DNA of 64,000 nucleotides. It comes from Gammaproteobacteria bacterium (GTDB lineage Bacteria > Pseudomonadota > Gammaproteobacteria > GRL18). Under the pieces are notes generated by a model. That model made no database searches and had not been told where the DNA came from. It saw only the letters and a program-made list of their open reading frames with translations. Of this stretch, positions 1-64,000 are shown piece by piece (positions within the stretch are counted from its first letter, which is position 1; every line of letters begins with the position of its first letter). A program made the position numbers and the translations under genes. Location: assembly GCA_016744995.1 (NCBI GenBank), contig JADGDG010000005.1, forward strand, positions 124,001 through 188,000. Reading direction: 5' to 3'.

Positions 1-655
1 AATGTCTTTCCAGTACATACATGGCGTATATTACCAGAAAAGCAAATACCATCATGCCTGCAGAAAGTATATGTGCTTGCTCCCATTCCAGTGATTCAAC
101 ATGATCATAAATCGCCACTGACATCACTTTGGTTTCACCGGGAATATTACCACCAATCATCAATATGACTCCAAATTCACCTACAGTATGAGCAAATCCT
201 AAAATCGTTCCAGTAAGAAGACCAGGTCTTGCAAGTGGTAAGGCTATCTGGAAAAAACTTTTCAGAGGTGAAGTTCGTAATGTGGCTGCAACTTCCATTG
301 GGCGTTCACCAATGGCTTCAAATGCATTACGTACTGGTTGGACAACAAAGGGTAGTGAATAAATGACAGAACCTACTACCAGACCAGGAAATGTAAAAGG
401 CAGTGTTCCAATTCCCATTAAAAGCGTTAGTTTTCCAATAAAACCATCAGGGCTGAGCATTAAGAGCAGATAAAAACCTAACACAGATGGTGGTAAAACC
501 AGTGGTAATGCAACAATACTACCAATTATTTCTTTCCAGACACTTTGTGTCTTAGCTAACCACCAGGCGATTGGCGTTCCGATCAATAACAAGATTAATG
601 TACTGATAGTTGCTAGTTTCAATGTCAGGTTTATTGCTTGCCAGTCTATTTCCAT
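1..655 (-). CDS. modB: Molybdate ABC transporter permease ModB (partial, runs off left edge)
   Basis: This inner-membrane permease subunit would pair with a ModC ATPase and a ModA binding protein to import molybdate for the FeMo cofactor. The reading frame starts with ATG at 655 (protein begins [15 protein letters not shown]) and stays open to the window edge, giving about 218 residues. Hydrophobic membrane segments are evident. The permease EAA-type loop is seen around [16 protein letters not shown], followed by [12 protein letters not shown], and the stretch [15 protein letters not shown] is characteristic of ModB. It begins only 9 bases after the rnfH stop, so it is probably the last visible gene of the rnf operon. 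No modA lies upstream, and modC could lie beyond the edge. Identification is from family motifs I recognise, not a database search. Confidence 0.88.
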
Positions 656-664
656 AACTAATAT

Positions 665-925
665 TTATTCGTCCCGGCGTTCAATAAGTTCAGGATCAGC
701 TGTTATATTACGATAAATTTCTATCCTGTCACCTTCGTTTATTTTGACATCCAGTTTAGTAACTTTACCGAAAATTCCCACTTTTTGTACCGATAGATTG
801 ATTTCTGGATATTGTGTAAGCATACCAGAGTGTTCAATGGCTTCTAAGACCGTACTTGCATCAGGCACTTCAAGTTTAAGCCAGGTTTGTTTAAATTTAT
901 CTGCGTAGGCCACACCAACATTCAT
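665..925 (-). CDS. rnfH: RnfH family protein
   Basis: This 86-residue protein is of the RnfH/UPF0125 type, a small beta-grasp (ubiquitin-like) fold whose exact role in Rnf function is not established. Recognisable features are the N-terminal VGVAYADKFKQ-like strand, the central SVQKVGIFGK and the C-terminal GDRIEIYRNITADP signature shared by RnfH proteins. It is the seventh gene of the rnf cluster and lies 14 bases after rnfE, the same position it has in the Azotobacter and Pseudomonas stutzeri nif-linked rnf operons. Confidence 0.88.
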   Translation of the reverse strand: MNVGVAYADKFKQTWLKLEVPDASTVLEAIEHSGMLTQYPEINLSVQKVGIFGKVTKLDVKINEGDRIEIYRNITADPELIERRDE

Positions 926-939
926 GGTTCATTACTCCT

Positions 940-1638
940 TCAGGAATTAACTAATGATGCATTGTCAGTTGAAACGTCAGTATTTTTTAGAGCCTGACGT
1001 TTTTCCTGAGCATCATCAATTAAGCGTTTAGCTGCCATTAAAAAACCCAACACTAAAAATCCACCCGGTGGCAGAATTATCAGCAAAAATCCTTTATAGT
1101 CAGAAATGATTTCTAACTCCAGAAAAGCAGCCCAGGAGCCTAATAATAAAGAGGCATTGGCAAATAGAGTCCCACTGCCAAGCCCTTCTCGAACAATGCC
1201 CAGAATGACCAGTACCATGGTAAATCCCAGTCCCATCATTAGTCCGTCAAACATAGCAGGCAGTACCCGGTTTCGTGAGGCAAATGATTCTGCTCGACCC
1301 AAAATTGCACAATTGGTGACAATAAGAGGAATAAACAGCCCCAGTATTTTGTGTAGATCGTGGAGCCAGGCATTCATCCATAGATCGACTAAAGTTACCA
1401 ATGTGGCAATGATTAAGATAAAAATTGGTATACGTATCTGTGGTGTAATGAGTTCTCTTAACATTGCTACGATCATTCCAGAAGTAATCATAACAAAGGT
1501 ACTTGCCAGGCCCATACCCAGACCATTACTTGCAGTACTGCTCACTGCTAGAAGAGGACATAAAGCAAGCGATTGGGTGAAGACAATATTATTATCCCAA
1601 AGACCATCTTTGGCTATGCGGCGATAATCATTATTCAT
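940..1638 (-). CDS. rnfE: Electron transport complex subunit RnfE
   Basis: RnfE is an integral membrane subunit of the Rnf complex, which uses ion motive force and NADH to reduce ferredoxin or flavodoxin, supplying low-potential electrons to nitrogenase. The 232-residue protein shows about six hydrophobic segments. It has the family motif VTNCAILGRAESFASRN, whose conserved Cys lies in a half-membrane helix shared by RnfA/RnfE and NqrD/NqrE. The soluble C-terminal tail (KRLIDDAQEKRQALKN) is typical. The gene start overlaps the end of rnfG by 8 bases, indicating translational coupling. RnfE is a distant paralogue of RnfA in the same operon. Confidence 0.95.
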   Translation of the reverse strand: MNNDYRRIAKDGLWDNNIVFTQSLALCPLLAVSSTASNGLGMGLASTFVMITSGMIVAMLRELITPQIRIPIFILIIATLVTLVDLWMNAWLHDLHKILGLFIPLIVTNCAILGRAESFASRNRVLPAMFDGLMMGLGFTMVLVILGIVREGLGSGTLFANASLLLGSWAAFLELEIISDYKGFLLIILPPGGFLVLGFLMAAKRLIDDAQEKRQALKNTDVSTDNASLVNS

Positions 1639-2314
1639 GGGAGCTTGCTCCTGTTGTTAGTTTTGCAACATTTGGTGCAGATCTTTTTTTAATGTTTAAG
1701 GTCAATAATTCTGTCTGATTTTTACGAAAAAACTTTAATGCATCCACAATTGCTTTGATAATGCCACGGGGTGTAATTGTTGCTCCAGTAAAGGCATCAA
1801 AGTGTCCACCATCTTTTTTTACCTGCCACTGTTCCTGGGGTAGTTTATCTAATGAGAGTCCGTTAAATTTTAATATCCAGTCATCTTTTTCAACTTCCAT
1901 TTTATCACCAAGCCCAGGAGTTTCAGTATGAGACAGTACTCTGATACCAAGGATATTACCGCTGTTGTCAACTGCTAAAATAAAACGCATTTTCCCGGCA
2001 TAACCCTGGCCGCTGATCTCCCAGGCTAATGCATTAATCCGATTGTTTTTTGTGCCACGATAAAAAGTGATTGACTTGCCCCCTGGCGGCACTAATTGTA
2101 AAGGGTTTTCTACCAGATTATTGTTGTAATAGTCAGCAGGAATAACTTCAGCTAAAGAGTTTTGTAAATCCTCCTGATGACGGATCAGAATGGGTTCTTT
2201 TGTGGAAATATTACCCATGACAAGAAAGATGGTTGCCAGAGAAGAAAAACCACCTAATAATGCAGCCTGATAACCAACTCGTTTCCGATATTCAGCTTCG
2301 CGCGGCGTTTTCAT
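1631..2314 (-). CDS. rnfG: Electron transport complex subunit RnfG
   Basis: RnfG carries a covalently bound FMN and transfers electrons on the periplasmic side of the Rnf complex. The 227-residue protein has one N-terminal membrane helix (about residues 14-34). The flavinylation motif FTGATITPRGI is near residue 180, where the second Thr of the S/TGATxT consensus would carry FMN. The HTETPGLGDKME stretch is another family signature. The gene shares its first base with the last base of rnfD, and its end overlaps rnfE, as expected in a tightly coupled operon. Confidence 0.95.
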   Translation of the reverse strand: MKTPREAEYRKRVGYQAALLGGFSSLATIFLVMGNISTKEPILIRHQEDLQNSLAEVIPADYYNNNLVENPLQLVPPGGKSITFYRGTKNNRINALAWEISGQGYAGKMRFILAVDNSGNILGIRVLSHTETPGLGDKMEVEKDDWILKFNGLSLDKLPQEQWQVKKDGGHFDAFTGATITPRGIIKAIVDALKFFRKNQTELLTLNIKKRSAPNVAKLTTGASSHE

Positions 2315-3402
2315 CAGCTGTTATCCTCTGCTTCACTATTGTAAGTAATGGGCTGTCCTTTCACGTCTCTGCCATAAATTCGAGGTTTTAGATAATGATC
2401 AATGAGGGGAGTAAAGGCATTCATTAACATTACTGCAAATGCTACGCCCTCAGGATATCCTGCCCAGGTACGGATAACGTAAACTAATAAACCGCAACCA
2501 GCGCCAAAGACTAATTGCCCACGAATGGAAACCGGAGAAGTAACCAGATCGGTAGCGATAAAAAAAGCACCGAGAATGGCAGCACCAGACATAAGGTGGG
2601 TAAAGGGATCAACATAAAGTTGAGTGTCGAGCAAATGAAATATAGCAGCCAGAAAGAATAATGTACCCAGCATGCTCACAGGGATATACCAGCTGATAAC
2701 TCGTTTGTAGAGTAGAAATATTCCCCCAGCAAGAAGTAATGGCGCTGATGTTTCACCCAGGCTGCCACCTGTATTTCCAAGTGTCAGTTGCCAAAGAGAG
2801 TCTGTTGCAAATTGCGCCTGCTGCAGTTCAATACCACGGCCCAGTTCTGTTTTTATATGGCCCAGTGTAGTTGCTCCAGTATAAGCATCCAGTTGTACGC
2901 TACCGCTGAAGGTGATAAACAGTGAGCTCATAAAGTCGGGGCTGGTAGTTGAAAATAACGGTGCCGGTGTTGTAAACAGTGTCATTTCAAGAGGGAAGGA
3001 AATTAATAGCGCAACTCGTGCAACCATAGCGGGATTAAAAAGATTCTGACCGATACCGCCAAAAACCTGCTTGCCAATAATGATGGCAATTAAACCGCCT
3101 AAAACAGCTATCCACCATGGAGCCCAGGGTGGTAGTGTCATTGCTAATAACCAGCCGGTTAAAATGGCAGAGCCATCCATCAGAAAAATACCTACGGGCT
3201 TGCCTGAAAGTTTTAATGATAATGCTTCAGCCAGCACAACGGTTACAATGCAGACAGCAAACAGAAAGATAGCCGGCCAGCCAAATTGATACAGGCCAAA
3301 TACTGTTGCGGGTATCAGCGCCAGCATAACATACAGCATGATCTTGGGAACAGTTGCACTGGAATGGTTGTAGGGGCCGCTGATCAGAGGTAAATTATTC
3401 AT
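2314..3402 (-). CDS. rnfD: Electron transport complex subunit RnfD
   Basis: RnfD is the large membrane subunit that binds one covalent FMN. The 362-residue length is normal for the family and about nine to ten membrane helices can be seen. The flavin attachment motif DAYTGATTLG lies near residue 173. Other family marks are GKQVFGGIGQNLFNPAMVARV and the C-terminal PLIDHYLKPRIYGR. The start is 2 bases after the rnfC stop. The gene is part of the seven-gene rnf operon in nitrogen-fixation context, consistent with an Rnf1-type complex dedicated to nitrogenase. Confidence 0.95.
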   Translation of the reverse strand: MNNLPLISGPYNHSSATVPKIMLYVMLALIPATVFGLYQFGWPAIFLFAVCIVTVVLAEALSLKLSGKPVGIFLMDGSAILTGWLLAMTLPPWAPWWIAVLGGLIAIIIGKQVFGGIGQNLFNPAMVARVALLISFPLEMTLFTTPAPLFSTTSPDFMSSLFITFSGSVQLDAYTGATTLGHIKTELGRGIELQQAQFATDSLWQLTLGNTGGSLGETSAPLLLAGGIFLLYKRVISWYIPVSMLGTLFFLAAIFHLLDTQLYVDPFTHLMSGAAILGAFFIATDLVTSPVSIRGQLVFGAGCGLLVYVIRTWAGYPEGVAFAVMLMNAFTPLIDHYLKPRIYGRDVKGQPITYNSEAEDNS

Positions 3403-3404
3403 AA

Positions 3405-4901
3405 TTAGACACCAGTTTCATTTTTTTCGGCTTGTTGCTTCTTTTTAGCCGCCATCTCTTTTTTACGCTGCAGCATTTTTTCTCGCTTGGCTTTTTTTAT
3501 GGCTTCCATGCGTTTGCTTCTTGCTTCGGTCAAACGTTTAGTTTCTCCCTGCTTATGTTGTGTTCTTTGTCTGGAGGTTAGTTCTCCCTTGGCATAGTTA
3601 AAATATTGCACCAGTGGAATATGAGCAGGGCAGACATAGGAGCAGGAGCCACAGGCAATACAATCCAGAAGACCCAGATTAACCGAGGTATCAAGACTGC
3701 CATTGCGGATGTGAGATGCCATTTCCAGAGGGATTAATCCGCAGGGACAGGCTTGTACACAGCTGGAGCATCGAATGCAGGGCATTTCCTGTTGTGAATT
3801 TATTTCCTCTGTTGTTAGTGCCAGTAAACCATTACTGCCTTTAACAACTGGAATGCGAGTGTCGGATATTGGCTGCCCCATCATGGGGCCGCCACTGACA
3901 AGTTTTTCGGGTTCTTGCTTGAAGTCACCACAAAAATCAATCAGACAGGAAAGTGGTGTCCCCAATAATACATGAATGTTATTGGGTTCTTTTATGGCAT
4001 TGCCACTGACAGTCATGACTCTGGAGATCAGGGGGTGGCCATGACACAGGGCATTATGTACTGCCAGAGCTGTTGCCACATTGTGTACCACGATACCAAT
4101 ATCTGCAGTAAGTCCCCGTGCTGGTACTTCTTTACCGGTCAGTGTTTGTACCAGATGTTTCTCAGATCCCATAGGATAGTGTGCCGGGAGATCTATGATC
4201 TGTATATTATTATAGCTATCAGCAGCATGAGTCATGGCCTGTTGTGCTAAAGGTTTGTTGTTCTCAATGGCAACAATTATCTTATCAACACCCAGAGCGT
4301 ATGCCATAAGTCGAATGCCATTAATAACATGTTCAGATTCTTCCTGCATAAGACGATCATCACAAGTCAGATAGGGTTCACACTCAGCACCATTAATAAC
4401 AAGAGTCTGTAAATTATAGCGGCTGCGCAATTTCAATTTAACTGCAGACGGAAATGTAGCACCTCCCATACCAACAATACCCGCTTGTGCAACTTTGTTA
4501 GTGATTTCTTCTGGTGTTAATTTAAACGGTTCCTGAACTGCTTTTAATGAACTTAGCCACTCATCTTTCATATCAGGCTTTAAGGTAATGGTTCTAACCA
4601 ACAGACCGGAGGGGTGATGAGCAGGATAACCTCCTACCCCCATAATTTTTCCAGAAGTTGGTGCATGCACGGGTGCAGAAATAGCACCCTGACTTCGAGC
4701 TAATAATTGCCCTTTTTTAACCAAATCACCACGATTGACTAAGGCCTGTGCCGCTGCTCCAATATGTTGCTGTAGAGGAATATGTAATAGTGCTGGTATG
4801 GGCAGGTCAATAATATTTTTGGCAGCACTGAGAGTCTTACAGTCATCTGGATGTATGCCACCACGAATTTTAAAGAGCTTAAATAGATTTTTGGCACTCA
4901 T
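3405..4901 (-). CDS. rnfC: Electron transport complex subunit RnfC
   Basis: RnfC is the peripheral NADH-oxidising subunit with FMN and two [4Fe-4S] clusters. The 498-residue protein has an N-terminal barrel region (HIPLQQHIGAAAQ), the glycine-rich NADH/FMN-binding region around VGMGGATFPSAVKLK and NGAECEPYLTCDD, and two cluster motifs near residues 373-420: CIRCSSCVQACP and CIACGSCSYVCP. The C-terminal tail from about residue 435 is a lysine-rich coiled segment, which varies greatly among RnfC proteins. It starts one base after the rnfB stop. Confidence 0.96.
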   Translation of the reverse strand: MSAKNLFKLFKIRGGIHPDDCKTLSAAKNIIDLPIPALLHIPLQQHIGAAAQALVNRGDLVKKGQLLARSQGAISAPVHAPTSGKIMGVGGYPAHHPSGLLVRTITLKPDMKDEWLSSLKAVQEPFKLTPEEITNKVAQAGIVGMGGATFPSAVKLKLRSRYNLQTLVINGAECEPYLTCDDRLMQEESEHVINGIRLMAYALGVDKIIVAIENNKPLAQQAMTHAADSYNNIQIIDLPAHYPMGSEKHLVQTLTGKEVPARGLTADIGIVVHNVATALAVHNALCHGHPLISRVMTVSGNAIKEPNNIHVLLGTPLSCLIDFCGDFKQEPEKLVSGGPMMGQPISDTRIPVVKGSNGLLALTTEEINSQQEMPCIRCSSCVQACPCGLIPLEMASHIRNGSLDTSVNLGLLDCIACGSCSYVCPAHIPLVQYFNYAKGELTSRQRTQHKQGETKRLTEARSKRMEAIKKAKREKMLQRKKEMAAKKKQQAEKNETGV

Positions 4902-4902
4902 A

Positions 4903-5445
4903 TTAAGTAACCTTTTCAGCTTGTGCTATAGGTTCTGGCCAATACCAGGTTTGCAGTGTTGCTTGTATTGGTCGCATTTCTATACATTCAGTTGGACATA
5001 CATCACAACATTTATTACAACCAGTACAAGCATCTGCAAACACGGCATGCATTTGTTTTGGGCCACCTAAAATTGCATCAGTAGGGCAACGCTTAAAACA
5101 CTTAGTACAACCGATACAGAAATTTTCATGTATGTAAGCGATTAATGGTTGTTTTTCTTCCACATCAGATAAATCAATACTGATACCTAATTTTTCAGCC
5201 AGTATCTCGGCAAGAGCTTTTCCTCCGGGAGGGCACATAGTAACGGGAGCATTACCCTCGGCGATAGCCTCAGCCGCTGGTGTGCAGCCAGGATAACCAC
5301 ATTGACCGCATTGGGAACCGGGAAGTAATTCTTCAATTTCTTGTTGTAATGGATTACCTTCAACCGCAAGATATTTTGCGGCAATACCCAATAATGTCCC
5401 CATGCAAATGCCCATTGCAGAAATGATAAGAATGGCAGATATCAT
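4903..5445 (-). CDS. rnfB: Electron transport complex subunit RnfB
   Basis: RnfB is a membrane-anchored multi-cluster iron-sulfur protein thought to pass electrons to soluble ferredoxin. The 180-residue protein has one N-terminal membrane helix (residues 1-22). The CGQCGYPGC motif with a further Cys near residue 70 forms the 4Fe-4S domain. Two ferredoxin motifs follow: CIGCTKCFKRCP and CTGCNKCCDVCP. This length is close to E. coli RsxB. A 36-base gap separates it from rnfA. Confidence 0.95.
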   Translation of the reverse strand: MISAILIISAMGICMGTLLGIAAKYLAVEGNPLQQEIEELLPGSQCGQCGYPGCTPAAEAIAEGNAPVTMCPPGGKALAEILAEKLGISIDLSDVEEKQPLIAYIHENFCIGCTKCFKRCPTDAILGGPKQMHAVFADACTGCNKCCDVCPTECIEMRPIQATLQTWYWPEPIAQAEKVT

Positions 5446-5481
5446 TTTAATTCTCTCAATAGTCTATTCATATTGTTTATT

Positions 5482-6060
5482 TTATTGGCTGGTTAGTCCG
5501 GAAAAACCCATAAAAGCCAGAGACATCAATCCGGCAACAATATAGGCAATTGGCAGGCCTTTAAATACATCAGGTACGTTTGCCAAGGCCAGACGTTCAC
5601 GTAAACCGGCAAACATAACAAGGACTAGTGTAAATCCTAACGCAGAACCAAACCCGTATAATAAGCTTTGCAAGAAAGTGTTTTCCTGCTGGACATTTAA
5701 TAAAGCAACACCAAGAACTGCACAATTAGTTGTGATCAGTGGTAGAAAAATTCCTAACACCTGGTATAGAGCAGGTGATGTTTTACGTACAAGCATTTCA
5801 ATAAATTGCACTACAACGGCAATGACCAGAATAAATGTCAGAATTCTTAAAAAACCTAAATCTAAAGGTGATAAAACAAAATGCTCCAATAACCAGCCGG
5901 AAACAGCAGCCAGAGTCAGAACAAATGTAGTTGCCAGTCCCATTCCCAGTGCTGAATCCAGTTTGTTTGATACTCCCATAAATGGGCAAAGTCCAAGAAA
6001 TTTCACCAGTACAACATTATTAACCAGTGCTGTAGAAAGTATTATTAAGAGATATTCCAT
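5482..6060 (-). CDS. rnfA: Electron transport complex subunit RnfA
   Basis: RnfA is an integral membrane subunit and the first gene of the rnf operon. Its 192 residues form about six helices and carry the conserved motifs [18 protein letters not shown] near the start and [14 protein letters not shown] near residue 110. The two Cys residues in half-membrane helices are the proposed ligands of an intramembrane iron-sulfur centre shared with RnfE. A sigma-54 promoter lies 39-53 bases upstream and NifA-type sites lie further upstream, so the operon probably belongs to the nif regulon. Confidence 0.95.
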
Positions 6061-6098
6061 TGGTTTATCTGTTTATTTGTTTCAATAAAGCTACTTTT

Positions 6099-6113
6099 GC
6101 AATTAATATGCCA
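6099..6113 (-). promoter_or_regulatory. Sigma-54 promoter for the rnf operon
   Basis: Read on the minus strand the sequence is TGGCATATTAATTGC. It has GG and GC separated by exactly 10 bases and matches the consensus TGGCAC-N5-TTGC except for one position in the -24 element. The predicted start of transcription is near 6087, about 27 bases before the rnfA ATG. Confidence 0.8.
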
Positions 6114-6257
6114 CGAACATATTTTTTAATCTCATGACTAATAATGAATAGACAGCTGTATACATAGGCTTATGAATTAATAGATAAAAAATGAGTTTTA
6201 TTTGGATTTTAATTTTTTATTATCTATGGAGCAGTTTTTTTGAAAGTTATTAATTGT

Positions 6258-6273
6258 TGTTTGCTTGTTTACA
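6258..6273. promoter_or_regulatory. NifA upstream activator site 1 (TGT-N10-ACA)
   Basis: TGT at 6258-6260 and ACA at 6271-6273 are separated by exactly 10 bases, the NifA recognition pattern. It lies between two divergent sigma-54 promoters, about 117 bases upstream of the inferred nifL start of transcription and about 178 bases upstream of the rnfA one. Confidence 0.65.
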
Positions 6274-6290
6274 ATTTTATTGAAGAAGTT

Positions 6291-6306
6291 TGTTGGTTTT
6301 GCCACA
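6291..6306. promoter_or_regulatory. NifA upstream activator site 2 (TGT-N10-ACA)
   Basis: TGT at 6291-6293 and ACA at 6304-6306 form a second perfect NifA pattern. It starts 33 bases, about three helical turns, from the first, so two NifA oligomers could bind on the same DNA face. It lies about 84 bases upstream of the inferred nifL start of transcription. Confidence 0.65.
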
Positions 6307-6355
6307 AATTTTATTGGAACTACTTCGCGGAGTGAATAGAACAATAAAAACTATC

Positions 6356-6370
6356 TGGTATGGATCTTGC
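6356..6370 (+). promoter_or_regulatory. Sigma-54 promoter for nifLA
   Basis: The sequence TGGTATGGATCTTGC has GG and GC separated by exactly 10 bases and a perfect TTGC -12 element; the -24 element is weaker (TGGTAT against TGGCAC). The inferred start of transcription near 6382 leaves a leader of about 80 bases before nifL. With the two TGT-N10-ACA sites upstream, this suggests autoactivation by NifA. Confidence 0.65.
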
Positions 6371-6464
6371 TGTAACATAATAATAAAAACATATTTTGAG
6401 TAAGGATAATGCTCAATTTCGCCAAGTGATATATTTATAAATGTTATTTTGAGTTGGTAATGAT

Positions 6465-8114
6465 ATGCGTAAACAACAAGCAGTGCCAGTTGAAAAAAAT
6501 GTAATAGATGCTATTAAGGATTTTCTTAATGCACCACCTGAAGGCACGCCAATAGAAATTATTGATGCTTTTAATGTTATTGGTGCAGAAACGGTGTTAT
6601 TGCCGGGAATTTTCTTACAAACAGTTGAACAGGCTCCTGTTGCTATTTCTATTACTGATCCGAATGCTTATTTTTTGTATGTGAATTCAGCTTTTGAACA
6701 ATTGACTGGCTACCAGCGTGATGAAATCCTTGGTAAGAAACAATCACTATTATCGAGCCAATCAACACCGACTGAAGTTTATGAAGACTTATGGGCAACA
6801 ATTAAGCAGCGTCAGGTATGGAAAGGCAAGCTGATTAATTATCATAAAGACAAGCAGGAATATCTGGCTGAATTGACTATTTCACCTGTATTGTCAGCGA
6901 CAGGTGAGATTTGTTATTTTCTCGGAATGCACCATGACATTACGGAAGTTCACCAATTGGAACAGCGTTTGAAATTCCAAAAATCACTGGCTGAAGCTGC
7001 TATTAATGTTGCTCCTATGGTAGTTGCCATGGTTGGAGCTGATCGACAGGTGATAATGGATAACCTTGCATATAAAGCATTATTAGGTGATTTTCGAGGA
7101 ATTGAACCCGCTGGATTATTTATTGATGCCCTGGAACAGCAGATTGGTTTTAGCTTCGATAATAGCTCAACAGACAATAAAGAATTTACTAATGTTGAAG
7201 TGCGTTTAGAACCGCCAGCTTGTTCATCTTCACGTTGGTTTTCCTGTTCAGGTGTTTGTGTAACCCGACCTGATGAAACGGCTGAAAATTATTTTAAAAG
7301 TGCTCGTTCAGAGCAACGTTATTTATTGTTGATTGCTAATGATATTTCTTTACAGCGGCGACGCACCAATGAAGCGCGCTTAAATATGATCCGTTCAAAC
7401 ATGGTTGAACAACAGATGGTGCAAACAATGCGTGAGGCAATATCAGCATCTATTTATAAATTGCAGGTTCCAATGAATGTGATGAGAGCAGCACTGTCGA
7501 TGCCTGGAATAGGTAATTACCAGTGCAGGTTACGCACTACTTTACTACAAGCTCTGGATAGTAGTGATGAGGTGATGGAAAGTTTAATGAATGCATTGCC
7601 AAGACCTGTTATGGAACAGTTTGCAATGGTTAATATTAATGCCATTTTGCATGAGGTAATAAAACTGTCAACTGAGCAATTGCTGGCATCTGGTATCGTT
7701 ATAGATTGGCGACCAGCTCCTGTATTACCGACGGTGTCAGGTAAGTCAAATGCGTTAAGGAGGTTGTTTAAGTATCTCCTGGATAATGCTATAGAGTCAG
7801 TTAAAGAATCTGGTCTGCAGGATAAGGAAATTCGTCTGGATACCAGAATTGATGATCAAGAATTGATTGTTGAGGTCATTGACAATGGTGTTGGTTTGCA
7901 CGAATCAAAGCGTTTAACAGTTTTTGAGCCTTTTTATTGTGGCTGGAAAAAAGCTGCAGATCATGCTGGTATGGGGCTGACTATGGCACAGGGAGTAATC
8001 ATTGATCATGCCGGGAGTATTGAATTTGATGCTGACTTTTTTGGTGGTTGCCGTTTGTTTATTCGACTGCCAGTAAATGAAATGGACGGAGGATATACTC
8101 ATGAGTCTATTTGA
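6465..8114 (+). CDS. nifL: Nitrogen fixation negative regulator NifL
   Basis: NifL is a redox and nitrogen sensor that binds and inhibits NifA when oxygen or fixed nitrogen is present. The 549-residue protein has an N-terminal PAS domain (about residues 45-165, with [23 protein letters not shown]), which binds FAD in Azotobacter NifL. A second PAS-like region follows (about 170-285), then a coiled segment, and a GHKL ATPase domain from about residue 400 with N box [15 protein letters not shown] and GMGLTMAQG. The region corresponding to a phospho-acceptor box reads [15 protein letters not shown] and contains no His, in line with NifL acting by protein contact and not by phosphotransfer. It overlaps nifA by 14 bases, so the two are translationally coupled. 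Confidence 0.95.
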
Positions 8115-9651
8115 GAATAATATTAAATCCATTGATAAATCTATCTTGGAAACACAACTTGAGACACTTTACCTGGTCAGTCAGATCCTGAATTTTACTT
8201 TAAATTTTAGAGAAACTCAGAATGCAGTTCTTAAAGCTCTGAGCGAAGCGGGTAATATGCATCATGGCATGATCACTTTATTAGATGAAAGCAGTGGCGA
8301 TTTATTAATTAGTGCATTGCATAAAAATCCAACACCATCGAATATGGTGCGTTACAGGCAAGGCGAGGGGGTAGTTGGTGCAATTATTGAAAGCGGGCAG
8401 GCATTGATTATTCCACGTCCTTCAAATGATGAACGCTTTCTTGATCGATTACGGGTTTATGATCCTGAACTGCCTTTTATCGGAGTTCCTATTAGTATTG
8501 ATGGTGAAGTAGTGGGTGTGCTGGCTGCACAGCCTTCTGAAAATATTAGTGAATTAAGTACACATCAGCATTTTCTGGAAATGGTGGCAAACTTGATTGG
8601 TCAGCGTGTGCATCTGTCAAAAAAAGTTGAGGATGACCAGAAGGCTTTGAAGACTGAACGCGATTCTTTACGCAGGCAAGTTCGAGGTGAACATGGTTTT
8701 GCTAATATTGTAGGACATGCCCAGAGTATGCGTCATGTCTTTGAACAGCTCAGGCAAGTTGCAAAATGGAATACCACTGTATTAGTGCGAGGTGAATCAG
8801 GAACTGGTAAGGAGCTGATTGCCAATGCAATTCATTATAATTCACCAAGAGTAAATGGCCCTTTTATTAAACTTAATTGTGCGGCTTTGCCAGATAATTT
8901 ACTGGAATCAGAATTATTTGGCCATGAAAAAGGTGCATTTACTGGTGCTGTAACACAACGCAAAGGACGCTTTGAGTTGGCTAATGGCGGGACTATTTTT
9001 CTTGATGAGATTGGTGAAATTACCCCGGCTTTTCAGGCAAAACTATTAAGAGTACTGCAAGAAGGAGAGTTTGAACGAGTTGGAGGGGTCAAGACTATAA
9101 ATGTTGATGTTAGAGTGGTAACAGCGACGAATAAAGATCTGGAAGCTGAGGTTCAACAGGGAAATTTTCGTGAAGATCTTTATTATCGGCTTAATGTTAT
9201 GCCTATCCGCGTGCCTTCCTTGCGTGAACGGGCAGAAGATATTCCGGATTTAAGTTATTATCTGGTGACTAAGATTGCTAAAAGTCAGGGGCGAAAATTA
9301 GCTATTAAAGACAGTGCATTGAGTTTATTAATGCAATATGAGTGGCCTGGAAATGTTCGTGAACTGGAAAACTGTCTGGAACGTGCTGCTGTAATGTGTC
9401 GAGATGGGCAGATTGATGCAAATACCATTAATTTGACTGGCTTGCAGAGTAATCCTTTGCCCAGAAATTCAGCTAATAGTTTTTCACAAGTGGATATTGA
9501 TGATCCTGGACTGGATGAGCGGGAGCGAGTAGTTGCTGCTCTGGAACAAGCAGGCTGGGTTCAAGCGAAAGCGGCACGATTGCTCAACATGACGCCGCGA
9601 CAAATTGCCTATCGAATACAAACATTAAAAATTCAAGTTCGACAAATTTAA
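8101..9651 (+). CDS. nifA: Nif-specific sigma-54 activator NifA
   Basis: NifA is the enhancer-binding protein that activates sigma-54 promoters of nif genes. I place the start at ATG 8101 because GGAGG lies just upstream at spacing 9 and the protein then begins [14 protein letters not shown]; a longer in-frame start at 8077 has no such site. The 516-residue product has an N-terminal GAF domain (about 20-170). The AAA+ domain has Walker A GESGTGKE, the sigma-54 contact loop GAFTGA and Walker [13 protein letters not shown]-terminal Fis-type helix-turn-helix ends the protein (AAGW-like region to AYRIQTLKI). The paired-cysteine linker of oxygen-sensitive NifA proteins is not seen, as expected where NifL is present. 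Confidence 0.97.
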
Positions 9652-9683
9652 TTGTATGGGCAAATCAGGTTGGTAAACATCAA

Positions 9684-9699
9684 TGTCGTGATACAAACA
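9684..9699. promoter_or_regulatory. NifA upstream activator site for nifB, distal
   Basis: TGT at 9684-9686 and ACA at 9697-9699 are separated by 10 bases. The centre lies about 128 bases upstream of the inferred nifB start of transcription, within the usual range for NifA sites. Confidence 0.65.
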
Positions 9700-9717
9700 A
9701 ATATTTATGTTTTGTTA

Positions 9718-9733
9718 TGTTTTATTTAGAACA
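9718..9733. promoter_or_regulatory. NifA upstream activator site for nifB, proximal
   Basis: TGT at 9718-9720 and ACA at 9731-9733 are separated by 10 bases. The site begins 34 bases after the distal one, giving a tandem arrangement like that between rnfA and nifL. Confidence 0.65.
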
Positions 9734-9792
9734 ATAATCCTGGACGTATAAAAATCTACTTATAAAACAATTGGATAAAAAAGTTTTCGAAT

Positions 9793-9807
9793 TGGCATAG
9801 CATTTGC
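9793..9807 (+). promoter_or_regulatory. Sigma-54 promoter for nifB
   Basis: The sequence TGGCATAGCATTTGC has GG and GC 10 bases apart and matches TGGCAC-N5-TTGC at all but one position of the two elements. The inferred start of transcription is near 9819, about 24 bases before the nifB start. Confidence 0.85.
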
Positions 9808-9842
9808 TCAATTAATTACATCGATGCTAATCTGGAGATTAA

Positions 9843-11354
9843 ATGATGGAATTGAATGCAGCAGATCTAACGACAAAGAATATTGATGAAGGTTGTAGTT
9901 CATCAGGTTGTGGAGGAAGTAATGATCAACTCTCACATCTGCCAGAGCATATTCGTGAAAAGGTACATGATCATCCCTGCTATTCAGAAGAAGCACATCA
10001 TTATTATGCACGTATGCATGTTGCTGTTGCACCGGCGTGTAATATTCAATGTCACTACTGCAATCGGAAGTATGATTGTGCCAATGAATCACGGCCTGGT
10101 GTTGTCTCTGAATTATTAACTCCTGATCAGGCTGTAAAAAAAGTTATGGCAGTTGCAGCTAACATTCCTCAAATGACAGTTTTGGGTATTGCTGGCCCCG
10201 GTGATCCTCTGGCAAATCCTGAACGCACATTTGATACTTTTCGTCAGTTGACTGATAAGGCACCTGACATCAAGCTTTGCGTCTCAACTAATGGTCTGAC
10301 ACTGCCTGAACAGGTAGAAGAATTATGCCAACATAATATTGATCATGTCACTATTACTATCAACTGTGTTGACCCGGATGTTGGAGCTAAAATTTACCCC
10401 TGGATATTTTGGAATAATCGTCGTATTAAAGGACGCCGGGGTGCAAAAATTCTGATTGAGCAGCAACAAAAAGGCTTAGAAATGCTGACAGAAAAGGGTA
10501 TTCTTGTCAAAGTTAATTCAGTGCTGATCCCTGGCGTTAATGATCAGCATCTGGAAGAGGTCAGCAAAGTTGTTAAGGCAAAGGGTGCTTTTTTACACAA
10601 TGTAATGCCTCTCATTGCTGAAGCAGAACATGGAACATTCTATGGTGTTATGGGGCAACGTGGCCCTGAAAGTTTAGAGTTGCAAGAATTGCAGGATAAA
10701 TGTTCTGGTGATATGAATATGATGCGTCATTGTCGTCAGTGCCGTGCGGATGCAGTAGGCATGTTGGGTGAAGATCGTGGTGATGAATTTACCATGGATA
10801 AGATTGAACTTATGGAAGTTGATTATGATGATGCTATGCAAAAACGTGCTGAATATCATGCGAGCATTGAAACAAAACGAGAAGCCCAGAAAAATAAAAA
10901 TAATGAAACATTTATTTCTATTTCATCAATTAAGCGACATAAGAAAAAACAATCACGTCCAGTTTTAATGGCAGTCGCGACCAATGGCGGTGGGATCATT
11001 AATCAACACTTCGGTCATGCTAAAGAGTTTCTTGTTTATGAAGCTTCTGAAATGGATGTTCGTTTTATTGGTCATCGAAAAGTCGATTTGTATTGTAGTG
11101 GAGATAAAACCTGTGGTGAGACTGAAACCACTCTGGAAAAAATTATTAAAACTCTTAATGGTTGTGAAGCAGTGCTCTGTTCAAAAATTGGTTATGAGCC
11201 CTGGGAAATGTTAGAAGAGGCAGGTATTCAGCCGAATGGTGAACATGCAATGGAAGTGATTGAAGATGCAATTGCTGCCGTTTATATTGAAATGGTGAAG
11301 GCCGGTTTAGCGGATAAAAATATCTCAGATTCTGAAATGCAGATCAGGGCTTAG
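9843..11354 (+). CDS. nifB: Nitrogenase cofactor biosynthesis protein NifB
   Basis: NifB is a radical SAM enzyme that builds the NifB-co precursor (an 8Fe-9S-carbide cluster) of FeMo-co. The 503-residue protein carries the radical SAM motif CNIQCHYCN near residue 64 and additional conserved cysteines (CYSEE, KYDC). SAM-binding signatures [12 protein letters not shown] and [10 protein letters not shown] follow. A C-terminal NifX/NafY-like domain begins near [18 protein letters not shown] (from about residue 375). The N-terminus has CSSSGCGGS, a flexible Cys/Gly-rich stretch seen in proteobacterial NifB. GGAG lies upstream; ATG 9843 or the adjacent ATG 9846 may be used. Confidence 0.97.
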
Positions 11355-11364
11355 GAGGGGAAAT

Positions 11365-11643
11365 ATGTCTTATGAAATTATTGAATCCTGTGTGAATTGC
11401 TGGGCCTGTGTACCACTATGCCCCAGTGATGCGATTTATGAAGCAAAACCACATTTTATGATTAATAAAAAAAAATGTACAGAATGTGATGGTGATTTTA
11501 TATCAGCTCAATGTGCAAGTATTTGTCCTATAGAAGAGGCTATTATTGATAGCTCAGGTGATTTTTTAAATCCAGAAGGTTCTCTTACGGGTATTTCACC
11601 AGATTGCAGATCACAAGTTATGGTCGAAATTCAGGCACGGTGA
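11365..11643 (+). CDS. fdxN: 2[4Fe-4S] ferredoxin next to nifB (FdxN type)
   Basis: This 92-residue ferredoxin is of the type that follows nifB in many diazotrophs and is thought to supply electrons for NifB-co assembly or nitrogenase. It has a first cluster motif CVNCWACVPLCP and a second spaced motif CTECDGDFISAQC with CASICP, the longer inter-cysteine spacing typical of this nif-linked class. A strong GGAGGGG ribosome site sits just before the ATG, and it starts 10 bases after nifB, so both are co-transcribed. Confidence 0.9.
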   Translation: MSYEIIESCVNCWACVPLCPSDAIYEAKPHFMINKKKCTECDGDFISAQCASICPIEEAIIDSSGDFLNPEGSLTGISPDCRSQVMVEIQAR

Positions 11644-11772
11644 AGGAGACTGTTTTGTCAACTTATATTTTGGATGGGTCAGTAAGAGAATTAAACATCT
11701 TTATTACATTGTTTATGGCATTGTTTATTGCATGGTTGTCTTGCTTATTTACTCTGTTCGTGGAGCAATAAT

Positions 11773-13421
<1,649 letters not shown>

Positions 13422-13454
13422 TATCGTTTTATCATTAACTTTAAAGGATTTATT

Positions 13455-13811
13455 ATGCCATTAATTACGTTTACTAACCCGGAGTATAAAGATAAAACCG
13501 TTTATGCAGTTGCAGGCAGTTTTACTGAAACGGTTTTAAAAATTGCTCAAACCAATAAAATACCGATTAAATTTGATTGTGGTGATGGTGATTGTGCCAG
13601 CTGTGCCATACAGGTTAAGTACCTTGGTGATAATGGGCCCATGGGCTACCATCTGGAAGAAAAAGAAAAAAAGGTTTTACGTGAAATTGGTAAGATCAGT
13701 AAGGCAAAAATGGAACAGATGATTGTTGATGATTTGCCCAGTGAATGGCGATTAGCATGCCAGTTCATCCCTCGGGATGAAGACGTTGTGGTTGAATACG
13801 AAGCCTTATAA
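13455..13811 (+). CDS. FeSII-like (Shethna protein II-type) [2Fe-2S] ferredoxin
   Basis: The 118-residue protein has the [2Fe-2S] motif CGDGDCASC and a fourth Cys in WRLACQ. Its layout matches Azotobacter FeSII as I remember it: AVAG near residue 18, an insertion after the third Cys, then a helical segment LEEKEKKVLREIGKIS, and the ending DLPxxxRLACQ with DEDVVVEYE. FeSII binds nitrogenase under oxidative stress and locks it in an inactive, oxygen-tolerant complex. The helix and lysines of that inserted segment are the part implicated in the complex. A role in conformational protection here is therefore likely but rests on recalled similarity, not an alignment. Confidence 0.8.
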   Translation: MPLITFTNPEYKDKTVYAVAGSFTETVLKIAQTNKIPIKFDCGDGDCASCAIQVKYLGDNGPMGYHLEEKEKKVLREIGKISKAKMEQMIVDDLPSEWRLACQFIPRDEDVVVEYEAL

Positions 13812-13824
13812 AGTAAAGGCTATC

Positions 13825-14373
13825 ATGAAAACACCCCAGGAAATATTTAACAGACTGCTGAGAACTCGTCGAGGAGAGTCTGTTGAAGAAACTCTAGCTT
13901 GCATTATAGCATCCTGGTCTTTCGGCATAGGGGGGATGCCGGATTATCTGGGTTTATCGGAAGCGAGTTTTTTTCGTATGATGGCTTATTGTTTTCCTGA
14001 TTTTAGTGTTGATGAGCTTAATCTAAATGGCAAATCAATTGATGTTCGACGTATAGATGAAACAGAAGACTTACGAAAACTTCTTTTGAAGAATCTATCT
14101 GGGAACTCAAAATCAGAAATATGGATGGTAGATATTGTTATCGCTGGTTGTTTGGGAAATGATCATTTGTGGCAAGATCTTGGTTTGTGGCAGCGTGCTG
14201 ATCTTTCAAAACTTATGATGGATAATTTTTTGCCACTTGCCTCTCGTAATATTAAAGATATGAAATGGAAAAAATTTCTTTATAAGCAATTATGTGAGAC
14301 AGAAGGTGTTTATACTTGTCGTGCACCCAGTTGTGATGTGTGTGTTGATTATAAGAGTTGTTTTGACTCATAG
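13825..14373 (+). CDS. nifQ: Molybdenum donor protein NifQ
   Basis: NifQ is an iron-sulfur protein that provides molybdenum as a Mo-Fe-S cluster for FeMo-co assembly. The 182-residue protein ends with the diagnostic C-x4-C-x2-C-x5-C motif (CRAPSCDVCVDYKSC). It also shows the family feature GGMPDYLGLSEASFFRMM near residue 36. I start at ATG 13825, with AAAGG upstream, and not at the more distant in-frame ATG 13777, which overlaps the preceding gene. Together with modB at the left edge it indicates a Mo nitrogenase. Confidence 0.93.
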   Translation: MKTPQEIFNRLLRTRRGESVEETLACIIASWSFGIGGMPDYLGLSEASFFRMMAYCFPDFSVDELNLNGKSIDVRRIDETEDLRKLLLKNLSGNSKSEIWMVDIVIAGCLGNDHLWQDLGLWQRADLSKLMMDNFLPLASRNIKDMKWKKFLYKQLCETEGVYTCRAPSCDVCVDYKSCFDS

Positions 14374-14412
14374 TGAGTTGAATGAGTGATTTTATATTAT
14401 AGAAGCCTTTGC

Positions 14413-15360
14413 ATGAATAGATCAGACAAAATATCTTCTCCTATATCTTTATCGAGTCAAGTCAGTAAACAGGACCGAATAATTGGTGCCTATCTGGGTT
14501 TAGCTGTAGGGGATGCATTAGGGGCAACGACAGAATTTATGACTCCTAATGAAATTAAATATGAATACGGTATACACCAAACAATTATTGGTGGTGGATG
14601 GTTACGTCTGAAGCCTGGTCAGGTAACTGATGATACTGAAATGAGCCTGGCATTGGGACAATCTATTATTGATAATAACGAAGTTATTAATATTGCAGTT
14701 GCTCAGGCTTTTAGTGACTGGATGCATACTAAACCGATTGATATTGGCAATACTGTAAGAAGAGGCATCCTTCACTATAGAACTTCAGGAAATCCAGATA
14801 ATGATAAAAATGAATATGATGCTGGAAATGGTGCTTGTATGCGTACTTTACCAATAGCTATTTTTCATTGTAATTCATCGTTTGAAGTCTTACAAAAAGC
14901 TTCAAAAATACAGTGCCATGTAACTCACAATAATATCGTTTCGGATGTGGGGACGGAAGCTGTTTTAAAAATGCTGACGGCGGCGTTTAATGGCAACTCA
15001 AAAAATTCCCTGGAGAAATATGCACATGCCCTAGTGGATAAATTCCCTTTGTATCGATATGATAAACGTAAAATTGAAAATCCTTCAGGATGGATAGTTG
15101 AAACATTGCAATCTGTATTTCAGGCATTTTTTACACACAATAATTTTGAGGATATTCTGATAGATGTGGTCAATCGAGGGGGGGATGCTGATACTACGGG
15201 TGCAATTGCAGGTATGTTGGCAGGTGCTTGTTTTGGTCAAAAATCTATACCAGTTGAATGGTTCAATAAACTGGATGCTAACGTAAGAAATAGTTGTACA
15301 AAACAGGCAATTGATTTGTTGTTATTATCTGAACCTGAATCATTCAATACCTCTGGGTAG
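14413..15360 (+). CDS. draG: ADP-ribosyl-dinitrogenase reductase glycohydrolase DraG
   Basis: DraG removes ADP-ribose from an arginine of NifH and so reactivates nitrogenase after ammonium or dark/energy shock. The 315-residue product has the ADP-ribosylglycohydrolase metal-binding motifs QVTDDTEMSLALG (about residue 75) and GGDADTTGAIAGMLAG (about residue 255). The N-terminal GAYLGLAVGDALGATTEFM is also typical. I choose ATG 14413 because the family signature begins soon after; an upstream frame extension to 14386 is unsupported. The partner transferase DraT is not visible in the window. Confidence 0.88.
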   Translation: MNRSDKISSPISLSSQVSKQDRIIGAYLGLAVGDALGATTEFMTPNEIKYEYGIHQTIIGGGWLRLKPGQVTDDTEMSLALGQSIIDNNEVINIAVAQAFSDWMHTKPIDIGNTVRRGILHYRTSGNPDNDKNEYDAGNGACMRTLPIAIFHCNSSFEVLQKASKIQCHVTHNNIVSDVGTEAVLKMLTAAFNGNSKNSLEKYAHALVDKFPLYRYDKRKIENPSGWIVETLQSVFQAFFTHNNFEDILIDVVNRGGDADTTGAIAGMLAGACFGQKSIPVEWFNKLDANVRNSCTKQAIDLLLLSEPESFNTSG

Positions 15361-15416
15361 TTACAATATTTTTATACTGGGTTTTGAATATTCATATACG
15401 ATTATTTATATAGGAT

Positions 15417-15827
15417 TTAAACAATTACTTTTTTCTGAATTTTAAGGTGTGCAGCCAGGGCACTATCCATAGTGGCAGCATGCAAATTGAACCAATTAGG
15501 TATATGCTCTGTGACATAGCTTTTTGCCATCATTGTAGAGCCTTGTTTGAGCTTTTTTGTTAAACGATTCAGTTCACCTAATACCCGTAAGTGCTCTACC
15601 ATATGTTCATGTATGGCAGGGAAATTTGTCTGTTTCATCAATTGATCTTCAGCGTTAAAATGTGCTTTGGTATGTTCACTAAGTGTTTCAAAGAGTTCAA
15701 TAAAATGAGTTTTGTTATCAGTCTTTCCCAATTGATTAACCAGTTCAATAAACTCTAAATGGGTTTCGTCCATTGAAGTGATGCCCAGAACGTAAGCAGG
15801 ATTTTCCGCATTGATTAACACTGTCAT
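15417..15827 (-). CDS. Bacteriohemerythrin-like protein
   Basis: This 136-residue four-helix protein has the hemerythrin diiron ligand pattern: DETHLEF in helix 1, EHTKAHFNAED in helix 2, HEHMVEHLRVL in helix 3, and NLHAATMDSALAAHL in helix 4. Such proteins bind oxygen reversibly and can deliver it to oxidases or sense it. It overlaps the upstream small cysteine gene by 4 bases and belongs to a sigma-54-controlled operon with the SIR2-like gene, so I infer a role in oxygen handling during nitrogen fixation. Confidence 0.85.
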   Translation of the reverse strand: MTVLINAENPAYVLGITSMDETHLEFIELVNQLGKTDNKTHFIELFETLSEHTKAHFNAEDQLMKQTNFPAIHEHMVEHLRVLGELNRLTKKLKQGSTMMAKSYVTEHIPNWFNLHAATMDSALAAHLKIQKKVIV

Positions 15828-16060
15828 GATTCTATTTCTCTGTTCTGTTGATGATATATAATTGATTTTTCAAGTTTCTGGGCAATGTAAGTACTGTATT
15901 CATTGATATTTTCATAGTTGTGATCTGTTGCCAGGGCCGTTAGTTTTGCCGTTAAATCACGAAGCTGAACAATCTCCTGCAAACTTCTGTTGCAGGTGAG
16001 ACAACGTTTACCATCATCACGACAGGCCATTTTCCCCTGGCAGGGTCTAAACTGACTCAT
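15824..16060 (-). CDS. Small four-cysteine protein of the nif-linked operon
   Basis: The 78-residue protein has four cysteines spaced C-x5-C-x6-C-x2-C within its first 25 residues (MSQFRPCQGKMAC, then RCLTCNRSLQEI), followed by helical sequence. The pattern recalls DUF1289-type zinc or iron-sulfur motifs but with altered spacing, so I do not assign a family. I start at ATG 16060, preceded by GAGG at spacing 9. It is sandwiched between a SIR2-like protein and a hemerythrin, overlapping the latter by 4 bases. The function is unknown. Confidence 0.7.
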   Translation of the reverse strand: MSQFRPCQGKMACRDDGKRCLTCNRSLQEIVQLRDLTAKLTALATDHNYENINEYSTYIAQKLEKSIIYHQQNREIES

Positions 16061-16072
16061 ATTTAACAACCT

Positions 16073-16951
16073 CTACAAAATTTCGGTGAGTAATGGTGTT
16101 TCAGAGTGTTCCGCAACTGTTAAAAACTCATCAATATCTGCATTAATAATTTCAATATTTTTTTGTTCACAGAAACGTCTCTCTTTGTCATTTGGTTTTT
16201 TAATTAATGCCCATCCTGCTGGTTTACCTGCGGCATAAATCATATCAGAGAGTATCATTCGCTCGGTGTCTCTGGTCATGCTCAGTCCAATGAAAAGATA
16301 TTGCTTTCCCTGGCGATAAGATTTCAGAAAATCCGGGATAGCCAGGCCACCCATTAATTCAGTGATATAATCGACATAATCTGCATCGGAAGCAATATAG
16401 GTTGCATCTGGAAGGGGACTGCCCATTGGTTTAAACAAAATGGGCAAGCTGGTATCAACATCTGTCTGGGCAATTTCTTTGTCAGAATATTTATTGCCAT
16501 CATAATGATTGATTTGGAAACGGAAATTTGTACCACTCACTCGAGAAATGCCGCGGATCAGAGTGTGTGCTGTCTGAGAGTAAGTGTCCTGTAATTGAGT
16601 ATCTCGATTGATGTCAATGACATAAGGAGGTTTTATGCTGGCTATCCAGTCATGAAAGGGAGCTCTTGTCCATTCTGTCTGACCATAAAGAGTATCTAAA
16701 AAACGGTTAACCGCCATGCGGCCGCGTTTTAATTCGACATCCATTGCTGCCCGAGGAAATTCGTACATAAGTCTGGGAGCCATTGGCTTGCCATTATTCA
16801 TTGCCAGAATAAGACTGTCACTATCTGCAGGGATTGCTTCTCCTGTTTCAGTATTGGTGCTGCCATTTAATACATCTGGTCCCAGATAAGGGACTATATT
16901 CCCCGCTTTGATGCCTGCAGTTATAACTTGCATAGCCTGTTTGCTCATCAT
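16073..16951 (-). CDS. SIR2-like domain protein, first gene of a nif-linked operon
   Basis: The 292-residue protein begins with a Rossmann-like segment KAGNIVPYLGPDVLNG, which resembles the NAD-binding GAGxS region of SIR2-like domains with changed residues. The late stretch QYLFIGLSMTRDTERMIL matches the conserved FxGxS element of that superfamily. Classical sirtuin catalytic His and zinc cysteines are not evident, so deacetylation is unlikely. GGAG stands before two adjacent ATG codons (16951 and 16948). A sigma-54 promoter and a NifA-type site lie upstream. It could bind NAD or ADP-ribose near DraG, but no activity can be assigned from sequence. Confidence 0.7.
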   Translation of the reverse strand: MMSKQAMQVITAGIKAGNIVPYLGPDVLNGSTNTETGEAIPADSDSLILAMNNGKPMAPRLMYEFPRAAMDVELKRGRMAVNRFLDTLYGQTEWTRAPFHDWIASIKPPYVIDINRDTQLQDTYSQTAHTLIRGISRVSGTNFRFQINHYDGNKYSDKEIAQTDVDTSLPILFKPMGSPLPDATYIASDADYVDYITELMGGLAIPDFLKSYRQGKQYLFIGLSMTRDTERMILSDMIYAAGKPAGWALIKKPNDKERRFCEQKNIEIINADIDEFLTVAEHSETPLLTEIL

Positions 16952-16987
16952 TTTGCTCCATAAAAATATCTATAATATTAATCGTGA

Positions 16988-17002
16988 GCAAAAAACATAC
17001 CA
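16988..17002 (-). promoter_or_regulatory. Sigma-54 promoter for the SIR2-like/hemerythrin operon
   Basis: On the minus strand the sequence reads TGGTATGTTTTTTGC, with GG and GC separated by exactly 10 bases and a perfect TTGC element. It resembles the nifL promoter in having TGGTAT at -24. The inferred start of transcription near 16976 gives a 25-base leader. Confidence 0.7.
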
Positions 17003-17044
17003 AAGATGTAAGTATCTGATTTAAAATAGATGATTAAATATAAA

Positions 17045-17060
17045 TGTTGTGTTTCTTACA
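17045..17060. promoter_or_regulatory. NifA-type site upstream of the SIR2-like operon
   Basis: TGT at 17045-17047 and ACA at 17058-17060 are separated by exactly 10 bases. The centre is about 75 bases upstream of the inferred start of transcription, a plausible place for NifA. Confidence 0.55.
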
Positions 17061-17329
17061 ATATTATTTCTCAATGTAAGAGCATATGCTACAAATTACA
17101 CTTTGTGGCCCTGAGTTGCTAATAGTCGTTCTTGAAGTTTGTTTGAATGATGCAATTGATGTCTGTAAAATAGCTATATTAGAAGTTTTAGCATACTAAA
17201 ATAATTGCTCTTAAATGGTGAACATTATTTACCGAGAGATCGTATCAGCTTCTATTCAGGAACAGTTATTTTTACCAGTTTTAATGATAAAGTCACAGAA
17301 GCATTAAGCCATGGATTAACAGAGGTCAG
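17061..17329. other. Intergenic region before the HDAC-family gene
   Basis: Together with 16952-17060 this makes a 378-base gene-free stretch between divergent genes. The left part holds the sigma-54 promoter and NifA-type site. In the right part I see no convincing promoter, RNA gene or repeat, only AT-rich sequence ending with GAGGT just before the next ATG. Confidence 0.4.
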
Positions 17330-18259
17330 ATGAATAAAACTGCCTATATTTCACATCCAGTTTGTTTAAAACATGATAATGGTATTGACCATCCTGAATC
17401 TCCCAGGCGTCTGTTAGCTATAGATAAGCAGCTAAAGGATAGCGGCCTGCATCAGGATTTGGAGCATTTTGAAGCACCTGAAGTAAGCAGAGAACAGCTT
17501 GAAAGAGTGCATAGCAATGAATATCTGGATTATGTAAAAAAAAATACGCCAGCAACATTGACTGGGACTTTTTACCTTGATCCAGATACCCGGTTATCAC
17601 GCTACGCTCTTGATGCTGCTGGAAGAGCAGCAGGGGCTGTGGTACATGCGGTTGATTTAGTTATTGAGAAAAAGGTCAATAATGCTTTCTGTGCTGTCAG
17701 ACCTCCAGGTCACCATGCTAAAAAAGATCAGGCTATGGGTTTTTGTGTCTTTAATAATATTACCATTGGTATCGCACATGCATTAGAACACCATGGTCTG
17801 GAACGGGTTGCTTTGCTGGATTTTGATGTTCATCATGGCAATGGCAGTGAGAATATTATCGCTAGTGATGAAAGAGTTTTATTTTGTTCAATATTTCAGC
17901 ATCCATTCTATCCCGGTGAACCTTGTTCAAATAATAAGCACATTATCTGTTCACCAATGAAGGCGGGTGCTTCAGGCAATGAGTTTCGTCAGATTGTACA
18001 GGATAAATGGCTGCCTGCATTGAATCAATTTAAACCACAGATGATTTTTATTTCAGCTGGTTTTGATGCACATGCGGATGACTTTCTGGCGAACCTTAAC
18101 TTCACTGAATCTGATTACCAATGGGTCAGTGAACTGATTGTTGCTGTTGCTGATAAATACTCTGAAGGTCGTATCGTATCAAGTCTGGAAGGAGGATATC
18201 AGGTGGATGCCTTAGCCCGTTCAGTTGAGACTCATCTTAAATCATTACTCAGCAAATAA
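17330..18259 (+). CDS. Histone deacetylase family protein (AcuC/class II-like)
   Basis: Members of this zinc-dependent family deacetylate lysines, acetylpolyamines or other amides. The 309-residue protein has the active-site motifs RPPGHHA (residue about 125), DFDVHHGNG (about 165) and GFDAHADD (about 245), plus the ending SLEGGYQ, so all catalytic His/Asp and Zn ligands seem present. The N-terminal HPESPRRL is common in the bacterial class II-like group. A GAGGT ribosome site precedes the ATG. The substrate cannot be told from the neighbourhood. Confidence 0.88.
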   Translation: MNKTAYISHPVCLKHDNGIDHPESPRRLLAIDKQLKDSGLHQDLEHFEAPEVSREQLERVHSNEYLDYVKKNTPATLTGTFYLDPDTRLSRYALDAAGRAAGAVVHAVDLVIEKKVNNAFCAVRPPGHHAKKDQAMGFCVFNNITIGIAHALEHHGLERVALLDFDVHHGNGSENIIASDERVLFCSIFQHPFYPGEPCSNNKHIICSPMKAGASGNEFRQIVQDKWLPALNQFKPQMIFISAGFDAHADDFLANLNFTESDYQWVSELIVAVADKYSEGRIVSSLEGGYQVDALARSVETHLKSLLSK

Positions 18260-18330
18260 TAAATTCTTCCTGTTTACCGTTCTATAGAGTTTGTACATTG
18301 TTTGTAGTGATATAGTTGATGACCATCTTT

Positions 18331-18366
18331 AAGAGCTTCTTTAAGAGCTTCTTTAAGAGCTTCTTT
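18331..18366. repeat. Three perfect 12-bp tandem repeats
   Basis: The 12-base unit AAGAGCTTCTTT occurs three times without change, preceded by a partial copy (ATCTTT). It lies in the 149-base gap between the HDAC-family gene and the hydroxyacid dehydrogenase gene. AGAGCTTCT contains an AAGCTCTT-like palindromic core, so the copies could also pair with each other. Confidence 0.9.
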
Positions 18367-18408
18367 ACTTCCATTCGTTAAAAAGATAATCTGGAACAAA
18401 TAAATAAA

Positions 18409-19395
18409 ATGACACATGATGACCCCAATTATCCCCTCGATATACAAGAGGGTGTGGTGCTTGATTTAGACTCGTTAAATAATAATGATCTGAATCTGGA
18501 CAGTTTAAAACAATGTTTGCCCAACTGGACTTTTTATGGCAATACAAAACCAGAAGAGGTGTATTCCAGAATAAAAAATGCTGATATTGTGGTGTCTAAT
18601 AAAGTTGTTTTAGATAAAGAGGCTTTATCTCATGCAAAACAGACTAAATTGATTTGTATTGCTGCAACGGGAACCAATAATATTGATCTGAGTGCTGCCA
18701 AAATATACCGTATTCCTGTTTGTAACATCACCCATTATGCTACTCATTCAGTACCAGAGCATGTGTTTCGGTTAATTCTGTCACTCTATGGACGATTAAT
18801 TGAAAATAATGCAGCCAGTATTCAGGGCCGATGGTCTCAAAGCCCTTATTTTTGTCTGCTTGATCATCTTCCACAAGACTTAAATGGTAAAACCATAGGT
18901 ATTGTTGGTTATGGTGATTTGGGTCAGGCGGTTGCAAAAATTGCAAAAACTTTTGATATGAAGGTTTTGATTGCAAAACGAGATAACAATGATCATAGAG
19001 AAGGGCGGCTTTTGCTGAGTGAAATGCTGCCTCAAGTTGATATTCTGACTTTGCATTGCCCATTAACGGAAGACAATTATCATTTAATCTCTTCACAGGA
19101 ATTGAGCTTATTGCCTGAGCATGCATTACTAATCAATACAGCGCGTGGTCCTTTAGTGGATGAAATATCATTACTACACGCTCTGCAGCAAAAACAAATT
19201 GCTGGCGCTGGATTAGATGTCTTATCTGAAGAACCACCGGCAGCTGATCATCCCTTGCTCAATAGCGGCTTAAATAATCTGATTGTCACGCCTCATATTG
19301 CCTGGGCTAGTCAGCAGTCACGTCAACGATTGCTTGACCAGTTGGTTGATAATATTCTTGTATTCAAACAAGGGAAAGCAAGAAATTTACTTTAA
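18409..19395 (+). CDS. D-2-hydroxyacid dehydrogenase (glycerate/hydroxypyruvate dehydrogenase-like)
   Basis: This NAD(P)-dependent dehydrogenase has 328 residues. It has the nucleotide-binding loop GIVGYGDLGQAVAKIA (about residue 163) and the catalytic residues Arg in NTARGPLVDE, Glu in LSEEPP and His in TPHIAWAS. The ordering and the GTNNID segment resemble hydroxypyruvate/glycerate dehydrogenases (HprA). Without an alignment I cannot tell glycerate from other 2-hydroxyacid substrates. The only upstream structure is the 12-bp repeat block. Confidence 0.88.
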   Translation: MTHDDPNYPLDIQEGVVLDLDSLNNNDLNLDSLKQCLPNWTFYGNTKPEEVYSRIKNADIVVSNKVVLDKEALSHAKQTKLICIAATGTNNIDLSAAKIYRIPVCNITHYATHSVPEHVFRLILSLYGRLIENNAASIQGRWSQSPYFCLLDHLPQDLNGKTIGIVGYGDLGQAVAKIAKTFDMKVLIAKRDNNDHREGRLLLSEMLPQVDILTLHCPLTEDNYHLISSQELSLLPEHALLINTARGPLVDEISLLHALQQKQIAGAGLDVLSEEPPAADHPLLNSGLNNLIVTPHIAWASQQSRQRLLDQLVDNILVFKQGKARNLL

Positions 19396-19483
19396 TTATA
19401 AGAGGTTAATTTTTCGTGTGTAAGTGCCAGAATCCAGAACTATAGAGAAAGTGAAAATTGAAGAATAGTTTATTTGAAAATAT

Positions 19484-19514
19484 ACCTGTTCCTATTATTA
19501 GGTAATTAACAGGT
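19484..19514 (+). promoter_or_regulatory. Stem-loop in the leader of the 78-residue gene
   Basis: ACCTGTT at 19484-19490 pairs with AACAGGT at 19508-19514, and inside it CCTA pairs with TAGG across a TTAT loop. It ends 23 bases before the start codon of the next gene. It could be a regulatory RNA structure or an operator; no family is recognised. Confidence 0.35.
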
Positions 19515-19536
19515 TAACAATTTATAAGGTGTTTTT

Positions 19537-19773
19537 ATGAAAAAACTAAAAAATGAAAAGCAGTTAGTCAAAAAAGCAATTCTGGAGGGTGTCAAATATG
19601 GAGAAGGAAGGGGAGTGGTTGAATTTGAACCCACCGATTCTGCACATGAAAAAATTGAGTATATCTATCGATTACTTGTGCATGATAAAGTGATACAGCC
19701 TATACCTGAAGATCAAGTTTCTCAAAAATCAATGATGCATAAACTGGCTATTTGGGCATCAAAGATGAAGTAG
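19537..19773 (+). CDS. Small conserved-looking protein of unknown function
   Basis: The 78-residue protein is basic at the start (MKKLKNEKQLVKKA) and ends with a helical MHKLAIWASKMK. AAGGTG lies just upstream of the ATG, supporting translation. It has no signal peptide, membrane segment or cysteine motif. I do not recognise a family. It is isolated between two genes with which it shares no obvious function. Confidence 0.55.
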   Translation: MKKLKNEKQLVKKAILEGVKYGEGRGVVEFEPTDSAHEKIEYIYRLLVHDKVIQPIPEDQVSQKSMMHKLAIWASKMK

Positions 19774-20121
19774 TTAATATTGGAGACAAGTTAATTGTTG
19801 CTCCAGTAGCCTTAAAATAATCTGCTTACAACTTGTCCATAGCCTTCATTAACGCCAAATTGTGCGATGAGTGAGTAGGCAGTACCGAATTGTGCTGTAG
19901 CAAAGAGTGCTACAACAAAGTGCCTACAGCAAAAGAGTGCAATGGTACCTGTTCACTGATGCTATGACTGCATTCCTGAAAAGGTTTCATCTTTTCTCCT
20001 GACAGAAGACATTTTTGCTAAAATCTCTGGATATGGCAGAAAGTTATCCAAAAATACGACAAAAAGTAAATATCGCGTTAAAATGCGGGCATCAATTACC
20101 AAAATCACAAGATTAATCATT
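19774..20121. other. Gene-free stretch with a short open minus-strand frame and an inverted repeat
   Basis: The stretch holds a perfect 7-bp inverted repeat TGTAGCA-AAGAG-TGCTACA at 19896-19914. A minus-strand frame is open from about 19952 to a stop at 19812, and its translation (VALFATAQFGTAY, then NEGYGQVVSRLF) looks protein-like. There is no start codon or full-length gene, so it may be a decayed gene end. No RNA gene or strong promoter is seen. Confidence 0.35.
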
Positions 20122-21027
20122 ATGAGTTTTAACCTGGTTCATTTTATTAATGAACATGAACAAGCATTTCATGAGGTCTTTGACCTGGTTCCTATCCCTT
20201 TATTCGCTAAAGATCTGCAGGGTAGATATATAACCTGTAATTATGCCTATGAAGCGATTTCCGGGAAATCACGGCAGGAAATGATAGGTAAAACGGTTTT
20301 TGACTTGTGGCCAGAAGCTCAGGCTGAGTTGTTTTTTTTAAAGGATAAAGACTTATTTGATGTTGGAGGACAGCAAATATATGAGGCCGATATCAGTGCT
20401 TCATTTGGTAAAAAGTGTGTTGTGCAATTCCATAAAGTTACTTTTTCAAATAAAAGCGGAGAAACAATTGGCCTGCTAGGTGCTATTTTTGATATTACTG
20501 AAAGAAAAGTAATGGAAGAAAAATTAAAACATCTGGGTAATCATGACCCTTTGACGGAACTTCCAAATAGAAGACAGCTGATTAATGATTTTGGCTATGA
20601 GTCTAAAAGAGCCACTCGTGCTGAGCGGAAAATGGCGCTTTATTATATGGACATTAATCACTTTAAAAAGGTTAATGATGAATTGGGGCATGATGTTGGC
20701 GATGCCTTATTGCAGTTTATTTCTGAAAAAGTAAAAAATTTACTGAGAGACAGTGAAACTATCTATCGAGTTGGTGGTGACGAATTCTGCATTCTTGTTC
20801 CGGAATTTAAGAATAAAGAACAATTAAAAGTTTTAGCGGACAGAGTGATTCAGTGTATTTCCAATATAAATCATTTTGGCGGGATGGAAATTAATATTGG
20901 CTCTAGTATTGGTATTGCAATTTTTCCTGAAAATGGCAAAACATTAGTTGACTTAACATCAGTTGCAGATAAAGCCATGTATCTTGCTAAGAAGTCACAG
21001 GATGAGCACTTTTATTTTGTGCTATAG
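20122..21027 (+). CDS. PAS-GGDEF diguanylate cyclase
   Basis: The 301-residue protein has an N-terminal PAS domain (about 15-130, with LFAKDLQGRYITCNYAYE) and a C-terminal GGDEF domain. The active-site motif VGGDEFCILVPE is intact, and the metal and nucleotide region is seen in MDINHFKKVNDELGHDVGD, so it should make cyclic di-GMP. No RxxD inhibitory site is evident upstream of GGDEF. I use ATG 20122, since the PAS region begins soon after and the longer frame from 20083 adds only basic, unsupported sequence. It is cytosolic, with no membrane segment. Confidence 0.85.
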   Translation: MSFNLVHFINEHEQAFHEVFDLVPIPLFAKDLQGRYITCNYAYEAISGKSRQEMIGKTVFDLWPEAQAELFFLKDKDLFDVGGQQIYEADISASFGKKCVVQFHKVTFSNKSGETIGLLGAIFDITERKVMEEKLKHLGNHDPLTELPNRRQLINDFGYESKRATRAERKMALYYMDINHFKKVNDELGHDVGDALLQFISEKVKNLLRDSETIYRVGGDEFCILVPEFKNKEQLKVLADRVIQCISNINHFGGMEINIGSSIGIAIFPENGKTLVDLTSVADKAMYLAKKSQDEHFYFVL

Positions 21028-21045
21028 AATTGAACCTGAAGAAGC

Positions 21046-21861
21046 TTAATCATAACCTAATTTTAATCGCTCATTCTTTTTGATTAATTCAGTGGTTCTG
21101 TTGGTGCTTCTGATAAACTCTCTTGAGCGCCTTTGGGCGGTGTATTCTTCGCTGCGCTTTCTTTTTTCGTCATTTCTCCTTTCTCTTTCCTGTTTTCTTT
21201 TTAAACTAGCTTCAGCTTGTCTGGCTTGCCTTGCTTCTCTCACTTCAGAATAATATTCATTTTGCCGTCTGTTGTCTCGTTGTCTCTGTTCCAATAGAAG
21301 CATTTTTTTATTTTCTATTTCCAGACGTTGTGCTTCAGCAGCTTCTATTTGTTCGGGAGTCAGGTTATCCATAAAATTCCCTGAATCAGCAATTTGGGTT
21401 CTCAATTCCAGTTCACGAATGTATTGCTGATTTTGCATCTCATAGGCTCGCTGCATCTGTAAGTTAGCCATTCGGAGAGCTGTTGTATCCCGGCTTCTGG
21501 GGAGAAAAAGTAACAACACCAGAATCAGTGCAATTAAAACAATAAAGCTTTTAGAAAATGAAAAGCTAAAAGATGACTCTTTTGCAACGGGAATGGTTTC
21601 AGGTGCTGCAATCTTTCTGGTTTGTGCTGTTTGCAGTGGTTTTGGTGGCGGTGAAATTTTACGATCATAGGCCTGGCGAAGCTCTGGATTGGACAATACC
21701 TGATAGGCGTCCTGAAGCTTTTTTTGGCGTGTTGCATAGAGGGGAGAATTAAGCAATTGAGACTTTGCAGTTTTCAATAATTTCTCATAACTCGCCCTTA
21801 TTGTTTCATGAGAGGCGGTTTTTTCAACTCTTAAAGTGTCGTAATAGGTTTCTTGATTCAT
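21046..21861 (-). CDS. Membrane protein with degenerate DnaJ-like domain and coiled coil
   Basis: The first 70 residues follow the J-domain pattern (YYDTLRVEKTASHETIRASYEKLL, then KLQDAYQVLSNPELRQAYDRKI). However, the HPD tripeptide needed to stimulate Hsp70 is replaced by sequence around KSQLLNSPL. A single membrane helix follows at about 108-124 (FIVLIALILVLLLFLP). The remaining 145 residues form a strongly charged Arg/Glu/Gln-rich coiled coil. It may be a structural or adaptor protein and not a co-chaperone. It converges with the PAS-GGDEF gene, with an 18-base gap. Confidence 0.7.
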   Translation of the reverse strand: MNQETYYDTLRVEKTASHETIRASYEKLLKTAKSQLLNSPLYATRQKKLQDAYQVLSNPELRQAYDRKISPPPKPLQTAQTRKIAAPETIPVAKESSFSFSFSKSFIVLIALILVLLLFLPRSRDTTALRMANLQMQRAYEMQNQQYIRELELRTQIADSGNFMDNLTPEQIEAAEAQRLEIENKKMLLLEQRQRDNRRQNEYYSEVREARQARQAEASLKRKQERERRNDEKRKRSEEYTAQRRSREFIRSTNRTTELIKKNERLKLGYD

Positions 21862-22021
21862 ATGAACTAATTAAAGCGTATTGTTTATATTAGTATTAGT
21901 ATAGCGTGAATTACGGGATAAATCTGTAAGCTTATTATTAAATTAAAATACATTTGAGCTGAATTTTTTGCTATATTCTGAAATGTCATTTCTTTTCTTT
22001 TACCTGATCCTGGAAATAATA

Positions 22022-22504
22022 ATGAAAAAATGGTTTCTCTATAGTCTGTTTCTAGTGTTATGCATTTACATGATGAGTTCAATAGCTCAGACAACAGAAG
22101 ATAAAAGTCAGGGCTCACTCGCACATTTTAAGCCGACGTTGAGTGCTGATTTAAAAGAATTAATTAAAACAGCGGATATTGCTGATGGCAAAGAGTATTT
22201 TATGCGTAAATGCTCATCCTGCCACGATGAATACCAAAGTGAGACCCATGGTAAAGGGCCGAACCTGTGGAATGTTTTTGGACGTAAAGCCGGAACATCA
22301 GAAGGTTTTGAGTATTCTGATGCTATGCGGCAGTCGGGTCATAACTGGAGTTTTGCCACACTGAACTATTATTTAACACGTACAGAGCGTGCAGTACCGG
22401 GTCGCATTATGAACTTCAGAGGCATACGACAAGATAAATATCGGGCCAAACTGCTACTTTTTTTAAGCACCATGAATGATACACCACCGGCATTGCCAGA
22501 ATAA
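22022..22504 (+). CDS. Periplasmic class I cytochrome c
   Basis: The 160-residue product has an N-terminal signal segment (MKKWFLYSLFLVLCIYMMSS) and a single haem site CSSCH near residue 63. Downstream features of mitochondrial/c2-type cytochromes follow: HGKGPNLWNVFGRKAG and a probable axial Met in GRIMNFRGI. It likely shuttles electrons between respiratory complexes. I start at ATG 22022, because the upstream frame extension from 21968 would place extra hydrophobic residues before a normal signal peptide. Confidence 0.85.
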   Translation: MKKWFLYSLFLVLCIYMMSSIAQTTEDKSQGSLAHFKPTLSADLKELIKTADIADGKEYFMRKCSSCHDEYQSETHGKGPNLWNVFGRKAGTSEGFEYSDAMRQSGHNWSFATLNYYLTRTERAVPGRIMNFRGIRQDKYRAKLLLFLSTMNDTPPALPE

Positions 22505-22523
22505 TATTGAATAATTAAAGCCT

Positions 22524-23792
22524 TCAACATAGTATTTCCGGCAACTCATTCCACTGGCTGGTGTAAGATGGTGAACGATATGCCTGGCGCATAGCCCACT
22601 TCTTATGCACGCCTTCCGCAGCTATATAAAGAGAGTTTTTACCATGGATGCTATTAATTTTATCCATTACCGTCATTAACTGATCAGTTTTAGCGGATTG
22701 TCCGGGATGGAACATATCCAGCTGCTGCTGTTTCCTGGTGCTGAGATCCAATAATCCAACTCCGGCTTTGATATAGGCAATGCCCGGTTTAAACAAATGT
22801 TGTATCGCAGCACGGGCAGTCCTTGAAATTAAACGTGTATCACCACTGGGGTAGGGGAGCTGGATAACCAGATGGCGATTATGACAGCTGCTCTCGTAAC
22901 TTGCGCTATAGAGCAGAACCTGTAATGAACAGCAGAATGATTGCTGGGCTCGAAGTTTTTCACAGGCACGAGCAGCGTAAAGGCTGATGGCATTCAGTAT
23001 GGTTGGTAAGTAAGTGCTTTTATTGGCAAAGGAGCGGGAGCAGTAAATCTGTTTTTTGACTGCCGGTATTTCTTCTAATGACAGGCAGGCATGACCATTG
23101 AGTTCTTCAACAATGCGTTCTACACAAACATTAAAATAACGTCGTATGTATTTGGGATCGGCATTGGCTAACTCCAGGGCAGTATGAATATTCAATTCTT
23201 CCAGACGTGCTGAAAAACGGGAAGAGATCCCCCAGATCTTGTTAACCGGTGTGCGTTTTTTCATCCAGTCCCATTTTTTTGCATTGTCCAGGACACAGAC
23301 ACCATGACATTTTGCTATGCTCTTAGCGGCTCTATTAGCCAGTTTTGCCAGTGTTTTTGTAGGGGCGATGCCAACACCAACAGGCATTGCAGTGTGTTTA
23401 AGAATGGTATTTTTAATTTGACTGCCATAATGATTCATTGAGTCGCTGGATGTGGAATGACTTATATCTTCCAGATAAAGGAACATTTCATCAATGCTGT
23501 AAATTTCAACCTGAGAAGAAAATGAGCCTAATATCTCCATTACCCGGGCTGACAAATCACCATAGAGTGGATAGTTACTGGAAAATATTGCCACCTGTTG
23601 CTGCTGCATCCAGGATTTAATCTCAAACACAGTTTGCAGATCACCAATCCCCATAGCCTTAGCCTGAGCAGAACGTGCAACAATAAAACAATCATTGTTG
23701 GAGAGAACTACAACGGGTTTATTGCGTAAATCCGGACGAAAAACCTGTTCACAGGAAGCATAGAAGCTATTGCAGTCAACCAGGCAAAACAT
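22524..23792 (-). CDS. umuC: DNA polymerase V catalytic subunit UmuC
   Basis: UmuC is the Y-family translesion polymerase of the SOS response. It begins MFCLVDCNSFYASCEQVFRP, which contains the metal-binding Asp and steric-gate region. The second catalytic motif is IYSIDEMFLYLED near residue 100. Helix-hairpin and little-finger regions follow to the end, giving 422 residues, the usual length. I choose ATG 23792, since the protein then starts at the family's usual N-terminus; it overlaps umuD by 17 bases and is likely translated by coupling. Confidence 0.93.
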   Translation of the reverse strand: MFCLVDCNSFYASCEQVFRPDLRNKPVVVLSNNDCFIVARSAQAKAMGIGDLQTVFEIKSWMQQQQVAIFSSNYPLYGDLSARVMEILGSFSSQVEIYSIDEMFLYLEDISHSTSSDSMNHYGSQIKNTILKHTAMPVGVGIAPTKTLAKLANRAAKSIAKCHGVCVLDNAKKWDWMKKRTPVNKIWGISSRFSARLEELNIHTALELANADPKYIRRYFNVCVERIVEELNGHACLSLEEIPAVKKQIYCSRSFANKSTYLPTILNAISLYAARACEKLRAQQSFCCSLQVLLYSASYESSCHNRHLVIQLPYPSGDTRLISRTARAAIQHLFKPGIAYIKAGVGLLDLSTRKQQQLDMFHPGQSAKTDQLMTVMDKINSIHGKNSLYIAAEGVHKKWAMRQAYRSPSYTSQWNELPEILC

Positions 23793-24174
23793 GATGACGT
23801 ATCGAATGGACAACGACACCTTCAGTGATCAGCTCGGAAAACTCATCAATGGGGATCGGGGCATAATTTTTATTGGCTGATAGCAGACAGCGTTTTTTTT
23901 TATCCAGAATCTTACAGGTTAACTGTCCATCCAGGGCGGCAATAATAATTTGCCCATGCTGTGCTTCCAGACTGCGATCAACAATCAATAAATCACCATC
24001 AAAAATGCCGCAGCCTTCCATTGAGTCACCTCTGGCTCGGGCAAGATAACTGGCTGCAGGATGCCTGATGAGATAATCATTGAGATCTAAGGAACGATCC
24101 AGATAATCATCTGCGGGCGATGGAAAACCGGCAGGAACTGAATGGATAAAAAGAGGTAAAATATATGATTTCAT
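23776..24174 (-). CDS. umuD: SOS mutagenesis protein UmuD
   Basis: UmuD is the self-cleaving partner of UmuC. The 132-residue protein has a probable cleavage site in PAGFPSPADDY (between Ala and Gly near residue 15), catalytic Ser in GDSMEGCGI and catalytic Lys in GQLTCKIL. The signature DGDLLIVDRS is typical of the LexA/UmuD peptidase family. I looked for a CTGT-N8-ACAG LexA box upstream and did not find a clear one. Confidence 0.92.
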   Translation of the reverse strand: MKSYILPLFIHSVPAGFPSPADDYLDRSLDLNDYLIRHPAASYLARARGDSMEGCGIFDGDLLIVDRSLEAQHGQIIIAALDGQLTCKILDKKKRCLLSANKNYAPIPIDEFSELITEGVVVHSIRHHVLPG

Positions 24175-24296
24175 AATCTGACAATAAGTGTACGATAATC
24201 AAATTATATATTATTATGTAAAAAAGTCTATGTGAATCTGGAATTATTAATTTATGGTGAATTTACTTCCTGCCGGGATGCCCATGCTTCAGAGTC

Positions 24297-24809
24297 TTAC
24301 TGTTTTTTAAGTGCCAAAATCTGTTCCAGAAGTTGTTCATCATCCCATTCTCTGCCGCCAACAGCTTGATAAACTAATCGGCCATCGGGGGAAACAATAA
24401 ACGTTGTGGGCAAGCCTTTCAGCGGCCATGCTTCTGAAATCGCTCCGCTTTGATCTAATAAAATCGTGAAGTTAGCTGGATAATCACCCAGGAAAGTAAA
24501 AACAGTATCCTCGTCTTCGCCCACATTAATTGCCAGCATGGCAACACCCTGATCTTTCAATTTATTCCATGCCCGTTCCATTGACGGCATTTCTTCACGA
24601 CAAGGCGGACACCAGGTTGCCCAGAAATTAACAATGACAGGCTGCCCCCGGTAATCGGATAGTTGGTATTTAACACCATCCATATCCTGTAGGGTAAAAT
24701 CAGGTGCCATTTCAGGATCAGAAAATGCACTTAAAGACTGATCGGCATAAATAGAACTGCTGCAAGCCAAAGTGATCAGCAGCAGGGTATTGAGTATTAA
24801 CTTAGACAT
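24297..24809 (-). CDS. TlpA/ResA-like periplasmic thioredoxin
   Basis: The 170-residue protein has a signal peptide (MSKLILNTLLLITLACSSSIYA) and a thioredoxin-fold domain with active site WATWCPPCREEMPSM. The cis-Pro region GLPTTFIVSPDGRLV is present. Such proteins reduce disulfides of apocytochromes or copper-binding proteins in the periplasm. It lies 8 bases after the upstream unknown exported protein and downstream of copA on the same strand, so a link to copper handling is possible. Confidence 0.88.
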   Translation of the reverse strand: MSKLILNTLLLITLACSSSIYADQSLSAFSDPEMAPDFTLQDMDGVKYQLSDYRGQPVIVNFWATWCPPCREEMPSMERAWNKLKDQGVAMLAINVGEDEDTVFTFLGDYPANFTILLDQSGAISEAWPLKGLPTTFIVSPDGRLVYQAVGGREWDDEQLLEQILALKKQ

Positions 24810-24817
24810 ATCATTCC

Positions 24818-25468
24818 TTATCTATCTTCAGGGCACTGGATATTTTTGAGCCATTGTTGGTGAGACTGTTGGTGAGATTGTTGAGTGGTCTGCCAGACTA
24901 TCTGTAAGTCAAATTGTGTTCCGGGTGCTAAGCCAAAACTGATCATTCCCCAGTTGTAATCACCACCGGGAGCAAATGTCTGTTCACTGGGAAAGGTTGA
25001 CCATTTGAAAGCAATACGGGCTGATTGTTTAACCTGTTTGGTTTTATCTTTTATTGTTGACCACTCTTTTGCCCAGTCTTCTTTGAGTTTTATACTTTGT
25101 TTGGGAGTCTCTTTATCAAGGGGATCTTGAGGTGAATTGATTGCCTTTAAGCGCCATGTTTTAAGTGAAATCGAAATGGCTTCACCAGCTCCTTTCTCGC
25201 TGGTATTTTTAACAATGGTCTGAAAGACACAGGCGGTTGCAATGTCATCAGCCTGCTGTTTTGTAAAACCTCTGCCCTGATAAAAACCGCGGGTTTGATC
25301 GGGTAAGCGTTGTACCAACTGTAAACTCAGGCCGGATTGAATTAATGACCAGGTTTTTAATCCAGTTGCTGCATCAGTCCTGGGTTCCGTTATCGAGCCT
25401 GTTTGAGCTGTTGTAATTACTGGCAACAGGAAGAGCAGGATAAAAAATATCTTGTTAATAACAGTCAT
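24818..25468 (-). CDS. Exported protein of unknown function
   Basis: The 216-residue protein has a signal peptide (MTVINKIFFILLFLLPVITTAQ) and a soluble body with FYQGRGFTKQQADDIATACVFQTIVKN and a beta-rich C-terminal half with GGDYNWGMISFGLAPGTQFDL. Two Cys are visible in the mature part. A short repeat SHQQ lies near the end. I do not recognise a family. Its place between copA and a TlpA-like thioredoxin suggests a periplasmic role linked to copper or cytochrome biogenesis, which is only inference. Confidence 0.65.
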   Translation of the reverse strand: MTVINKIFFILLFLLPVITTAQTGSITEPRTDAATGLKTWSLIQSGLSLQLVQRLPDQTRGFYQGRGFTKQQADDIATACVFQTIVKNTSEKGAGEAISISLKTWRLKAINSPQDPLDKETPKQSIKLKEDWAKEWSTIKDKTKQVKQSARIAFKWSTFPSEQTFAPGGDYNWGMISFGLAPGTQFDLQIVWQTTQQSHQQSHQQWLKNIQCPEDR

Positions 25469-25508
25469 AATAATACAGTATTTTCAGTGATTTAAATTTT
25501 ATAAATAA

Positions 25509-28499
25509 TCATTTAATGTGTTTTTCAGGTTTAAAAAATCGAAGTCGATTGGCATTTGTAACCACCGTGACTGAGGACATTGCCATAGCAAAGCTTGCAA
25601 ACATAGGGTTTAATAACCATCCAGTGAGGGGATAAAAAACACCTGCTGCTAATGGTATACCGATTACATTATAGATGAAAGCACCGAGCAGATTTTGTTT
25701 AATATTAGTCAATGTGGCTGTAGAAATTTTAATTGCAGTGCTCACGCTGTCAAGAGAATCTCCCACCAGAGTAATATCAGCATTTTCTATGGCGACATCT
25801 GTGCCGCTGCCAATAGCAAAGCCAGTATCAGCTTTAGCCAGTGCAGGTGCATCATTGACACCATCACCAACCATTCCCACTTTATATCCCTGTTGCTGCA
25901 ATTTAGTAATTATTGCCAGCTTTTGTTCGGGCAATAATTCGCTATGGACTTCATCAATATTCAGAGAACGTGCCACTGCATTGGCAGTATCATGATGATC
26001 ACCAGTACACATAACCACTTGAATACCAAGATCATGCAAGTGTTTAATGGCGCTGCTGCTTTCGTCTCTGATGGGATCTTTCAGGATAAGCAGGCCTAAT
26101 AGTTTATCTTTATTTGCCAGCCAAATTGGTGTACCACCTTTATTTGCTTCTTCTGAAGCCGTTTGCTGCCATTTTGCATCAGGTTTCACCCCTTGCTCTG
26201 CCATTAACTTTATATTGCCGAGAAAATAGAGCTGCTGCTCAATTGTACCTGAAATACCATGACTGACAATTGCTGTAAAGTCATCACATTGTAATGCCTG
26301 TACATCTCTTTGCTGAGCATTTTTTATTATAGCCTCTGCCAGGGGGTGTTCGGAACCCATTTCCAGACTCAGAGCTAACTGTAATATGCGATTTTCATCA
26401 ATGTCACTCATTGCATAATGGGCACTGATAACCGGCTTCCCTGCGGTTAAAGTGCCGGTTTTATCAACCACGATATGGGTTAGATGTGAGGCACTTTGCA
26501 GGGCATCGCTGTTTTTAATTAAAATACCTAATTGTGCGGCACGTCCTGTGCCCATCATAATAGCGATAGGTGTTGCCAGGCCTAAAGCACAGGGGCAGGC
26601 AATAACCAGTACCGCAATACCGGCAGTAAAGGCAAAGGCTAACTGAGGTTCAGGACCAAAAAAGAACCAGACGCAAAAAGTCATAATAGCAATAATAATA
26701 ACAATGGGTACAAAGATAGCAGAAACTTTATCAACTAAATTAGCAATAGGCGGTTTGCTCAATTGAGCCTGCTGTACCATATGGATGATATTAGATAATG
26801 TGGTTTCCTCTCCCAGTCTGATCACTTTAGCAACCAGACTGCCGCTGCCGTTATTGGTGCCGCCAATAATTTCATCACCAGGGTGTTTAGGGACGGTCAA
26901 TGGTTCACCTGTGAGCATGGATTCATCAACATTACTCTTACCGCTAATTACCTGAGCATCAATGGGTATTGTTTCTCCTGATTTAATCCGGATATTATCA
27001 CCCTTACGTAATAATGAGACGGGTAATATAAGCTCTTTTTCTTTAGTCCCATCAGTCACAATAACTGCTGCTGATTTTGGTGCCAGTTGCACCAAAGTGC
27101 CTATTGCTTCACTGGTTATCCGTTTGGCCCGTGTCTCCAGTGCATGGCCAAATTGTAAAAATGCCAGAATAAGGACGGAAGCATCCAGGTATAGATGATT
27201 ACCCCTCCCAGGAATAAATGCCGGATCGAGAATAATAATAACGGAGGAGAGCCAGGCGGCTGAGGTGCCCAGGGCCACTAAGGTATCCATATTAGAGGTA
27301 TGATGTCTGGCTTGTTTGATGGCTGTATTATAGTAATTACGGCCGCTATACCACATGGTAAAAAGACAGAGCAGAGCTATTCCAGCCCAGAAAAATTGCG
27401 TTTTCCCTACTGCAAGCTCGGGGAAAACACCACTCATCTCTCCAGCCATTAATAAGGTGCCCACTGAGCCTGCTAAAATGGCTTTTTTCCATGCAAGAGC
27501 GATTTCTTTACGGGCTTCCTCAGCTTGATTCAGATGTGGATCATTAAATTGTTCTTTATAAGAAGCACTATAACCGGCATCTGCAAGCTGCATAAGTAAT
27601 TTGGCCGGGTGTAAATGTGTTTTCAGGCTGACTTCCGGCCAGGAAAAAACAATTTCTGCAGCCACTTCATTGAGTAAGGAGTGTAACTTTTTATCGGCAG
27701 CCAGGGATTCTTTTTTGGCATCAAAAAGTAGTATTAATCGATCTTCAATAACCGCTTCCTGACTAAAATCTGCACCATAACCCTGGTCAATAATGGCATT
27801 AACGACTGTGTCAGGGGCACCACCAGTGACATAGGCTTTTTTGGCAACTAAATTGACCTGTACCTTGCTGACACCAGCAACTGCTAATATGGCTTTTTCT
27901 ACGGTTGCAACGCATGAGGTACAGGTCATATCGGTGATATTAATCTGATATGACTGTTTATCAGTTGGAGCTGAAGACTCAATCAAAGTGGCTTCATAAC
28001 CCTGATCAATCACTGCTTCTACTGCTGTTTTAGGATCTCCACCTTCAATCCAGGCCTTTTTTTCAACCAGATTAACCTGAGCCTTGCTTACCCCCGTAAC
28101 AGACTTAAGGGCTTTTTCTACTGCAGCCACACAAGAGGAACAAGTCATATCAGCAATTTTGATCTGGTAGTTGTCTGGTTTGTCCTGAGAGGGTGGATTG
28201 ATTGCTTCTGCTATTGCTGTTTTATTATTAACAGGCTCTGAAATGGGGCAATTATCAGGAATTTTGGCTTTTGGTTTGGCGGAATAACCAGCATCTATAA
28301 TGGCTTCAACAACTTCATGTGGTAAACCTCCGCTTACTTCCACCAGGCCAGCGGATAAATCAACCATTGCTGCAGATACATCGGCTACCGCTAAAACTGC
28401 TTTTTCAACAGCTTTAACACAATGCTGACACGTCATATCATCAACAAGGATTTGATAGGCTCCATCTTTATAACTTATTTCTGAACCCTTATTCGACAT
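25509..28499 (-). CDS. copA: Copper-translocating P-type ATPase CopA
   Basis: CopA pumps Cu(I) from the cytoplasm. The 996-residue protein is long for the family because it has three N-terminal HMA domains with metal sites CQHC, CSSC and CTSC (about residues 20, 119 and 192). A fourth HMA-like stretch without CxxC follows (about 250-320). The ATPase core shows the membrane copper motif ACPCALGLATP, phosphorylation motif DKTGTLT, and hinge GDGVNDAPALA. No CueR-type operator was evident in the upstream region. The two downstream exported genes on the same strand may be co-expressed. Confidence 0.96.
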   Translation of the reverse strand: MSNKGSEISYKDGAYQILVDDMTCQHCVKAVEKAVLAVADVSAAMVDLSAGLVEVSGGLPHEVVEAIIDAGYSAKPKAKIPDNCPISEPVNNKTAIAEAINPPSQDKPDNYQIKIADMTCSSCVAAVEKALKSVTGVSKAQVNLVEKKAWIEGGDPKTAVEAVIDQGYEATLIESSAPTDKQSYQINITDMTCTSCVATVEKAILAVAGVSKVQVNLVAKKAYVTGGAPDTVVNAIIDQGYGADFSQEAVIEDRLILLFDAKKESLAADKKLHSLLNEVAAEIVFSWPEVSLKTHLHPAKLLMQLADAGYSASYKEQFNDPHLNQAEEARKEIALAWKKAILAGSVGTLLMAGEMSGVFPELAVGKTQFFWAGIALLCLFTMWYSGRNYYNTAIKQARHHTSNMDTLVALGTSAAWLSSVIIILDPAFIPGRGNHLYLDASVLILAFLQFGHALETRAKRITSEAIGTLVQLAPKSAAVIVTDGTKEKELILPVSLLRKGDNIRIKSGETIPIDAQVISGKSNVDESMLTGEPLTVPKHPGDEIIGGTNNGSGSLVAKVIRLGEETTLSNIIHMVQQAQLSKPPIANLVDKVSAIFVPIVIIIAIMTFCVWFFFGPEPQLAFAFTAGIAVLVIACPCALGLATPIAIMMGTGRAAQLGILIKNSDALQSASHLTHIVVDKTGTLTAGKPVISAHYAMSDIDENRILQLALSLEMGSEHPLAEAIIKNAQQRDVQALQCDDFTAIVSHGISGTIEQQLYFLGNIKLMAEQGVKPDAKWQQTASEEANKGGTPIWLANKDKLLGLLILKDPIRDESSSAIKHLHDLGIQVVMCTGDHHDTANAVARSLNIDEVHSELLPEQKLAIITKLQQQGYKVGMVGDGVNDAPALAKADTGFAIGSGTDVAIENADITLVGDSLDSVSTAIKISTATLTNIKQNLLGAFIYNVIGIPLAAGVFYPLTGWLLNPMFASFAMAMSSVTVVTNANRLRFFKPEKHIK

Positions 28500-29000
28500 G
28501 AATAAATCTTCCTCTGGATTTAAGATGATTCATATTATCATGAAACTTTCCTGACCTGTATATTGATAATTGAAAAAAAATGTTCAAACGTTATTTAATT
28601 GTTCTGATCACTTTGCAAGCAGCAGTACTAACATTTTATTTATGATTGGGGTGCTTTATTAAATGCATCAGTTAGCAATTCATTTGTGTTACTAAGTGTT
28701 TTACTAAGACAGGCATCAAAAGGAGTATCTGGCGTTAGTCCTCGTATTAAGTTTCTCTGTTGTATTCCATTTTCCCAAATTTTTCTGACTAATATCCTGG
28801 CTGGCTTGTAAAAATATATACTACAAAAATTGGCTAAATTTGAGCTAACGTGGGTTGTATTAAGACAGTGGATACTTATAACTGTTGAAAATCTTGATAT
28901 AAGTCAAAATAGTCTGTTTCTTATATTATCCCATTGTACTATCATTACACAAAATGTAAGTATTATCCTACATTACCCTATAAAGGTGCAGTGAAACTCT
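28500..29000. other. 501-base divergent intergenic region (copA / repeat-protein gene)
   Basis: This region separates copA from the signalling cluster. The only element I can support is an FNR/CRP-like box near its right end (28894-28907). The rest is AT-rich, with no gene-length frame, RNA gene or terminator that I can defend. Confidence 0.5.
28894..28907. promoter_or_regulatory. FNR/CRP-family box upstream of the repeat protein
   Basis: The sequence TTGATATAAGTCAA matches the FNR consensus TTGAT-N4-ATCAA at nine of ten defined positions. It lies 94 bases before the start codon of the next gene. It suggests control by an anaerobic or nitric-oxide responsive regulator of the FNR/DNR family. 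Confidence 0.5.
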
Positions 29001-29966
29001 ATGAGCTATTTTTCCATTACATATCATTCATTTTTAATTTTATTAGTCAGCATCTCAATGAATTTTCTTGTTGTGATTGAAAAAACACAGGCTCAAACAA
29101 GCGTAAAGCAAATCACCCCCAATGATGTCTATGCTCAGGTCATGTTGATTAGTGATGAACTGCATTTTTTGCTGAATTATTTCAATCTGGAGCATGATCA
29201 CGAAGGTATTATAAAGAGATATCATATTCAAACTCTGTTAAAACCTCGTATCACCTGGCAAAAAACTTATGAAATAATGATAAAAATCAATATATTAAGA
29301 TCTTCACATCAATTGCCTATTATTGAGCCTGTTAATATGGAGCCAGTACTCCAATTGAATCCGGATATGGTTTATGAACAAACACAAAGAATTCTTACTG
29401 AAATAAGGATCTTTAAATTCAGACAAAATATTCATAGTCAAGGATTTGAGCTGAAGACCTTTTCCAATAAAACTCCTCTTGATGTTTATAATGCACTTGC
29501 ACATATTTCAGTGTCTTTTGATGAACTCAATCGTTCAGGTTTTACCCCTTCTTATGTTTTTGGTGAAACCATGCGCATTTATAATGATTTATCAACTATT
29601 TTGCAGCATTTAGGTATTCAGGACAAAACCATTCCTTCAACTCGAAATGATCAGGCGACTCCAAATGATACCTTTGATATTGCAATGAAAATACTGAATA
29701 GAATCAAACTGATTCAAGTCAAGGTGGGCATTGAGGTGGTTGATTTTTCTGTGTTTGTAAAAAAGAGCATGACCTCCAGTGATGTTTTTACTATGTCACA
29801 AATGATCATTGCTGAACTGCAGACCATAAAAGCCTATTTCGGCTTAAAAAATTATATAACACCAGCTGCAAGTCGATATACCAATAAAACGCCTGCGGAT
29901 GTTGATCAATTAATGAATTGGAATTTACGTAAGCTCTCTCTTATTTACAACTTGGGAGAGCGTTAG
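29001..29966 (+). CDS. Exported all-helical protein built of eight degenerate repeats
   Basis: The 321-residue protein has an N-terminal signal segment (about residues 1-32, ending QAQ) and no other membrane segment. Eight copies of a motif shaped like TPxDVYxxxMxIxxEL can be read, with the aromatic position near residues 44, 90, 125, 163, 187, 225, 263 and a Val at 301, mostly 38 residues apart. Examples are TPNDVYAQVMLISDEL, KTPLDVYNALAHIS and MTSSDVFTMSQMIIAEL. I know no named family for it. It ends 2 bases before a membrane sensor kinase, so it may be a periplasmic partner of that sensor. Confidence 0.75.
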   Translation: MSYFSITYHSFLILLVSISMNFLVVIEKTQAQTSVKQITPNDVYAQVMLISDELHFLLNYFNLEHDHEGIIKRYHIQTLLKPRITWQKTYEIMIKINILRSSHQLPIIEPVNMEPVLQLNPDMVYEQTQRILTEIRIFKFRQNIHSQGFELKTFSNKTPLDVYNALAHISVSFDELNRSGFTPSYVFGETMRIYNDLSTILQHLGIQDKTIPSTRNDQATPNDTFDIAMKILNRIKLIQVKVGIEVVDFSVFVKKSMTSSDVFTMSQMIIAELQTIKAYFGLKNYITPAASRYTNKTPADVDQLMNWNLRKLSLIYNLGER

Positions 29967-29968
29967 TA

Positions 29969-32900
29969 ATGAATCTCTCTTTCTTCTTCTCTTTACAAAA
30001 CAAAATATTTTTCATTTTCTTTTTTGTTATTTTTATTTCTATCAGTCTGGTAGCCTGGTATGGCTTTAATAGTACTGAAAAAGCATATCTCAATTCTGCA
30101 TTTGAACTGAGTGCACAAAGTACTAAATCGCTTGAAATTGAAATAGAAGAAACTTTAAAGTCAGTGCCTAAAGATGTTTTGTTTGTCTCCGATTTTTATG
30201 CCCTGAAACGATTTATTATCTGGCAGAGTATGGGAGTCAATAAGCAGGCAAAAGAATGGAAGGAGATATTTTCAGAAAGTTTGCTGGGTTTTCTAAAAAC
30301 TAAAAAATCTTATTATAAGGCCAGGGTAATTGATTTAGAGGGAAATGAAATTATTTCAGCACGTTATAATGGAAACTCCAATAAGGCATTTTTACTGCCG
30401 GATAATAAGCTGCAAAATAAACAGGGTAGAGATTATGTGGAAAAAGCAAAACTCTTAAAAAAAGGGCAGTTTTATATTTCCACAATGAATCTCAATATTG
30501 AAAATAATGAGATCGAAATGCCTTATGTGCCTGTTGTGCGCTATTCAACGCCGATGATTAATGAAAACAATGAATTAATCGGTATTTTTGTCATTAATTT
30601 ATATGCCGATAAAATTCTTGAAATTTTAGAGCGGGCAACGCTTGAGGATAAGGACAAACAAAAGGTTTATTTTTTAATTGATAACTTCGGAGGGTATTTC
30701 TTCCATCAAGATGTCAATAAACGCTGGAATTCACAGCTTAAACAAGGTGGTAATTTTAATAAAGATCATTTTGATCTGGCCAAAAAATTTAAAGATAAAC
30801 ACCATGGGGTTTTTATACATCAGTCAAATATTTACTCATTTAAAAAAATTCATCCCTCTAAAGAAAATCAGGATAGCTATTGGTATGTTATCTCCAGTGT
30901 TGATACAAGTATAGCCCTTTCAGAATTACAGAATTTTGAGCTTATTTTCAGTTTGATTGTATTGTCAGTCTTATTGCTCAGTTTTATTCTTATCCGTTTT
31001 TATATTGCAAAAATAATAAAACCTTTGAATCAGGTAACCACACAATTAAAGGCCTTATCAAGTGGAGAGATTAGAAAAGAAGTAATTAAATACAGCCAGG
31101 ATGACGAAATTGGTGAGATTGTTTCTTCTACCAGAAAGCTCATTAATGCCATTGAAATAACCATCGATCAGGCAAATGCCGTTGCCAGTGGTGACTTTAG
31201 TCAGGAAATTAAATTACTTGGTACACATGATCAGTTAGGAAATGCTCTGATTAATATGACCAAACGTCTGAAAGAGATCACCTCTTTGGCGCAAAAACTA
31301 TCCACAGGGCACTATGATGTAAAAATTGTGGCGAAAAGCAATAAGGATCAATTAGGATTGGCATTGATTGAAATGATCAAATATCTTGAAACCATTGGTC
31401 AAATTACTGAGTCTATTGCGATGGGTAATATTGATGTCAGTTATCAGTCAAAAGGCAGTAATGATCGTCTTGGACAGGCTATACTGCAAATGATTCAATA
31501 CCTCAATTCTGTTCTGAATCAAGCTAATGCTATTTCCAAACAAGATTTTTCTCATGCAATTGAAGCAAAATCCAAAGATGATGAACTGGGGATTGCTTTG
31601 GTTACTATGACTGATATGCTTAGGGAAAATTCAATTAAGAATAAAGACGATGCATGGTTTAGTCATGGCATTGCTGAATTTAGTGATAATTTGTCGGGAT
31701 ATGATGATATTAGCCATTTGGCAAAACGGGCTGTAACTATGGCCTGTCGCTATGTCAATGTCAGTTCGGGGGTTATCTACATTTATGATAAGGCCAAAGA
31801 ACAATTAAATCTTATTGCCTCTTATGCTTTTGTTAATAGAGAAAATCTATCTGATTTTTATAAGCTTGGTGAAGGCATTGTGGGCCAGGTTGCGTTGGAA
31901 AAAAAAGCTATTTTCTTAAGGAATATAAAGGATAAGGGATTTGAAATACAGTCTGCAACAACATTAGCTAAACCTAAAGAAGTGTTTACTTTTCCCATAA
32001 TACATGAAGGTGAACTTCTGGGTGTTGCAGAAATGATGAGTTATGAGTCATTGACGGCATTGCATAAAGATTACCTGCTAAAATAGCCAATATTTTTGCA
32101 ACATCACTTTATACGACTATTCAAAATTCACAGATTAAAGAATTACTGGATAAATCACAACAAGATTATGAAGAATCTCAAGTAAAGAGTAGAGAGTTAC
32201 AGCAGACCAATGTGCAGATGGAAGAGCAGGCTCAGAAACTGAAAATGCAAACCAGAGACATGAAAAAACAAAATATGATCCTTAGTCAGGCCAAAACTGA
32301 ACTAGATAAAAAAGCAGAAGAATTAATGCAGGCCAGTCGTTATAAATCAGAATTTCTGGCTAATATGTCCCATGAATTGCGTACCCCATTAAACTCTATT
32401 ATTCTATTATCAAAATTTCTGCGTGATGGTTTAGATTCTTCTGAACAGAGCAAAAAAGCAGAGGTGATTCATAATGCAGGCAATGATTTATTATTACTGA
32501 TTAATGACATTCTTGATTTATCAAAAATTGAAGCAGGCTTGATGGAACTTGATATTAGCTCATGTACTTCTGAACAAATAACCGCAGGTATTGATGATTT
32601 GTTTACACCCATTGCAGAGGATAAAGGAATTGAATTTATTATTGAGGATCAAATTCAATCCACTATTAATACTGACATCACAAAAGTATCGCAAATCCTG
32701 AAAAACCTTCTCTCTAATGCATTCAAATTTACCAGAAAGGGCAGTATTACCTTGCTCTTATCACTTGATTCTAAAAAAAGACAATTAGAATTTTCTGTGA
32801 TTGATACTGGTATTGGTATTCCTGAAGTAAGCCTGAAACAGATATTTGAAGCTTTTAAACAGGTTGATGGCTCAATTAGTCGAGAATACGGTGGTACAGG

Positions 32901-33528
32901 TCTGGGACTTTCCATTAGTCTGCGTTTTGCCAAATTACTGGATGGTGAATTGTGGGTTGACAGTGTAGAAGGGCAAGGCAGCACATTTGTTCTTGTTGTC
33001 CCCTATAGGGATACAATGAAAACTCATACAGGGTCAAATCGGTCTCACAGTTCTCCAGTGGAGACATTATCCAGACAGCTTGTTCAGACAAGTGCTGAAC
33101 AAGCTGTTGACGATGAAGAGAAATTATCAAAGCAATATAATTTTAAAGGTAAGACATTATTATTAGTTGATGATGATTCGCGTAATATCTTTGCTCTGTT
33201 GGCACTGTTTCAGAGTGTAGGCGCCCAGACATTACATGCTTTGAATGGACAGGAGGCATTAGATTTATTAGTAGATAGTGGAGAATTTATAGATTTGATT
33301 TTAATGGATATTATGATGCCTGAAATGGATGGTTATGAAACCATAAGAAAAATACGGCAAGATAAAAAATATGATGCCATTGCAATTATTGCTATGACTA
33401 CAAAAGCCATGGATGAAGACAGACAAAAATGTTTTGATGCCGGGGCAAATGATTATATTGCCAAGCCAATTAATGAACGATCATTAATGCAATTAAGCCA
33501 ATTGTGGATAGAAAAAATGAAAGGTTAG
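29969..33528 (+). pseudogene. Poly-HAMP hybrid sensor histidine kinase split by a frameshift
   Basis: The first frame (29969-32086) encodes 705 residues. These comprise a membrane helix (12-30), a periplasmic Cache-like sensor (30-320), a second helix (about 325-347), five consecutive HAMP-like units (about 350-545) and a GAF domain up to LTALHKDYLLK. A stop follows. The next frame picks up the GAF end (IANIFATSLYTTIQN), a coiled coil, HisKA with phospho-His MSHELRTPLNSI, HATPase (DTGIGIP, GGTGLGLSIS) and a receiver with phospho-Asp LILMDIMMPEMDG. One A missing from the A4 run at 32080-32083 explains the break. Both parts look otherwise intact, so this is a recent mutation, a sequencing error or a slippage site. 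Confidence 0.85.
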
Positions 33529-33532
33529 GGAT

Positions 33533-33694
33533 ATGTTATTTATTGAAAATCCATATTGTTTATATGCTTATGGTTTTAGAAATTATGTGATGGAAAGTAT
33601 TGAATGTTGTACTGGTGTTGCAGTGATCAAGTGCCATTGTACAAAAGAAACTTTAACTCCAATGAATCGGTATAAAGAAAAAAATGATGTTTAA
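33533..33694 (+). CDS. Possible 53-residue cysteine-containing protein
   Basis: A frame with ATG 33533, preceded by AGGTTAGGG, runs to TAA at 33692-33694 and overlaps the start of the next gene by 11 bases. The peptide has cysteines in NPYCLYAY, ECCTG and KCHCTKE. It fills the gap between the kinase and the GGDEF regulator and has a good ribosome site, but I recognise no family. It may be only a leader peptide or chance frame. Confidence 0.35.
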   Translation: MLFIENPYCLYAYGFRNYVMESIECCTGVAVIKCHCTKETLTPMNRYKEKNDV

Positions 33695-35096
33695 AATATT
33701 ATGCATTGATGACAAGCAGAATAACCTTTTTACCCTGAATGAAATATTATCTCAGCTTGATAATGTGGCGACTGTACTTGCTATAAGTGCAGAACAAGGT
33801 TTATCAATTCTTTTAACACAAGAGGTTGATCTGATCCTCATGGATATACAAATGCCAAAAATGGATGGCTTTGAAGCAGCCCGGCTCATTAAGGCTAATA
33901 AACAAACAGCGGAAATCCCTATTATTTTTCTTACGGCTGTTTTTCATGATGAAAGGTTTAAGAAAAAAGGCTATGAAATTGGTGCTATAGAGTATCTGAC
34001 CAAGCCCATTGATGATAATAAACTATTAAATAAAATACACCTCTATCAAAGGCTGATTGAAAGTGAAAAACAGCTTCGTGAACAAAAATGTTATATGCAG
34101 AAGATCATTGATCTTCAAGAGCAGATTGTTATTGTAATTGATGATACAAGAATGATAAGTGCAAACCAACGTTTCTTTGATTTTTTTGGTTATGATGATC
34201 TAAATGACTTTCATAATGAGCATGACTGTATTTGTCAGTTGTTTCTTGATAAGGAAGGTTTTTTATCATCAAGCTTTTCAGAACAAGAAGGCAAGTCATG
34301 GTTAAAATCTATTTTTAAATATCCTGACAAAGTACATTTAGCAATAGTAAAACATCTTAATACTGATTTTATTATGATGGTAAATTCCAGCATACTTGAT
34401 GCTGAAAAAAACCTTTATGTTGTAACATTATCAGATGTCACGTTGATACACAGCCTGAAGGAACAATTCAGACATGAAGCTCTCACTGATTCATTAACAG
34501 GGGCATTTAACCGAACCAAATTTAATGCGACCTTTGATGCCGTAACCAGTGATTCAAATAAATCTGTTTTCACTTTAGCCATGCTTGATATTGATCATTT
34601 TAAAGCAATTAATGATCAATATGGCCATCAGCAAGGTGATCTTATATTAAAACAATTAGTTGCTTTAATTCAGGATAATATTCGTGATGAAGACATGCTT
34701 GCCCGGTGGGGAGGAGAAGAATTTGTATTAATTTTCTTTACTTCAAAGAAAAAAATTATCGCTCATATTGAGAAGATACGGTTGCTTATTGAAGAGCATT
34801 CCTTCTATGGTTTACAAGTTTCAGGCATGCAATCCCTTAATTCTCAAAAAAAGGTAACAGTTAGTATTGGAGTGGGTGAATATTCTGCTGGAATGGATAA
34901 GGATGTTTTTCTAAAACAGATTGATACGGCACTTTATCATGCTAAAAATTCTGGAAGAAACTGTATTGTGGATACGGATGATTTACCCGCTGAGTGCGAT
35001 TTACTTGCTGAGTACAATTTACTTGCTGAGTACAATTTATCCGCTGAGTACAATTTACTCGCTGAGTACACTTTACCCGCTGAGGGCTCTAAATGA
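33684..35096 (+). CDS. Response regulator REC-PAS-GGDEF with hexapeptide-repeat tail
   Basis: The 470-residue protein has a receiver domain with phospho-Asp LILMDIQMPKMDG (about residue 52) and a PAS-like linker (about 140-250). The GGDEF domain has the active site WGGEEFVLIFF, a functional GGEEF variant, so it should make cyclic di-GMP. The last 38 residues are six degenerate copies of LxAEYN, encoded by 18-bp repeats. ATG 33684 or 33687 may be used. The stop overlaps the ATG of the next gene. Confidence 0.88.
   Translation: MMFKILCIDDKQNNLFTLNEILSQLDNVATVLAISAEQGLSILLTQEVDLILMDIQMPKMDGFEAARLIKANKQTAEIPIIFLTAVFHDERFKKKGYEIGAIEYLTKPIDDNKLLNKIHLYQRLIESEKQLREQKCYMQKIIDLQEQIVIVIDDTRMISANQRFFDFFGYDDLNDFHNEHDCICQLFLDKEGFLSSSFSEQEGKSWLKSIFKYPDKVHLAIVKHLNTDFIMMVNSSILDAEKNLYVVTLSDVTLIHSLKEQFRHEALTDSLTGAFNRTKFNATFDAVTSDSNKSVFTLAMLDIDHFKAINDQYGHQQGDLILKQLVALIQDNIRDEDMLARWGGEEFVLIFFTSKKKIIAHIEKIRLLIEEHSFYGLQVSGMQSLNSQKKVTVSIGVGEYSAGMDKDVFLKQIDTALYHAKNSGRNCIVDTDDLPAECDLLAEYNLLAEYNLSAEYNLLAEYTLPAEGSK
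34982..35086 (+). repeat. 18-bp tandem repeat encoding (LxAEYN)n
   Basis: Five full copies and one partial copy of an 18-base unit of the form TTTACTTGCTGAGTACAA run head to tail at the 3' end of the GGDEF gene. Copies 2 and 3 are identical and the others differ by a few bases. Each keeps the reading frame and adds six residues. Confidence 0.95.
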
Positions 35097-36928
35097 AACA
35101 AAAATATCTAATCCTTTGTGTGGATGATAATGAGAATAATCTTTATACATTAAAGGCTTTGTTACAACAGCTTGATAATATTAAAATTATCACTGCCCCT
35201 TCGGGTCGTGAAGCTTTAAATAGTTTATTAAAGCATGAAATTGAGCTGGTCATTTTAGATATTCAAATGCCGGAAATGGATGGTTTTGAAGTGGCTCGTT
35301 TAATTAAGCTCAACCAGCAGACAAAACATATTCCTATTCTATTTTTAACTGCTGTATACAAATCGCAGGAATTTATTGAGCATGGTTATGAACTAGGTGC
35401 AGTTGATTATTTGACCAAGCCTATTGATGATCATTTATTGCTCAATAAAATTAATCTCTACCTGGCTATTTTTAGGCAGCGTGATGAGATGAAACGTGAG
35501 AAAAATCGTTTTCAACATCTTGCTCATAGTATTGCCGAAGGAATATTTGTTCTTAACTCAGAACATCGTGTTATCTATATTAACCCCAAAGCTTTAGAAT
35601 TATTGGGCTATAGTGAACATGAATTAATGGATAAACAAATGCTTGATTTGATTCATTATCGTGATATTGATGGGAAAGCCATTTCTGTTCATGACTGTCC
35701 AATTCATAATGTACTTATTTCCTATAATTCATATTTAAATGATAATGAATTATTTTTTAAAAAAGATGGCTCGTCTTTTCCTGTATCAGTTGCTGTTGCA
35801 CCCATTCAGGAAATGGCAGACGAATATAGCATCGTTGTGATCTTTAAGGATCTTACTCAAATCAGACAACAGGAGTTTCAGGCACAGGAATTATTAAAAG
35901 TTGAACTGCAACGTGTGGATGAACATAAAGCAATGGTTGATTCGTTAGTAAAAATGATTGATCAACGTGATAGTTATACGGCAGGACATACACAGCGAGT
36001 TGCCCATTATTGTGTCTTAGTTGCCCAGGAAATGGGCTATTCACAGGAGCAGATTGAGCTTCTTGAAAATGCAGCCAAACTTCATGATATTGGAAAAGTA
36101 GCCACACCGGATAGTGTTTTACTCAAACCCGGTAAACTTAATAGTTTAGAATATAGTTTGATTAAAGAGCACCTGTCTGTGGGTTATAACATTCTGAAAG
36201 ACATTCCTAATTATCAAAAAATTGCTGAAATCATGCATTCTCACCATGAAAGATTTGATGGACATGGCTATCCGGATGGAAAAAAGGGCTATGATATTCC
36301 ACCGTTATCCCGCATTATGATTGTTGCAGATGCTTTTGATGCCATGACGACCAATCGTATTTACAAACCCAGAATGTCTGTAATTGATGCACTTGATGAA
36401 CTTCAAGAACTGAAAGAAATACAATTTCACCCTGAGGTGGTTGATGCGGCTGTTAATGTGCTTTCTGGTGTGACTGTCCCAAGTGATATTACACAAGAAC
36501 CTCATACTGTCCTGGAGCAGGAACGTTTTGCCTATTTTTTTCGGGATCGCCTGACCGGCTTGTATTTTTCAGATTACCTGCCCATTCTTCTTCGAGAACG
36601 TTTTAATGGCATAAAAAAATATTTTTTTATGATCCGCTTACAAAATTTTTCTGAATATAATCGCCGCTATGGTTGGGATAAGGGTGATTCATTACTGGTG
36701 GATATTTCTAGTGGCTTAAATGAAATGAAATCTTCTGATAGTGTACTATTTCGTATTCAGGGTGATGACTTTTTATTTGTGAGCAAAAATCCAGTTGATT
36801 TTAATCTTGATAAATTTGACAAGTATATGACTGCTGCTCAAGGGATTGTAAAGTATCAAACTATGACATTTGAAAGTGATAAAAATGAAGAAGAATTACA
36901 GTATGAGTTAGGGCAATTTATTAAATAA
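35093..36928 (+). CDS. Response regulator REC-PAS-HD-GYP with degenerate GGDEF end
   Basis: The 611-residue protein begins with a receiver (phospho-Asp LVILDIQMPEMDG, about residue 53) and a PAS domain (about 145-265). An HD-GYP phosphodiesterase domain follows, with HDIGKV and HHERFDGHGYPDG, so it should degrade cyclic di-GMP. The last 110 residues resemble a GGDEF domain, but the active-site motif reads IQGDDFLF and is probably inactive. Its first codon overlaps the stop of the diguanylate cyclase gene, so synthesis and breakdown enzymes are translationally linked. Confidence 0.88.
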   Translation: MKQKYLILCVDDNENNLYTLKALLQQLDNIKIITAPSGREALNSLLKHEIELVILDIQMPEMDGFEVARLIKLNQQTKHIPILFLTAVYKSQEFIEHGYELGAVDYLTKPIDDHLLLNKINLYLAIFRQRDEMKREKNRFQHLAHSIAEGIFVLNSEHRVIYINPKALELLGYSEHELMDKQMLDLIHYRDIDGKAISVHDCPIHNVLISYNSYLNDNELFFKKDGSSFPVSVAVAPIQEMADEYSIVVIFKDLTQIRQQEFQAQELLKVELQRVDEHKAMVDSLVKMIDQRDSYTAGHTQRVAHYCVLVAQEMGYSQEQIELLENAAKLHDIGKVATPDSVLLKPGKLNSLEYSLIKEHLSVGYNILKDIPNYQKIAEIMHSHHERFDGHGYPDGKKGYDIPPLSRIMIVADAFDAMTTNRIYKPRMSVIDALDELQELKEIQFHPEVVDAAVNVLSGVTVPSDITQEPHTVLEQERFAYFFRDRLTGLYFSDYLPILLRERFNGIKKYFFMIRLQNFSEYNRRYGWDKGDSLLVDISSGLNEMKSSDSVLFRIQGDDFLFVSKNPVDFNLDKFDKYMTAAQGIVKYQTMTFESDKNEEELQYELGQFIK

Positions 36929-37075
36929 GTTCCTTGAAAAATGGGTACGTCTATTTTTGATGGTGAAATTTTTCTGTGAATTAATGTTTTATTGAATACA
37001 TTGGTTGCCAATCCATTTGTTGTAACATAAAATTCATGACTCACGAGTTTTTCAAAAAATAACCGTCAATCAGGA

Positions 37076-38977
37076 GTGTTAATCGTTAGCTCTCGTATCA
37101 AACCTCTCAGTTTACAGCTGGCCAATCAGATTTCTGCCGGTGAAGTCGTAGAACGGCCGGCTTCAGTGGTTAAAGAACTGCTGGAAAATGCCATTGATGC
37201 CCAAAGTTGTCATATTCATATCGAAATTGAGCGAGGGGGTAGTGCACTGATCCGCATCAGTGATGATGGGGAAGGGATCATTAAAGAGGATTTAGCTTTG
37301 GCTGTGACTCGCCATGCTACCAGTAAGTTACAGACGCTGAGTGAACTGGAACAGATCATCAGTCTGGGGTTTCGCGGGGAAGCTCTGGCCAGTATCAGTG
37401 CTGTCTCGAAGCTGTCAATAAAAAGTAAACAGGCTGAGCAGGAGCAGGCCTGGATGATTAATACGGGTACGGAGAGTGATTTTGCAGATTATGCGGCTGA
37501 GCCTGAGCCGGTTGCTCATCCTCAGGGAACCACGATTGATGTTCGGGACTTATTTTTCAATACGCCTGCCCGACGCAAGTTTATGCGCACCATTAAAACA
37601 GAATTCAGACACATCGATGATATTGTTAAACGGATTGCTTTGAGTCGATTTGATATTGCCTTTAAATTAACTCATAACAAAAAATTATTAAGAAACCTGC
37701 CGCCTGCTGAGACAGAAAAATCCATTGTCCAGCGTATTGCTAAACTTTTTTCTGCAGAATTTATTGCTCATGCAAACAAGGTGGAGTTCAGCTCTGATCA
37801 TTTCAGCAATATAGGGACTTTGCGTTTATGGGGTTGGGTCAGTGCACCTCAGTGGCATAGAAAACAGGCAGACTGGCAATATTTTTATGTCAATGGACGT
37901 TATATAAAAGACAAGCTGGTGAATCATGCTTTGAGACAGGCGTATCAGGAGTTGTTGCCTGAAGATACTTTTTCAGCCTATTTGCTTTATCTTGAAATTG
38001 ATCCGCAACAGGTGGATGTCAATGTACATCCGACCAAACATGAGGTGCGTTTCCGCGAGTCACGTCTGGTGCATGACTTTATTTATAGTGCCTTAAAGCA
38101 GGCTCTTTTTTCTGAAGCTTCGTCTTCTGACTTGTCAGGAGAGTTAATCGAATCAGAGCCGTTAAAGCACTCCAGAGAGGCTAAACCTGCCACTCAGATT
38201 GATACCGTACAAGGGGAATACGTTAACAGGTACAGCCAGTCCACTTATCAGCCAAAAATTCAATCATCATTGAATCAAAATGTGATAGAAAAGCAACTTA
38301 ATGGCTTGAAACAACTCTACAATGTAAGCTCCTCAAACGTAAGTCCCTCAAATGTGAGCCCCTCAAACAAAAAAGAAACTAAAGCGACTGCCGCTGCTTT
38401 TTTAGGTCGCTCTATGGGGTGTTTATTCCCCAATTATCTTTTGAGTCAGTCAGCTTGTGAAAATAACAATGTTCAGGTTCTGGTGATTCATATTCTACGA
38501 GCACAGCAATATCTATTATTGAATCGTTTTCAACCGGGACAGCAGGTAGCTTTATTGATCCCTGAGACCATTTCATTGACACCTCTGGAAATTGATTTCC
38601 TAATGAAAAATCAGACCGGACTGAAACACTGGGGACTTGAATTAAGTCAATTGGGAGAGGGGGCTTTAACTATCCGCAGTCAACCTTCTCTATGCGGAAT
38701 ACCGGGTTGCATCATTGATATAGAATTCCTGATAAAATGTATTTTGAGTCTGTCGGCTGATTTCCATGCTTCTGATAATACAGAATTAAGGGACAGTGAG
38801 TTAATAAATATGCTTCTAAAATCAATTCGCTCGGATTTTTTAAACCAATCTGAGCAGGACAATCTTTTAGCTATGCTCTGTGAACAGTTTGAATCATCGG
38901 GAGGCAAACAGGCTTTGGTGGATAATAAAGCTGTGTGGAAAGTTTTACAAGAATCAAAACTGGATAAGCTTTTTTAA
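37076..38977 (+). CDS. mutL: DNA mismatch repair protein MutL
   Basis: MutL is the GHKL-type ATPase that couples MutS mismatch recognition to strand incision. The 633-residue protein has ANQISAGEVVERPASVVKEL, DDGEGI, TRHATSK and GFRGEALASIS in the N-terminal domain. A linker has three copies of NVSxS, and the C-terminal dimerisation domain follows. The only ordinary start codon at the family N-terminus is GTG 37076, but it overlaps an AGGAG sequence (37072-37076) that would suit a start a few codons later, so the true start is uncertain. Confidence 0.94.
   Translation: MLIVSSRIKPLSLQLANQISAGEVVERPASVVKELLENAIDAQSCHIHIEIERGGSALIRISDDGEGIIKEDLALAVTRHATSKLQTLSELEQIISLGFRGEALASISAVSKLSIKSKQAEQEQAWMINTGTESDFADYAAEPEPVAHPQGTTIDVRDLFFNTPARRKFMRTIKTEFRHIDDIVKRIALSRFDIAFKLTHNKKLLRNLPPAETEKSIVQRIAKLFSAEFIAHANKVEFSSDHFSNIGTLRLWGWVSAPQWHRKQADWQYFYVNGRYIKDKLVNHALRQAYQELLPEDTFSAYLLYLEIDPQQVDVNVHPTKHEVRFRESRLVHDFIYSALKQALFSEASSSDLSGELIESEPLKHSREAKPATQIDTVQGEYVNRYSQSTYQPKIQSSLNQNVIEKQLNGLKQLYNVSSSNVSPSNVSPSNKKETKATAAAFLGRSMGCLFPNYLLSQSACENNNVQVLVIHILRAQQYLLLNRFQPGQQVALLIPETISLTPLEIDFLMKNQTGLKHWGLELSQLGEGALTIRSQPSLCGIPGCIIDIEFLIKCILSLSADFHASDNTELRDSELINMLLKSIRSDFLNQSEQDNLLAMLCEQFESSGGKQALVDNKAVWKVLQESKLDKLF
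38321..38365 (+). repeat. 15-bp tandem repeat in the mutL linker
   Basis: Three near-identical 15-base units (AATGTAAGCTCCTCA type) encode NVSSS, NVSPS and NVSPS in the flexible linker between the ATPase and dimerisation domains of MutL. The frame is preserved. Confidence 0.85.
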
Positions 38978-39023
38978 TCCGGGGCTTTTAAATTTAGAAT
39001 ACTGAGAATAGAAAGAATAAACA

Positions 39024-39956
39024 ATGACCCAAAAACCTGCTGCTGTTTTTATTATGGGGCCAACCGCCTCGGGGAAAACTGATCTGGCTATTGAGTTAGT
39101 CAAACGCTATCCTTTTGAAATTATCAGTGTTGATTCTGCTCTGGTCTACAAAGATATGAATATTGGTACAGCGAAGCCAAGCCCTGAAGAGCTTAAAATT
39201 GCGCCGCATCGGCTGATTAATTTTCTTGATCCGTCTCAAACCTATTCAACTGCCCGTTTTAGAAAAGATGCTTTGGCTGCAATGGCTGATATCCAAAGTC
39301 AGGGTAAAATCCCGCTTCTGGTGGGTGGTACCATGCTTTATCACCGTAGTTTGCTCTATGGACTGTCAGAATTGCCAAAAGCCGATAAAGCCATTCGTCG
39401 GCGATTAGAAGTTGAGGCAGAACTCAAGGGGGCAGAATTTATGCATCAGAAATTGATGGCAATTGATCCGCTTGCCGCCAATAAAATTCATCCCAATGAT
39501 CCTCAGCGTGTACAGCGGGCACTGGAAGTTTATGAAATTTCAGGCAAGCCAATGACTCAATTGCAGCAAGAAAGTCAGGCTGAAGCACTGGATTGTGATG
39601 TTTATAAAGTTATTGTTGCGCCTGAGTCCCGTGAGTTATTAAGAGAACGCATCGCCATTCGTTTTAAAAAAATGATTGATGAAGGCTTTATTGAAGAAGT
39701 TGAACAATTATTTGCCCGAGGTGATCTGGATTTATCCGTGCCTTCAATGAGAGCTGTGGGTTATCGACAGGTCTGGGAGTATCTGGAAGGTAAAACAGAT
39801 AAACAGCAGATGATAGAACGAGGTATTACTATCACCCGCCAATTTGCTAAACGCCAGATGACCTGGTTACGAAGAGAACAAGATGCTGTATGGATTGCTA
39901 CAGAAGAAAATAATATTCTAGAGCAGGCGGTTCACTATCTGGCTCCTATTCTATGA
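39024..39956 (+). CDS. miaA: tRNA dimethylallyltransferase MiaA
   Basis: MiaA adds a dimethylallyl group to A37 of tRNAs reading UNN codons. The 310-residue protein has the P-loop GPTASGKTDLA, the substrate region SVDSALVYKDMNIGTAKP, GGTMLYHRSLL and the C-terminal AVGYRQVWEYL and RQFAKRQMTWLR. It follows mutL by 46 bases and precedes hfq, the conserved gammaproteobacterial order. Confidence 0.96.
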   Translation: MTQKPAAVFIMGPTASGKTDLAIELVKRYPFEIISVDSALVYKDMNIGTAKPSPEELKIAPHRLINFLDPSQTYSTARFRKDALAAMADIQSQGKIPLLVGGTMLYHRSLLYGLSELPKADKAIRRRLEVEAELKGAEFMHQKLMAIDPLAANKIHPNDPQRVQRALEVYEISGKPMTQLQQESQAEALDCDVYKVIVAPESRELLRERIAIRFKKMIDEGFIEEVEQLFARGDLDLSVPSMRAVGYRQVWEYLEGKTDKQQMIERGITITRQFAKRQMTWLRREQDAVWIATEENNILEQAVHYLAPIL

Positions 39957-40388
39957 GAAATTTGTCTATGAGAAATTTGCAAAAAGTCACTTAATTTATA
40001 TATAAGATTATGTTAACATGCTTATGTTTGGTTGCTGGGACAGCAAAATGCTATTGAAATATTAAAAGTTAAGGCGTGGTCAAGGGTTTACCCTTGGTTG
40101 TTCCTATTATATCGCTATGTTTTTTTTGTAACAATCAATATAAAATGATCTAAGTAGTCTGTTTTAATGACTTGTTTTTCATGGGGTTATTTTATTTTGG
40201 TCAATGGGTATTTGCTTAATAGTTCATATCATAGGTAATTCTATAGGAGGAATGCTTGCTTTAATTATTTATCGTAATTTGCTTATATACAAAGTTTTGC
40301 AATTACTATAAACTGATTTCCCTTTTATGCAAGAGGGTGGCTTGCATTAAAGAAAATAGTACAAAAATTATAATTAGGAGAAGTGAAA
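39957..40388. other. 432-base region between miaA and hfq
   Basis: The region holds a stem-loop at 40081-40096 and AT-rich sequence before hfq. I see no further gene. Promoters for hfq are expected here from knowledge of E. coli, but I cannot point to a convincing -35/-10 pair. Confidence 0.4.
40081..40096 (+). other. Short stem-loop downstream of miaA
   Basis: CAAGGG at 40081-40086 pairs with CCCTTG at 40091-40096 across a TTTA loop. It is followed by GTTGTTCC and not a T run, so it is a weak terminator at best. It may act as an RNA-processing or pause structure. Confidence 0.35.
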
Positions 40389-40640
40389 ATGAGTAAAGGG
40401 CAAGCACTACAAGACCCTTATTTGAACGTTTTGAGAAAAGAGCGGATCCCCGTCTCGATTTATCTCGTTAATGGTATCAAACTTCAGGGGCAGGTCGAAT
40501 CTTTTGACCAATTTGTTATTTTATTAAAAAATGCTGTAAGCCAGATGGTCTATAAGCATGCAATTTCTACTATTGTTCCTTCCAGAAACGTTAAATTGGC
40601 GACAGAAGAAACAACGAACCCATCAGGTAATAACTCATAA
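40389..40640 (+). CDS. hfq: RNA chaperone Hfq
   Basis: Hfq forms a hexameric ring that helps small RNAs pair with mRNAs. The 83-residue protein has the Sm1 region [28 protein letters not shown] (split across residues 8-35) and the Sm2 motif with [14 protein letters not shown] use ATG 40389 ([12 protein letters not shown]), with AGGAG at spacing 8. The C-terminal tail is short. Confidence 0.97.
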
Positions 40641-40766
40641 ATAGTTTTACTCAGAACTTCGCAGTACCCGTGAGTAAAAACGAAGTTATTTCTGGAAATA
40701 AAACAGAACGCGGTATTAATGAGTATTGTGATCAAATAGTTGCTTCCTCCATTGCTACAAGAGTAA

Positions 40767-42119
40767 GTGTCATTGTTTGATCGCCCGACAGGCACTGGGG
40801 AACGTGCATTATTAGTTCATATTGATTTCCCAACGGTCAATCATTATTCCCCTGCATCCAATATTGAAAGCGCTTTACAACAAGCGGCCAGTCTCCGAGA
40901 TGAAGCTCAACGCGAATTTTATGATCTAGTCCTTTCTGCTGGAGCAGAACCACTGTCCTTCATAAAAGGTAAACGCGTTAAACCTGAGGCAAAATATTTC
41001 ATCGGTACTGGCAAGGCTCAGGAAGTTAAAGAGGCGGTAGAACTCCACCAGGTTGATTTAGTACTGGTAAACCATCAGCTTTCCCCGGCTCAGGAACGAA
41101 ATCTTGAAATCATGCTACAGTGTCGGGTGCTTGACAGAACTGGACTGATCCTGGATATTTTTGCTCAAAGAGCGCGCTCTCATGAAGGTAAACTGCAAGT
41201 TGAACTGGCACAATTGAGCCATATGACCACTCGTCTGGTGAGAGGCTGGACTCACCTGGAAAGACAAAAAGGTGGTATTGGCCTACGTGGTCCTGGTGAA
41301 ACACAGCTGGAAACAGACCGTCGTTTATTAGGCATGCGAATTAAGCAGCTGAATAAACGCCTTGAAAAAGTACGTAAGCAGCGTGAACAAAGTCGGCGCT
41401 CACGGCAAAGAGCTGAATTACCCACAGTCTCTCTGGTGGGTTATACCAATGCTGGCAAATCAACACTCTTTAATCAACTAACAAAATCAAGTGTTTATGT
41501 TGCTGATCAATTATTTGCAACATTGGATCCCACTTTGAGGCGGGTTGAACTTACAAAAAATTTATCAATGGTTTTAGCTGATACGGTTGGTTTTATCAGT
41601 GATCTCCCCCATGATCTAGTTGAGGCTTTCCATGCGACCCTGTTAGAAACTCGTGAAGCAGATTTGTTGCTGCACGTTATTGATGGCCATGCAGACAATC
41701 GTGATAAACATATTGCAGAAGTTAACTCAGTATTAAAGCAGGTTGGCGCAGATGAAACGCCGCAATTGCTGGTTTATAACAAGGTTGACTTACTTGAAGG
41801 TCAAAAGCCTCGTATTGAGCGAGACAATTCCGGCAATATCTTACGGGTCTGGTTATCTGCTATGGACAATAGCGGCCTGGAGTTATTACTGGAAACCATT
41901 GCTGAAATTTTTAGTCAGGATCGGCAGCAAAAACAATTGAAAGTACCAGCAAGTGCCGGTCAATGGCGTGCTGTTTTGTATGACCGGGTTGATATTCTTG
42001 AAGAAACATACAATGATATGGGCGACTGGCTGGTTTTGATTGAAGCCACTTCAAGAGATCTTAATAACCTGATGAAAAAAGCAGGATTCAGTGACTTAGT
42101 CATAGACACTGAGGAATGA
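40767..42119 (+). CDS. hflX: Ribosome-associated GTPase HflX
   Basis: HflX is a GTPase that splits stalled ribosomes under stress. The 450-residue protein has the HflX N-terminal domain, with GTGKAQEVKEAV and VNHQLSPAQERNLE, and the motif RLVRGWTHLERQKGGIGLRGPGE. G motifs are GYTNAGKST, DTVGFISDLPHDLV and YNKVDLL. The frame opens at GTG 40767; TTG 40773 would give the more usual start MFDRP, so either may be used. It follows hfq as in E. coli. Confidence 0.95.
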   Translation: MSLFDRPTGTGERALLVHIDFPTVNHYSPASNIESALQQAASLRDEAQREFYDLVLSAGAEPLSFIKGKRVKPEAKYFIGTGKAQEVKEAVELHQVDLVLVNHQLSPAQERNLEIMLQCRVLDRTGLILDIFAQRARSHEGKLQVELAQLSHMTTRLVRGWTHLERQKGGIGLRGPGETQLETDRRLLGMRIKQLNKRLEKVRKQREQSRRSRQRAELPTVSLVGYTNAGKSTLFNQLTKSSVYVADQLFATLDPTLRRVELTKNLSMVLADTVGFISDLPHDLVEAFHATLLETREADLLLHVIDGHADNRDKHIAEVNSVLKQVGADETPQLLVYNKVDLLEGQKPRIERDNSGNILRVWLSAMDNSGLELLLETIAEIFSQDRQQKQLKVPASAGQWRAVLYDRVDILEETYNDMGDWLVLIEATSRDLNNLMKKAGFSDLVIDTEE

Positions 42120-42207
42120 GTTCGATAAAATTCAAACTAATTTTAGAATATCAAGAATCTTTATCCTGAACTGAAAGCAGGGTATATAACAAACACTGGA
42201 GTATTAA

Positions 42208-43455
42208 ATGGCCTGGAATGAACCTGGCGGTCCGAATAACAATGATCCTTGGGGTAATAAGAACAAGAATAATCAGGGGCCTCCTGATCTGGATGAGGTG
42301 ATAAAAAACCTTAACGATAAAATTGGTAAATTGTTTGGCGGTAATAAAAAAGGCGGCTCTGGCTCAGATGGTTCTGGTTCAGGTGACAACCGTTTTGGTA
42401 ACTCCGGTTTTGGAAATAATCCACCGCCCATGTACCTGTTTGTTATTATTGCTGTAATTGCTGTAGGTATCTGGGCTTTAACCGGTATTTACACCGTTGA
42501 TCAAGGTAAAAAGGCCGTTGTGCTCCAGTTTGGAGAAGCCTATAAAACTGTTGATGCAGGTATTCAGTGGTATGCGCCAGGCATACAGAAATATCAGATT
42601 GTTGATGTCAGTGCTTCTCGAAGCTTGAGTATTGGTAGTACTCAGCATGAAGCGCATATGTTGACTAAAGATGAAAATATCATTGAAGTGAAAGTGGCGG
42701 TGCAATATAAAGTCAGCAATGCAGAGAACTTCCTGTTTAATGTCAAAGAGCCCGGATTGGTTTTAAGACAGGTTTCAGAAAGTGCAGTGCGTGAAATTGT
42801 TGGTAAAAATGGCATGGACTTTATTCTAACGGAAGGGCGGAGTGATATTGCAGCAAAAATTGGTGTTTTGGCTCAAGAGATCCTTGATCGTTATAAAACT
42901 GGTTTGCTGATCACCCGATTTACTCTGCAAAGTGCAAAAGCACCTCTTCAGGTTCAGGATGCTTTTGAAGATGTCAATGCGGCACGAGAGGATAAAGAAC
43001 GTTATATCAATGAAGCTCAGGCTTATAGCAATGATGTTATACCTAAAGCTCGTGGTGTGGCAGCACGTCAGGTAGCTGGTGCGCAAGCCTATAATGGTCG
43101 TGTTATAGCAGAAGCTGAAGGTGAGACATCCCGTTTTTTAAGTGTCTTAACTGAGTATGAAAAAGCACCTGAAGTGACTCGTGATCGTCTCTATCTGGAT
43201 GCGATGGAAAGTGTTTATAGCAAAACAAGCAAAGTGATGATAGATACTAAGGGAAGTAATAATCTTTTGTATTTACCTCTGGATAAAATGATGCGGGGAA
43301 CAAATATGCCATCAGGCAGTTATGGAGATACGACCTCAGACAAAGACGGCAATTACCAAAAGGGCAGCCAGCAGTCGGACTACCGTTCTTCTAAGTTCAA
43401 AGCTCAAAATTCGGACAATGCTCGTGCCAGACCATCTATCAGGGAGAGACGTTAA
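42208..43455 (+). CDS. hflK: FtsH protease modulator HflK
   Basis: HflK is a membrane-anchored SPFH-domain protein that forms a large cage with HflC around FtsH. The 415-residue protein has a Gly/Asn-rich cytoplasmic start (NEPGGPNNNDPWG), one membrane helix (about 75-92), and the SPFH domain with TVDQGKKAVVLQFGEAYKTV and VRQVSESAVREIVG. A helical region and a hydrophilic tail follow. It shares one base with the start of hflC. Confidence 0.95.
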   Translation: MAWNEPGGPNNNDPWGNKNKNNQGPPDLDEVIKNLNDKIGKLFGGNKKGGSGSDGSGSGDNRFGNSGFGNNPPPMYLFVIIAVIAVGIWALTGIYTVDQGKKAVVLQFGEAYKTVDAGIQWYAPGIQKYQIVDVSASRSLSIGSTQHEAHMLTKDENIIEVKVAVQYKVSNAENFLFNVKEPGLVLRQVSESAVREIVGKNGMDFILTEGRSDIAAKIGVLAQEILDRYKTGLLITRFTLQSAKAPLQVQDAFEDVNAAREDKERYINEAQAYSNDVIPKARGVAARQVAGAQAYNGRVIAEAEGETSRFLSVLTEYEKAPEVTRDRLYLDAMESVYSKTSKVMIDTKGSNNLLYLPLDKMMRGTNMPSGSYGDTTSDKDGNYQKGSQQSDYRSSKFKAQNSDNARARPSIRERR

Positions 43456-44318
43456 TGAAATTATTAGTGGCTATAGCGGTACTGATACTGGGTATCATTG
43501 CTTCTGCTTCATTATTTACAGTGTCTGAAACTGAAGCAGCAATTTTATTTAAATGGGGTAAAATTGAACGCTCAGATTATCAACCTGGACTGCAAGTTAA
43601 AATTCCATTTGTGAATAATGTGCGTAAATTTGATAAGCGTATTCAGACTTTTGATGCAAAACCTGAAGATTATTTAACTGAAGAGAAAAAAATTCTTGTA
43701 GTTGATTCTTTTATTCAGTGGCAAATTAATGATGTCAAAGCCTTTTATGTTTCTATGAGAGGGGATATGGATATTGCTCAGGAACGTATTGCTACCATTG
43801 TAAAGGAAGGCTTGCGTAATGAATTTGGTCGACGGAATATGTATGAAGTTATTTCCGGAGAACGCCATATTATTATGGATGATATTAATAAATCAGCCAA
43901 TAAAGATGTTAAAGACTTTGGTGTACGTATTGTTGATGTGCGTATCAAGCGTATTGAATTCCCACCTAAGGTCAGCGATAAGATCTTCCGCCGAATGGAA
44001 ACTGAAAGAACTCGAATAGCCAAGGAACTCCGAGCTCAGGGTAATGAAAGTGCCGCTAAGATCACTGCTGAAGCAGATCGTCAGGTGACTATTCTTAAAG
44101 CTGATGCATTTAAAGAGGCAGAGGAGATCCGTGGTCAGGGTGATGCAAAAGCGTCTGATATTTATGCCGTGGCTTATGGTAAAAACAAGGAATTTTTTAC
44201 CTTCTACCGCAGTCTGAATGCTTATCAGAATACCTTTGGCAATGCCTCAGATATTATGGTGGTTGAGCCTGATTCTGATTTCTTTGATTATTTTAAAAAT
44301 ACTCAGGGTAAGCAGTAA
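43455..44318 (+). CDS. hflC: FtsH protease modulator HflC
   Basis: HflC is the partner of HflK. Its 287 residues include an N-terminal membrane helix (2-22), the SPFH domain (FTVSETEAAILFKWGKIE, and DFGVRIVDVRIKRIEFP), and a coiled-coil region rich in EADRQ and KAEA-type heptads. It starts on the last base of hflK (ATGA-type junction) and is followed by a strong terminator. Confidence 0.95.
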   Translation: MKLLVAIAVLILGIIASASLFTVSETEAAILFKWGKIERSDYQPGLQVKIPFVNNVRKFDKRIQTFDAKPEDYLTEEKKILVVDSFIQWQINDVKAFYVSMRGDMDIAQERIATIVKEGLRNEFGRRNMYEVISGERHIIMDDINKSANKDVKDFGVRIVDVRIKRIEFPPKVSDKIFRRMETERTRIAKELRAQGNESAAKITAEADRQVTILKADAFKEAEEIRGQGDAKASDIYAVAYGKNKEFFTFYRSLNAYQNTFGNASDIMVVEPDSDFFDYFKNTQGKQ

Positions 44319-44411
44319 TCAGGAAAAGATAAATAAACTGGATGGCGGCTAATTTACTCACTTTTGTGAAAGCTGAATAAATTAGTACAAACTGCTGGTA
44401 AAATAGTATAA

Positions 44412-44444
44412 AATCCGGTTTTAGTTAAAAACCGGATTTTTTTT
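44412..44444 (+). terminator. Rho-independent terminator after hflC
   Basis: AATCCGGTTTT (44412-44422) pairs perfectly with AAAACCGGATT (44428-44438) across the loop AGTTA and is followed by a run of T. It ends five bases before the start codon of the next small gene. Confidence 0.9.
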
Positions 44445-44448
44445 GGTT

Positions 44449-44637
44449 ATGTGGCATGAAATCCTAATTGCAGGTGCTCTGATGTTAGTATTGGAAGGTT
44501 TACTGCCAATATTGAATCCTAAAATGTTTAAGCAAATGATGCTCAGTGCTTCTCAAATGACTGAACAACAGCTGCGTTTGACCGGTGTTATTAGTATGGT
44601 CATTGGTGCTGTTGCTATCTATATACTGAAACATTAA
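44449..44637 (+). CDS. DUF2065 family small membrane protein
   Basis: The 62-residue protein (start ATG 44449, MWHEILIAGALMLVLEG) has two hydrophobic helices, with a central polar turn containing PKMFKQMMLSASQMTEQQLRL, matching the DUF2065/YjeT family commonly found after hflC. Its function is unknown. Its ribosome-binding region would lie inside the terminator of hflC, with no normal site. Confidence 0.8.
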   Translation: MWHEILIAGALMLVLEGLLPILNPKMFKQMMLSASQMTEQQLRLTGVISMVIGAVAIYILKH

Positions 44638-44707
44638 GGGCTTGCTCATACTCTGATGCACCTTTTTACTTGCTCAATAGAGCTGAAATGAGATATTACC
44701 GTTTAAT

Positions 44708-45898
44708 ATGTTAAATAAAGATCGCTGGTTATTACCTGAAGGTATTCAGGAAGTTTTATCACCACAAGCGTCAATAATTGAATCACAGCGTCGCACTTTA
44801 CTCGATTTATACCATACCTGGGGCTACGATCTCGTCGAATCTCCGATGATTGACTTTCTTGATTCATTACTGACTGGCACGGGACATGACCTGCAGTTAA
44901 TGACCTTCACTTTGACTGATCAAATTTCCGGGAAACTTCTGGGAATTCGTGCTGATATGACCCCTCAAATTGCCCGGATTGATGCTCATCATATCAAAAC
45001 AGAGCAACCATCACGTTTTTGTTATATTGGGCAGGTTTTAAAAACCCGACTGGAAGGTTTTAATCAGTCACGAAGTCCATTACAAGTTGGCGTAGAACTT
45101 TATGGGCATGCTGGTCCAAACAGCGATATTGAAGTGTTGCTGCTAATGATTGAAACATTAAATGCCATCGGCCTTAAAGATTTTCATATTGACCTGGGAC
45201 ATGTGGGTATTTTTCGCAGCTTGTCGCAACAGGCTGAACTCTCTCAGGAAGAAGAAGAAACACTATTTGATGCGTTACAGCGAAAAGCCGTGACCGAACT
45301 GACTGAGTATTTATCAAGCTTATCAATGAGTGATAAATACAAGCAGCAATTCCTGGCCTTAGTTGATCTTAATGGTGATATTTCCGTTATTGACAAGGCA
45401 CGCCAGTTATTGACTGGTGACGGGGTTCAAAAAGAACTTGATAATCTGGAAGCCATTGCAAAAGGTTTGTTATCCAGGGCTCCTGGGCAGACTCTTTATT
45501 TTGACCTCGCTGAGCTGCGTGGTTATAACTATCATACAGGTGTTGTTTTTGCTGCCTATTTGCCGGGGCACGGACAAGAAATTGCTAAGGGTGGTCGCTA
45601 TGACGGAATTGGTGCAACTTTTGGGCGCTCCAGAGCGGCGACGGGGTTTAGTACTGATTTGACTTATCTGGTTTCAATTAATGAGCAAGTGGCTCAAAGT
45701 GAAGCAATTGAATCAATTTTTGCACCGGGAGTTCAGGATCATGAACTGATGCTTATGGTTACTGAATTACGTCAGCAAGGTAAACGAGTGATTTGTGGCC
45801 TGGTTGATTCTAATTCAAATGCACGAACAATGAACTGTAGTCATATACTGGAAAAAATATCTGGTCTTTGGGAAGTGGTTAAACTAACTTCTGATTAG
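44708..45898 (+). CDS. hisZ: ATP phosphoribosyltransferase regulatory subunit HisZ
   Basis: HisZ is a catalytically inactive histidyl-tRNA synthetase paralogue that forms a complex with short-form HisG in histidine synthesis. The 396-residue protein has the class II motif 2-like region LGIRADMTPQIARI and FCYIGQVLKTR. Motif 3-like GGRYDGIGATFGRSRAATGFS is present, but it lacks the C-terminal anticodon-binding domain of true HisRS. It is next to purA, a frequent gammaproteobacterial order. Confidence 0.93.
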   Translation: MLNKDRWLLPEGIQEVLSPQASIIESQRRTLLDLYHTWGYDLVESPMIDFLDSLLTGTGHDLQLMTFTLTDQISGKLLGIRADMTPQIARIDAHHIKTEQPSRFCYIGQVLKTRLEGFNQSRSPLQVGVELYGHAGPNSDIEVLLLMIETLNAIGLKDFHIDLGHVGIFRSLSQQAELSQEEEETLFDALQRKAVTELTEYLSSLSMSDKYKQQFLALVDLNGDISVIDKARQLLTGDGVQKELDNLEAIAKGLLSRAPGQTLYFDLAELRGYNYHTGVVFAAYLPGHGQEIAKGGRYDGIGATFGRSRAATGFSTDLTYLVSINEQVAQSEAIESIFAPGVQDHELMLMVTELRQQGKRVICGLVDSNSNARTMNCSHILEKISGLWEVVKLTSD

Positions 45899-46000
45899 TA
45901 TCCAGCGGTTATCTGACTTGTAAGTACAATTATTTAATACATCTATTTAACACAACTCTTTATCAGCATGATCATTTAAAAGAGTTATTTTTTAAAGTAA

Positions 46001-47311
<1,311 letters not shown>

Positions 47312-47389
47312 ATGGCTTAATGGCCGTTCAATTATGAATTTAGCTATGACTAATGAAGATTGAACTGCCATTAAAACTCAAGGACAAAT

Positions 47390-49756
47390 ATGAGCCAGAA
47401 ATCTGGAAACTCTTTTAACAAAAAGAACGATCCCTACGCAAAACGCGAAGCAAAAAATTACGAAAATCCCATCCCCAGTCGAGAATTTATTCTTGAACTT
47501 CTGGCAAAGCAGCCCGAACCCATCAATCGATTTCAGGTAGAAAAACTACTGAAACTGGAAGATCCTGATCAGAAAGAAGGATTGAGACGTCGCTTGCGTG
47601 CGATGGAACGAGATGGACAAATCTTCTTTAACAAGCGTAAATGCTATGAATTAATTTCAGAAATGGAAGTCCTTGAAGGGATTGTTTCTGCTCATCCAGA
47701 TGGTTTTGGTTTTGTCCTGGCTGAAGATGGTGGTGGTGATTTGTTCATGGGGATGCGTGATATGCGTATATTGTTCCATGGGGATCGGGTCCAGGTCAGA
47801 GTGGCTGGTGTTGATCGCAAAGGTCGGCGTGAAGGGGCATTAGTTAAAATCCTTGAACATAATACCGGAACAATTGTTGGTCAGTTGGAAGATCGTGACG
47901 GTGTTTTGATGGTTGTGCCCGATCATAAACGCATCAATCATGATATTGTCATTTCTAAAGAACACACTTACGGTGCTGAAGTCGGTCAGATGGTGATGAT
48001 TGAGGTTTTGCATTTTCCCACCCGTTTTCAGCGGGCTAAAGGTCGTGTTATTCAGAATCTTGGCGGCCATATGGAGCCGGGTCAGGAAATTGATATCGCC
48101 ATTCGCAGCTATGATATTCCACATGAATGGCCCATTATGCTGGAAGCAGAAATTGCTGACTTAGAAGCTTCTGTACCAGAATCCAGCAAGGCTGGACGTA
48201 AAGATTTTCGTAACCATCTTCTGGTGACCATCGATGGTGCCGATGCTAAAGATTTTGATGATGCGGTTTGTTGTGAAAAAATTAGCTCGGGTGCCAACAA
48301 AGGCGGCTGGCGCTTATGGGTGGCCATTGCTGATGTTTCATCTTATGTGGAGCGAGGTACTGCACTGGATGCGGAAGCCAAACGTCGTGGTACCTCAGTC
48401 TATTTCCCTGGACGCGTTGTTCCCATGTTGCCGGAAGTTCTTTCTAATGGTCTGTGCTCACTAAACCCTGATGTGGATCGCCTGAGCATGGTTTGCGAAA
48501 TGGAAATTTCAGCCTCTGGTGAAGTGAAAAGTTATAGCTTCAGTGAAGGCTTGATGCGTTCACATGCTCGCCTGACCTACAACCAGTATGCCGCCATGGT
48601 GATTGATGGTGATGCTGATTTATGTGCACAACATGCTGATTTATTACCACATCTGCATGAACTTTATCAGTTATATCAGACACTGGCTAAAAAACGCTCA
48701 CAACGTGGTGCTATTGATTTTGAAACAGTAGAAACACAAATTGTCTTCGGTGAAGACAGAAAAATCGAAAAGCTGACACCTATTATTCGTAATGACGCCC
48801 ATCGAGTCATTGAAGAATGCATGCTGGCAGCCAATGTCAGCGCTGCTAATTTCCTTCTGGAAAATAAAATTGTTGCTCTGTACCGTAACCATAAAGGGCC
48901 AACTGATGACAAGTTGAAGGCTCTGAAAGAATTCCTTTCACCTCTGGGAATTACTCTGGATGGTGGTGATGAACCTCAGGCTAAAGATTTTTCTAAGCTG
49001 CTCAATGAAATAAAAGAACGTCCTGATTTTGAAGTGCTGCAGACTGTTATGCTGCGCAGCCTGTCTCAGGCTGTTTATGAAGCAGAAAATGTTGGTCATT
49101 TTGGTCTGTCATTTGAGGCTTATGCCCACTTTACTTCACCCATACGTCGCTATCCGGATTTATTGGTTCACCGGGCAATCAGACATATTGTTCGTGGACA
49201 AAAAGCATCCACTTACGGTTATAGCGTTGAACAGATGTCTGACTTGGGACAGCATTGTTCCATTACTGAACGTCGCGCTGATGATGCAACCCGTGATGCC
49301 ACAGACTGGCTGAAATGTGAATATATGCTGGATAAAGTCGGCGAAGAATTTGACGGCAGGATCAGTACTGTCACTGGTTTTGGTCTGTTTGTTGTTCTGG
49401 ATGAGATCCATGTTGAAGGTCTTATCCATATCACTGCACTGAAAGATGATTATTATCACTTTGATAAAATGAATCACAAAATGAAAGGCGAGCGAACCGG
49501 GCAGTCTTATCAACTGGGTGATAAAATCAGTATCAGAGTTGCTGCAGTCAATCTGGATGAGCGTAAAATTGACTTTGCGTTGAAAGCTTCAGGTCAAAGC
49601 CGTGGTGGTGATTTTTCTAAAGATAAGAAAAAGAAATCTAAGAAAAGCTTCCAGAAAAAAACACCACAGGCGTCATCAAAACAGCCAGACAAACGTCCTG
49701 ACGCTAAGGAAAAGCCGAAAAAGAAGAACAATAGAAGACGTCGATGGATGAACTGA
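47390..49756 (+). CDS. rnr: Ribonuclease R
   Basis: RNase R is a 3'-5' exoribonuclease that degrades structured RNA and works on rRNA and defective tRNA. The 788-residue protein has an N-terminal helix-turn-helix-like part, a cold-shock domain, the RNB catalytic domain (TIDGADAKDFDDAV and HFTSPIRRYPDLLVHRA), an S1 domain near residue 640 (DGRISTVTGFGLFV) and a Lys-rich tail. It overlaps rlmB by 13 bases. Confidence 0.97.
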   Translation: MSQKSGNSFNKKNDPYAKREAKNYENPIPSREFILELLAKQPEPINRFQVEKLLKLEDPDQKEGLRRRLRAMERDGQIFFNKRKCYELISEMEVLEGIVSAHPDGFGFVLAEDGGGDLFMGMRDMRILFHGDRVQVRVAGVDRKGRREGALVKILEHNTGTIVGQLEDRDGVLMVVPDHKRINHDIVISKEHTYGAEVGQMVMIEVLHFPTRFQRAKGRVIQNLGGHMEPGQEIDIAIRSYDIPHEWPIMLEAEIADLEASVPESSKAGRKDFRNHLLVTIDGADAKDFDDAVCCEKISSGANKGGWRLWVAIADVSSYVERGTALDAEAKRRGTSVYFPGRVVPMLPEVLSNGLCSLNPDVDRLSMVCEMEISASGEVKSYSFSEGLMRSHARLTYNQYAAMVIDGDADLCAQHADLLPHLHELYQLYQTLAKKRSQRGAIDFETVETQIVFGEDRKIEKLTPIIRNDAHRVIEECMLAANVSAANFLLENKIVALYRNHKGPTDDKLKALKEFLSPLGITLDGGDEPQAKDFSKLLNEIKERPDFEVLQTVMLRSLSQAVYEAENVGHFGLSFEAYAHFTSPIRRYPDLLVHRAIRHIVRGQKASTYGYSVEQMSDLGQHCSITERRADDATRDATDWLKCEYMLDKVGEEFDGRISTVTGFGLFVVLDEIHVEGLIHITALKDDYYHFDKMNHKMKGERTGQSYQLGDKISIRVAAVNLDERKIDFALKASGQSRGGDFSKDKKKKSKKSFQKKTPQASSKQPDKRPDAKEKPKKKNNRRRRWMN

Positions 49757-50532
49757 TTTTTGGCATCCATGCAGTAAAATCAGCACTTAACTATTGTGCA
49801 GACTCTAAGAGTTTAGATGCTGCACACGGCGAGGGTGGTGATATTGCCTCAGAGCAAATCACCGCTCTTTATGTTGATCGGGGTCGAAAAGATAAACGTA
49901 TTATCAGCATCGTTGAACTGGCTAAAAAGAAGTCCGTTAAAGTCACTTTTGTTCAACGTAAAAAACTGGATGAACTGACCAGCGGTAATCACCAGGGCGT
50001 TGTTGCTCAAAGCCGTGCACCTAAAGTTAAGTCAGAAAGTTTTTTAGATGATTTGCTGCAAAGTTTAGAGGTTCCTGCTTTTTTACTGATTTTAGACGGT
50101 GTTCAGGATCCTCATAATCTCGGTGCCTGTTTACGTACTGCAGATGCAGCAGGTGTTCATGGAATAATCGTCCCCAAAGATCGTTCAGTTTCACTCACAC
50201 CAACGGTAAGAAAAGTCGCTTGCGGTGCTGATCAAAGTGTTCCTCTGATCCAGGTTACCAATCTGGCACGCACACTTAAACTCCTTAAAAGTTATCAAAT
50301 CTGGATTGTTGGCACAGCAGGGGAAACTGATGATACAATCTATGATAGTGATCTTAGCGGTCCCTTAGCTCTGGTTATGGGTACTGAAGGTAAAGGAATG
50401 AGACGCTTAACGAGAGAGAACTGCGATACTCTGGTTAAAATTCCTATGCAAGGCAGTGTTGAAAGCCTTAATGTTTCAGTTGCAACTGGCATTAGTTTAT
50501 TTGAGGCGGCTCGCCAACGCGCTAACAAGTAA
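49744..50532 (+). CDS. rlmB: 23S rRNA 2'-O-ribose methyltransferase RlmB (SpoU family)
   Basis: RlmB methylates the ribose of G2251 in 23S rRNA using SAM. The 262-residue protein has the SpoU motifs LDGVQDPHNLGACLRTADAAG, VMGTEGKGMR and SVESLNVSVATGISLFEA. A slightly enlarged N-terminal substrate domain contains a 10-15 residue acidic insertion (AAHGEGGDIAS). It overlaps the 3' end of rnr. Confidence 0.95.
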   Translation: MDELIFGIHAVKSALNYCADSKSLDAAHGEGGDIASEQITALYVDRGRKDKRIISIVELAKKKSVKVTFVQRKKLDELTSGNHQGVVAQSRAPKVKSESFLDDLLQSLEVPAFLLILDGVQDPHNLGACLRTADAAGVHGIIVPKDRSVSLTPTVRKVACGADQSVPLIQVTNLARTLKLLKSYQIWIVGTAGETDDTIYDSDLSGPLALVMGTEGKGMRRLTRENCDTLVKIPMQGSVESLNVSVATGISLFEAARQRANK

Positions 50533-50550
50533 AATAAGGAAGAAACTCTT

Positions 50551-50796
50551 ATGCTGAAAATACGAATTGCCGGGACAGAATCCGAATTACGCCAGATTGC
50601 TCATAAAGCGGGCAGCACTCGTATCAAACGCTTTAAAAGAGATAATGGCAAAACTACCTTTGCAATTGATGTGCAAATTTCCGTCAAAGACTTTTTAGGT
50701 AACCTGGATTTAAGTGCCTCAGAGGGTAGTGATTGCAATCCCCAGGAAATACAAGCTGAATTAGAGCAGCTGCTTGATGATATTTCAGATAAGTAA
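50551..50796 (+). CDS. Small protein of unknown function between rlmB and rpsF
   Basis: The 81-residue protein starts MLKIRIAGTESELRQIAHKAG, has a basic stretch RIKRFKRDNGK, and ends with an acidic helix IQAELEQLLDDISDK. It has no Cys, membrane segment or signal peptide. AAGGAAG lies before the ATG, 18 bases after rlmB, so it is probably expressed with it. I know no family. Confidence 0.6.
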   Translation: MLKIRIAGTESELRQIAHKAGSTRIKRFKRDNGKTTFAIDVQISVKDFLGNLDLSASEGSDCNPQEIQAELEQLLDDISDK

Positions 50797-50813
50797 GTCA
50801 TTGAAATCAGCTA

Positions 50814-50842
50814 TTGAAATCCCTTTAAATAAATAATATAAT
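50814..50842 (+). promoter_or_regulatory. Sigma-70 promoter for rpsF-rpsR-rplI
   Basis: The -35 element TTGAAA (50814-50819), a 17-base spacer and a perfect -10 element TATAAT (50837-50842) make a strong promoter. The start of transcription near 50849 leaves a leader of about 110 bases before rpsF. Confidence 0.75.
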
Positions 50843-50848
50843 ACCGCA

Positions 50849-50960
50849 CCTTTGACAGCCATGAGGCTTGTCATCTCCTTGCTTTTTGGCGATTTTAATT
50901 AATTGTCTGGAAAGCTGATTAACCACTCTTAAAGGCTAATTACCCGTAAGGATTGTCTAA
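50849..50960 (+). ncRNA. Possible S6:S18 ribosomal-protein leader upstream of rpsF
   Basis: The leader has a stem-loop GACAGCC-ATGA-GGCTTGTC (with a one-base bulge) at 50856-50874 and a CCCGTAAGG segment close to the rpsF start. A CCG near the ribosome site is the hallmark of the S6:S18 autoregulatory motif. I did not fold it, so the assignment is tentative. Confidence 0.35.
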
Positions 50961-51335
50961 ATGAGACATTATGAAATAATATTTCTTGTCCACCCGGATC
51001 AGAGTGAACAAGTACCTGCTATGATAGAGCGTTACCGTTCAACTATTGAATCTAATAGTGGAAGTATCCACCGTCTGGAAGATTGGGGACGCCGTCAACT
51101 GGCTTATCCAATTAATAAAATCCACAAAGCTCATTATGTATTAATGAATGTTGAGTGTGAGCCAGCAAGCATTGATGAATTAACTCATGCTTTTAAATTT
51201 AACGATGCCGTTATCCGTAATCTAATCATCTCTATGAAAGGTCCATACACTGATCCTTCTCCTCTGGCTAAAGAGAAAGAAGAGTCTGCGCCTGCTAAAG
51301 CAACTGAAGAAAAAGCTGCTGAAAGTAAAGCTTAA
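50961..51335 (+). CDS. rpsF: 30S ribosomal protein S6
   Basis: S6 binds the central domain of 16S rRNA as a heterodimer with S18. The 124-residue protein starts [21 protein letters not shown], contains [16 protein letters not shown] and [12 protein letters not shown], and has an acidic Glu/Lys/Ala tail. A usual S6 core is about 95-100 residues, so the tail is an extension. Confidence 0.97.
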
Positions 51336-51422
51336 AGTAAGACCATTAGTTAAGGTTAATGATTAAATTAAAACTCATTAACTTGTATTTAAATAGAGAT
51401 TAAAAAGAAAAGGTGAAGAAAA

Positions 51423-51650
51423 ATGTCACGCTATTTCCGTCGTAGAAAATACTGTCGTTTTACTGCTGAGGGTATCACTGAGATCGATTATAAAGATCTG
51501 GCTACCCTGAAGAACTATGTCATGGAAAACGGTAAAATTGTACCCAGTCGTATTACTGGCACAAGTGCTAAATATCAGCGTCAGCTGTCTACAGCAATTA
51601 AACGTGCTCGTTACCTGGCTTTACTTCCATACACTGATAGTCACGATTAA
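51423..51650 (+). CDS. rpsR: 30S ribosomal protein S18
   Basis: The 75-residue protein has the S18 features [17 protein letters not shown] and [32 protein letters not shown]. It pairs with S6 in the 30S platform. AAAGGTG lies upstream of the ATG. Confidence 0.97.
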
Positions 51651-51651
51651 C

Positions 51652-51684
51652 CTTTCTCTTTATAACTTTTTTATAAAGAGAAAG
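51652..51684 (+). other. Long AT-rich hairpin between rpsR and rplI
   Basis: CTTTCTCTTTATAA (51652-51665) pairs perfectly over 14 bases with TTATAAAGAGAAAG (51671-51684) across a CTTTT loop. It begins two bases after the rpsR stop codon and is followed by ATTTTG. It could be a partial terminator or RNA processing site that sets the rplI level. Confidence 0.75.
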
Positions 51685-51760
51685 ATTTTGACTTGAAGAT
51701 AGTACAGGAAAAGGTAAAGGAAGAAAAAACTTTACCTAATATAATTTAGAGAGAGTTCAC

Positions 51761-52207
51761 ATGAACATTATTCTATTAGAAAAAATTAATAATCTGGGCG
51801 AACTGGGCGATCAAGTTTCTGTAAAAGCAGGTTTTGGTCGTAACTTCCTTATCCCTAATGGTAAAGCATTGCCAGCAACAAAGCCAAACATTAAAATGTT
51901 TGAAGCACGTCGTGCTGAGCTTGAAGCAACTGCGGCTGAGTCATTAGCAGCGGCCACGAGCCGTGCTGAAGGAATAAATGATAAGGAAATTGTTATTGTT
52001 CGTAAGGCCGGTGATGAAGGTCGTATGTTTGGCTCTGTAACCAATGGTGATATTGAAGAAGCATTAGTCGCTTCAGGTATTCAGGTTGAAAAACGTGAAG
52101 TCCGTATGCCAGAAGGTGCAATTCGTGAGTTGGGTGAATATGATATCGTTATTCATCTGCATACTGACGTTAATGCAACTGTCAAGGTTATTGTTGAAGC
52201 TGAGTAA
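51761..52207 (+). CDS. rplI: 50S ribosomal protein L9
   Basis: The 148-residue protein has the L9 N-terminal signature [32 protein letters not shown] (residues 1-32), a long helix rich in Ala/Glu, and a C-terminal globular domain with [12 protein letters not shown]. It is the last gene of the operon and is followed by a strong terminator. Confidence 0.97.
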
Positions 52208-52233
52208 ATTTTAGCTTTTACAAATTACTTTGT

Positions 52234-52272
52234 AAAAAAGGCTGTTCCTTGTTATGAGGAACAGCCTTTTTT
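52234..52272 (+). terminator. Rho-independent terminator after rplI
   Basis: AGGCTGTTCCT pairs perfectly with AGGAACAGCCT across a seven-base loop (TGTTATG), extended by A/T pairs to 16 base pairs, and ends in a T run. It may also act in the reverse direction for the opposing kinase gene, because the upstream arm begins with six A. Confidence 0.93.
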
Positions 52273-52303
52273 GTTGCTAAAGAAAATATCATAAGGTCAG
52301 AAT

Positions 52304-53011
52304 CTAAGGTAATAGAAGTGTAAACCGTCCGCCGCCCAATTGTGAGTCATTATCAATTATGGTTGAACCTGTTCTGTCTTTATTGGTGTGAATATTAGCA
52401 ATTTTTTCTGCAAAATAAAGCCCAAGTCCAGTGCTGCCAGACTGCATATTAATCGCTGTTTCCAATGTATCAGGATGGGCAAACATCTTCTCTGAAAATC
52501 CTTTACCATCATCTTCAATAATTATTTTAAGATAGTCACCTTCTATTGCCGCACTGAGTTTGATGTGTTTATCAGCATAGCGAATTGAATTATTGATAGT
52601 GCTGTTAATGATGGTTGAAATCAAATCTTTGTCAAAAAACCATTCAATACTGTCATCACAATCCATATCAATTGAAAAATCATGACGGGCTCTTATTTGA
52701 GTATTGTTGATAATGAGCTCATCAAGAAAGTCGTAGAGATTATACTGATCAGGCTGTATCGAAAACAAATGGGTTTCCATTTTGTACAATGAAAGTAGTT
52801 GTACCAGCGAGTTATTAATACGATGCAATTCATATTGAATAGTGGATATGCTTTCCTTTTGTTCGGGAAGTGCTGAATCAAGGTTGTGATACAGTATTTC
52901 AAGGCCACTTAAGGAGATTAGCAGAGAGTTTTTAATATCATGGATGAATGACATTAAGACAGCATTAAATTGCTCAGAAGAATATGCAGTATCGGTTTGT
53001 GAATGGGACAT
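52304..53011 (-). CDS. Cytosolic sensor histidine kinase
   Basis: The 235-residue protein has a short phospho-acceptor helix with FIHDIKNSLLISLSGLE (His near residue 24) and a GHKL ATPase domain with STINNSIRYADKH, EDDGKGFS, STGLGLYFAE and GGGRFTLLLP. It lacks a sensor domain and membrane helices, so input probably comes from a partner protein. Its start shares one base with the end of the REC-TPR gene, making the pair a likely two-component unit. Confidence 0.85.
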   Translation of the reverse strand: MSHSQTDTAYSSEQFNAVLMSFIHDIKNSLLISLSGLEILYHNLDSALPEQKESISTIQYELHRINNSLVQLLSLYKMETHLFSIQPDQYNLYDFLDELIINNTQIRARHDFSIDMDCDDSIEWFFDKDLISTIINSTINNSIRYADKHIKLSAAIEGDYLKIIIEDDGKGFSEKMFAHPDTLETAINMQSGSTGLGLYFAEKIANIHTNKDRTGSTIIDNDSQLGGGRFTLLLP

Positions 53012-54564
53012 TAACTAAGCTCCGAATAAATGTGTTCCAGCTTTTGGTATTTTTTATTATTTTTGTCCAGGTTTTGACTGATATCAAGAAAATGCCTTGC
53101 CCTGTCAAGTAAGTCAGGATTTTTACCAGTTCCTTTGAGATAAAATAAATAGGCCTGTGCAGCATTCATATTGACAGAGATCCTATCGGGCAGGTTCTCA
53201 GCAGCATCCGCAAATATTCGGGTGGATTGAAGTAAATGATTGTTATTATAGAGTCGCATACCCTTACCATTTTGAAGAAGGTAGTGGTATTTTTTAGTCA
53301 TTTCTCCAATATTGCTCTGTTCATGACCATTTTTATTATTAATATCATCTTTTAGAGCTTCGGCTAGCTCTGTTTCACCCAGATCTTCAGTTGTGGCGAT
53401 GAGATCTTTTTGAAATTCAGGAGATAATTCAGATAGGTGTCCATGAATATTAGCAATGGCCTGCTGAAATAAATCACGGGCATTATCTTCATGTCCCAAC
53501 TTGAGTTGCGCCATGCTTTCAACAAACTGAGTATGCAGTAATGCGGCTTTATCTTTTTTATAGGTTTTTTGCGCAGAACGAATTGTTTGGGTGGCTTGTT
53601 TGCCCTTGCCGGAGTCAACATAGAGTTTGACCAGATTCATATTGTCATTGATGCTGCCAAAGCAGGAATTTTTGCCATGCAGTATGGCTTTTTTTAATGA
53701 TTTTTCTGCAGTGTTCTGATCATTGTTTTGCAGTGCAACCTGAGCCAGATGCTGCTGTCTGGAGATTGTATTGGGAGATATTTTAGTGGCATTGCTGAGG
53801 ACATTCTGTACTTCTTTAGTCTTTCCCTGATATTCTAAAATCTGTGCTAACAGATCATAAGCTTCAATATAATTATTATTTTCCTTGATGACTTCTTCCA
53901 GTAGAGACTGAGCTGATTTGTGTTTGTTTTGTTCGATTAATACTTTTGCTTTGCCTACTTTTGCCCATTGAAAGTCTCTTATGTCGAGTGCTTTTTCATA
54001 GACTTTCAGGGCGATATCCAACTCATTTCCTGCCAGAGCAATCTCACCTTTGAGTTTGCCGATATCTAAAGCCTGCCGACTGTGTATAGCTATCTTTTCA
54101 TCTGCGATTGCTAAAGCTTTAGAATATTCTTTTTTATTGTAAGCCTTATAAATATCCTTCATGATTGATTTTTTTTCAACCAGCATTTGCAGACGTTTAA
54201 GTAATAAGTCTTTTGGAAAGGGTTTGTTCAGATAACCATCAGGGCGGTATTCCACTGCCGCCATGACCATACTCTGGGCATTTTCTGCGGTGATCATAAT
54301 GTAAATTGTGCCATAAGGAATTAAATGGCGATGCATGATTTCTTCAAGTAGTTGCTGCCCATTTTGACCGTCACCGAGATTATAATCGCACAAAATAACA
54401 TCAAACTTGTTATAGGTGACTTTTTTCAAGGCATCAGCAGCATCTTTGGCATCGTCAATGTGTTGAGCGCCGCAGCTGACCAGAATTGAGCGGAGCATTG
54501 AGCGATAATTGGCAAAATCGTCAATGATAAGAAAATGTATTTTTGAAAGATCCAGTCGGGGCAT
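53011..54564 (-). CDS. Response regulator with receiver and TPR repeats
   Basis: The 517-residue protein has an N-terminal receiver domain (FLIIDDFANYRSML; phospho-Asp in DVILCDYNLGDG) and then a long array of tetratricopeptide repeats (about residues 145-480). No DNA-binding or enzymatic output domain is present, so the output is likely protein-protein contact. It is co-transcribed with the small kinase downstream. Confidence 0.85.
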   Translation of the reverse strand: MPRLDLSKIHFLIIDDFANYRSMLRSILVSCGAQHIDDAKDAADALKKVTYNKFDVILCDYNLGDGQNGQQLLEEIMHRHLIPYGTIYIMITAENAQSMVMAAVEYRPDGYLNKPFPKDLLLKRLQMLVEKKSIMKDIYKAYNKKEYSKALAIADEKIAIHSRQALDIGKLKGEIALAGNELDIALKVYEKALDIRDFQWAKVGKAKVLIEQNKHKSAQSLLEEVIKENNNYIEAYDLLAQILEYQGKTKEVQNVLSNATKISPNTISRQQHLAQVALQNNDQNTAEKSLKKAILHGKNSCFGSINDNMNLVKLYVDSGKGKQATQTIRSAQKTYKKDKAALLHTQFVESMAQLKLGHEDNARDLFQQAIANIHGHLSELSPEFQKDLIATTEDLGETELAEALKDDINNKNGHEQSNIGEMTKKYHYLLQNGKGMRLYNNNHLLQSTRIFADAAENLPDRISVNMNAAQAYLFYLKGTGKNPDLLDRARHFLDISQNLDKNNKKYQKLEHIYSELS

Positions 54565-54636
54565 ATAATAGTCTTAAAGTAGTAGAGGCTATTTAAGGAT
54601 AGCAAAAAGAAGCTTAATAACAAGCTTCCAGTCTAT

Positions 54637-55068
54637 TTATCTGAGATCATCATCGGTTTCATTAACATCAACCTGGCCGGACATCCTGCGTCGAACATGT
54701 GACCATGACATACCGATTGCTAATACCATGGATAATAAACTCAAAACAATATAAGTGATAGTTTGAATACTGTCAGCAGGGACAATTCCCCAGTCGATGA
54801 CCATCCACAACAAGGTACCAAAGAAAGCAAAAGCCAGAACTAAGCCGATAATACCTAATGATGTAATTGTTGCACGAATATAAACAGCCCAGCCAATAAG
54901 CAGGATAATAGCAGAAAAAGCCATTAATGGTTCAAAACCTGTTTCCAGGCCAGTGAGTATCCAGTGATAAAAAGAATAACCGCTGGGGTTAAATGTTGCA
55001 AAAACTAAAATAAGTGCAAAAAACAAACGAACAAAAAAACTTTCAAAACTAAATGCATTACTGGCCAT
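54637..55068 (-). CDS. Four-helix membrane protein of unknown function
   Basis: The 143-residue protein has four hydrophobic helices at about 10-28, 43-62, 67-92 and 100-122, and a hydrophilic tail RRRMSGQVDVNETDDD. It contains the segment FNPSGYSFYHW, conserved-looking between helices 1 and 2. It resembles uncharacterised conserved proteobacterial membrane proteins (possibly DUF6524, from memory). No function is assigned. Confidence 0.65.
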   Translation of the reverse strand: MASNAFSFESFFVRLFFALILVFATFNPSGYSFYHWILTGLETGFEPLMAFSAIILLIGWAVYIRATITSLGIIGLVLAFAFFGTLLWMVIDWGIVPADSIQTITYIVLSLLSMVLAIGMSWSHVRRRMSGQVDVNETDDDLR

Positions 55069-55167
55069 GATGATGAACCTTTACTCTTTATTAAATACAG
55101 ATACTTATTTTACTAAAGAAGTTGCAATGAAGCCAATACATGAAGCGATTACTGTTAATTGAGGTTC

Positions 55168-56919
55168 TCAGGTGGCAAGAAAATAAAAAAGGATTAAATT
55201 TAAGAACAATGAAATAATGCTGAAAGTTCGCCAAAAAAGCATTGGATTACGCTCAATAAGAGGGATTGCATTGGTTTCCAAAAAGTGAGGATTTGGATTT
55301 TGTAGATCGTGCAGGAACTCAAACACATCCTCATGGCGAACTTTAATATCTAATGACAGCGCCTTTTGTATAGCACCATCCATCCAGTTGGGCACCATCG
55401 GGTTTAAATGAATGCTGGCAACATATTGTAATTGGGAAAGTTGTCGATAAGTCGCTTTTTCCGGCATATCCCTGCCGAAGGGTAAGTGATTATTCAGCAG
55501 TTCATAGGTAATAACGGCCAGTGAATATAAATCACTGCGTTCATCACCGGACTGACCCAGATAAAATTCAGGTGCACTATAGTTAACTGTACCTAAAATA
55601 GTTTCATCTGATGTTTGCTTTTTCATTTCATTGATACCGGCAATTTTAACAGAGCCGAAATCAATAATTTTAACTTTTCCTTCTGGGGAGATCATTATAT
55701 TTTCAGGTTTTAAATCCTGATGTAACATTTCCAGACGATGAAATGCTCTTAAGCCCCGAGTTATCTGTTCAATAATGGGCAACACCTGTTCAATTGGCGG
55801 CAAAGGATTTTTCTGCATCCATTCCCTCAGGGTGATCCCTTCGAGAAATTCTGCCACATAATAGAGTGTACGTGGTTTTTTTTCCAGGCTGATGATTTTT
55901 AGAACATAGGGTGAATCAATACGTTTGCCAGCCCATTCTTCGTGGAGAAATTGTTCGATAAAAAATTCATCATCCTGATAATTAATAGAAGGTGTCTTTA
56001 AAATAACGGTTTGTTTAGTGTCTTGATCCAGGGCGGTATAAATTTGGGTACGCTTACTGGCATGAATTTCTTTAATGATCTGGTAACCATCAAGGATCAT
56101 TCCAGGCTCTAACGGAGGAGGAAATGGCAGTTCATGGGCCTTTTGCAGCACCTCTTCTTCCTCAGCCAGTGGTAAATTATCTATTTTTAACAACTGCAGG
56201 CTTAAATTATCATCACTCTGATTCTTGCTGGCCTGTTGGGCAATTTCAAAACAGGTTTGTTTTAATAAATTATTATCATAATTAATACTACTGGAACGAG
56301 AGAGTATTTCCCTGAGTGATTTAGTGGTGATGAAATCATGAATGCCATCAGTGGATAATAAAAAAATATCATCTTTTTCCAGGGGAATTTTGCGATAATC
56401 AATATCCAGATGCAGATCAATACCCATTGCCCGATTAAGATAATTTTTTTCGTCGGAAACCCAGAATCGATGATCTCGGGTTAATTGCTCCAGTTCACCA
56501 TCACGTAAGCGATAAATGCGTGAGTCACCAATATGAAAAATATGGGCAGTGGTTGATTTTAATACCAACAGTGTCAGTGTGGTGACCATCCCTCTGGCAC
56601 TTTGGTAATCGGTATGGCCTCGGCTATATAACCAGCTGTTCAGTGCAGAGATGATTTTTTGTGATGAATTTTTTACCGTCCATGAATCGGGGGTACTATA
56701 ATAATCATTGATAAAACCACTGATACAGGCATGGCTTGCTTCTTTGCCTGCTTCACTGGAACTCATGCCATCTGCAATGGCAATAACAATTCCCTTGTTT
56801 TTAAGGATCTGTTTTTCTGGTATCTGAGACCCGAGACAATCATCATTGTCAGCCTTAATACCTTTATCACTAAAGGAACCAAGACTGATCTCCAGCTTTT
56901 TGTTTATGGGTTTATTCAT
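55168..56919 (-). CDS. Fused PP2C phosphatase and Ser/Thr protein kinase
   Basis: The 583-residue protein has an N-terminal PP2C phosphatase domain (about 10-245: DGMSSSEAGKEAS, HIGDSRIYRL, LLSTDGIHDF). The kinase domain follows (about 275-535), with the ATP Lys in VILKTP, HQDLKPENIM (in place of HRDLKPEN), DFGS and SAPEFYLG. The Gly-rich loop is degenerate (EIHASKRTQIY). A C-terminal membrane helix (about 562-581) anchors it. A similar fusion stands next to the nitrate transporter in Pseudomonas nas loci, which suggests a role in nitrate assimilation. Confidence 0.88.
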   Translation of the reverse strand: MNKPINKKLEISLGSFSDKGIKADNDDCLGSQIPEKQILKNKGIVIAIADGMSSSEAGKEASHACISGFINDYYSTPDSWTVKNSSQKIISALNSWLYSRGHTDYQSARGMVTTLTLLVLKSTTAHIFHIGDSRIYRLRDGELEQLTRDHRFWVSDEKNYLNRAMGIDLHLDIDYRKIPLEKDDIFLLSTDGIHDFITTKSLREILSRSSSINYDNNLLKQTCFEIAQQASKNQSDDNLSLQLLKIDNLPLAEEEEVLQKAHELPFPPPLEPGMILDGYQIIKEIHASKRTQIYTALDQDTKQTVILKTPSINYQDDEFFIEQFLHEEWAGKRIDSPYVLKIISLEKKPRTLYYVAEFLEGITLREWMQKNPLPPIEQVLPIIEQITRGLRAFHRLEMLHQDLKPENIMISPEGKVKIIDFGSVKIAGINEMKKQTSDETILGTVNYSAPEFYLGQSGDERSDLYSLAVITYELLNNHLPFGRDMPEKATYRQLSQLQYVASIHLNPMVPNWMDGAIQKALSLDIKVRHEDVFEFLHDLQNPNPHFLETNAIPLIERNPMLFWRTFSIISLFLNLILFYFLAT

Positions 56920-56954
56920 ATTAAGATTCTTGTGTATTAAGTGCTAATTGTCAA

Positions 56955-58433
56955 TTAATCCACTTCAATCATCTCAACCGTGCCGTCAGGTAAAACTTCA
57001 GCCATATGTCCTTTGGGCTCCTCAATAAACTGAATGGCAATCAGTACAAAAAGTGCTGCTCCAGCGATGGTTAAAAAGAATATCTGTGGTGAGACAAATG
57101 AAAGTACAGTGAGAAATAATACAGCACCGACATTACCATAGGCACCCACCATACCAGCAATTTGACCAGTCATGCGACGTTTAATCAGTGGTACCATGGC
57201 AAAGACCGCGCCTTCCCCAGCTTGTACAAAAAATGAACAAAGCATAGTGACCATAACAGCTAAAAATAATGACCAGCTGGATTCAATTTGACTCATAATA
57301 AAATAACCTGCAACCAGCCCTAACAAAAATATGGTCAATGATTTTTTGCGGCCGTATTTATCACTGATAAGTCCTCCACCAGGGCGGGCAATCAGATTCA
57401 TAAAAGCAAAACCAGATGCTAACAAACCCGCCATCACTGCTGTTACACCATGACTTTCGCTAAAGGTGTCATAGAAGAACAAAGGTAACATAGAAACTAC
57501 TGCCAGCTCAGAGCCAAAGGTCACCATGTAGGCTAAATCCAGAATAGCAACCTGTTTAAACTTATAACGGTGAATTTCAGGGACAGGTTTTTTTAAGTGT
57601 TCACTGTTGATATGAAATATTTTGTAAACATTGTATAAGAATAAAATCCAAATACCTGCATAAATCATATTAGCAGTACTGCCCTCAAGTAAGCTGACTC
57701 CTGCTGGAGAAAGCTTCCAGGTGAGTAATGATAAGGTAGCATACATTGGAATTGACATTAAAATGTAAAAATATAAATCACCTTTAGAAGTGACTTCCAT
57801 GGCGCCTATACGCTTTGGTTTAAAGTAAGTTGAACCTTTAGGTGTATCGGTGACACTGAAGAAATAAATGGCTGCATAAATCAGAGCAATTACCCCGGTC
57901 AAAGCAATGGCATATCTCCAACCATCATCACCACCAAAAGCCAGAGCAATCGTTGGCAGGCTCATTGCAGCAGCAGCAGAGCCGAAATTACCCCAACCTC
58001 CATATATACCTTCAGCAACGCCTACCTGTTTTGCAGGGAACCACTCGCCCATCATGCGGATACCAATGACAAATCCAGCACCGACAAAACCCATTAAGAA
58101 ACGAGCCAATGCAAGTTGCTCAAATGTATCAGCCAGAGCAAACATAAAGCAGGGAATACTACCCAGTGATAAGAGTGAGGCATAGGTTCTTTTGGGACCA
58201 AACTTATCAACCAGCATACCGATAATGATACGGGCAGGAATGGTCAGGGCTACATTTAAGATTAACAGTGTTTTAATTTGTTGAGAGCTTAAGCCCAGAG
58301 TTTCTTTAATTGCAATAAGAAGGGGTGCGTGATTAAACCAGACAAAAAAGCTGATAAAAAAAGCAATCCAGGTTAAGTGCAGAATCTTTGTTTTTCCGGT
58401 AAAGGAAAACAAATTCAGTTTGCTTGCAGACAT
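56955..58433 (-). CDS. NarK/NasA nitrate-nitrite MFS transporter
   Basis: The 492-residue inner-membrane protein has about 12 helices with a long central loop. The two nitrate signatures are [11 protein letters not shown] (about residue 143) and [11 protein letters not shown] (about residue 425). The MFS motif DKFGPKR and its counterpart SDKYGRKK are present. Conserved arginines in [10 protein letters not shown] and NLIARPGGG fit the substrate-binding sites. An NtrC-like box and a sigma-54-like promoter lie upstream, which fits a nitrate assimilation role (NasA). Confidence 0.9.
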
Positions 58434-58474
58434 GGGTGTGTTCTCTTGAATTGTTTATTAATAATTCTTTTAAG

Positions 58475-58489
58475 GCATTTAACAGGCCA
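58475..58489 (-). promoter_or_regulatory. Possible sigma-54 promoter for the nitrate transporter
   Basis: On the minus strand the sequence reads TGGCCTGTTAAATGC. GG and GC are 10 bases apart and TGGC matches the -24 element; the -12 element is ATGC in place of TTGC. The inferred start of transcription near 58463 is 30 bases before the ATG. Confidence 0.55.
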
Positions 58490-58554
58490 AATAATTTAAA
58501 CTTATGTTAATAAAGGAAAACATTGATAATCAGGCTTATTTTAAGCTAGTGGAC

Positions 58555-58569
58555 GCACTATTATGGTGC
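58555..58569. promoter_or_regulatory. NtrC-type binding site
   Basis: GCACTATTATGGTGC is an inverted repeat (GCACTA / TGGTGC) nearly identical to the glnA NtrC site GCACTATATTGGTGC as I remember it. Its centre is about 99 bases upstream of the inferred transcription start, the usual enhancer distance. A further TGGTGCA half-site lies near 58608. Confidence 0.6.
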
Positions 58570-58696
58570 ATGAGACTAAAGTAAAATTATGGCTGATCTA
58601 TTCCCATGGTGCATTTCACTATGCTAAGAAATTCTCATATGAAATTGCATCAAATGCCTCGACCCGTATAAAGTATTAATCGTGATAGCTATTCCC

Positions 58697-58738
58697 AACA
58701 TTCATCTGTTAACATTCATCTGTTAACATTTATCTGTT
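58697..58738. repeat. Three 14-bp tandem repeats upstream of hsdM
   Basis: The unit AACATTCATCTGTT occurs twice exactly and once with one change (AACATTTATCTGTT), head to tail. It lies 190 bases upstream of the hsdM start. Confidence 0.9.
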
Positions 58739-58927
58739 AGCAAGGTTCCTGATATGATCTTAATCATGAAAGATCAACAGTCTCTGGTGGAGCGGTTTTT
58801 ATGATCAATGAAAAGCTCTGAACTAATCAGGCCAAAAGACACGCTGTGTTCGGTAACTTGTCTACTTTTTACGCTAATCACTTACACAGCCCTTAAATTT
58901 CAAAAATACACCAACAATAGGAAATAA

Positions 58928-61723
58928 ATGAATCTTAAATTAACACTCTCTCGTCTGGAAAGCCTTTTGTTAACCGCCTGTGATGATCTGCGTGGCAGCA
59001 TGGATGCAAGTGAATATAAAGAATATATTTTTGGTATGTTGTTCCTTAAACGTGCCAGTGACTTGTTCGATCAGCGGCAGGCTGAATTGAGAGAACGCTT
59101 TGCAGCTCAAGGCATGGATGAGGACGATATTAAAATTGAGTTGAATGATTCAGATAACTATTCTGGTAAATATTTCTTTGTGCCAGAGCGAGCACGATGG
59201 AATCAGGGCTGGGATGAAGAGAAGCTTGAGGATGGTGAAATTACAATAATTCATCGTCCGGCCCTTAAACATGTTAAAGAAAGTGTTGGCACTACTCTGA
59301 ATAAAGCTCTGGAAGCGATTGAAGATGCTAACCCTGATGCTTTGCAAGATGTCCTGAAAAGCATCAATTTTAACCGAAAGATTGGCCAGCGTACATTGGA
59401 TGATGACACGCTGGCTGATTTTGTACAAAACTTTGAAAAAATCCCTTTGAAAGATGATGATTTTGAATTCCCTGACTTATTGGGCGCAGCCTATGAATGG
59501 CTGATTAAATATTTTGCTGATTCTGCCGGAAAAAAAGCGGGAGAATTCTATACGCCTGCTGAAGTGGTCAGGATCTGTGTTGAGATTTGTGATCCACAGG
59601 AAGGAATGAGCATATATGACCCAACTGTGGGCTCTGGTGGTATGTTAATTCAAACACGGGATTATCTGCGGGAAAATGATGGTAATGTTGATGAATTGTC
59701 TCTAAATGGGCAAGAAAAAATTGGTACCACCTGGTCTATTTGTAAAATGAATATGCTCCTTCATGGTATTTCACATGCAGATATTCGTCAGGAAGATACT
59801 CTCAAAGAACCACAGCATTTTGATGAAGGCAATGAGCTTAAACGGTTTGATCGGGTTGTTGCCAATCCGCCATTCAGCCAGAATTATAGTAAAAAAGAAC
59901 TTAAATTCCCTGGCCGATTCCCTGTCATGATGCCTGAAAAGGGCAAAAAAGCCGATCTTATGTTTGTTCAGCATATGCTTGCAGTTCTCAAACATGACGG
60001 TCGCCTGGCTTCAGTGATGCCACATGGAGTCTTATTTCGTGGTGGAGAAGAGCGTGAAGCACGCAAGCATTTCATTGAACATGGTTATCTTGAAGCCATC
60101 ATTGGTCTGCCCAGTAACCTGTTTTATGGTACGGGTATTCCAGCCTGTATTCTGGTTATTAATAAACAGGGTGCAGCTGAACGTGATCATGTACTTTTTA
60201 TCAATGGTGATCGTGAATATCGTGAAGGAAAAGCACAGAATCATCTACGACCTGAGGATATAGATAAAATTATTTTTGCTTACCGTTCAGGCGAAGATAT
60301 TCCTGCTACGACTGCCAGGGATGGCGGAAGTGCTGGGAATGCAGGAGCAATTCCCACGTATGCCCGTAAAGTGCCAAAAACTGAAATTGAAGCAGAAGAC
60401 TATAATTGTAATATTCGTCGTTATGTAGATAATGCACCACCACCAGAGCCTCAGGATGTCCGTGCCCATTTGCATGGTGGTGTCCCTATATCAGAGGTGG
60501 AGAATTTAAAGCACTTCTGGGATAACTATACAGGTTTACGTGAAGATTGCTTTGAGGAACGAGATAAGAGCTATTTGTCTATTGCTCAAGTGATCAGTGA
60601 AAAGCGTGATATTGCTGATTTTGTGAGTCAACACCAGGGGATTGTTGAGTGTCAGAAACTGTTTATGCAACAACTTGAAACATGGTGGCAGAATAACTTA
60701 CCCATTGTTGAAGCATTAGCCCCAGATCCGGCTCTTCGTTCACAACAGCAACATAAAAATGCAGGTAATGTGTATTTAATGCGCAGCAGCTTGTTAAGCA
60801 GTATTTCTGAACAACTGGAAGAACAAGAACTCCTGACCAGTTCACAGGTTCGAGGTGCCTTTGCCAATTATGTGGATTGTTTAAAAGCAGATTTCAAATC
60901 CATTGCGGCCAGTGGCTGGGGACCAGAACTGATCCCTGAACAAGAAATATTGCAGAGTCAGTTTCCAGAAGTTTTGCAAGATATTGAACAGGCACAGTCC
61001 CGATTGACTGAATTACAGGCTCTGTTTTCTGCCGCAGATGAAGAGGATTTTGAAGATACTGAAAACACTGGAGTTATGGCCAGTAGTGATGTTAAAAACA
61101 AAAAAGAAAAATTGAAAAAGGTGAATGCTGAATGGAAAGCTCAGCTCAAACTCCTGAAAGATTTGGCTGCTAATCTATTTGCCGAAATCAATGTGGCTGA
61201 TCTATTACCTAAGGGAGTGAAAAAAGGTTTTTACTGTACTGAAGGTCTGACTCAAAAAGATCCGCAATTTAACAATGGTCAACGGCTCCTTGAACTGGCT
61301 GCTGAAGTTCAATATGACTCTGAATTTTCTGAACCACTTAAAGAAGCCATAGAACAAGGTGAATCTGCTTATAAACAGGCACAATCACTGACTCAAAGCC
61401 TGCACTGCCATAATCTTTTGGAAGATGAAGTCAAGGCGCTAAAAGCAATCATTAAGGGTATTGAGAATAAGCGTGATGAGTTGGTTGAAAGTGCACGGCA
61501 AAAAATTTCCAATGATGAAGCCAGAACTGTGATTATTGAACGTTTGCAACAAGTGTTGATGAATACTTACCAAACTTATTTATGTGCAGATCAGAGAGTT
61601 TGTATTAAAGCCATTGAAAATCTCTGGAATAAATATGCGATTACAGCTAAAACGATTGAAGAGGAAAGAGATGCAGCTTCTGAGCAGTTGAAATTATTTA
61701 TGATGGAGTTGGAATATGAGTGA
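58928..61723 (+). CDS. hsdM: Type I restriction-modification methyltransferase HsdM with long C-terminal extension
   Basis: HsdM is the adenine-N6 methylase subunit. The 931-residue protein is long for the family, where roughly 500-530 residues are common. The helical N-terminal domain ([26 protein letters not shown], residues 19-44) is typical. The SAM motif [10 protein letters not shown] and catalytic NPPF lie at about residues 235 and 315. From about residue 550 a long hydrophilic helical extension follows, likely a coiled coil ([20 protein letters not shown]). It overlaps hsdS by 8 bases. Confidence 0.93.
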
Positions 61724-63026
61724 AGAACAACTCTGGATTAAAAAGCAACTAAAGTATTTTGTAAAGGATATTGGTGATGGAGGAACACCTTCAAGAGAAA
61801 ATAGCAGAAATTTTGGTGGCAATATACCATGGGTAGTTATATCTGATATACAAAGAAAAATATATAAAACCAAAGAAAATTTATCTGTAAGAGGATTAGC
61901 TTCTTGCACATCAAAACTATGGCCTTTAAATACAGTAATTTTATCAACGGGGGCAACTATTGGGAAGGTTGGGATTGCTTATGTTGAACTTGCGACCAAG
62001 CAAGGGATAACCGGTATTGTTGCTAATGAAAAAATACTCCCAAAATTTTTGTATTATGAGCTTTTGTTTAAAAAGCCAAATGTAATTGCATGGGCACAAG
62101 GTAGTACTTTTGCTGAAATCCGAGTGCCTATTCTTGAAAAAATACCATTAAAAGTTCCTAAGAGCATTCGCCTTCAAGAAAAAATTTATAAGATTCTAGA
62201 AAAAATTGACCAAACAATCGAAAAAACAGAAGCACTGATTGAGAAATATCAGCAAATAAAAACAGGCTTAATGCATGACTTGTTTACTCGTGGTATCACA
62301 GCTGATGGCAAACTCCGTCCACCCAAAGAACAAGCTCCAGAATTATATAAAGAAACTCCTATTGGCTGGATTCCTAAAGAATGGGATTTTGATTTATTGG
62401 ATGCTGTTAAAGATTCTATTGTTGATGGGCCATTCGGCTCAAATCTTAAAACAGAACACTATGTGATTGATGCAGGTGTAAGAGTAGTACGCCTTCAAAA
62501 TATTCAATCAACTATGTACAACGATACAGATAGAGCCTATGTTTCACATGACCATGCTAATTTTCTTATCAGGAATAAAGTTATTCCTTCAGACATTCTC
62601 ATTGCAGGACTAGGAGATGATAAATATCCAGTAGGAAGATCCTGTCAATATCCTCTTGATTTACCAGCCGCCATAAATAAAGCAGATTGTTTTCGTCTTA
62701 GATGTAAATTAGAAAAATGGAGTAATGAATTTATCATGTATTATATGAACACTTCAGGAGCTAGACATCAAATTCGTAAATATGAGCAGGGAGTTACCAG
62801 ACCAAGAATTAATCTTAGTAATATAAAAAGGGTTCTACTTCCCACCCCAGGAATAAAAGAGCAAGAGGCTATTTCATTGCAACTTAAAACCATTGAAATG
62901 AAAATCAATAATGAAGAAAGAACTAAGACTAAACTTTTACAACAAAAGTCAGGCCTAATGCATGACCTCCTAACTGGCAAAGTTCAGGTCAAAGTTGATG
63001 AAAATGAGGCCATCAATGCCAACTAA
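61716..63026 (+). CDS. hsdS: Type I restriction-modification specificity subunit HsdS
   Basis: HsdS sets the DNA target of the type I complex. The 436-residue protein has two target-recognition domains: the first with [14 protein letters not shown] and the second after [16 protein letters not shown] with [12 protein letters not shown]. Each is followed by a conserved helix region ([30 protein letters not shown], residues 167-196, and [19 protein letters not shown]). Its start overlaps hsdM by 8 bases with a GGAG site inside hsdM, and its end overlaps the RhuM-family gene. Confidence 0.93.
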
Positions 63027-64000
63027 TATTCCACCAGAAAATCAGGGCGAATTCCTGCTCTACCGCTCAGAAACAGGCAATATCAAAGTCGATGTTTACT
63101 TCCAGAATGAAACTGTCTGGCTCACTCAAAAAGCACTTGCTGAATTATTTGGTGTCCAGCGACCTGCAATTAGCAAACATTTAAAAAATATCTTTGATAG
63201 CAAAGAGTTAGTGGCTGATTCAGTATGTTCCATTTTGGAACATACTGCCGATGATGGTAAAAACTACCGCACTCAATATTATAATCTTGATGCCATTATT
63301 GCTGTTGGCTATCGGGTCAATAGTTATCAGGCCACACAGTTCCGCATCTGGGCAACTCAACATCTTAAAGAGTTTATCATTAAGGGCTTTATATTAGATG
63401 ATGAGCGTCTTAAACAGGGAAATCAGGTCTTTGGTCAGGATTATTTTGATGAATTGCTGGAACGGATCCGTGAAATTCGTGCCAGTGAACGACGATTTTA
63501 TCAAAAAATCACCGATCTGTATGTGTTAGCCGCTGATTATGACCAACAGGCTCCTACGACTAAAAATTTCTTTGCCAGTGTGCAGAATAAACTGCACTGG
63601 GCGATTAGTGGTAAAACCGCAGCAGAAATTATCTATTCAAATGTGGATGCCAATACCATTAATCTGGGGCTGACGACATGGCAGCATGCCCCTGAGGGAA
63701 AAATTTTAAAATCTGATACCACGGTGGCGAAAAACTACCTGAGTGAAGCCCATATTAAAGAGCTGAATCGTATTGTTTCTGCTTATCTGGACTTGGCTGA
63801 AAACCGAGCTGAACGTGGGATTGTGATGAAAATGACGGATTGGGTAAAATTTCTGGATGGTTTTCTGGAGCTGTCCAATTATCCAATCCTACAGGATAAA
63901 GGCAAAGTCAGTGCTCATCAGGCTAAGTTAAAAGCGGCACAGGAATATGAAGTCTATCGAAAACAGCAGGATGTTGAATATATTTCAGACTTTGACAGGG
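63016..64000 (+). CDS. rhuM: RhuM family protein (partial, runs off right edge)
   Basis: The frame from ATG 63016 (or 63004) stays open to the window end, giving at least 328 residues. The N-terminal part has LTQKALAELFGVQRPAISKHLKNIF, a helix-turn-helix-like segment. The family stretch RTQYYNLDAIIAVGYRVNS follows, and then ATQHLKEFIIKGF. RhuM-family proteins are often encoded in type I restriction loci and Salmonella pathogenicity islands, with no well-established biochemical role. It overlaps hsdS by 11 bases; hsdR, if present, must lie beyond the window. Confidence 0.88.
   Translation, partial: MPTNIPPENQGEFLLYRSETGNIKVDVYFQNETVWLTQKALAELFGVQRPAISKHLKNIFDSKELVADSVCSILEHTADDGKNYRTQYYNLDAIIAVGYRVNSYQATQFRIWATQHLKEFIIKGFILDDERLKQGNQVFGQDYFDELLERIREIRASERRFYQKITDLYVLAADYDQQAPTTKNFFASVQNKLHWAISGKTAAEIIYSNVDANTINLGLTTWQHAPEGKILKSDTTVAKNYLSEAHIKELNRIVSAYLDLAENRAERGIVMKMTDWVKFLDGFLELSNYPILQDKGKVSAHQAKLKAAQEYEVYRKQQDVEYISDFDR

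Follow-up and report, generated by a model that had tools for sequence, protein, structure and literature searches.

Which part does a SIR2-like protein play in nitrogen fixation when its gene shares an operon with genes for a small four-cysteine protein and a hemerythrin? This question was raised by a 64,000-nucleotide stretch of gammaproteobacterial DNA, the whole of which is called the window below. It carries the regulatory part of a nif region, with rnf, nifL, nifA, nifB, fdxN, the gene for a flavodiiron protein, ferredoxin genes, nifQ and draG. The SIR2-like, four-Cys (C4) and hemerythrin (HHE) genes are close-packed on the minus strand at 15417-16951. An earlier note, made from the letters of the window, had described three tightly packed genes next to draG, and both points were borne out: the gap between SIR2 and C4 was 3 bp (12 bp counted from the C4 start at 16060), C4 and HHE overlapped by 4 bp (ATGA), and a convergent draG gene (TIGR02662) adjoined the operon. 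Because of the short gaps and the ATGA overlap, co-translation of SIR2-C4-HHE is likely. A longer form of C4 can be read at 15824-16069 on the minus strand (81 aa from TTG 16069); homologues suggest the ATG at 16060 as the start. The features used below are as follows.

16073..16951, minus strand: SIR2_2 (PF13289) protein, 292 aa, single domain, class 1
15824..16060, minus strand: C4 protein, DUF1289-like, 78 aa when started at the conserved ATG
15417..15827, minus strand: bacteriohemerythrin (HHE), 136 aa, single-domain, with all seven iron ligands
16987..17002, minus strand: sigma-54 promoter, TGGTATG-N4-TTGCT, 51 bp before the start codon of SIR2
17045..17060, minus strand: palindromic upstream activator site of the NifA type, TGT-N10-ACA, 109 bp before the SIR2 start
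14386..15360, plus strand: draG, convergent neighbour outside the operon
6465..14373, plus strand: nifL-nifA-nifB-fdxN-flavodiiron protein-2Fe2S ferredoxin-2Fe2S ferredoxin-nifQ, context that is syntenic with the operon in many gammaproteobacteria
G000:C28:121179-121943: draT, adjoining nifH, outside the window

The nifH and draT genes lie beyond the window edge on the same contig, about 20 kb from the operon. The place that nifH or draT takes in relatives is occupied here by a zinc-dependent histone-deacetylase-like gene (17330-18259; PF00850, E 3.6e-85), divergent from the SIR2 operon and about 0.38 kb away. Between it and a 2-hydroxyacid dehydrogenase-like gene there is a short tandem repeat (18325-18365) with a unit of about 12 bp (CTTTAAGAGCTT). 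The flavodiiron protein (11728-13068; ODP and flavodoxin domains) is encoded in the nifB operon between fdxN and the two ferredoxins and is a possible O2/NO reductase; the block of flavodiiron protein (FDP), two ferredoxins (Fd) and nifQ is common to many relatives.

Distribution of the SIR2-like gene and of the three-gene set

The occurrence of the SIR2-like gene was compared with that of nifH. Among 377 gammaproteobacterial genomes the SIR2 profile matched strongly in 38, nifH was present in 42 and both were found in 36 (p 1.3e-41), so that the gene occurred in 36 of the 42 nifH genomes and in 2 of the 335 without nifH. In one of these two SIR2-only genomes the gene sits at a contig end, and the other genome is 95% complete with 6% contamination, so the absence of nifH may be an assembly effect. 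Co-occurrence was also seen in a phylum-wide sample (18/22, p 9e-16) and in a sample of relatives (7/8), and the distance from SIR2 to nifH was at most 44 kb in 26 of 28 same-contig pairs. Within the gammaproteobacteria this gene ranks close to the nif core.

Two classes of the protein were distinguished. Class 1 comprises gamma- and zetaproteobacterial proteins with 61-83% identity to the window protein, typically encoded in the order nifKDH<>draT-SIR2-C4-HHE><draG-nifQ-Fd-Fd-FDP-fdxN-nifB-nifA-nifL; unlike this order, draT and nifHDK of the window organism lie elsewhere in the nif cluster. Class 2, found in alphaproteobacteria, Methylococcus and some other gammaproteobacteria, has about 25% identity to the window protein and is typically encoded in nifB-fdxN-nifZ-nifT-SIR2 operons. 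On a plasmid of Methylococcus sp. EFPC2 (L146), nifA and nifB were accompanied by a class-2 SIR2 operon with nifZ, nifT, LRR 4Fe4S, DegT-like and BolA genes.

In the genome collection, 483 relatives encode the SIR2 protein, and the best 80 by similarity were examined, so the locus sample leans to Chromatiales. Among the 78 gamma- and zetaproteobacterial loci of this set with at least 1.2 kb downstream of SIR2, C4 and HHE were both present in 19, HHE only in 14, C4 only in 9 and neither in 36. The SIR2 gene thus does not need C4 or HHE. The states of the triad cluster on the SIR2 tree, yet several gains or losses are needed to explain them. The earlier note had proposed a search of diazotroph genomes for the same three-gene set. 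Linkage to nif is supported by the SIR2 gene (36 of 42 nifH genomes), but the full set is conserved in a subset only, with C4 and HHE together in 19 of 78 loci.

A sigma-54 promoter with an upstream activator site

The sigma-54 site TGGTATGTTTTTTGCT at 16987-17002 (minus strand) has a GG-GC spacing of exactly 10 bp. A strict sigma-54 pattern matched four times in the 64-kb window against 0.23 expected, a number reached by no shuffle, and the four matches precede rnf, nifL, nifB and the SIR2 operon. Upstream regions of 79 homologues were compared. A sigma-54 site, counted if the GG/GC spacing was exact and 6 or more of 8 further positions matched, was present in 54 of 79 regions against 2.5% of shuffles, and nearly all sites were 47-64 bp before the SIR2 start. 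The TGT-N10-ACA pattern alone was not rarer than chance within the window (23 found, 21.8 expected); the copy at 17045-17060 gains weight from its position and from its conservation, because the pattern was found in 65 of 79 homologous upstream regions against 7.7% of shuffles. The site is palindromic, and in relatives it may also serve a divergent nifH or a neighbouring draT. Both elements named in the earlier note, the -24/-12 element and the conserved TGT-N10-ACA upstream of it, were thus confirmed, and the proposed membership in the NifA/sigma-54 regulon is supported by the promoter here and in homologues. It also agrees with Rhodobacter data: the R. capsulatus SIR2 protein Rcc03262 was detected in the wild type and not found without NifA (PMC6925177).

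The SIR2-like protein has a predicted NADase fold and has lost the catalytic dyad

The window protein matched PF13289 (SIR2_2; E 7.6e-10), as did 49 of 49 members, and in the profile search it matched this family only, not the classical sirtuin family (PF02146). The structure prediction called for in the earlier note gave an AF2 model with pLDDT 88.8 and pTM 0.88, whose best structural matches (VIA) were ThsA (Z 18.8), KomBC (Z 18.4) and DSR2 (Z 18.1), so membership in the ThsA/DSR2 type is supported by profile and fold. The fold is shared over nearly the whole chain (Z 17-19), and the Asn of the TTNYD-type motif is kept in class 1. The nif protein differs from these NADases in being single-domain and nif-regulated, in lacking defence partners, in the replacement of the catalytic His and in an extra beta-hairpin between the Asn and His positions. 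A sequence search of the PDB returned nothing meaningful with class 1 only or with the R. etli member alone.

The catalytic Asn, N115, was kept in 41 of 41 class-1 proteins and aligns by sequence with N107 of the KomC TTNYD motif. Position 176, assigned as the catalytic-His position by motif (KxHG/KPMG) and spacing, not by residue-level superposition, carried Met in 34, Leu in 5, Thr in 2 and His in 0 of 41 class-1 proteins, and is M176 in the window protein. In class 2, Asn is replaced by Trp in 8 of 8 and His is present in 4 of 8. No member examined (41 of class 1, 8 of class 2) kept Asn and His together, and the dyad of active SIR2-domain NADases (KomC N107/H146 type) is therefore missing from both classes. 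The earlier note had spoken of lost catalytic residues; this is right for His, while Asn is retained in class 1. Since class 1 never has the His and class 2 loses the Asn, the protein is probably not an active NADase or deacetylase. Other chemistry through the invariant H100 or D117 may still occur despite the loss of the canonical dyad. The invariant residues of the class-1 pocket region are G24, D113, N115, D117, K174, G177, D189, D191 and R231.

The four-Cys protein and the hemerythrin

The C4 motif is CX5C-X6-CXXC-GR, with all four Cys invariant in 30 aligned members; one further member (locus L054, beyond the 30) has lost the last Cys. The protein resembles DUF1289 (PF06945), a family of small four-Cys proteins, in having four Cys followed by GR and a helix, but it has CX5C spacing in the first Cys pair and scores below the gathering cut-off (15.7 bits against 27 for the window C4; best member E 2.8e-4). 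Weak DUF1289 matches were found in 23 of 30 members. The C4 model (pLDDT 87) has a predicted two-helix tail and gave no match in the PDB at E 10, an absence that is no evidence of a new fold. No C4 gene was found in a search of plasmids.

The hemerythrin identity proposed earlier was confirmed. HHE matches PF01814 (E 8.5e-9) and scores 67.9 bits with TIGR02481, above the cut-off of 51.75, and its iron ligands in the H..HxxxE..HxxxH..HxxxxD set (H23, H56, E60, H75, H79, H116 and D121) are invariant in 32 of 32 members. It shares all seven metal ligands and the single domain with other bacteriohemerythrins (TIGR02481, e.g., Methylococcus McHr), and differs from them in forming its own subfamily that is often encoded in nif operons and whose strong members here occur only in SIR2-bearing genomes. 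HHE is one of ten PF01814 matches in the genome of the window organism. Strong matches to the subfamily (E<1e-38) were obtained in 13 of 23 SIR2-bearing genomes, but in none of the 6 diazotrophs that lack SIR2 and none of the 48 genomes without nif (p 6e-9). That HHE serves O2 handling for nitrogenase has about an even chance.

Hemerythrins of this kind also occurred away from SIR2. In L186 (G533; 7880-10111) a nif-subfamily hemerythrin lies directly downstream of nifA, apparently in the nifLA operon, and in two Oceanobacter loci (L052 and L059, about 1200-1650) a nif-type hemerythrin lies beyond nifHDK by a nifX/Y-like gene, not behind SIR2. Hemerythrin was thus drawn into nif operons more than once. 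In three genomes (L187-L189) HHE was either distant from SIR2 or not near any recognised nif gene. A literature search for hemerythrin together with nif yielded only a figure legend, which lists hr (hemerythrin) as part of the nif regulon in Ca. Tectiglobus diatomicola (PMC11208148).

Homologues on record

SIR2 family genes of nif clusters have already been recorded. In P. stutzeri, PST1325 adjoins nifH and is annotated as SIR2 family (PMC11332353); its induction during N2 fixation was 9.7-fold, and nitrogenase activity at 0.5% O2 was 23% of the wild-type level in a non-polar mutant (PMC2820453). PST1325 and nifH are divergently oriented, an arrangement also seen in relatives of the window gene, and by synteny and family annotation PST1325 is probably the orthologue of the window SIR2 gene. 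ZMO1821 of Z. mobilis increases during N2 fixation, and a deacetylase function was guessed for it (PMC8600466). These two proteins, Rcc03262 and R. etli RHE_RS30545 share with the window protein that they are SIR2_2 proteins in a nif region and induced with nif. RHE_RS30545 differs in being a class-2 protein, with about 25% identity, loss of the Asn and a gene in a nifZT operon, and Rcc03262 is class-2-like by operon structure. Further genes are on record in Rhodovulum and rhizobia. None of the four is described with C4 and hemerythrin genes, and a literature search, which had most subscription journals outside its range, found no description of a SIR2-C4-HHE operon. The statement in the earlier note that this was not a described system accordingly stands, within that search, for the three-gene module; the SIR2 gene of nif clusters is known but uncharacterised. 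NafU of A. vinelandii was considered as an identity and rejected: PMC8907163 speculates that NafU resides in the inner membrane, and SIR2 and hemerythrin do not appear there.

Discussion

We regard it as highly likely that the operon is a nif-dedicated accessory operon. The whole explanation that we prefer, a NifA/sigma-54-controlled accessory operon of molybdenum nitrogenase with a non-enzymatic SIR2 protein and O2 or redox add-ons, may be right or wrong with roughly equal chance. The SIR2-like protein would be a catalytically degenerate relative of the ThsA/KomC/DSR2 NADases that kept the Rossmann-type pocket; its binding of a ligand such as a pyridine nucleotide or an ADP-ribose-like compound, and/or of a component of nitrogenase, would let the enzyme reach or keep full activity. 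Where nitrogen is fixed near oxygen, mostly in sulfur-oxidising and phototrophic Chromatiales, a dedicated O2-binding bacteriohemerythrin would have joined the same transcript, and a small metal-binding four-Cys protein would often have been added too, forming a local oxygen or redox module with C4 as metal or redox partner and hemerythrin as local O2 binder. To the tentative view that SIR2 acts by binding a ligand, and is not purely a scaffold for assembly, we give a little less than an even chance. It is a rather doubtful further step that a sirtuin-fold NADase became a non-catalytic ligand sensor or assembly factor and that oxygen-exposed lineages coupled a dedicated hemerythrin to it to gate or shield nitrogenase; if true, this would be a new kind of post-translational oxygen or redox control of nitrogen fixation. 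A gene present in 86% of the sampled gammaproteobacterial diazotrophs and in nearly none of the non-fixers has no assigned function, although P. stutzeri requires its probable orthologue to reach full nitrogenase activity. Its function bears on minimal nif gene sets in engineering and on the survival of nitrogenase in oxygen, and the gene clearly exemplifies the recruitment of a defence-type SIR2 fold into metabolism, apparently without catalysis.

The main rival is a pure maturation role, in which the SIR2-like protein would serve as a scaffold for maturation or assembly of nitrogenase, like accessories of the NifZ/NifT/NifW type, and would sense neither nucleotides nor oxygen; C4 and hemerythrin would then be additions. 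In Rhizobium etli the class-2 gene shares an operon with nifB-fdxN-nifZ-nifT, an arrangement that fits maturation no less well than sensing. The R. capsulatus gene sits together with nifB1-nifZT (PMC6925177); class 1 is divergent from nifH, the catalytic dyad is lost and the PST1325 mutant retains 23% activity, as for an accessory (PMC2820453). The invariant residues of the class-1 pocket region, however, seem to be more than a pure scaffold might need, and we think this role possible but on balance unlikely. The SIR2 fold and the suggestion for Zymomonas (PMC8600466) favour an active sirtuin deacetylase acting on acetylated NifA, NifH or NifK, but the best structural matches are NADase-type SIR2_2 proteins and the classical sirtuin family is unmatched; this reading was dropped on the residues and is hardly probable. 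A stray anti-phage NADase in a nif island would explain the match to ThsA, DSR2 and KomC, but PADLOC matched 0 of 37 members, no defence partner is present, the catalytic His is lost, and the gene is strictly nif-co-occurring with a nif promoter, which mostly refutes this reading and makes its chance close to nil.

A partnership with DraT/DraG was attractive by synteny; in it the SIR2 protein would tune reversible NifH ADP-ribosylation by binding NAD+ or ADP-ribose. The earlier note, which had placed the operon next to draG, had suggested that it could bind NAD or ADP-ribose. SIR2-C4-HHE lies between draT and draG in many loci, at least 16 loci have a same-strand draT directly upstream of SIR2 and no more than 500 bp away, and draG is convergent in the window. 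However, the presence of SIR2 does not follow draT, which was found in 17 of 38 SIR2-bearing genomes against 5 of 6 SIR2-less diazotrophs (p 0.19, in the wrong direction), and the R. etli symbiotic plasmid has SIR2 in a nif operon with no draT or draG listed nearby. Since SIR2-bearing genomes show no enrichment of draT, a role dedicated to DraT/DraG is very unlikely, and it was dropped after this census. In a congener, draT itself seems broken: the gene at G014:C176:6447-7085 has one in-frame stop, and its C-terminal part matches G014:C56:13731-13871.
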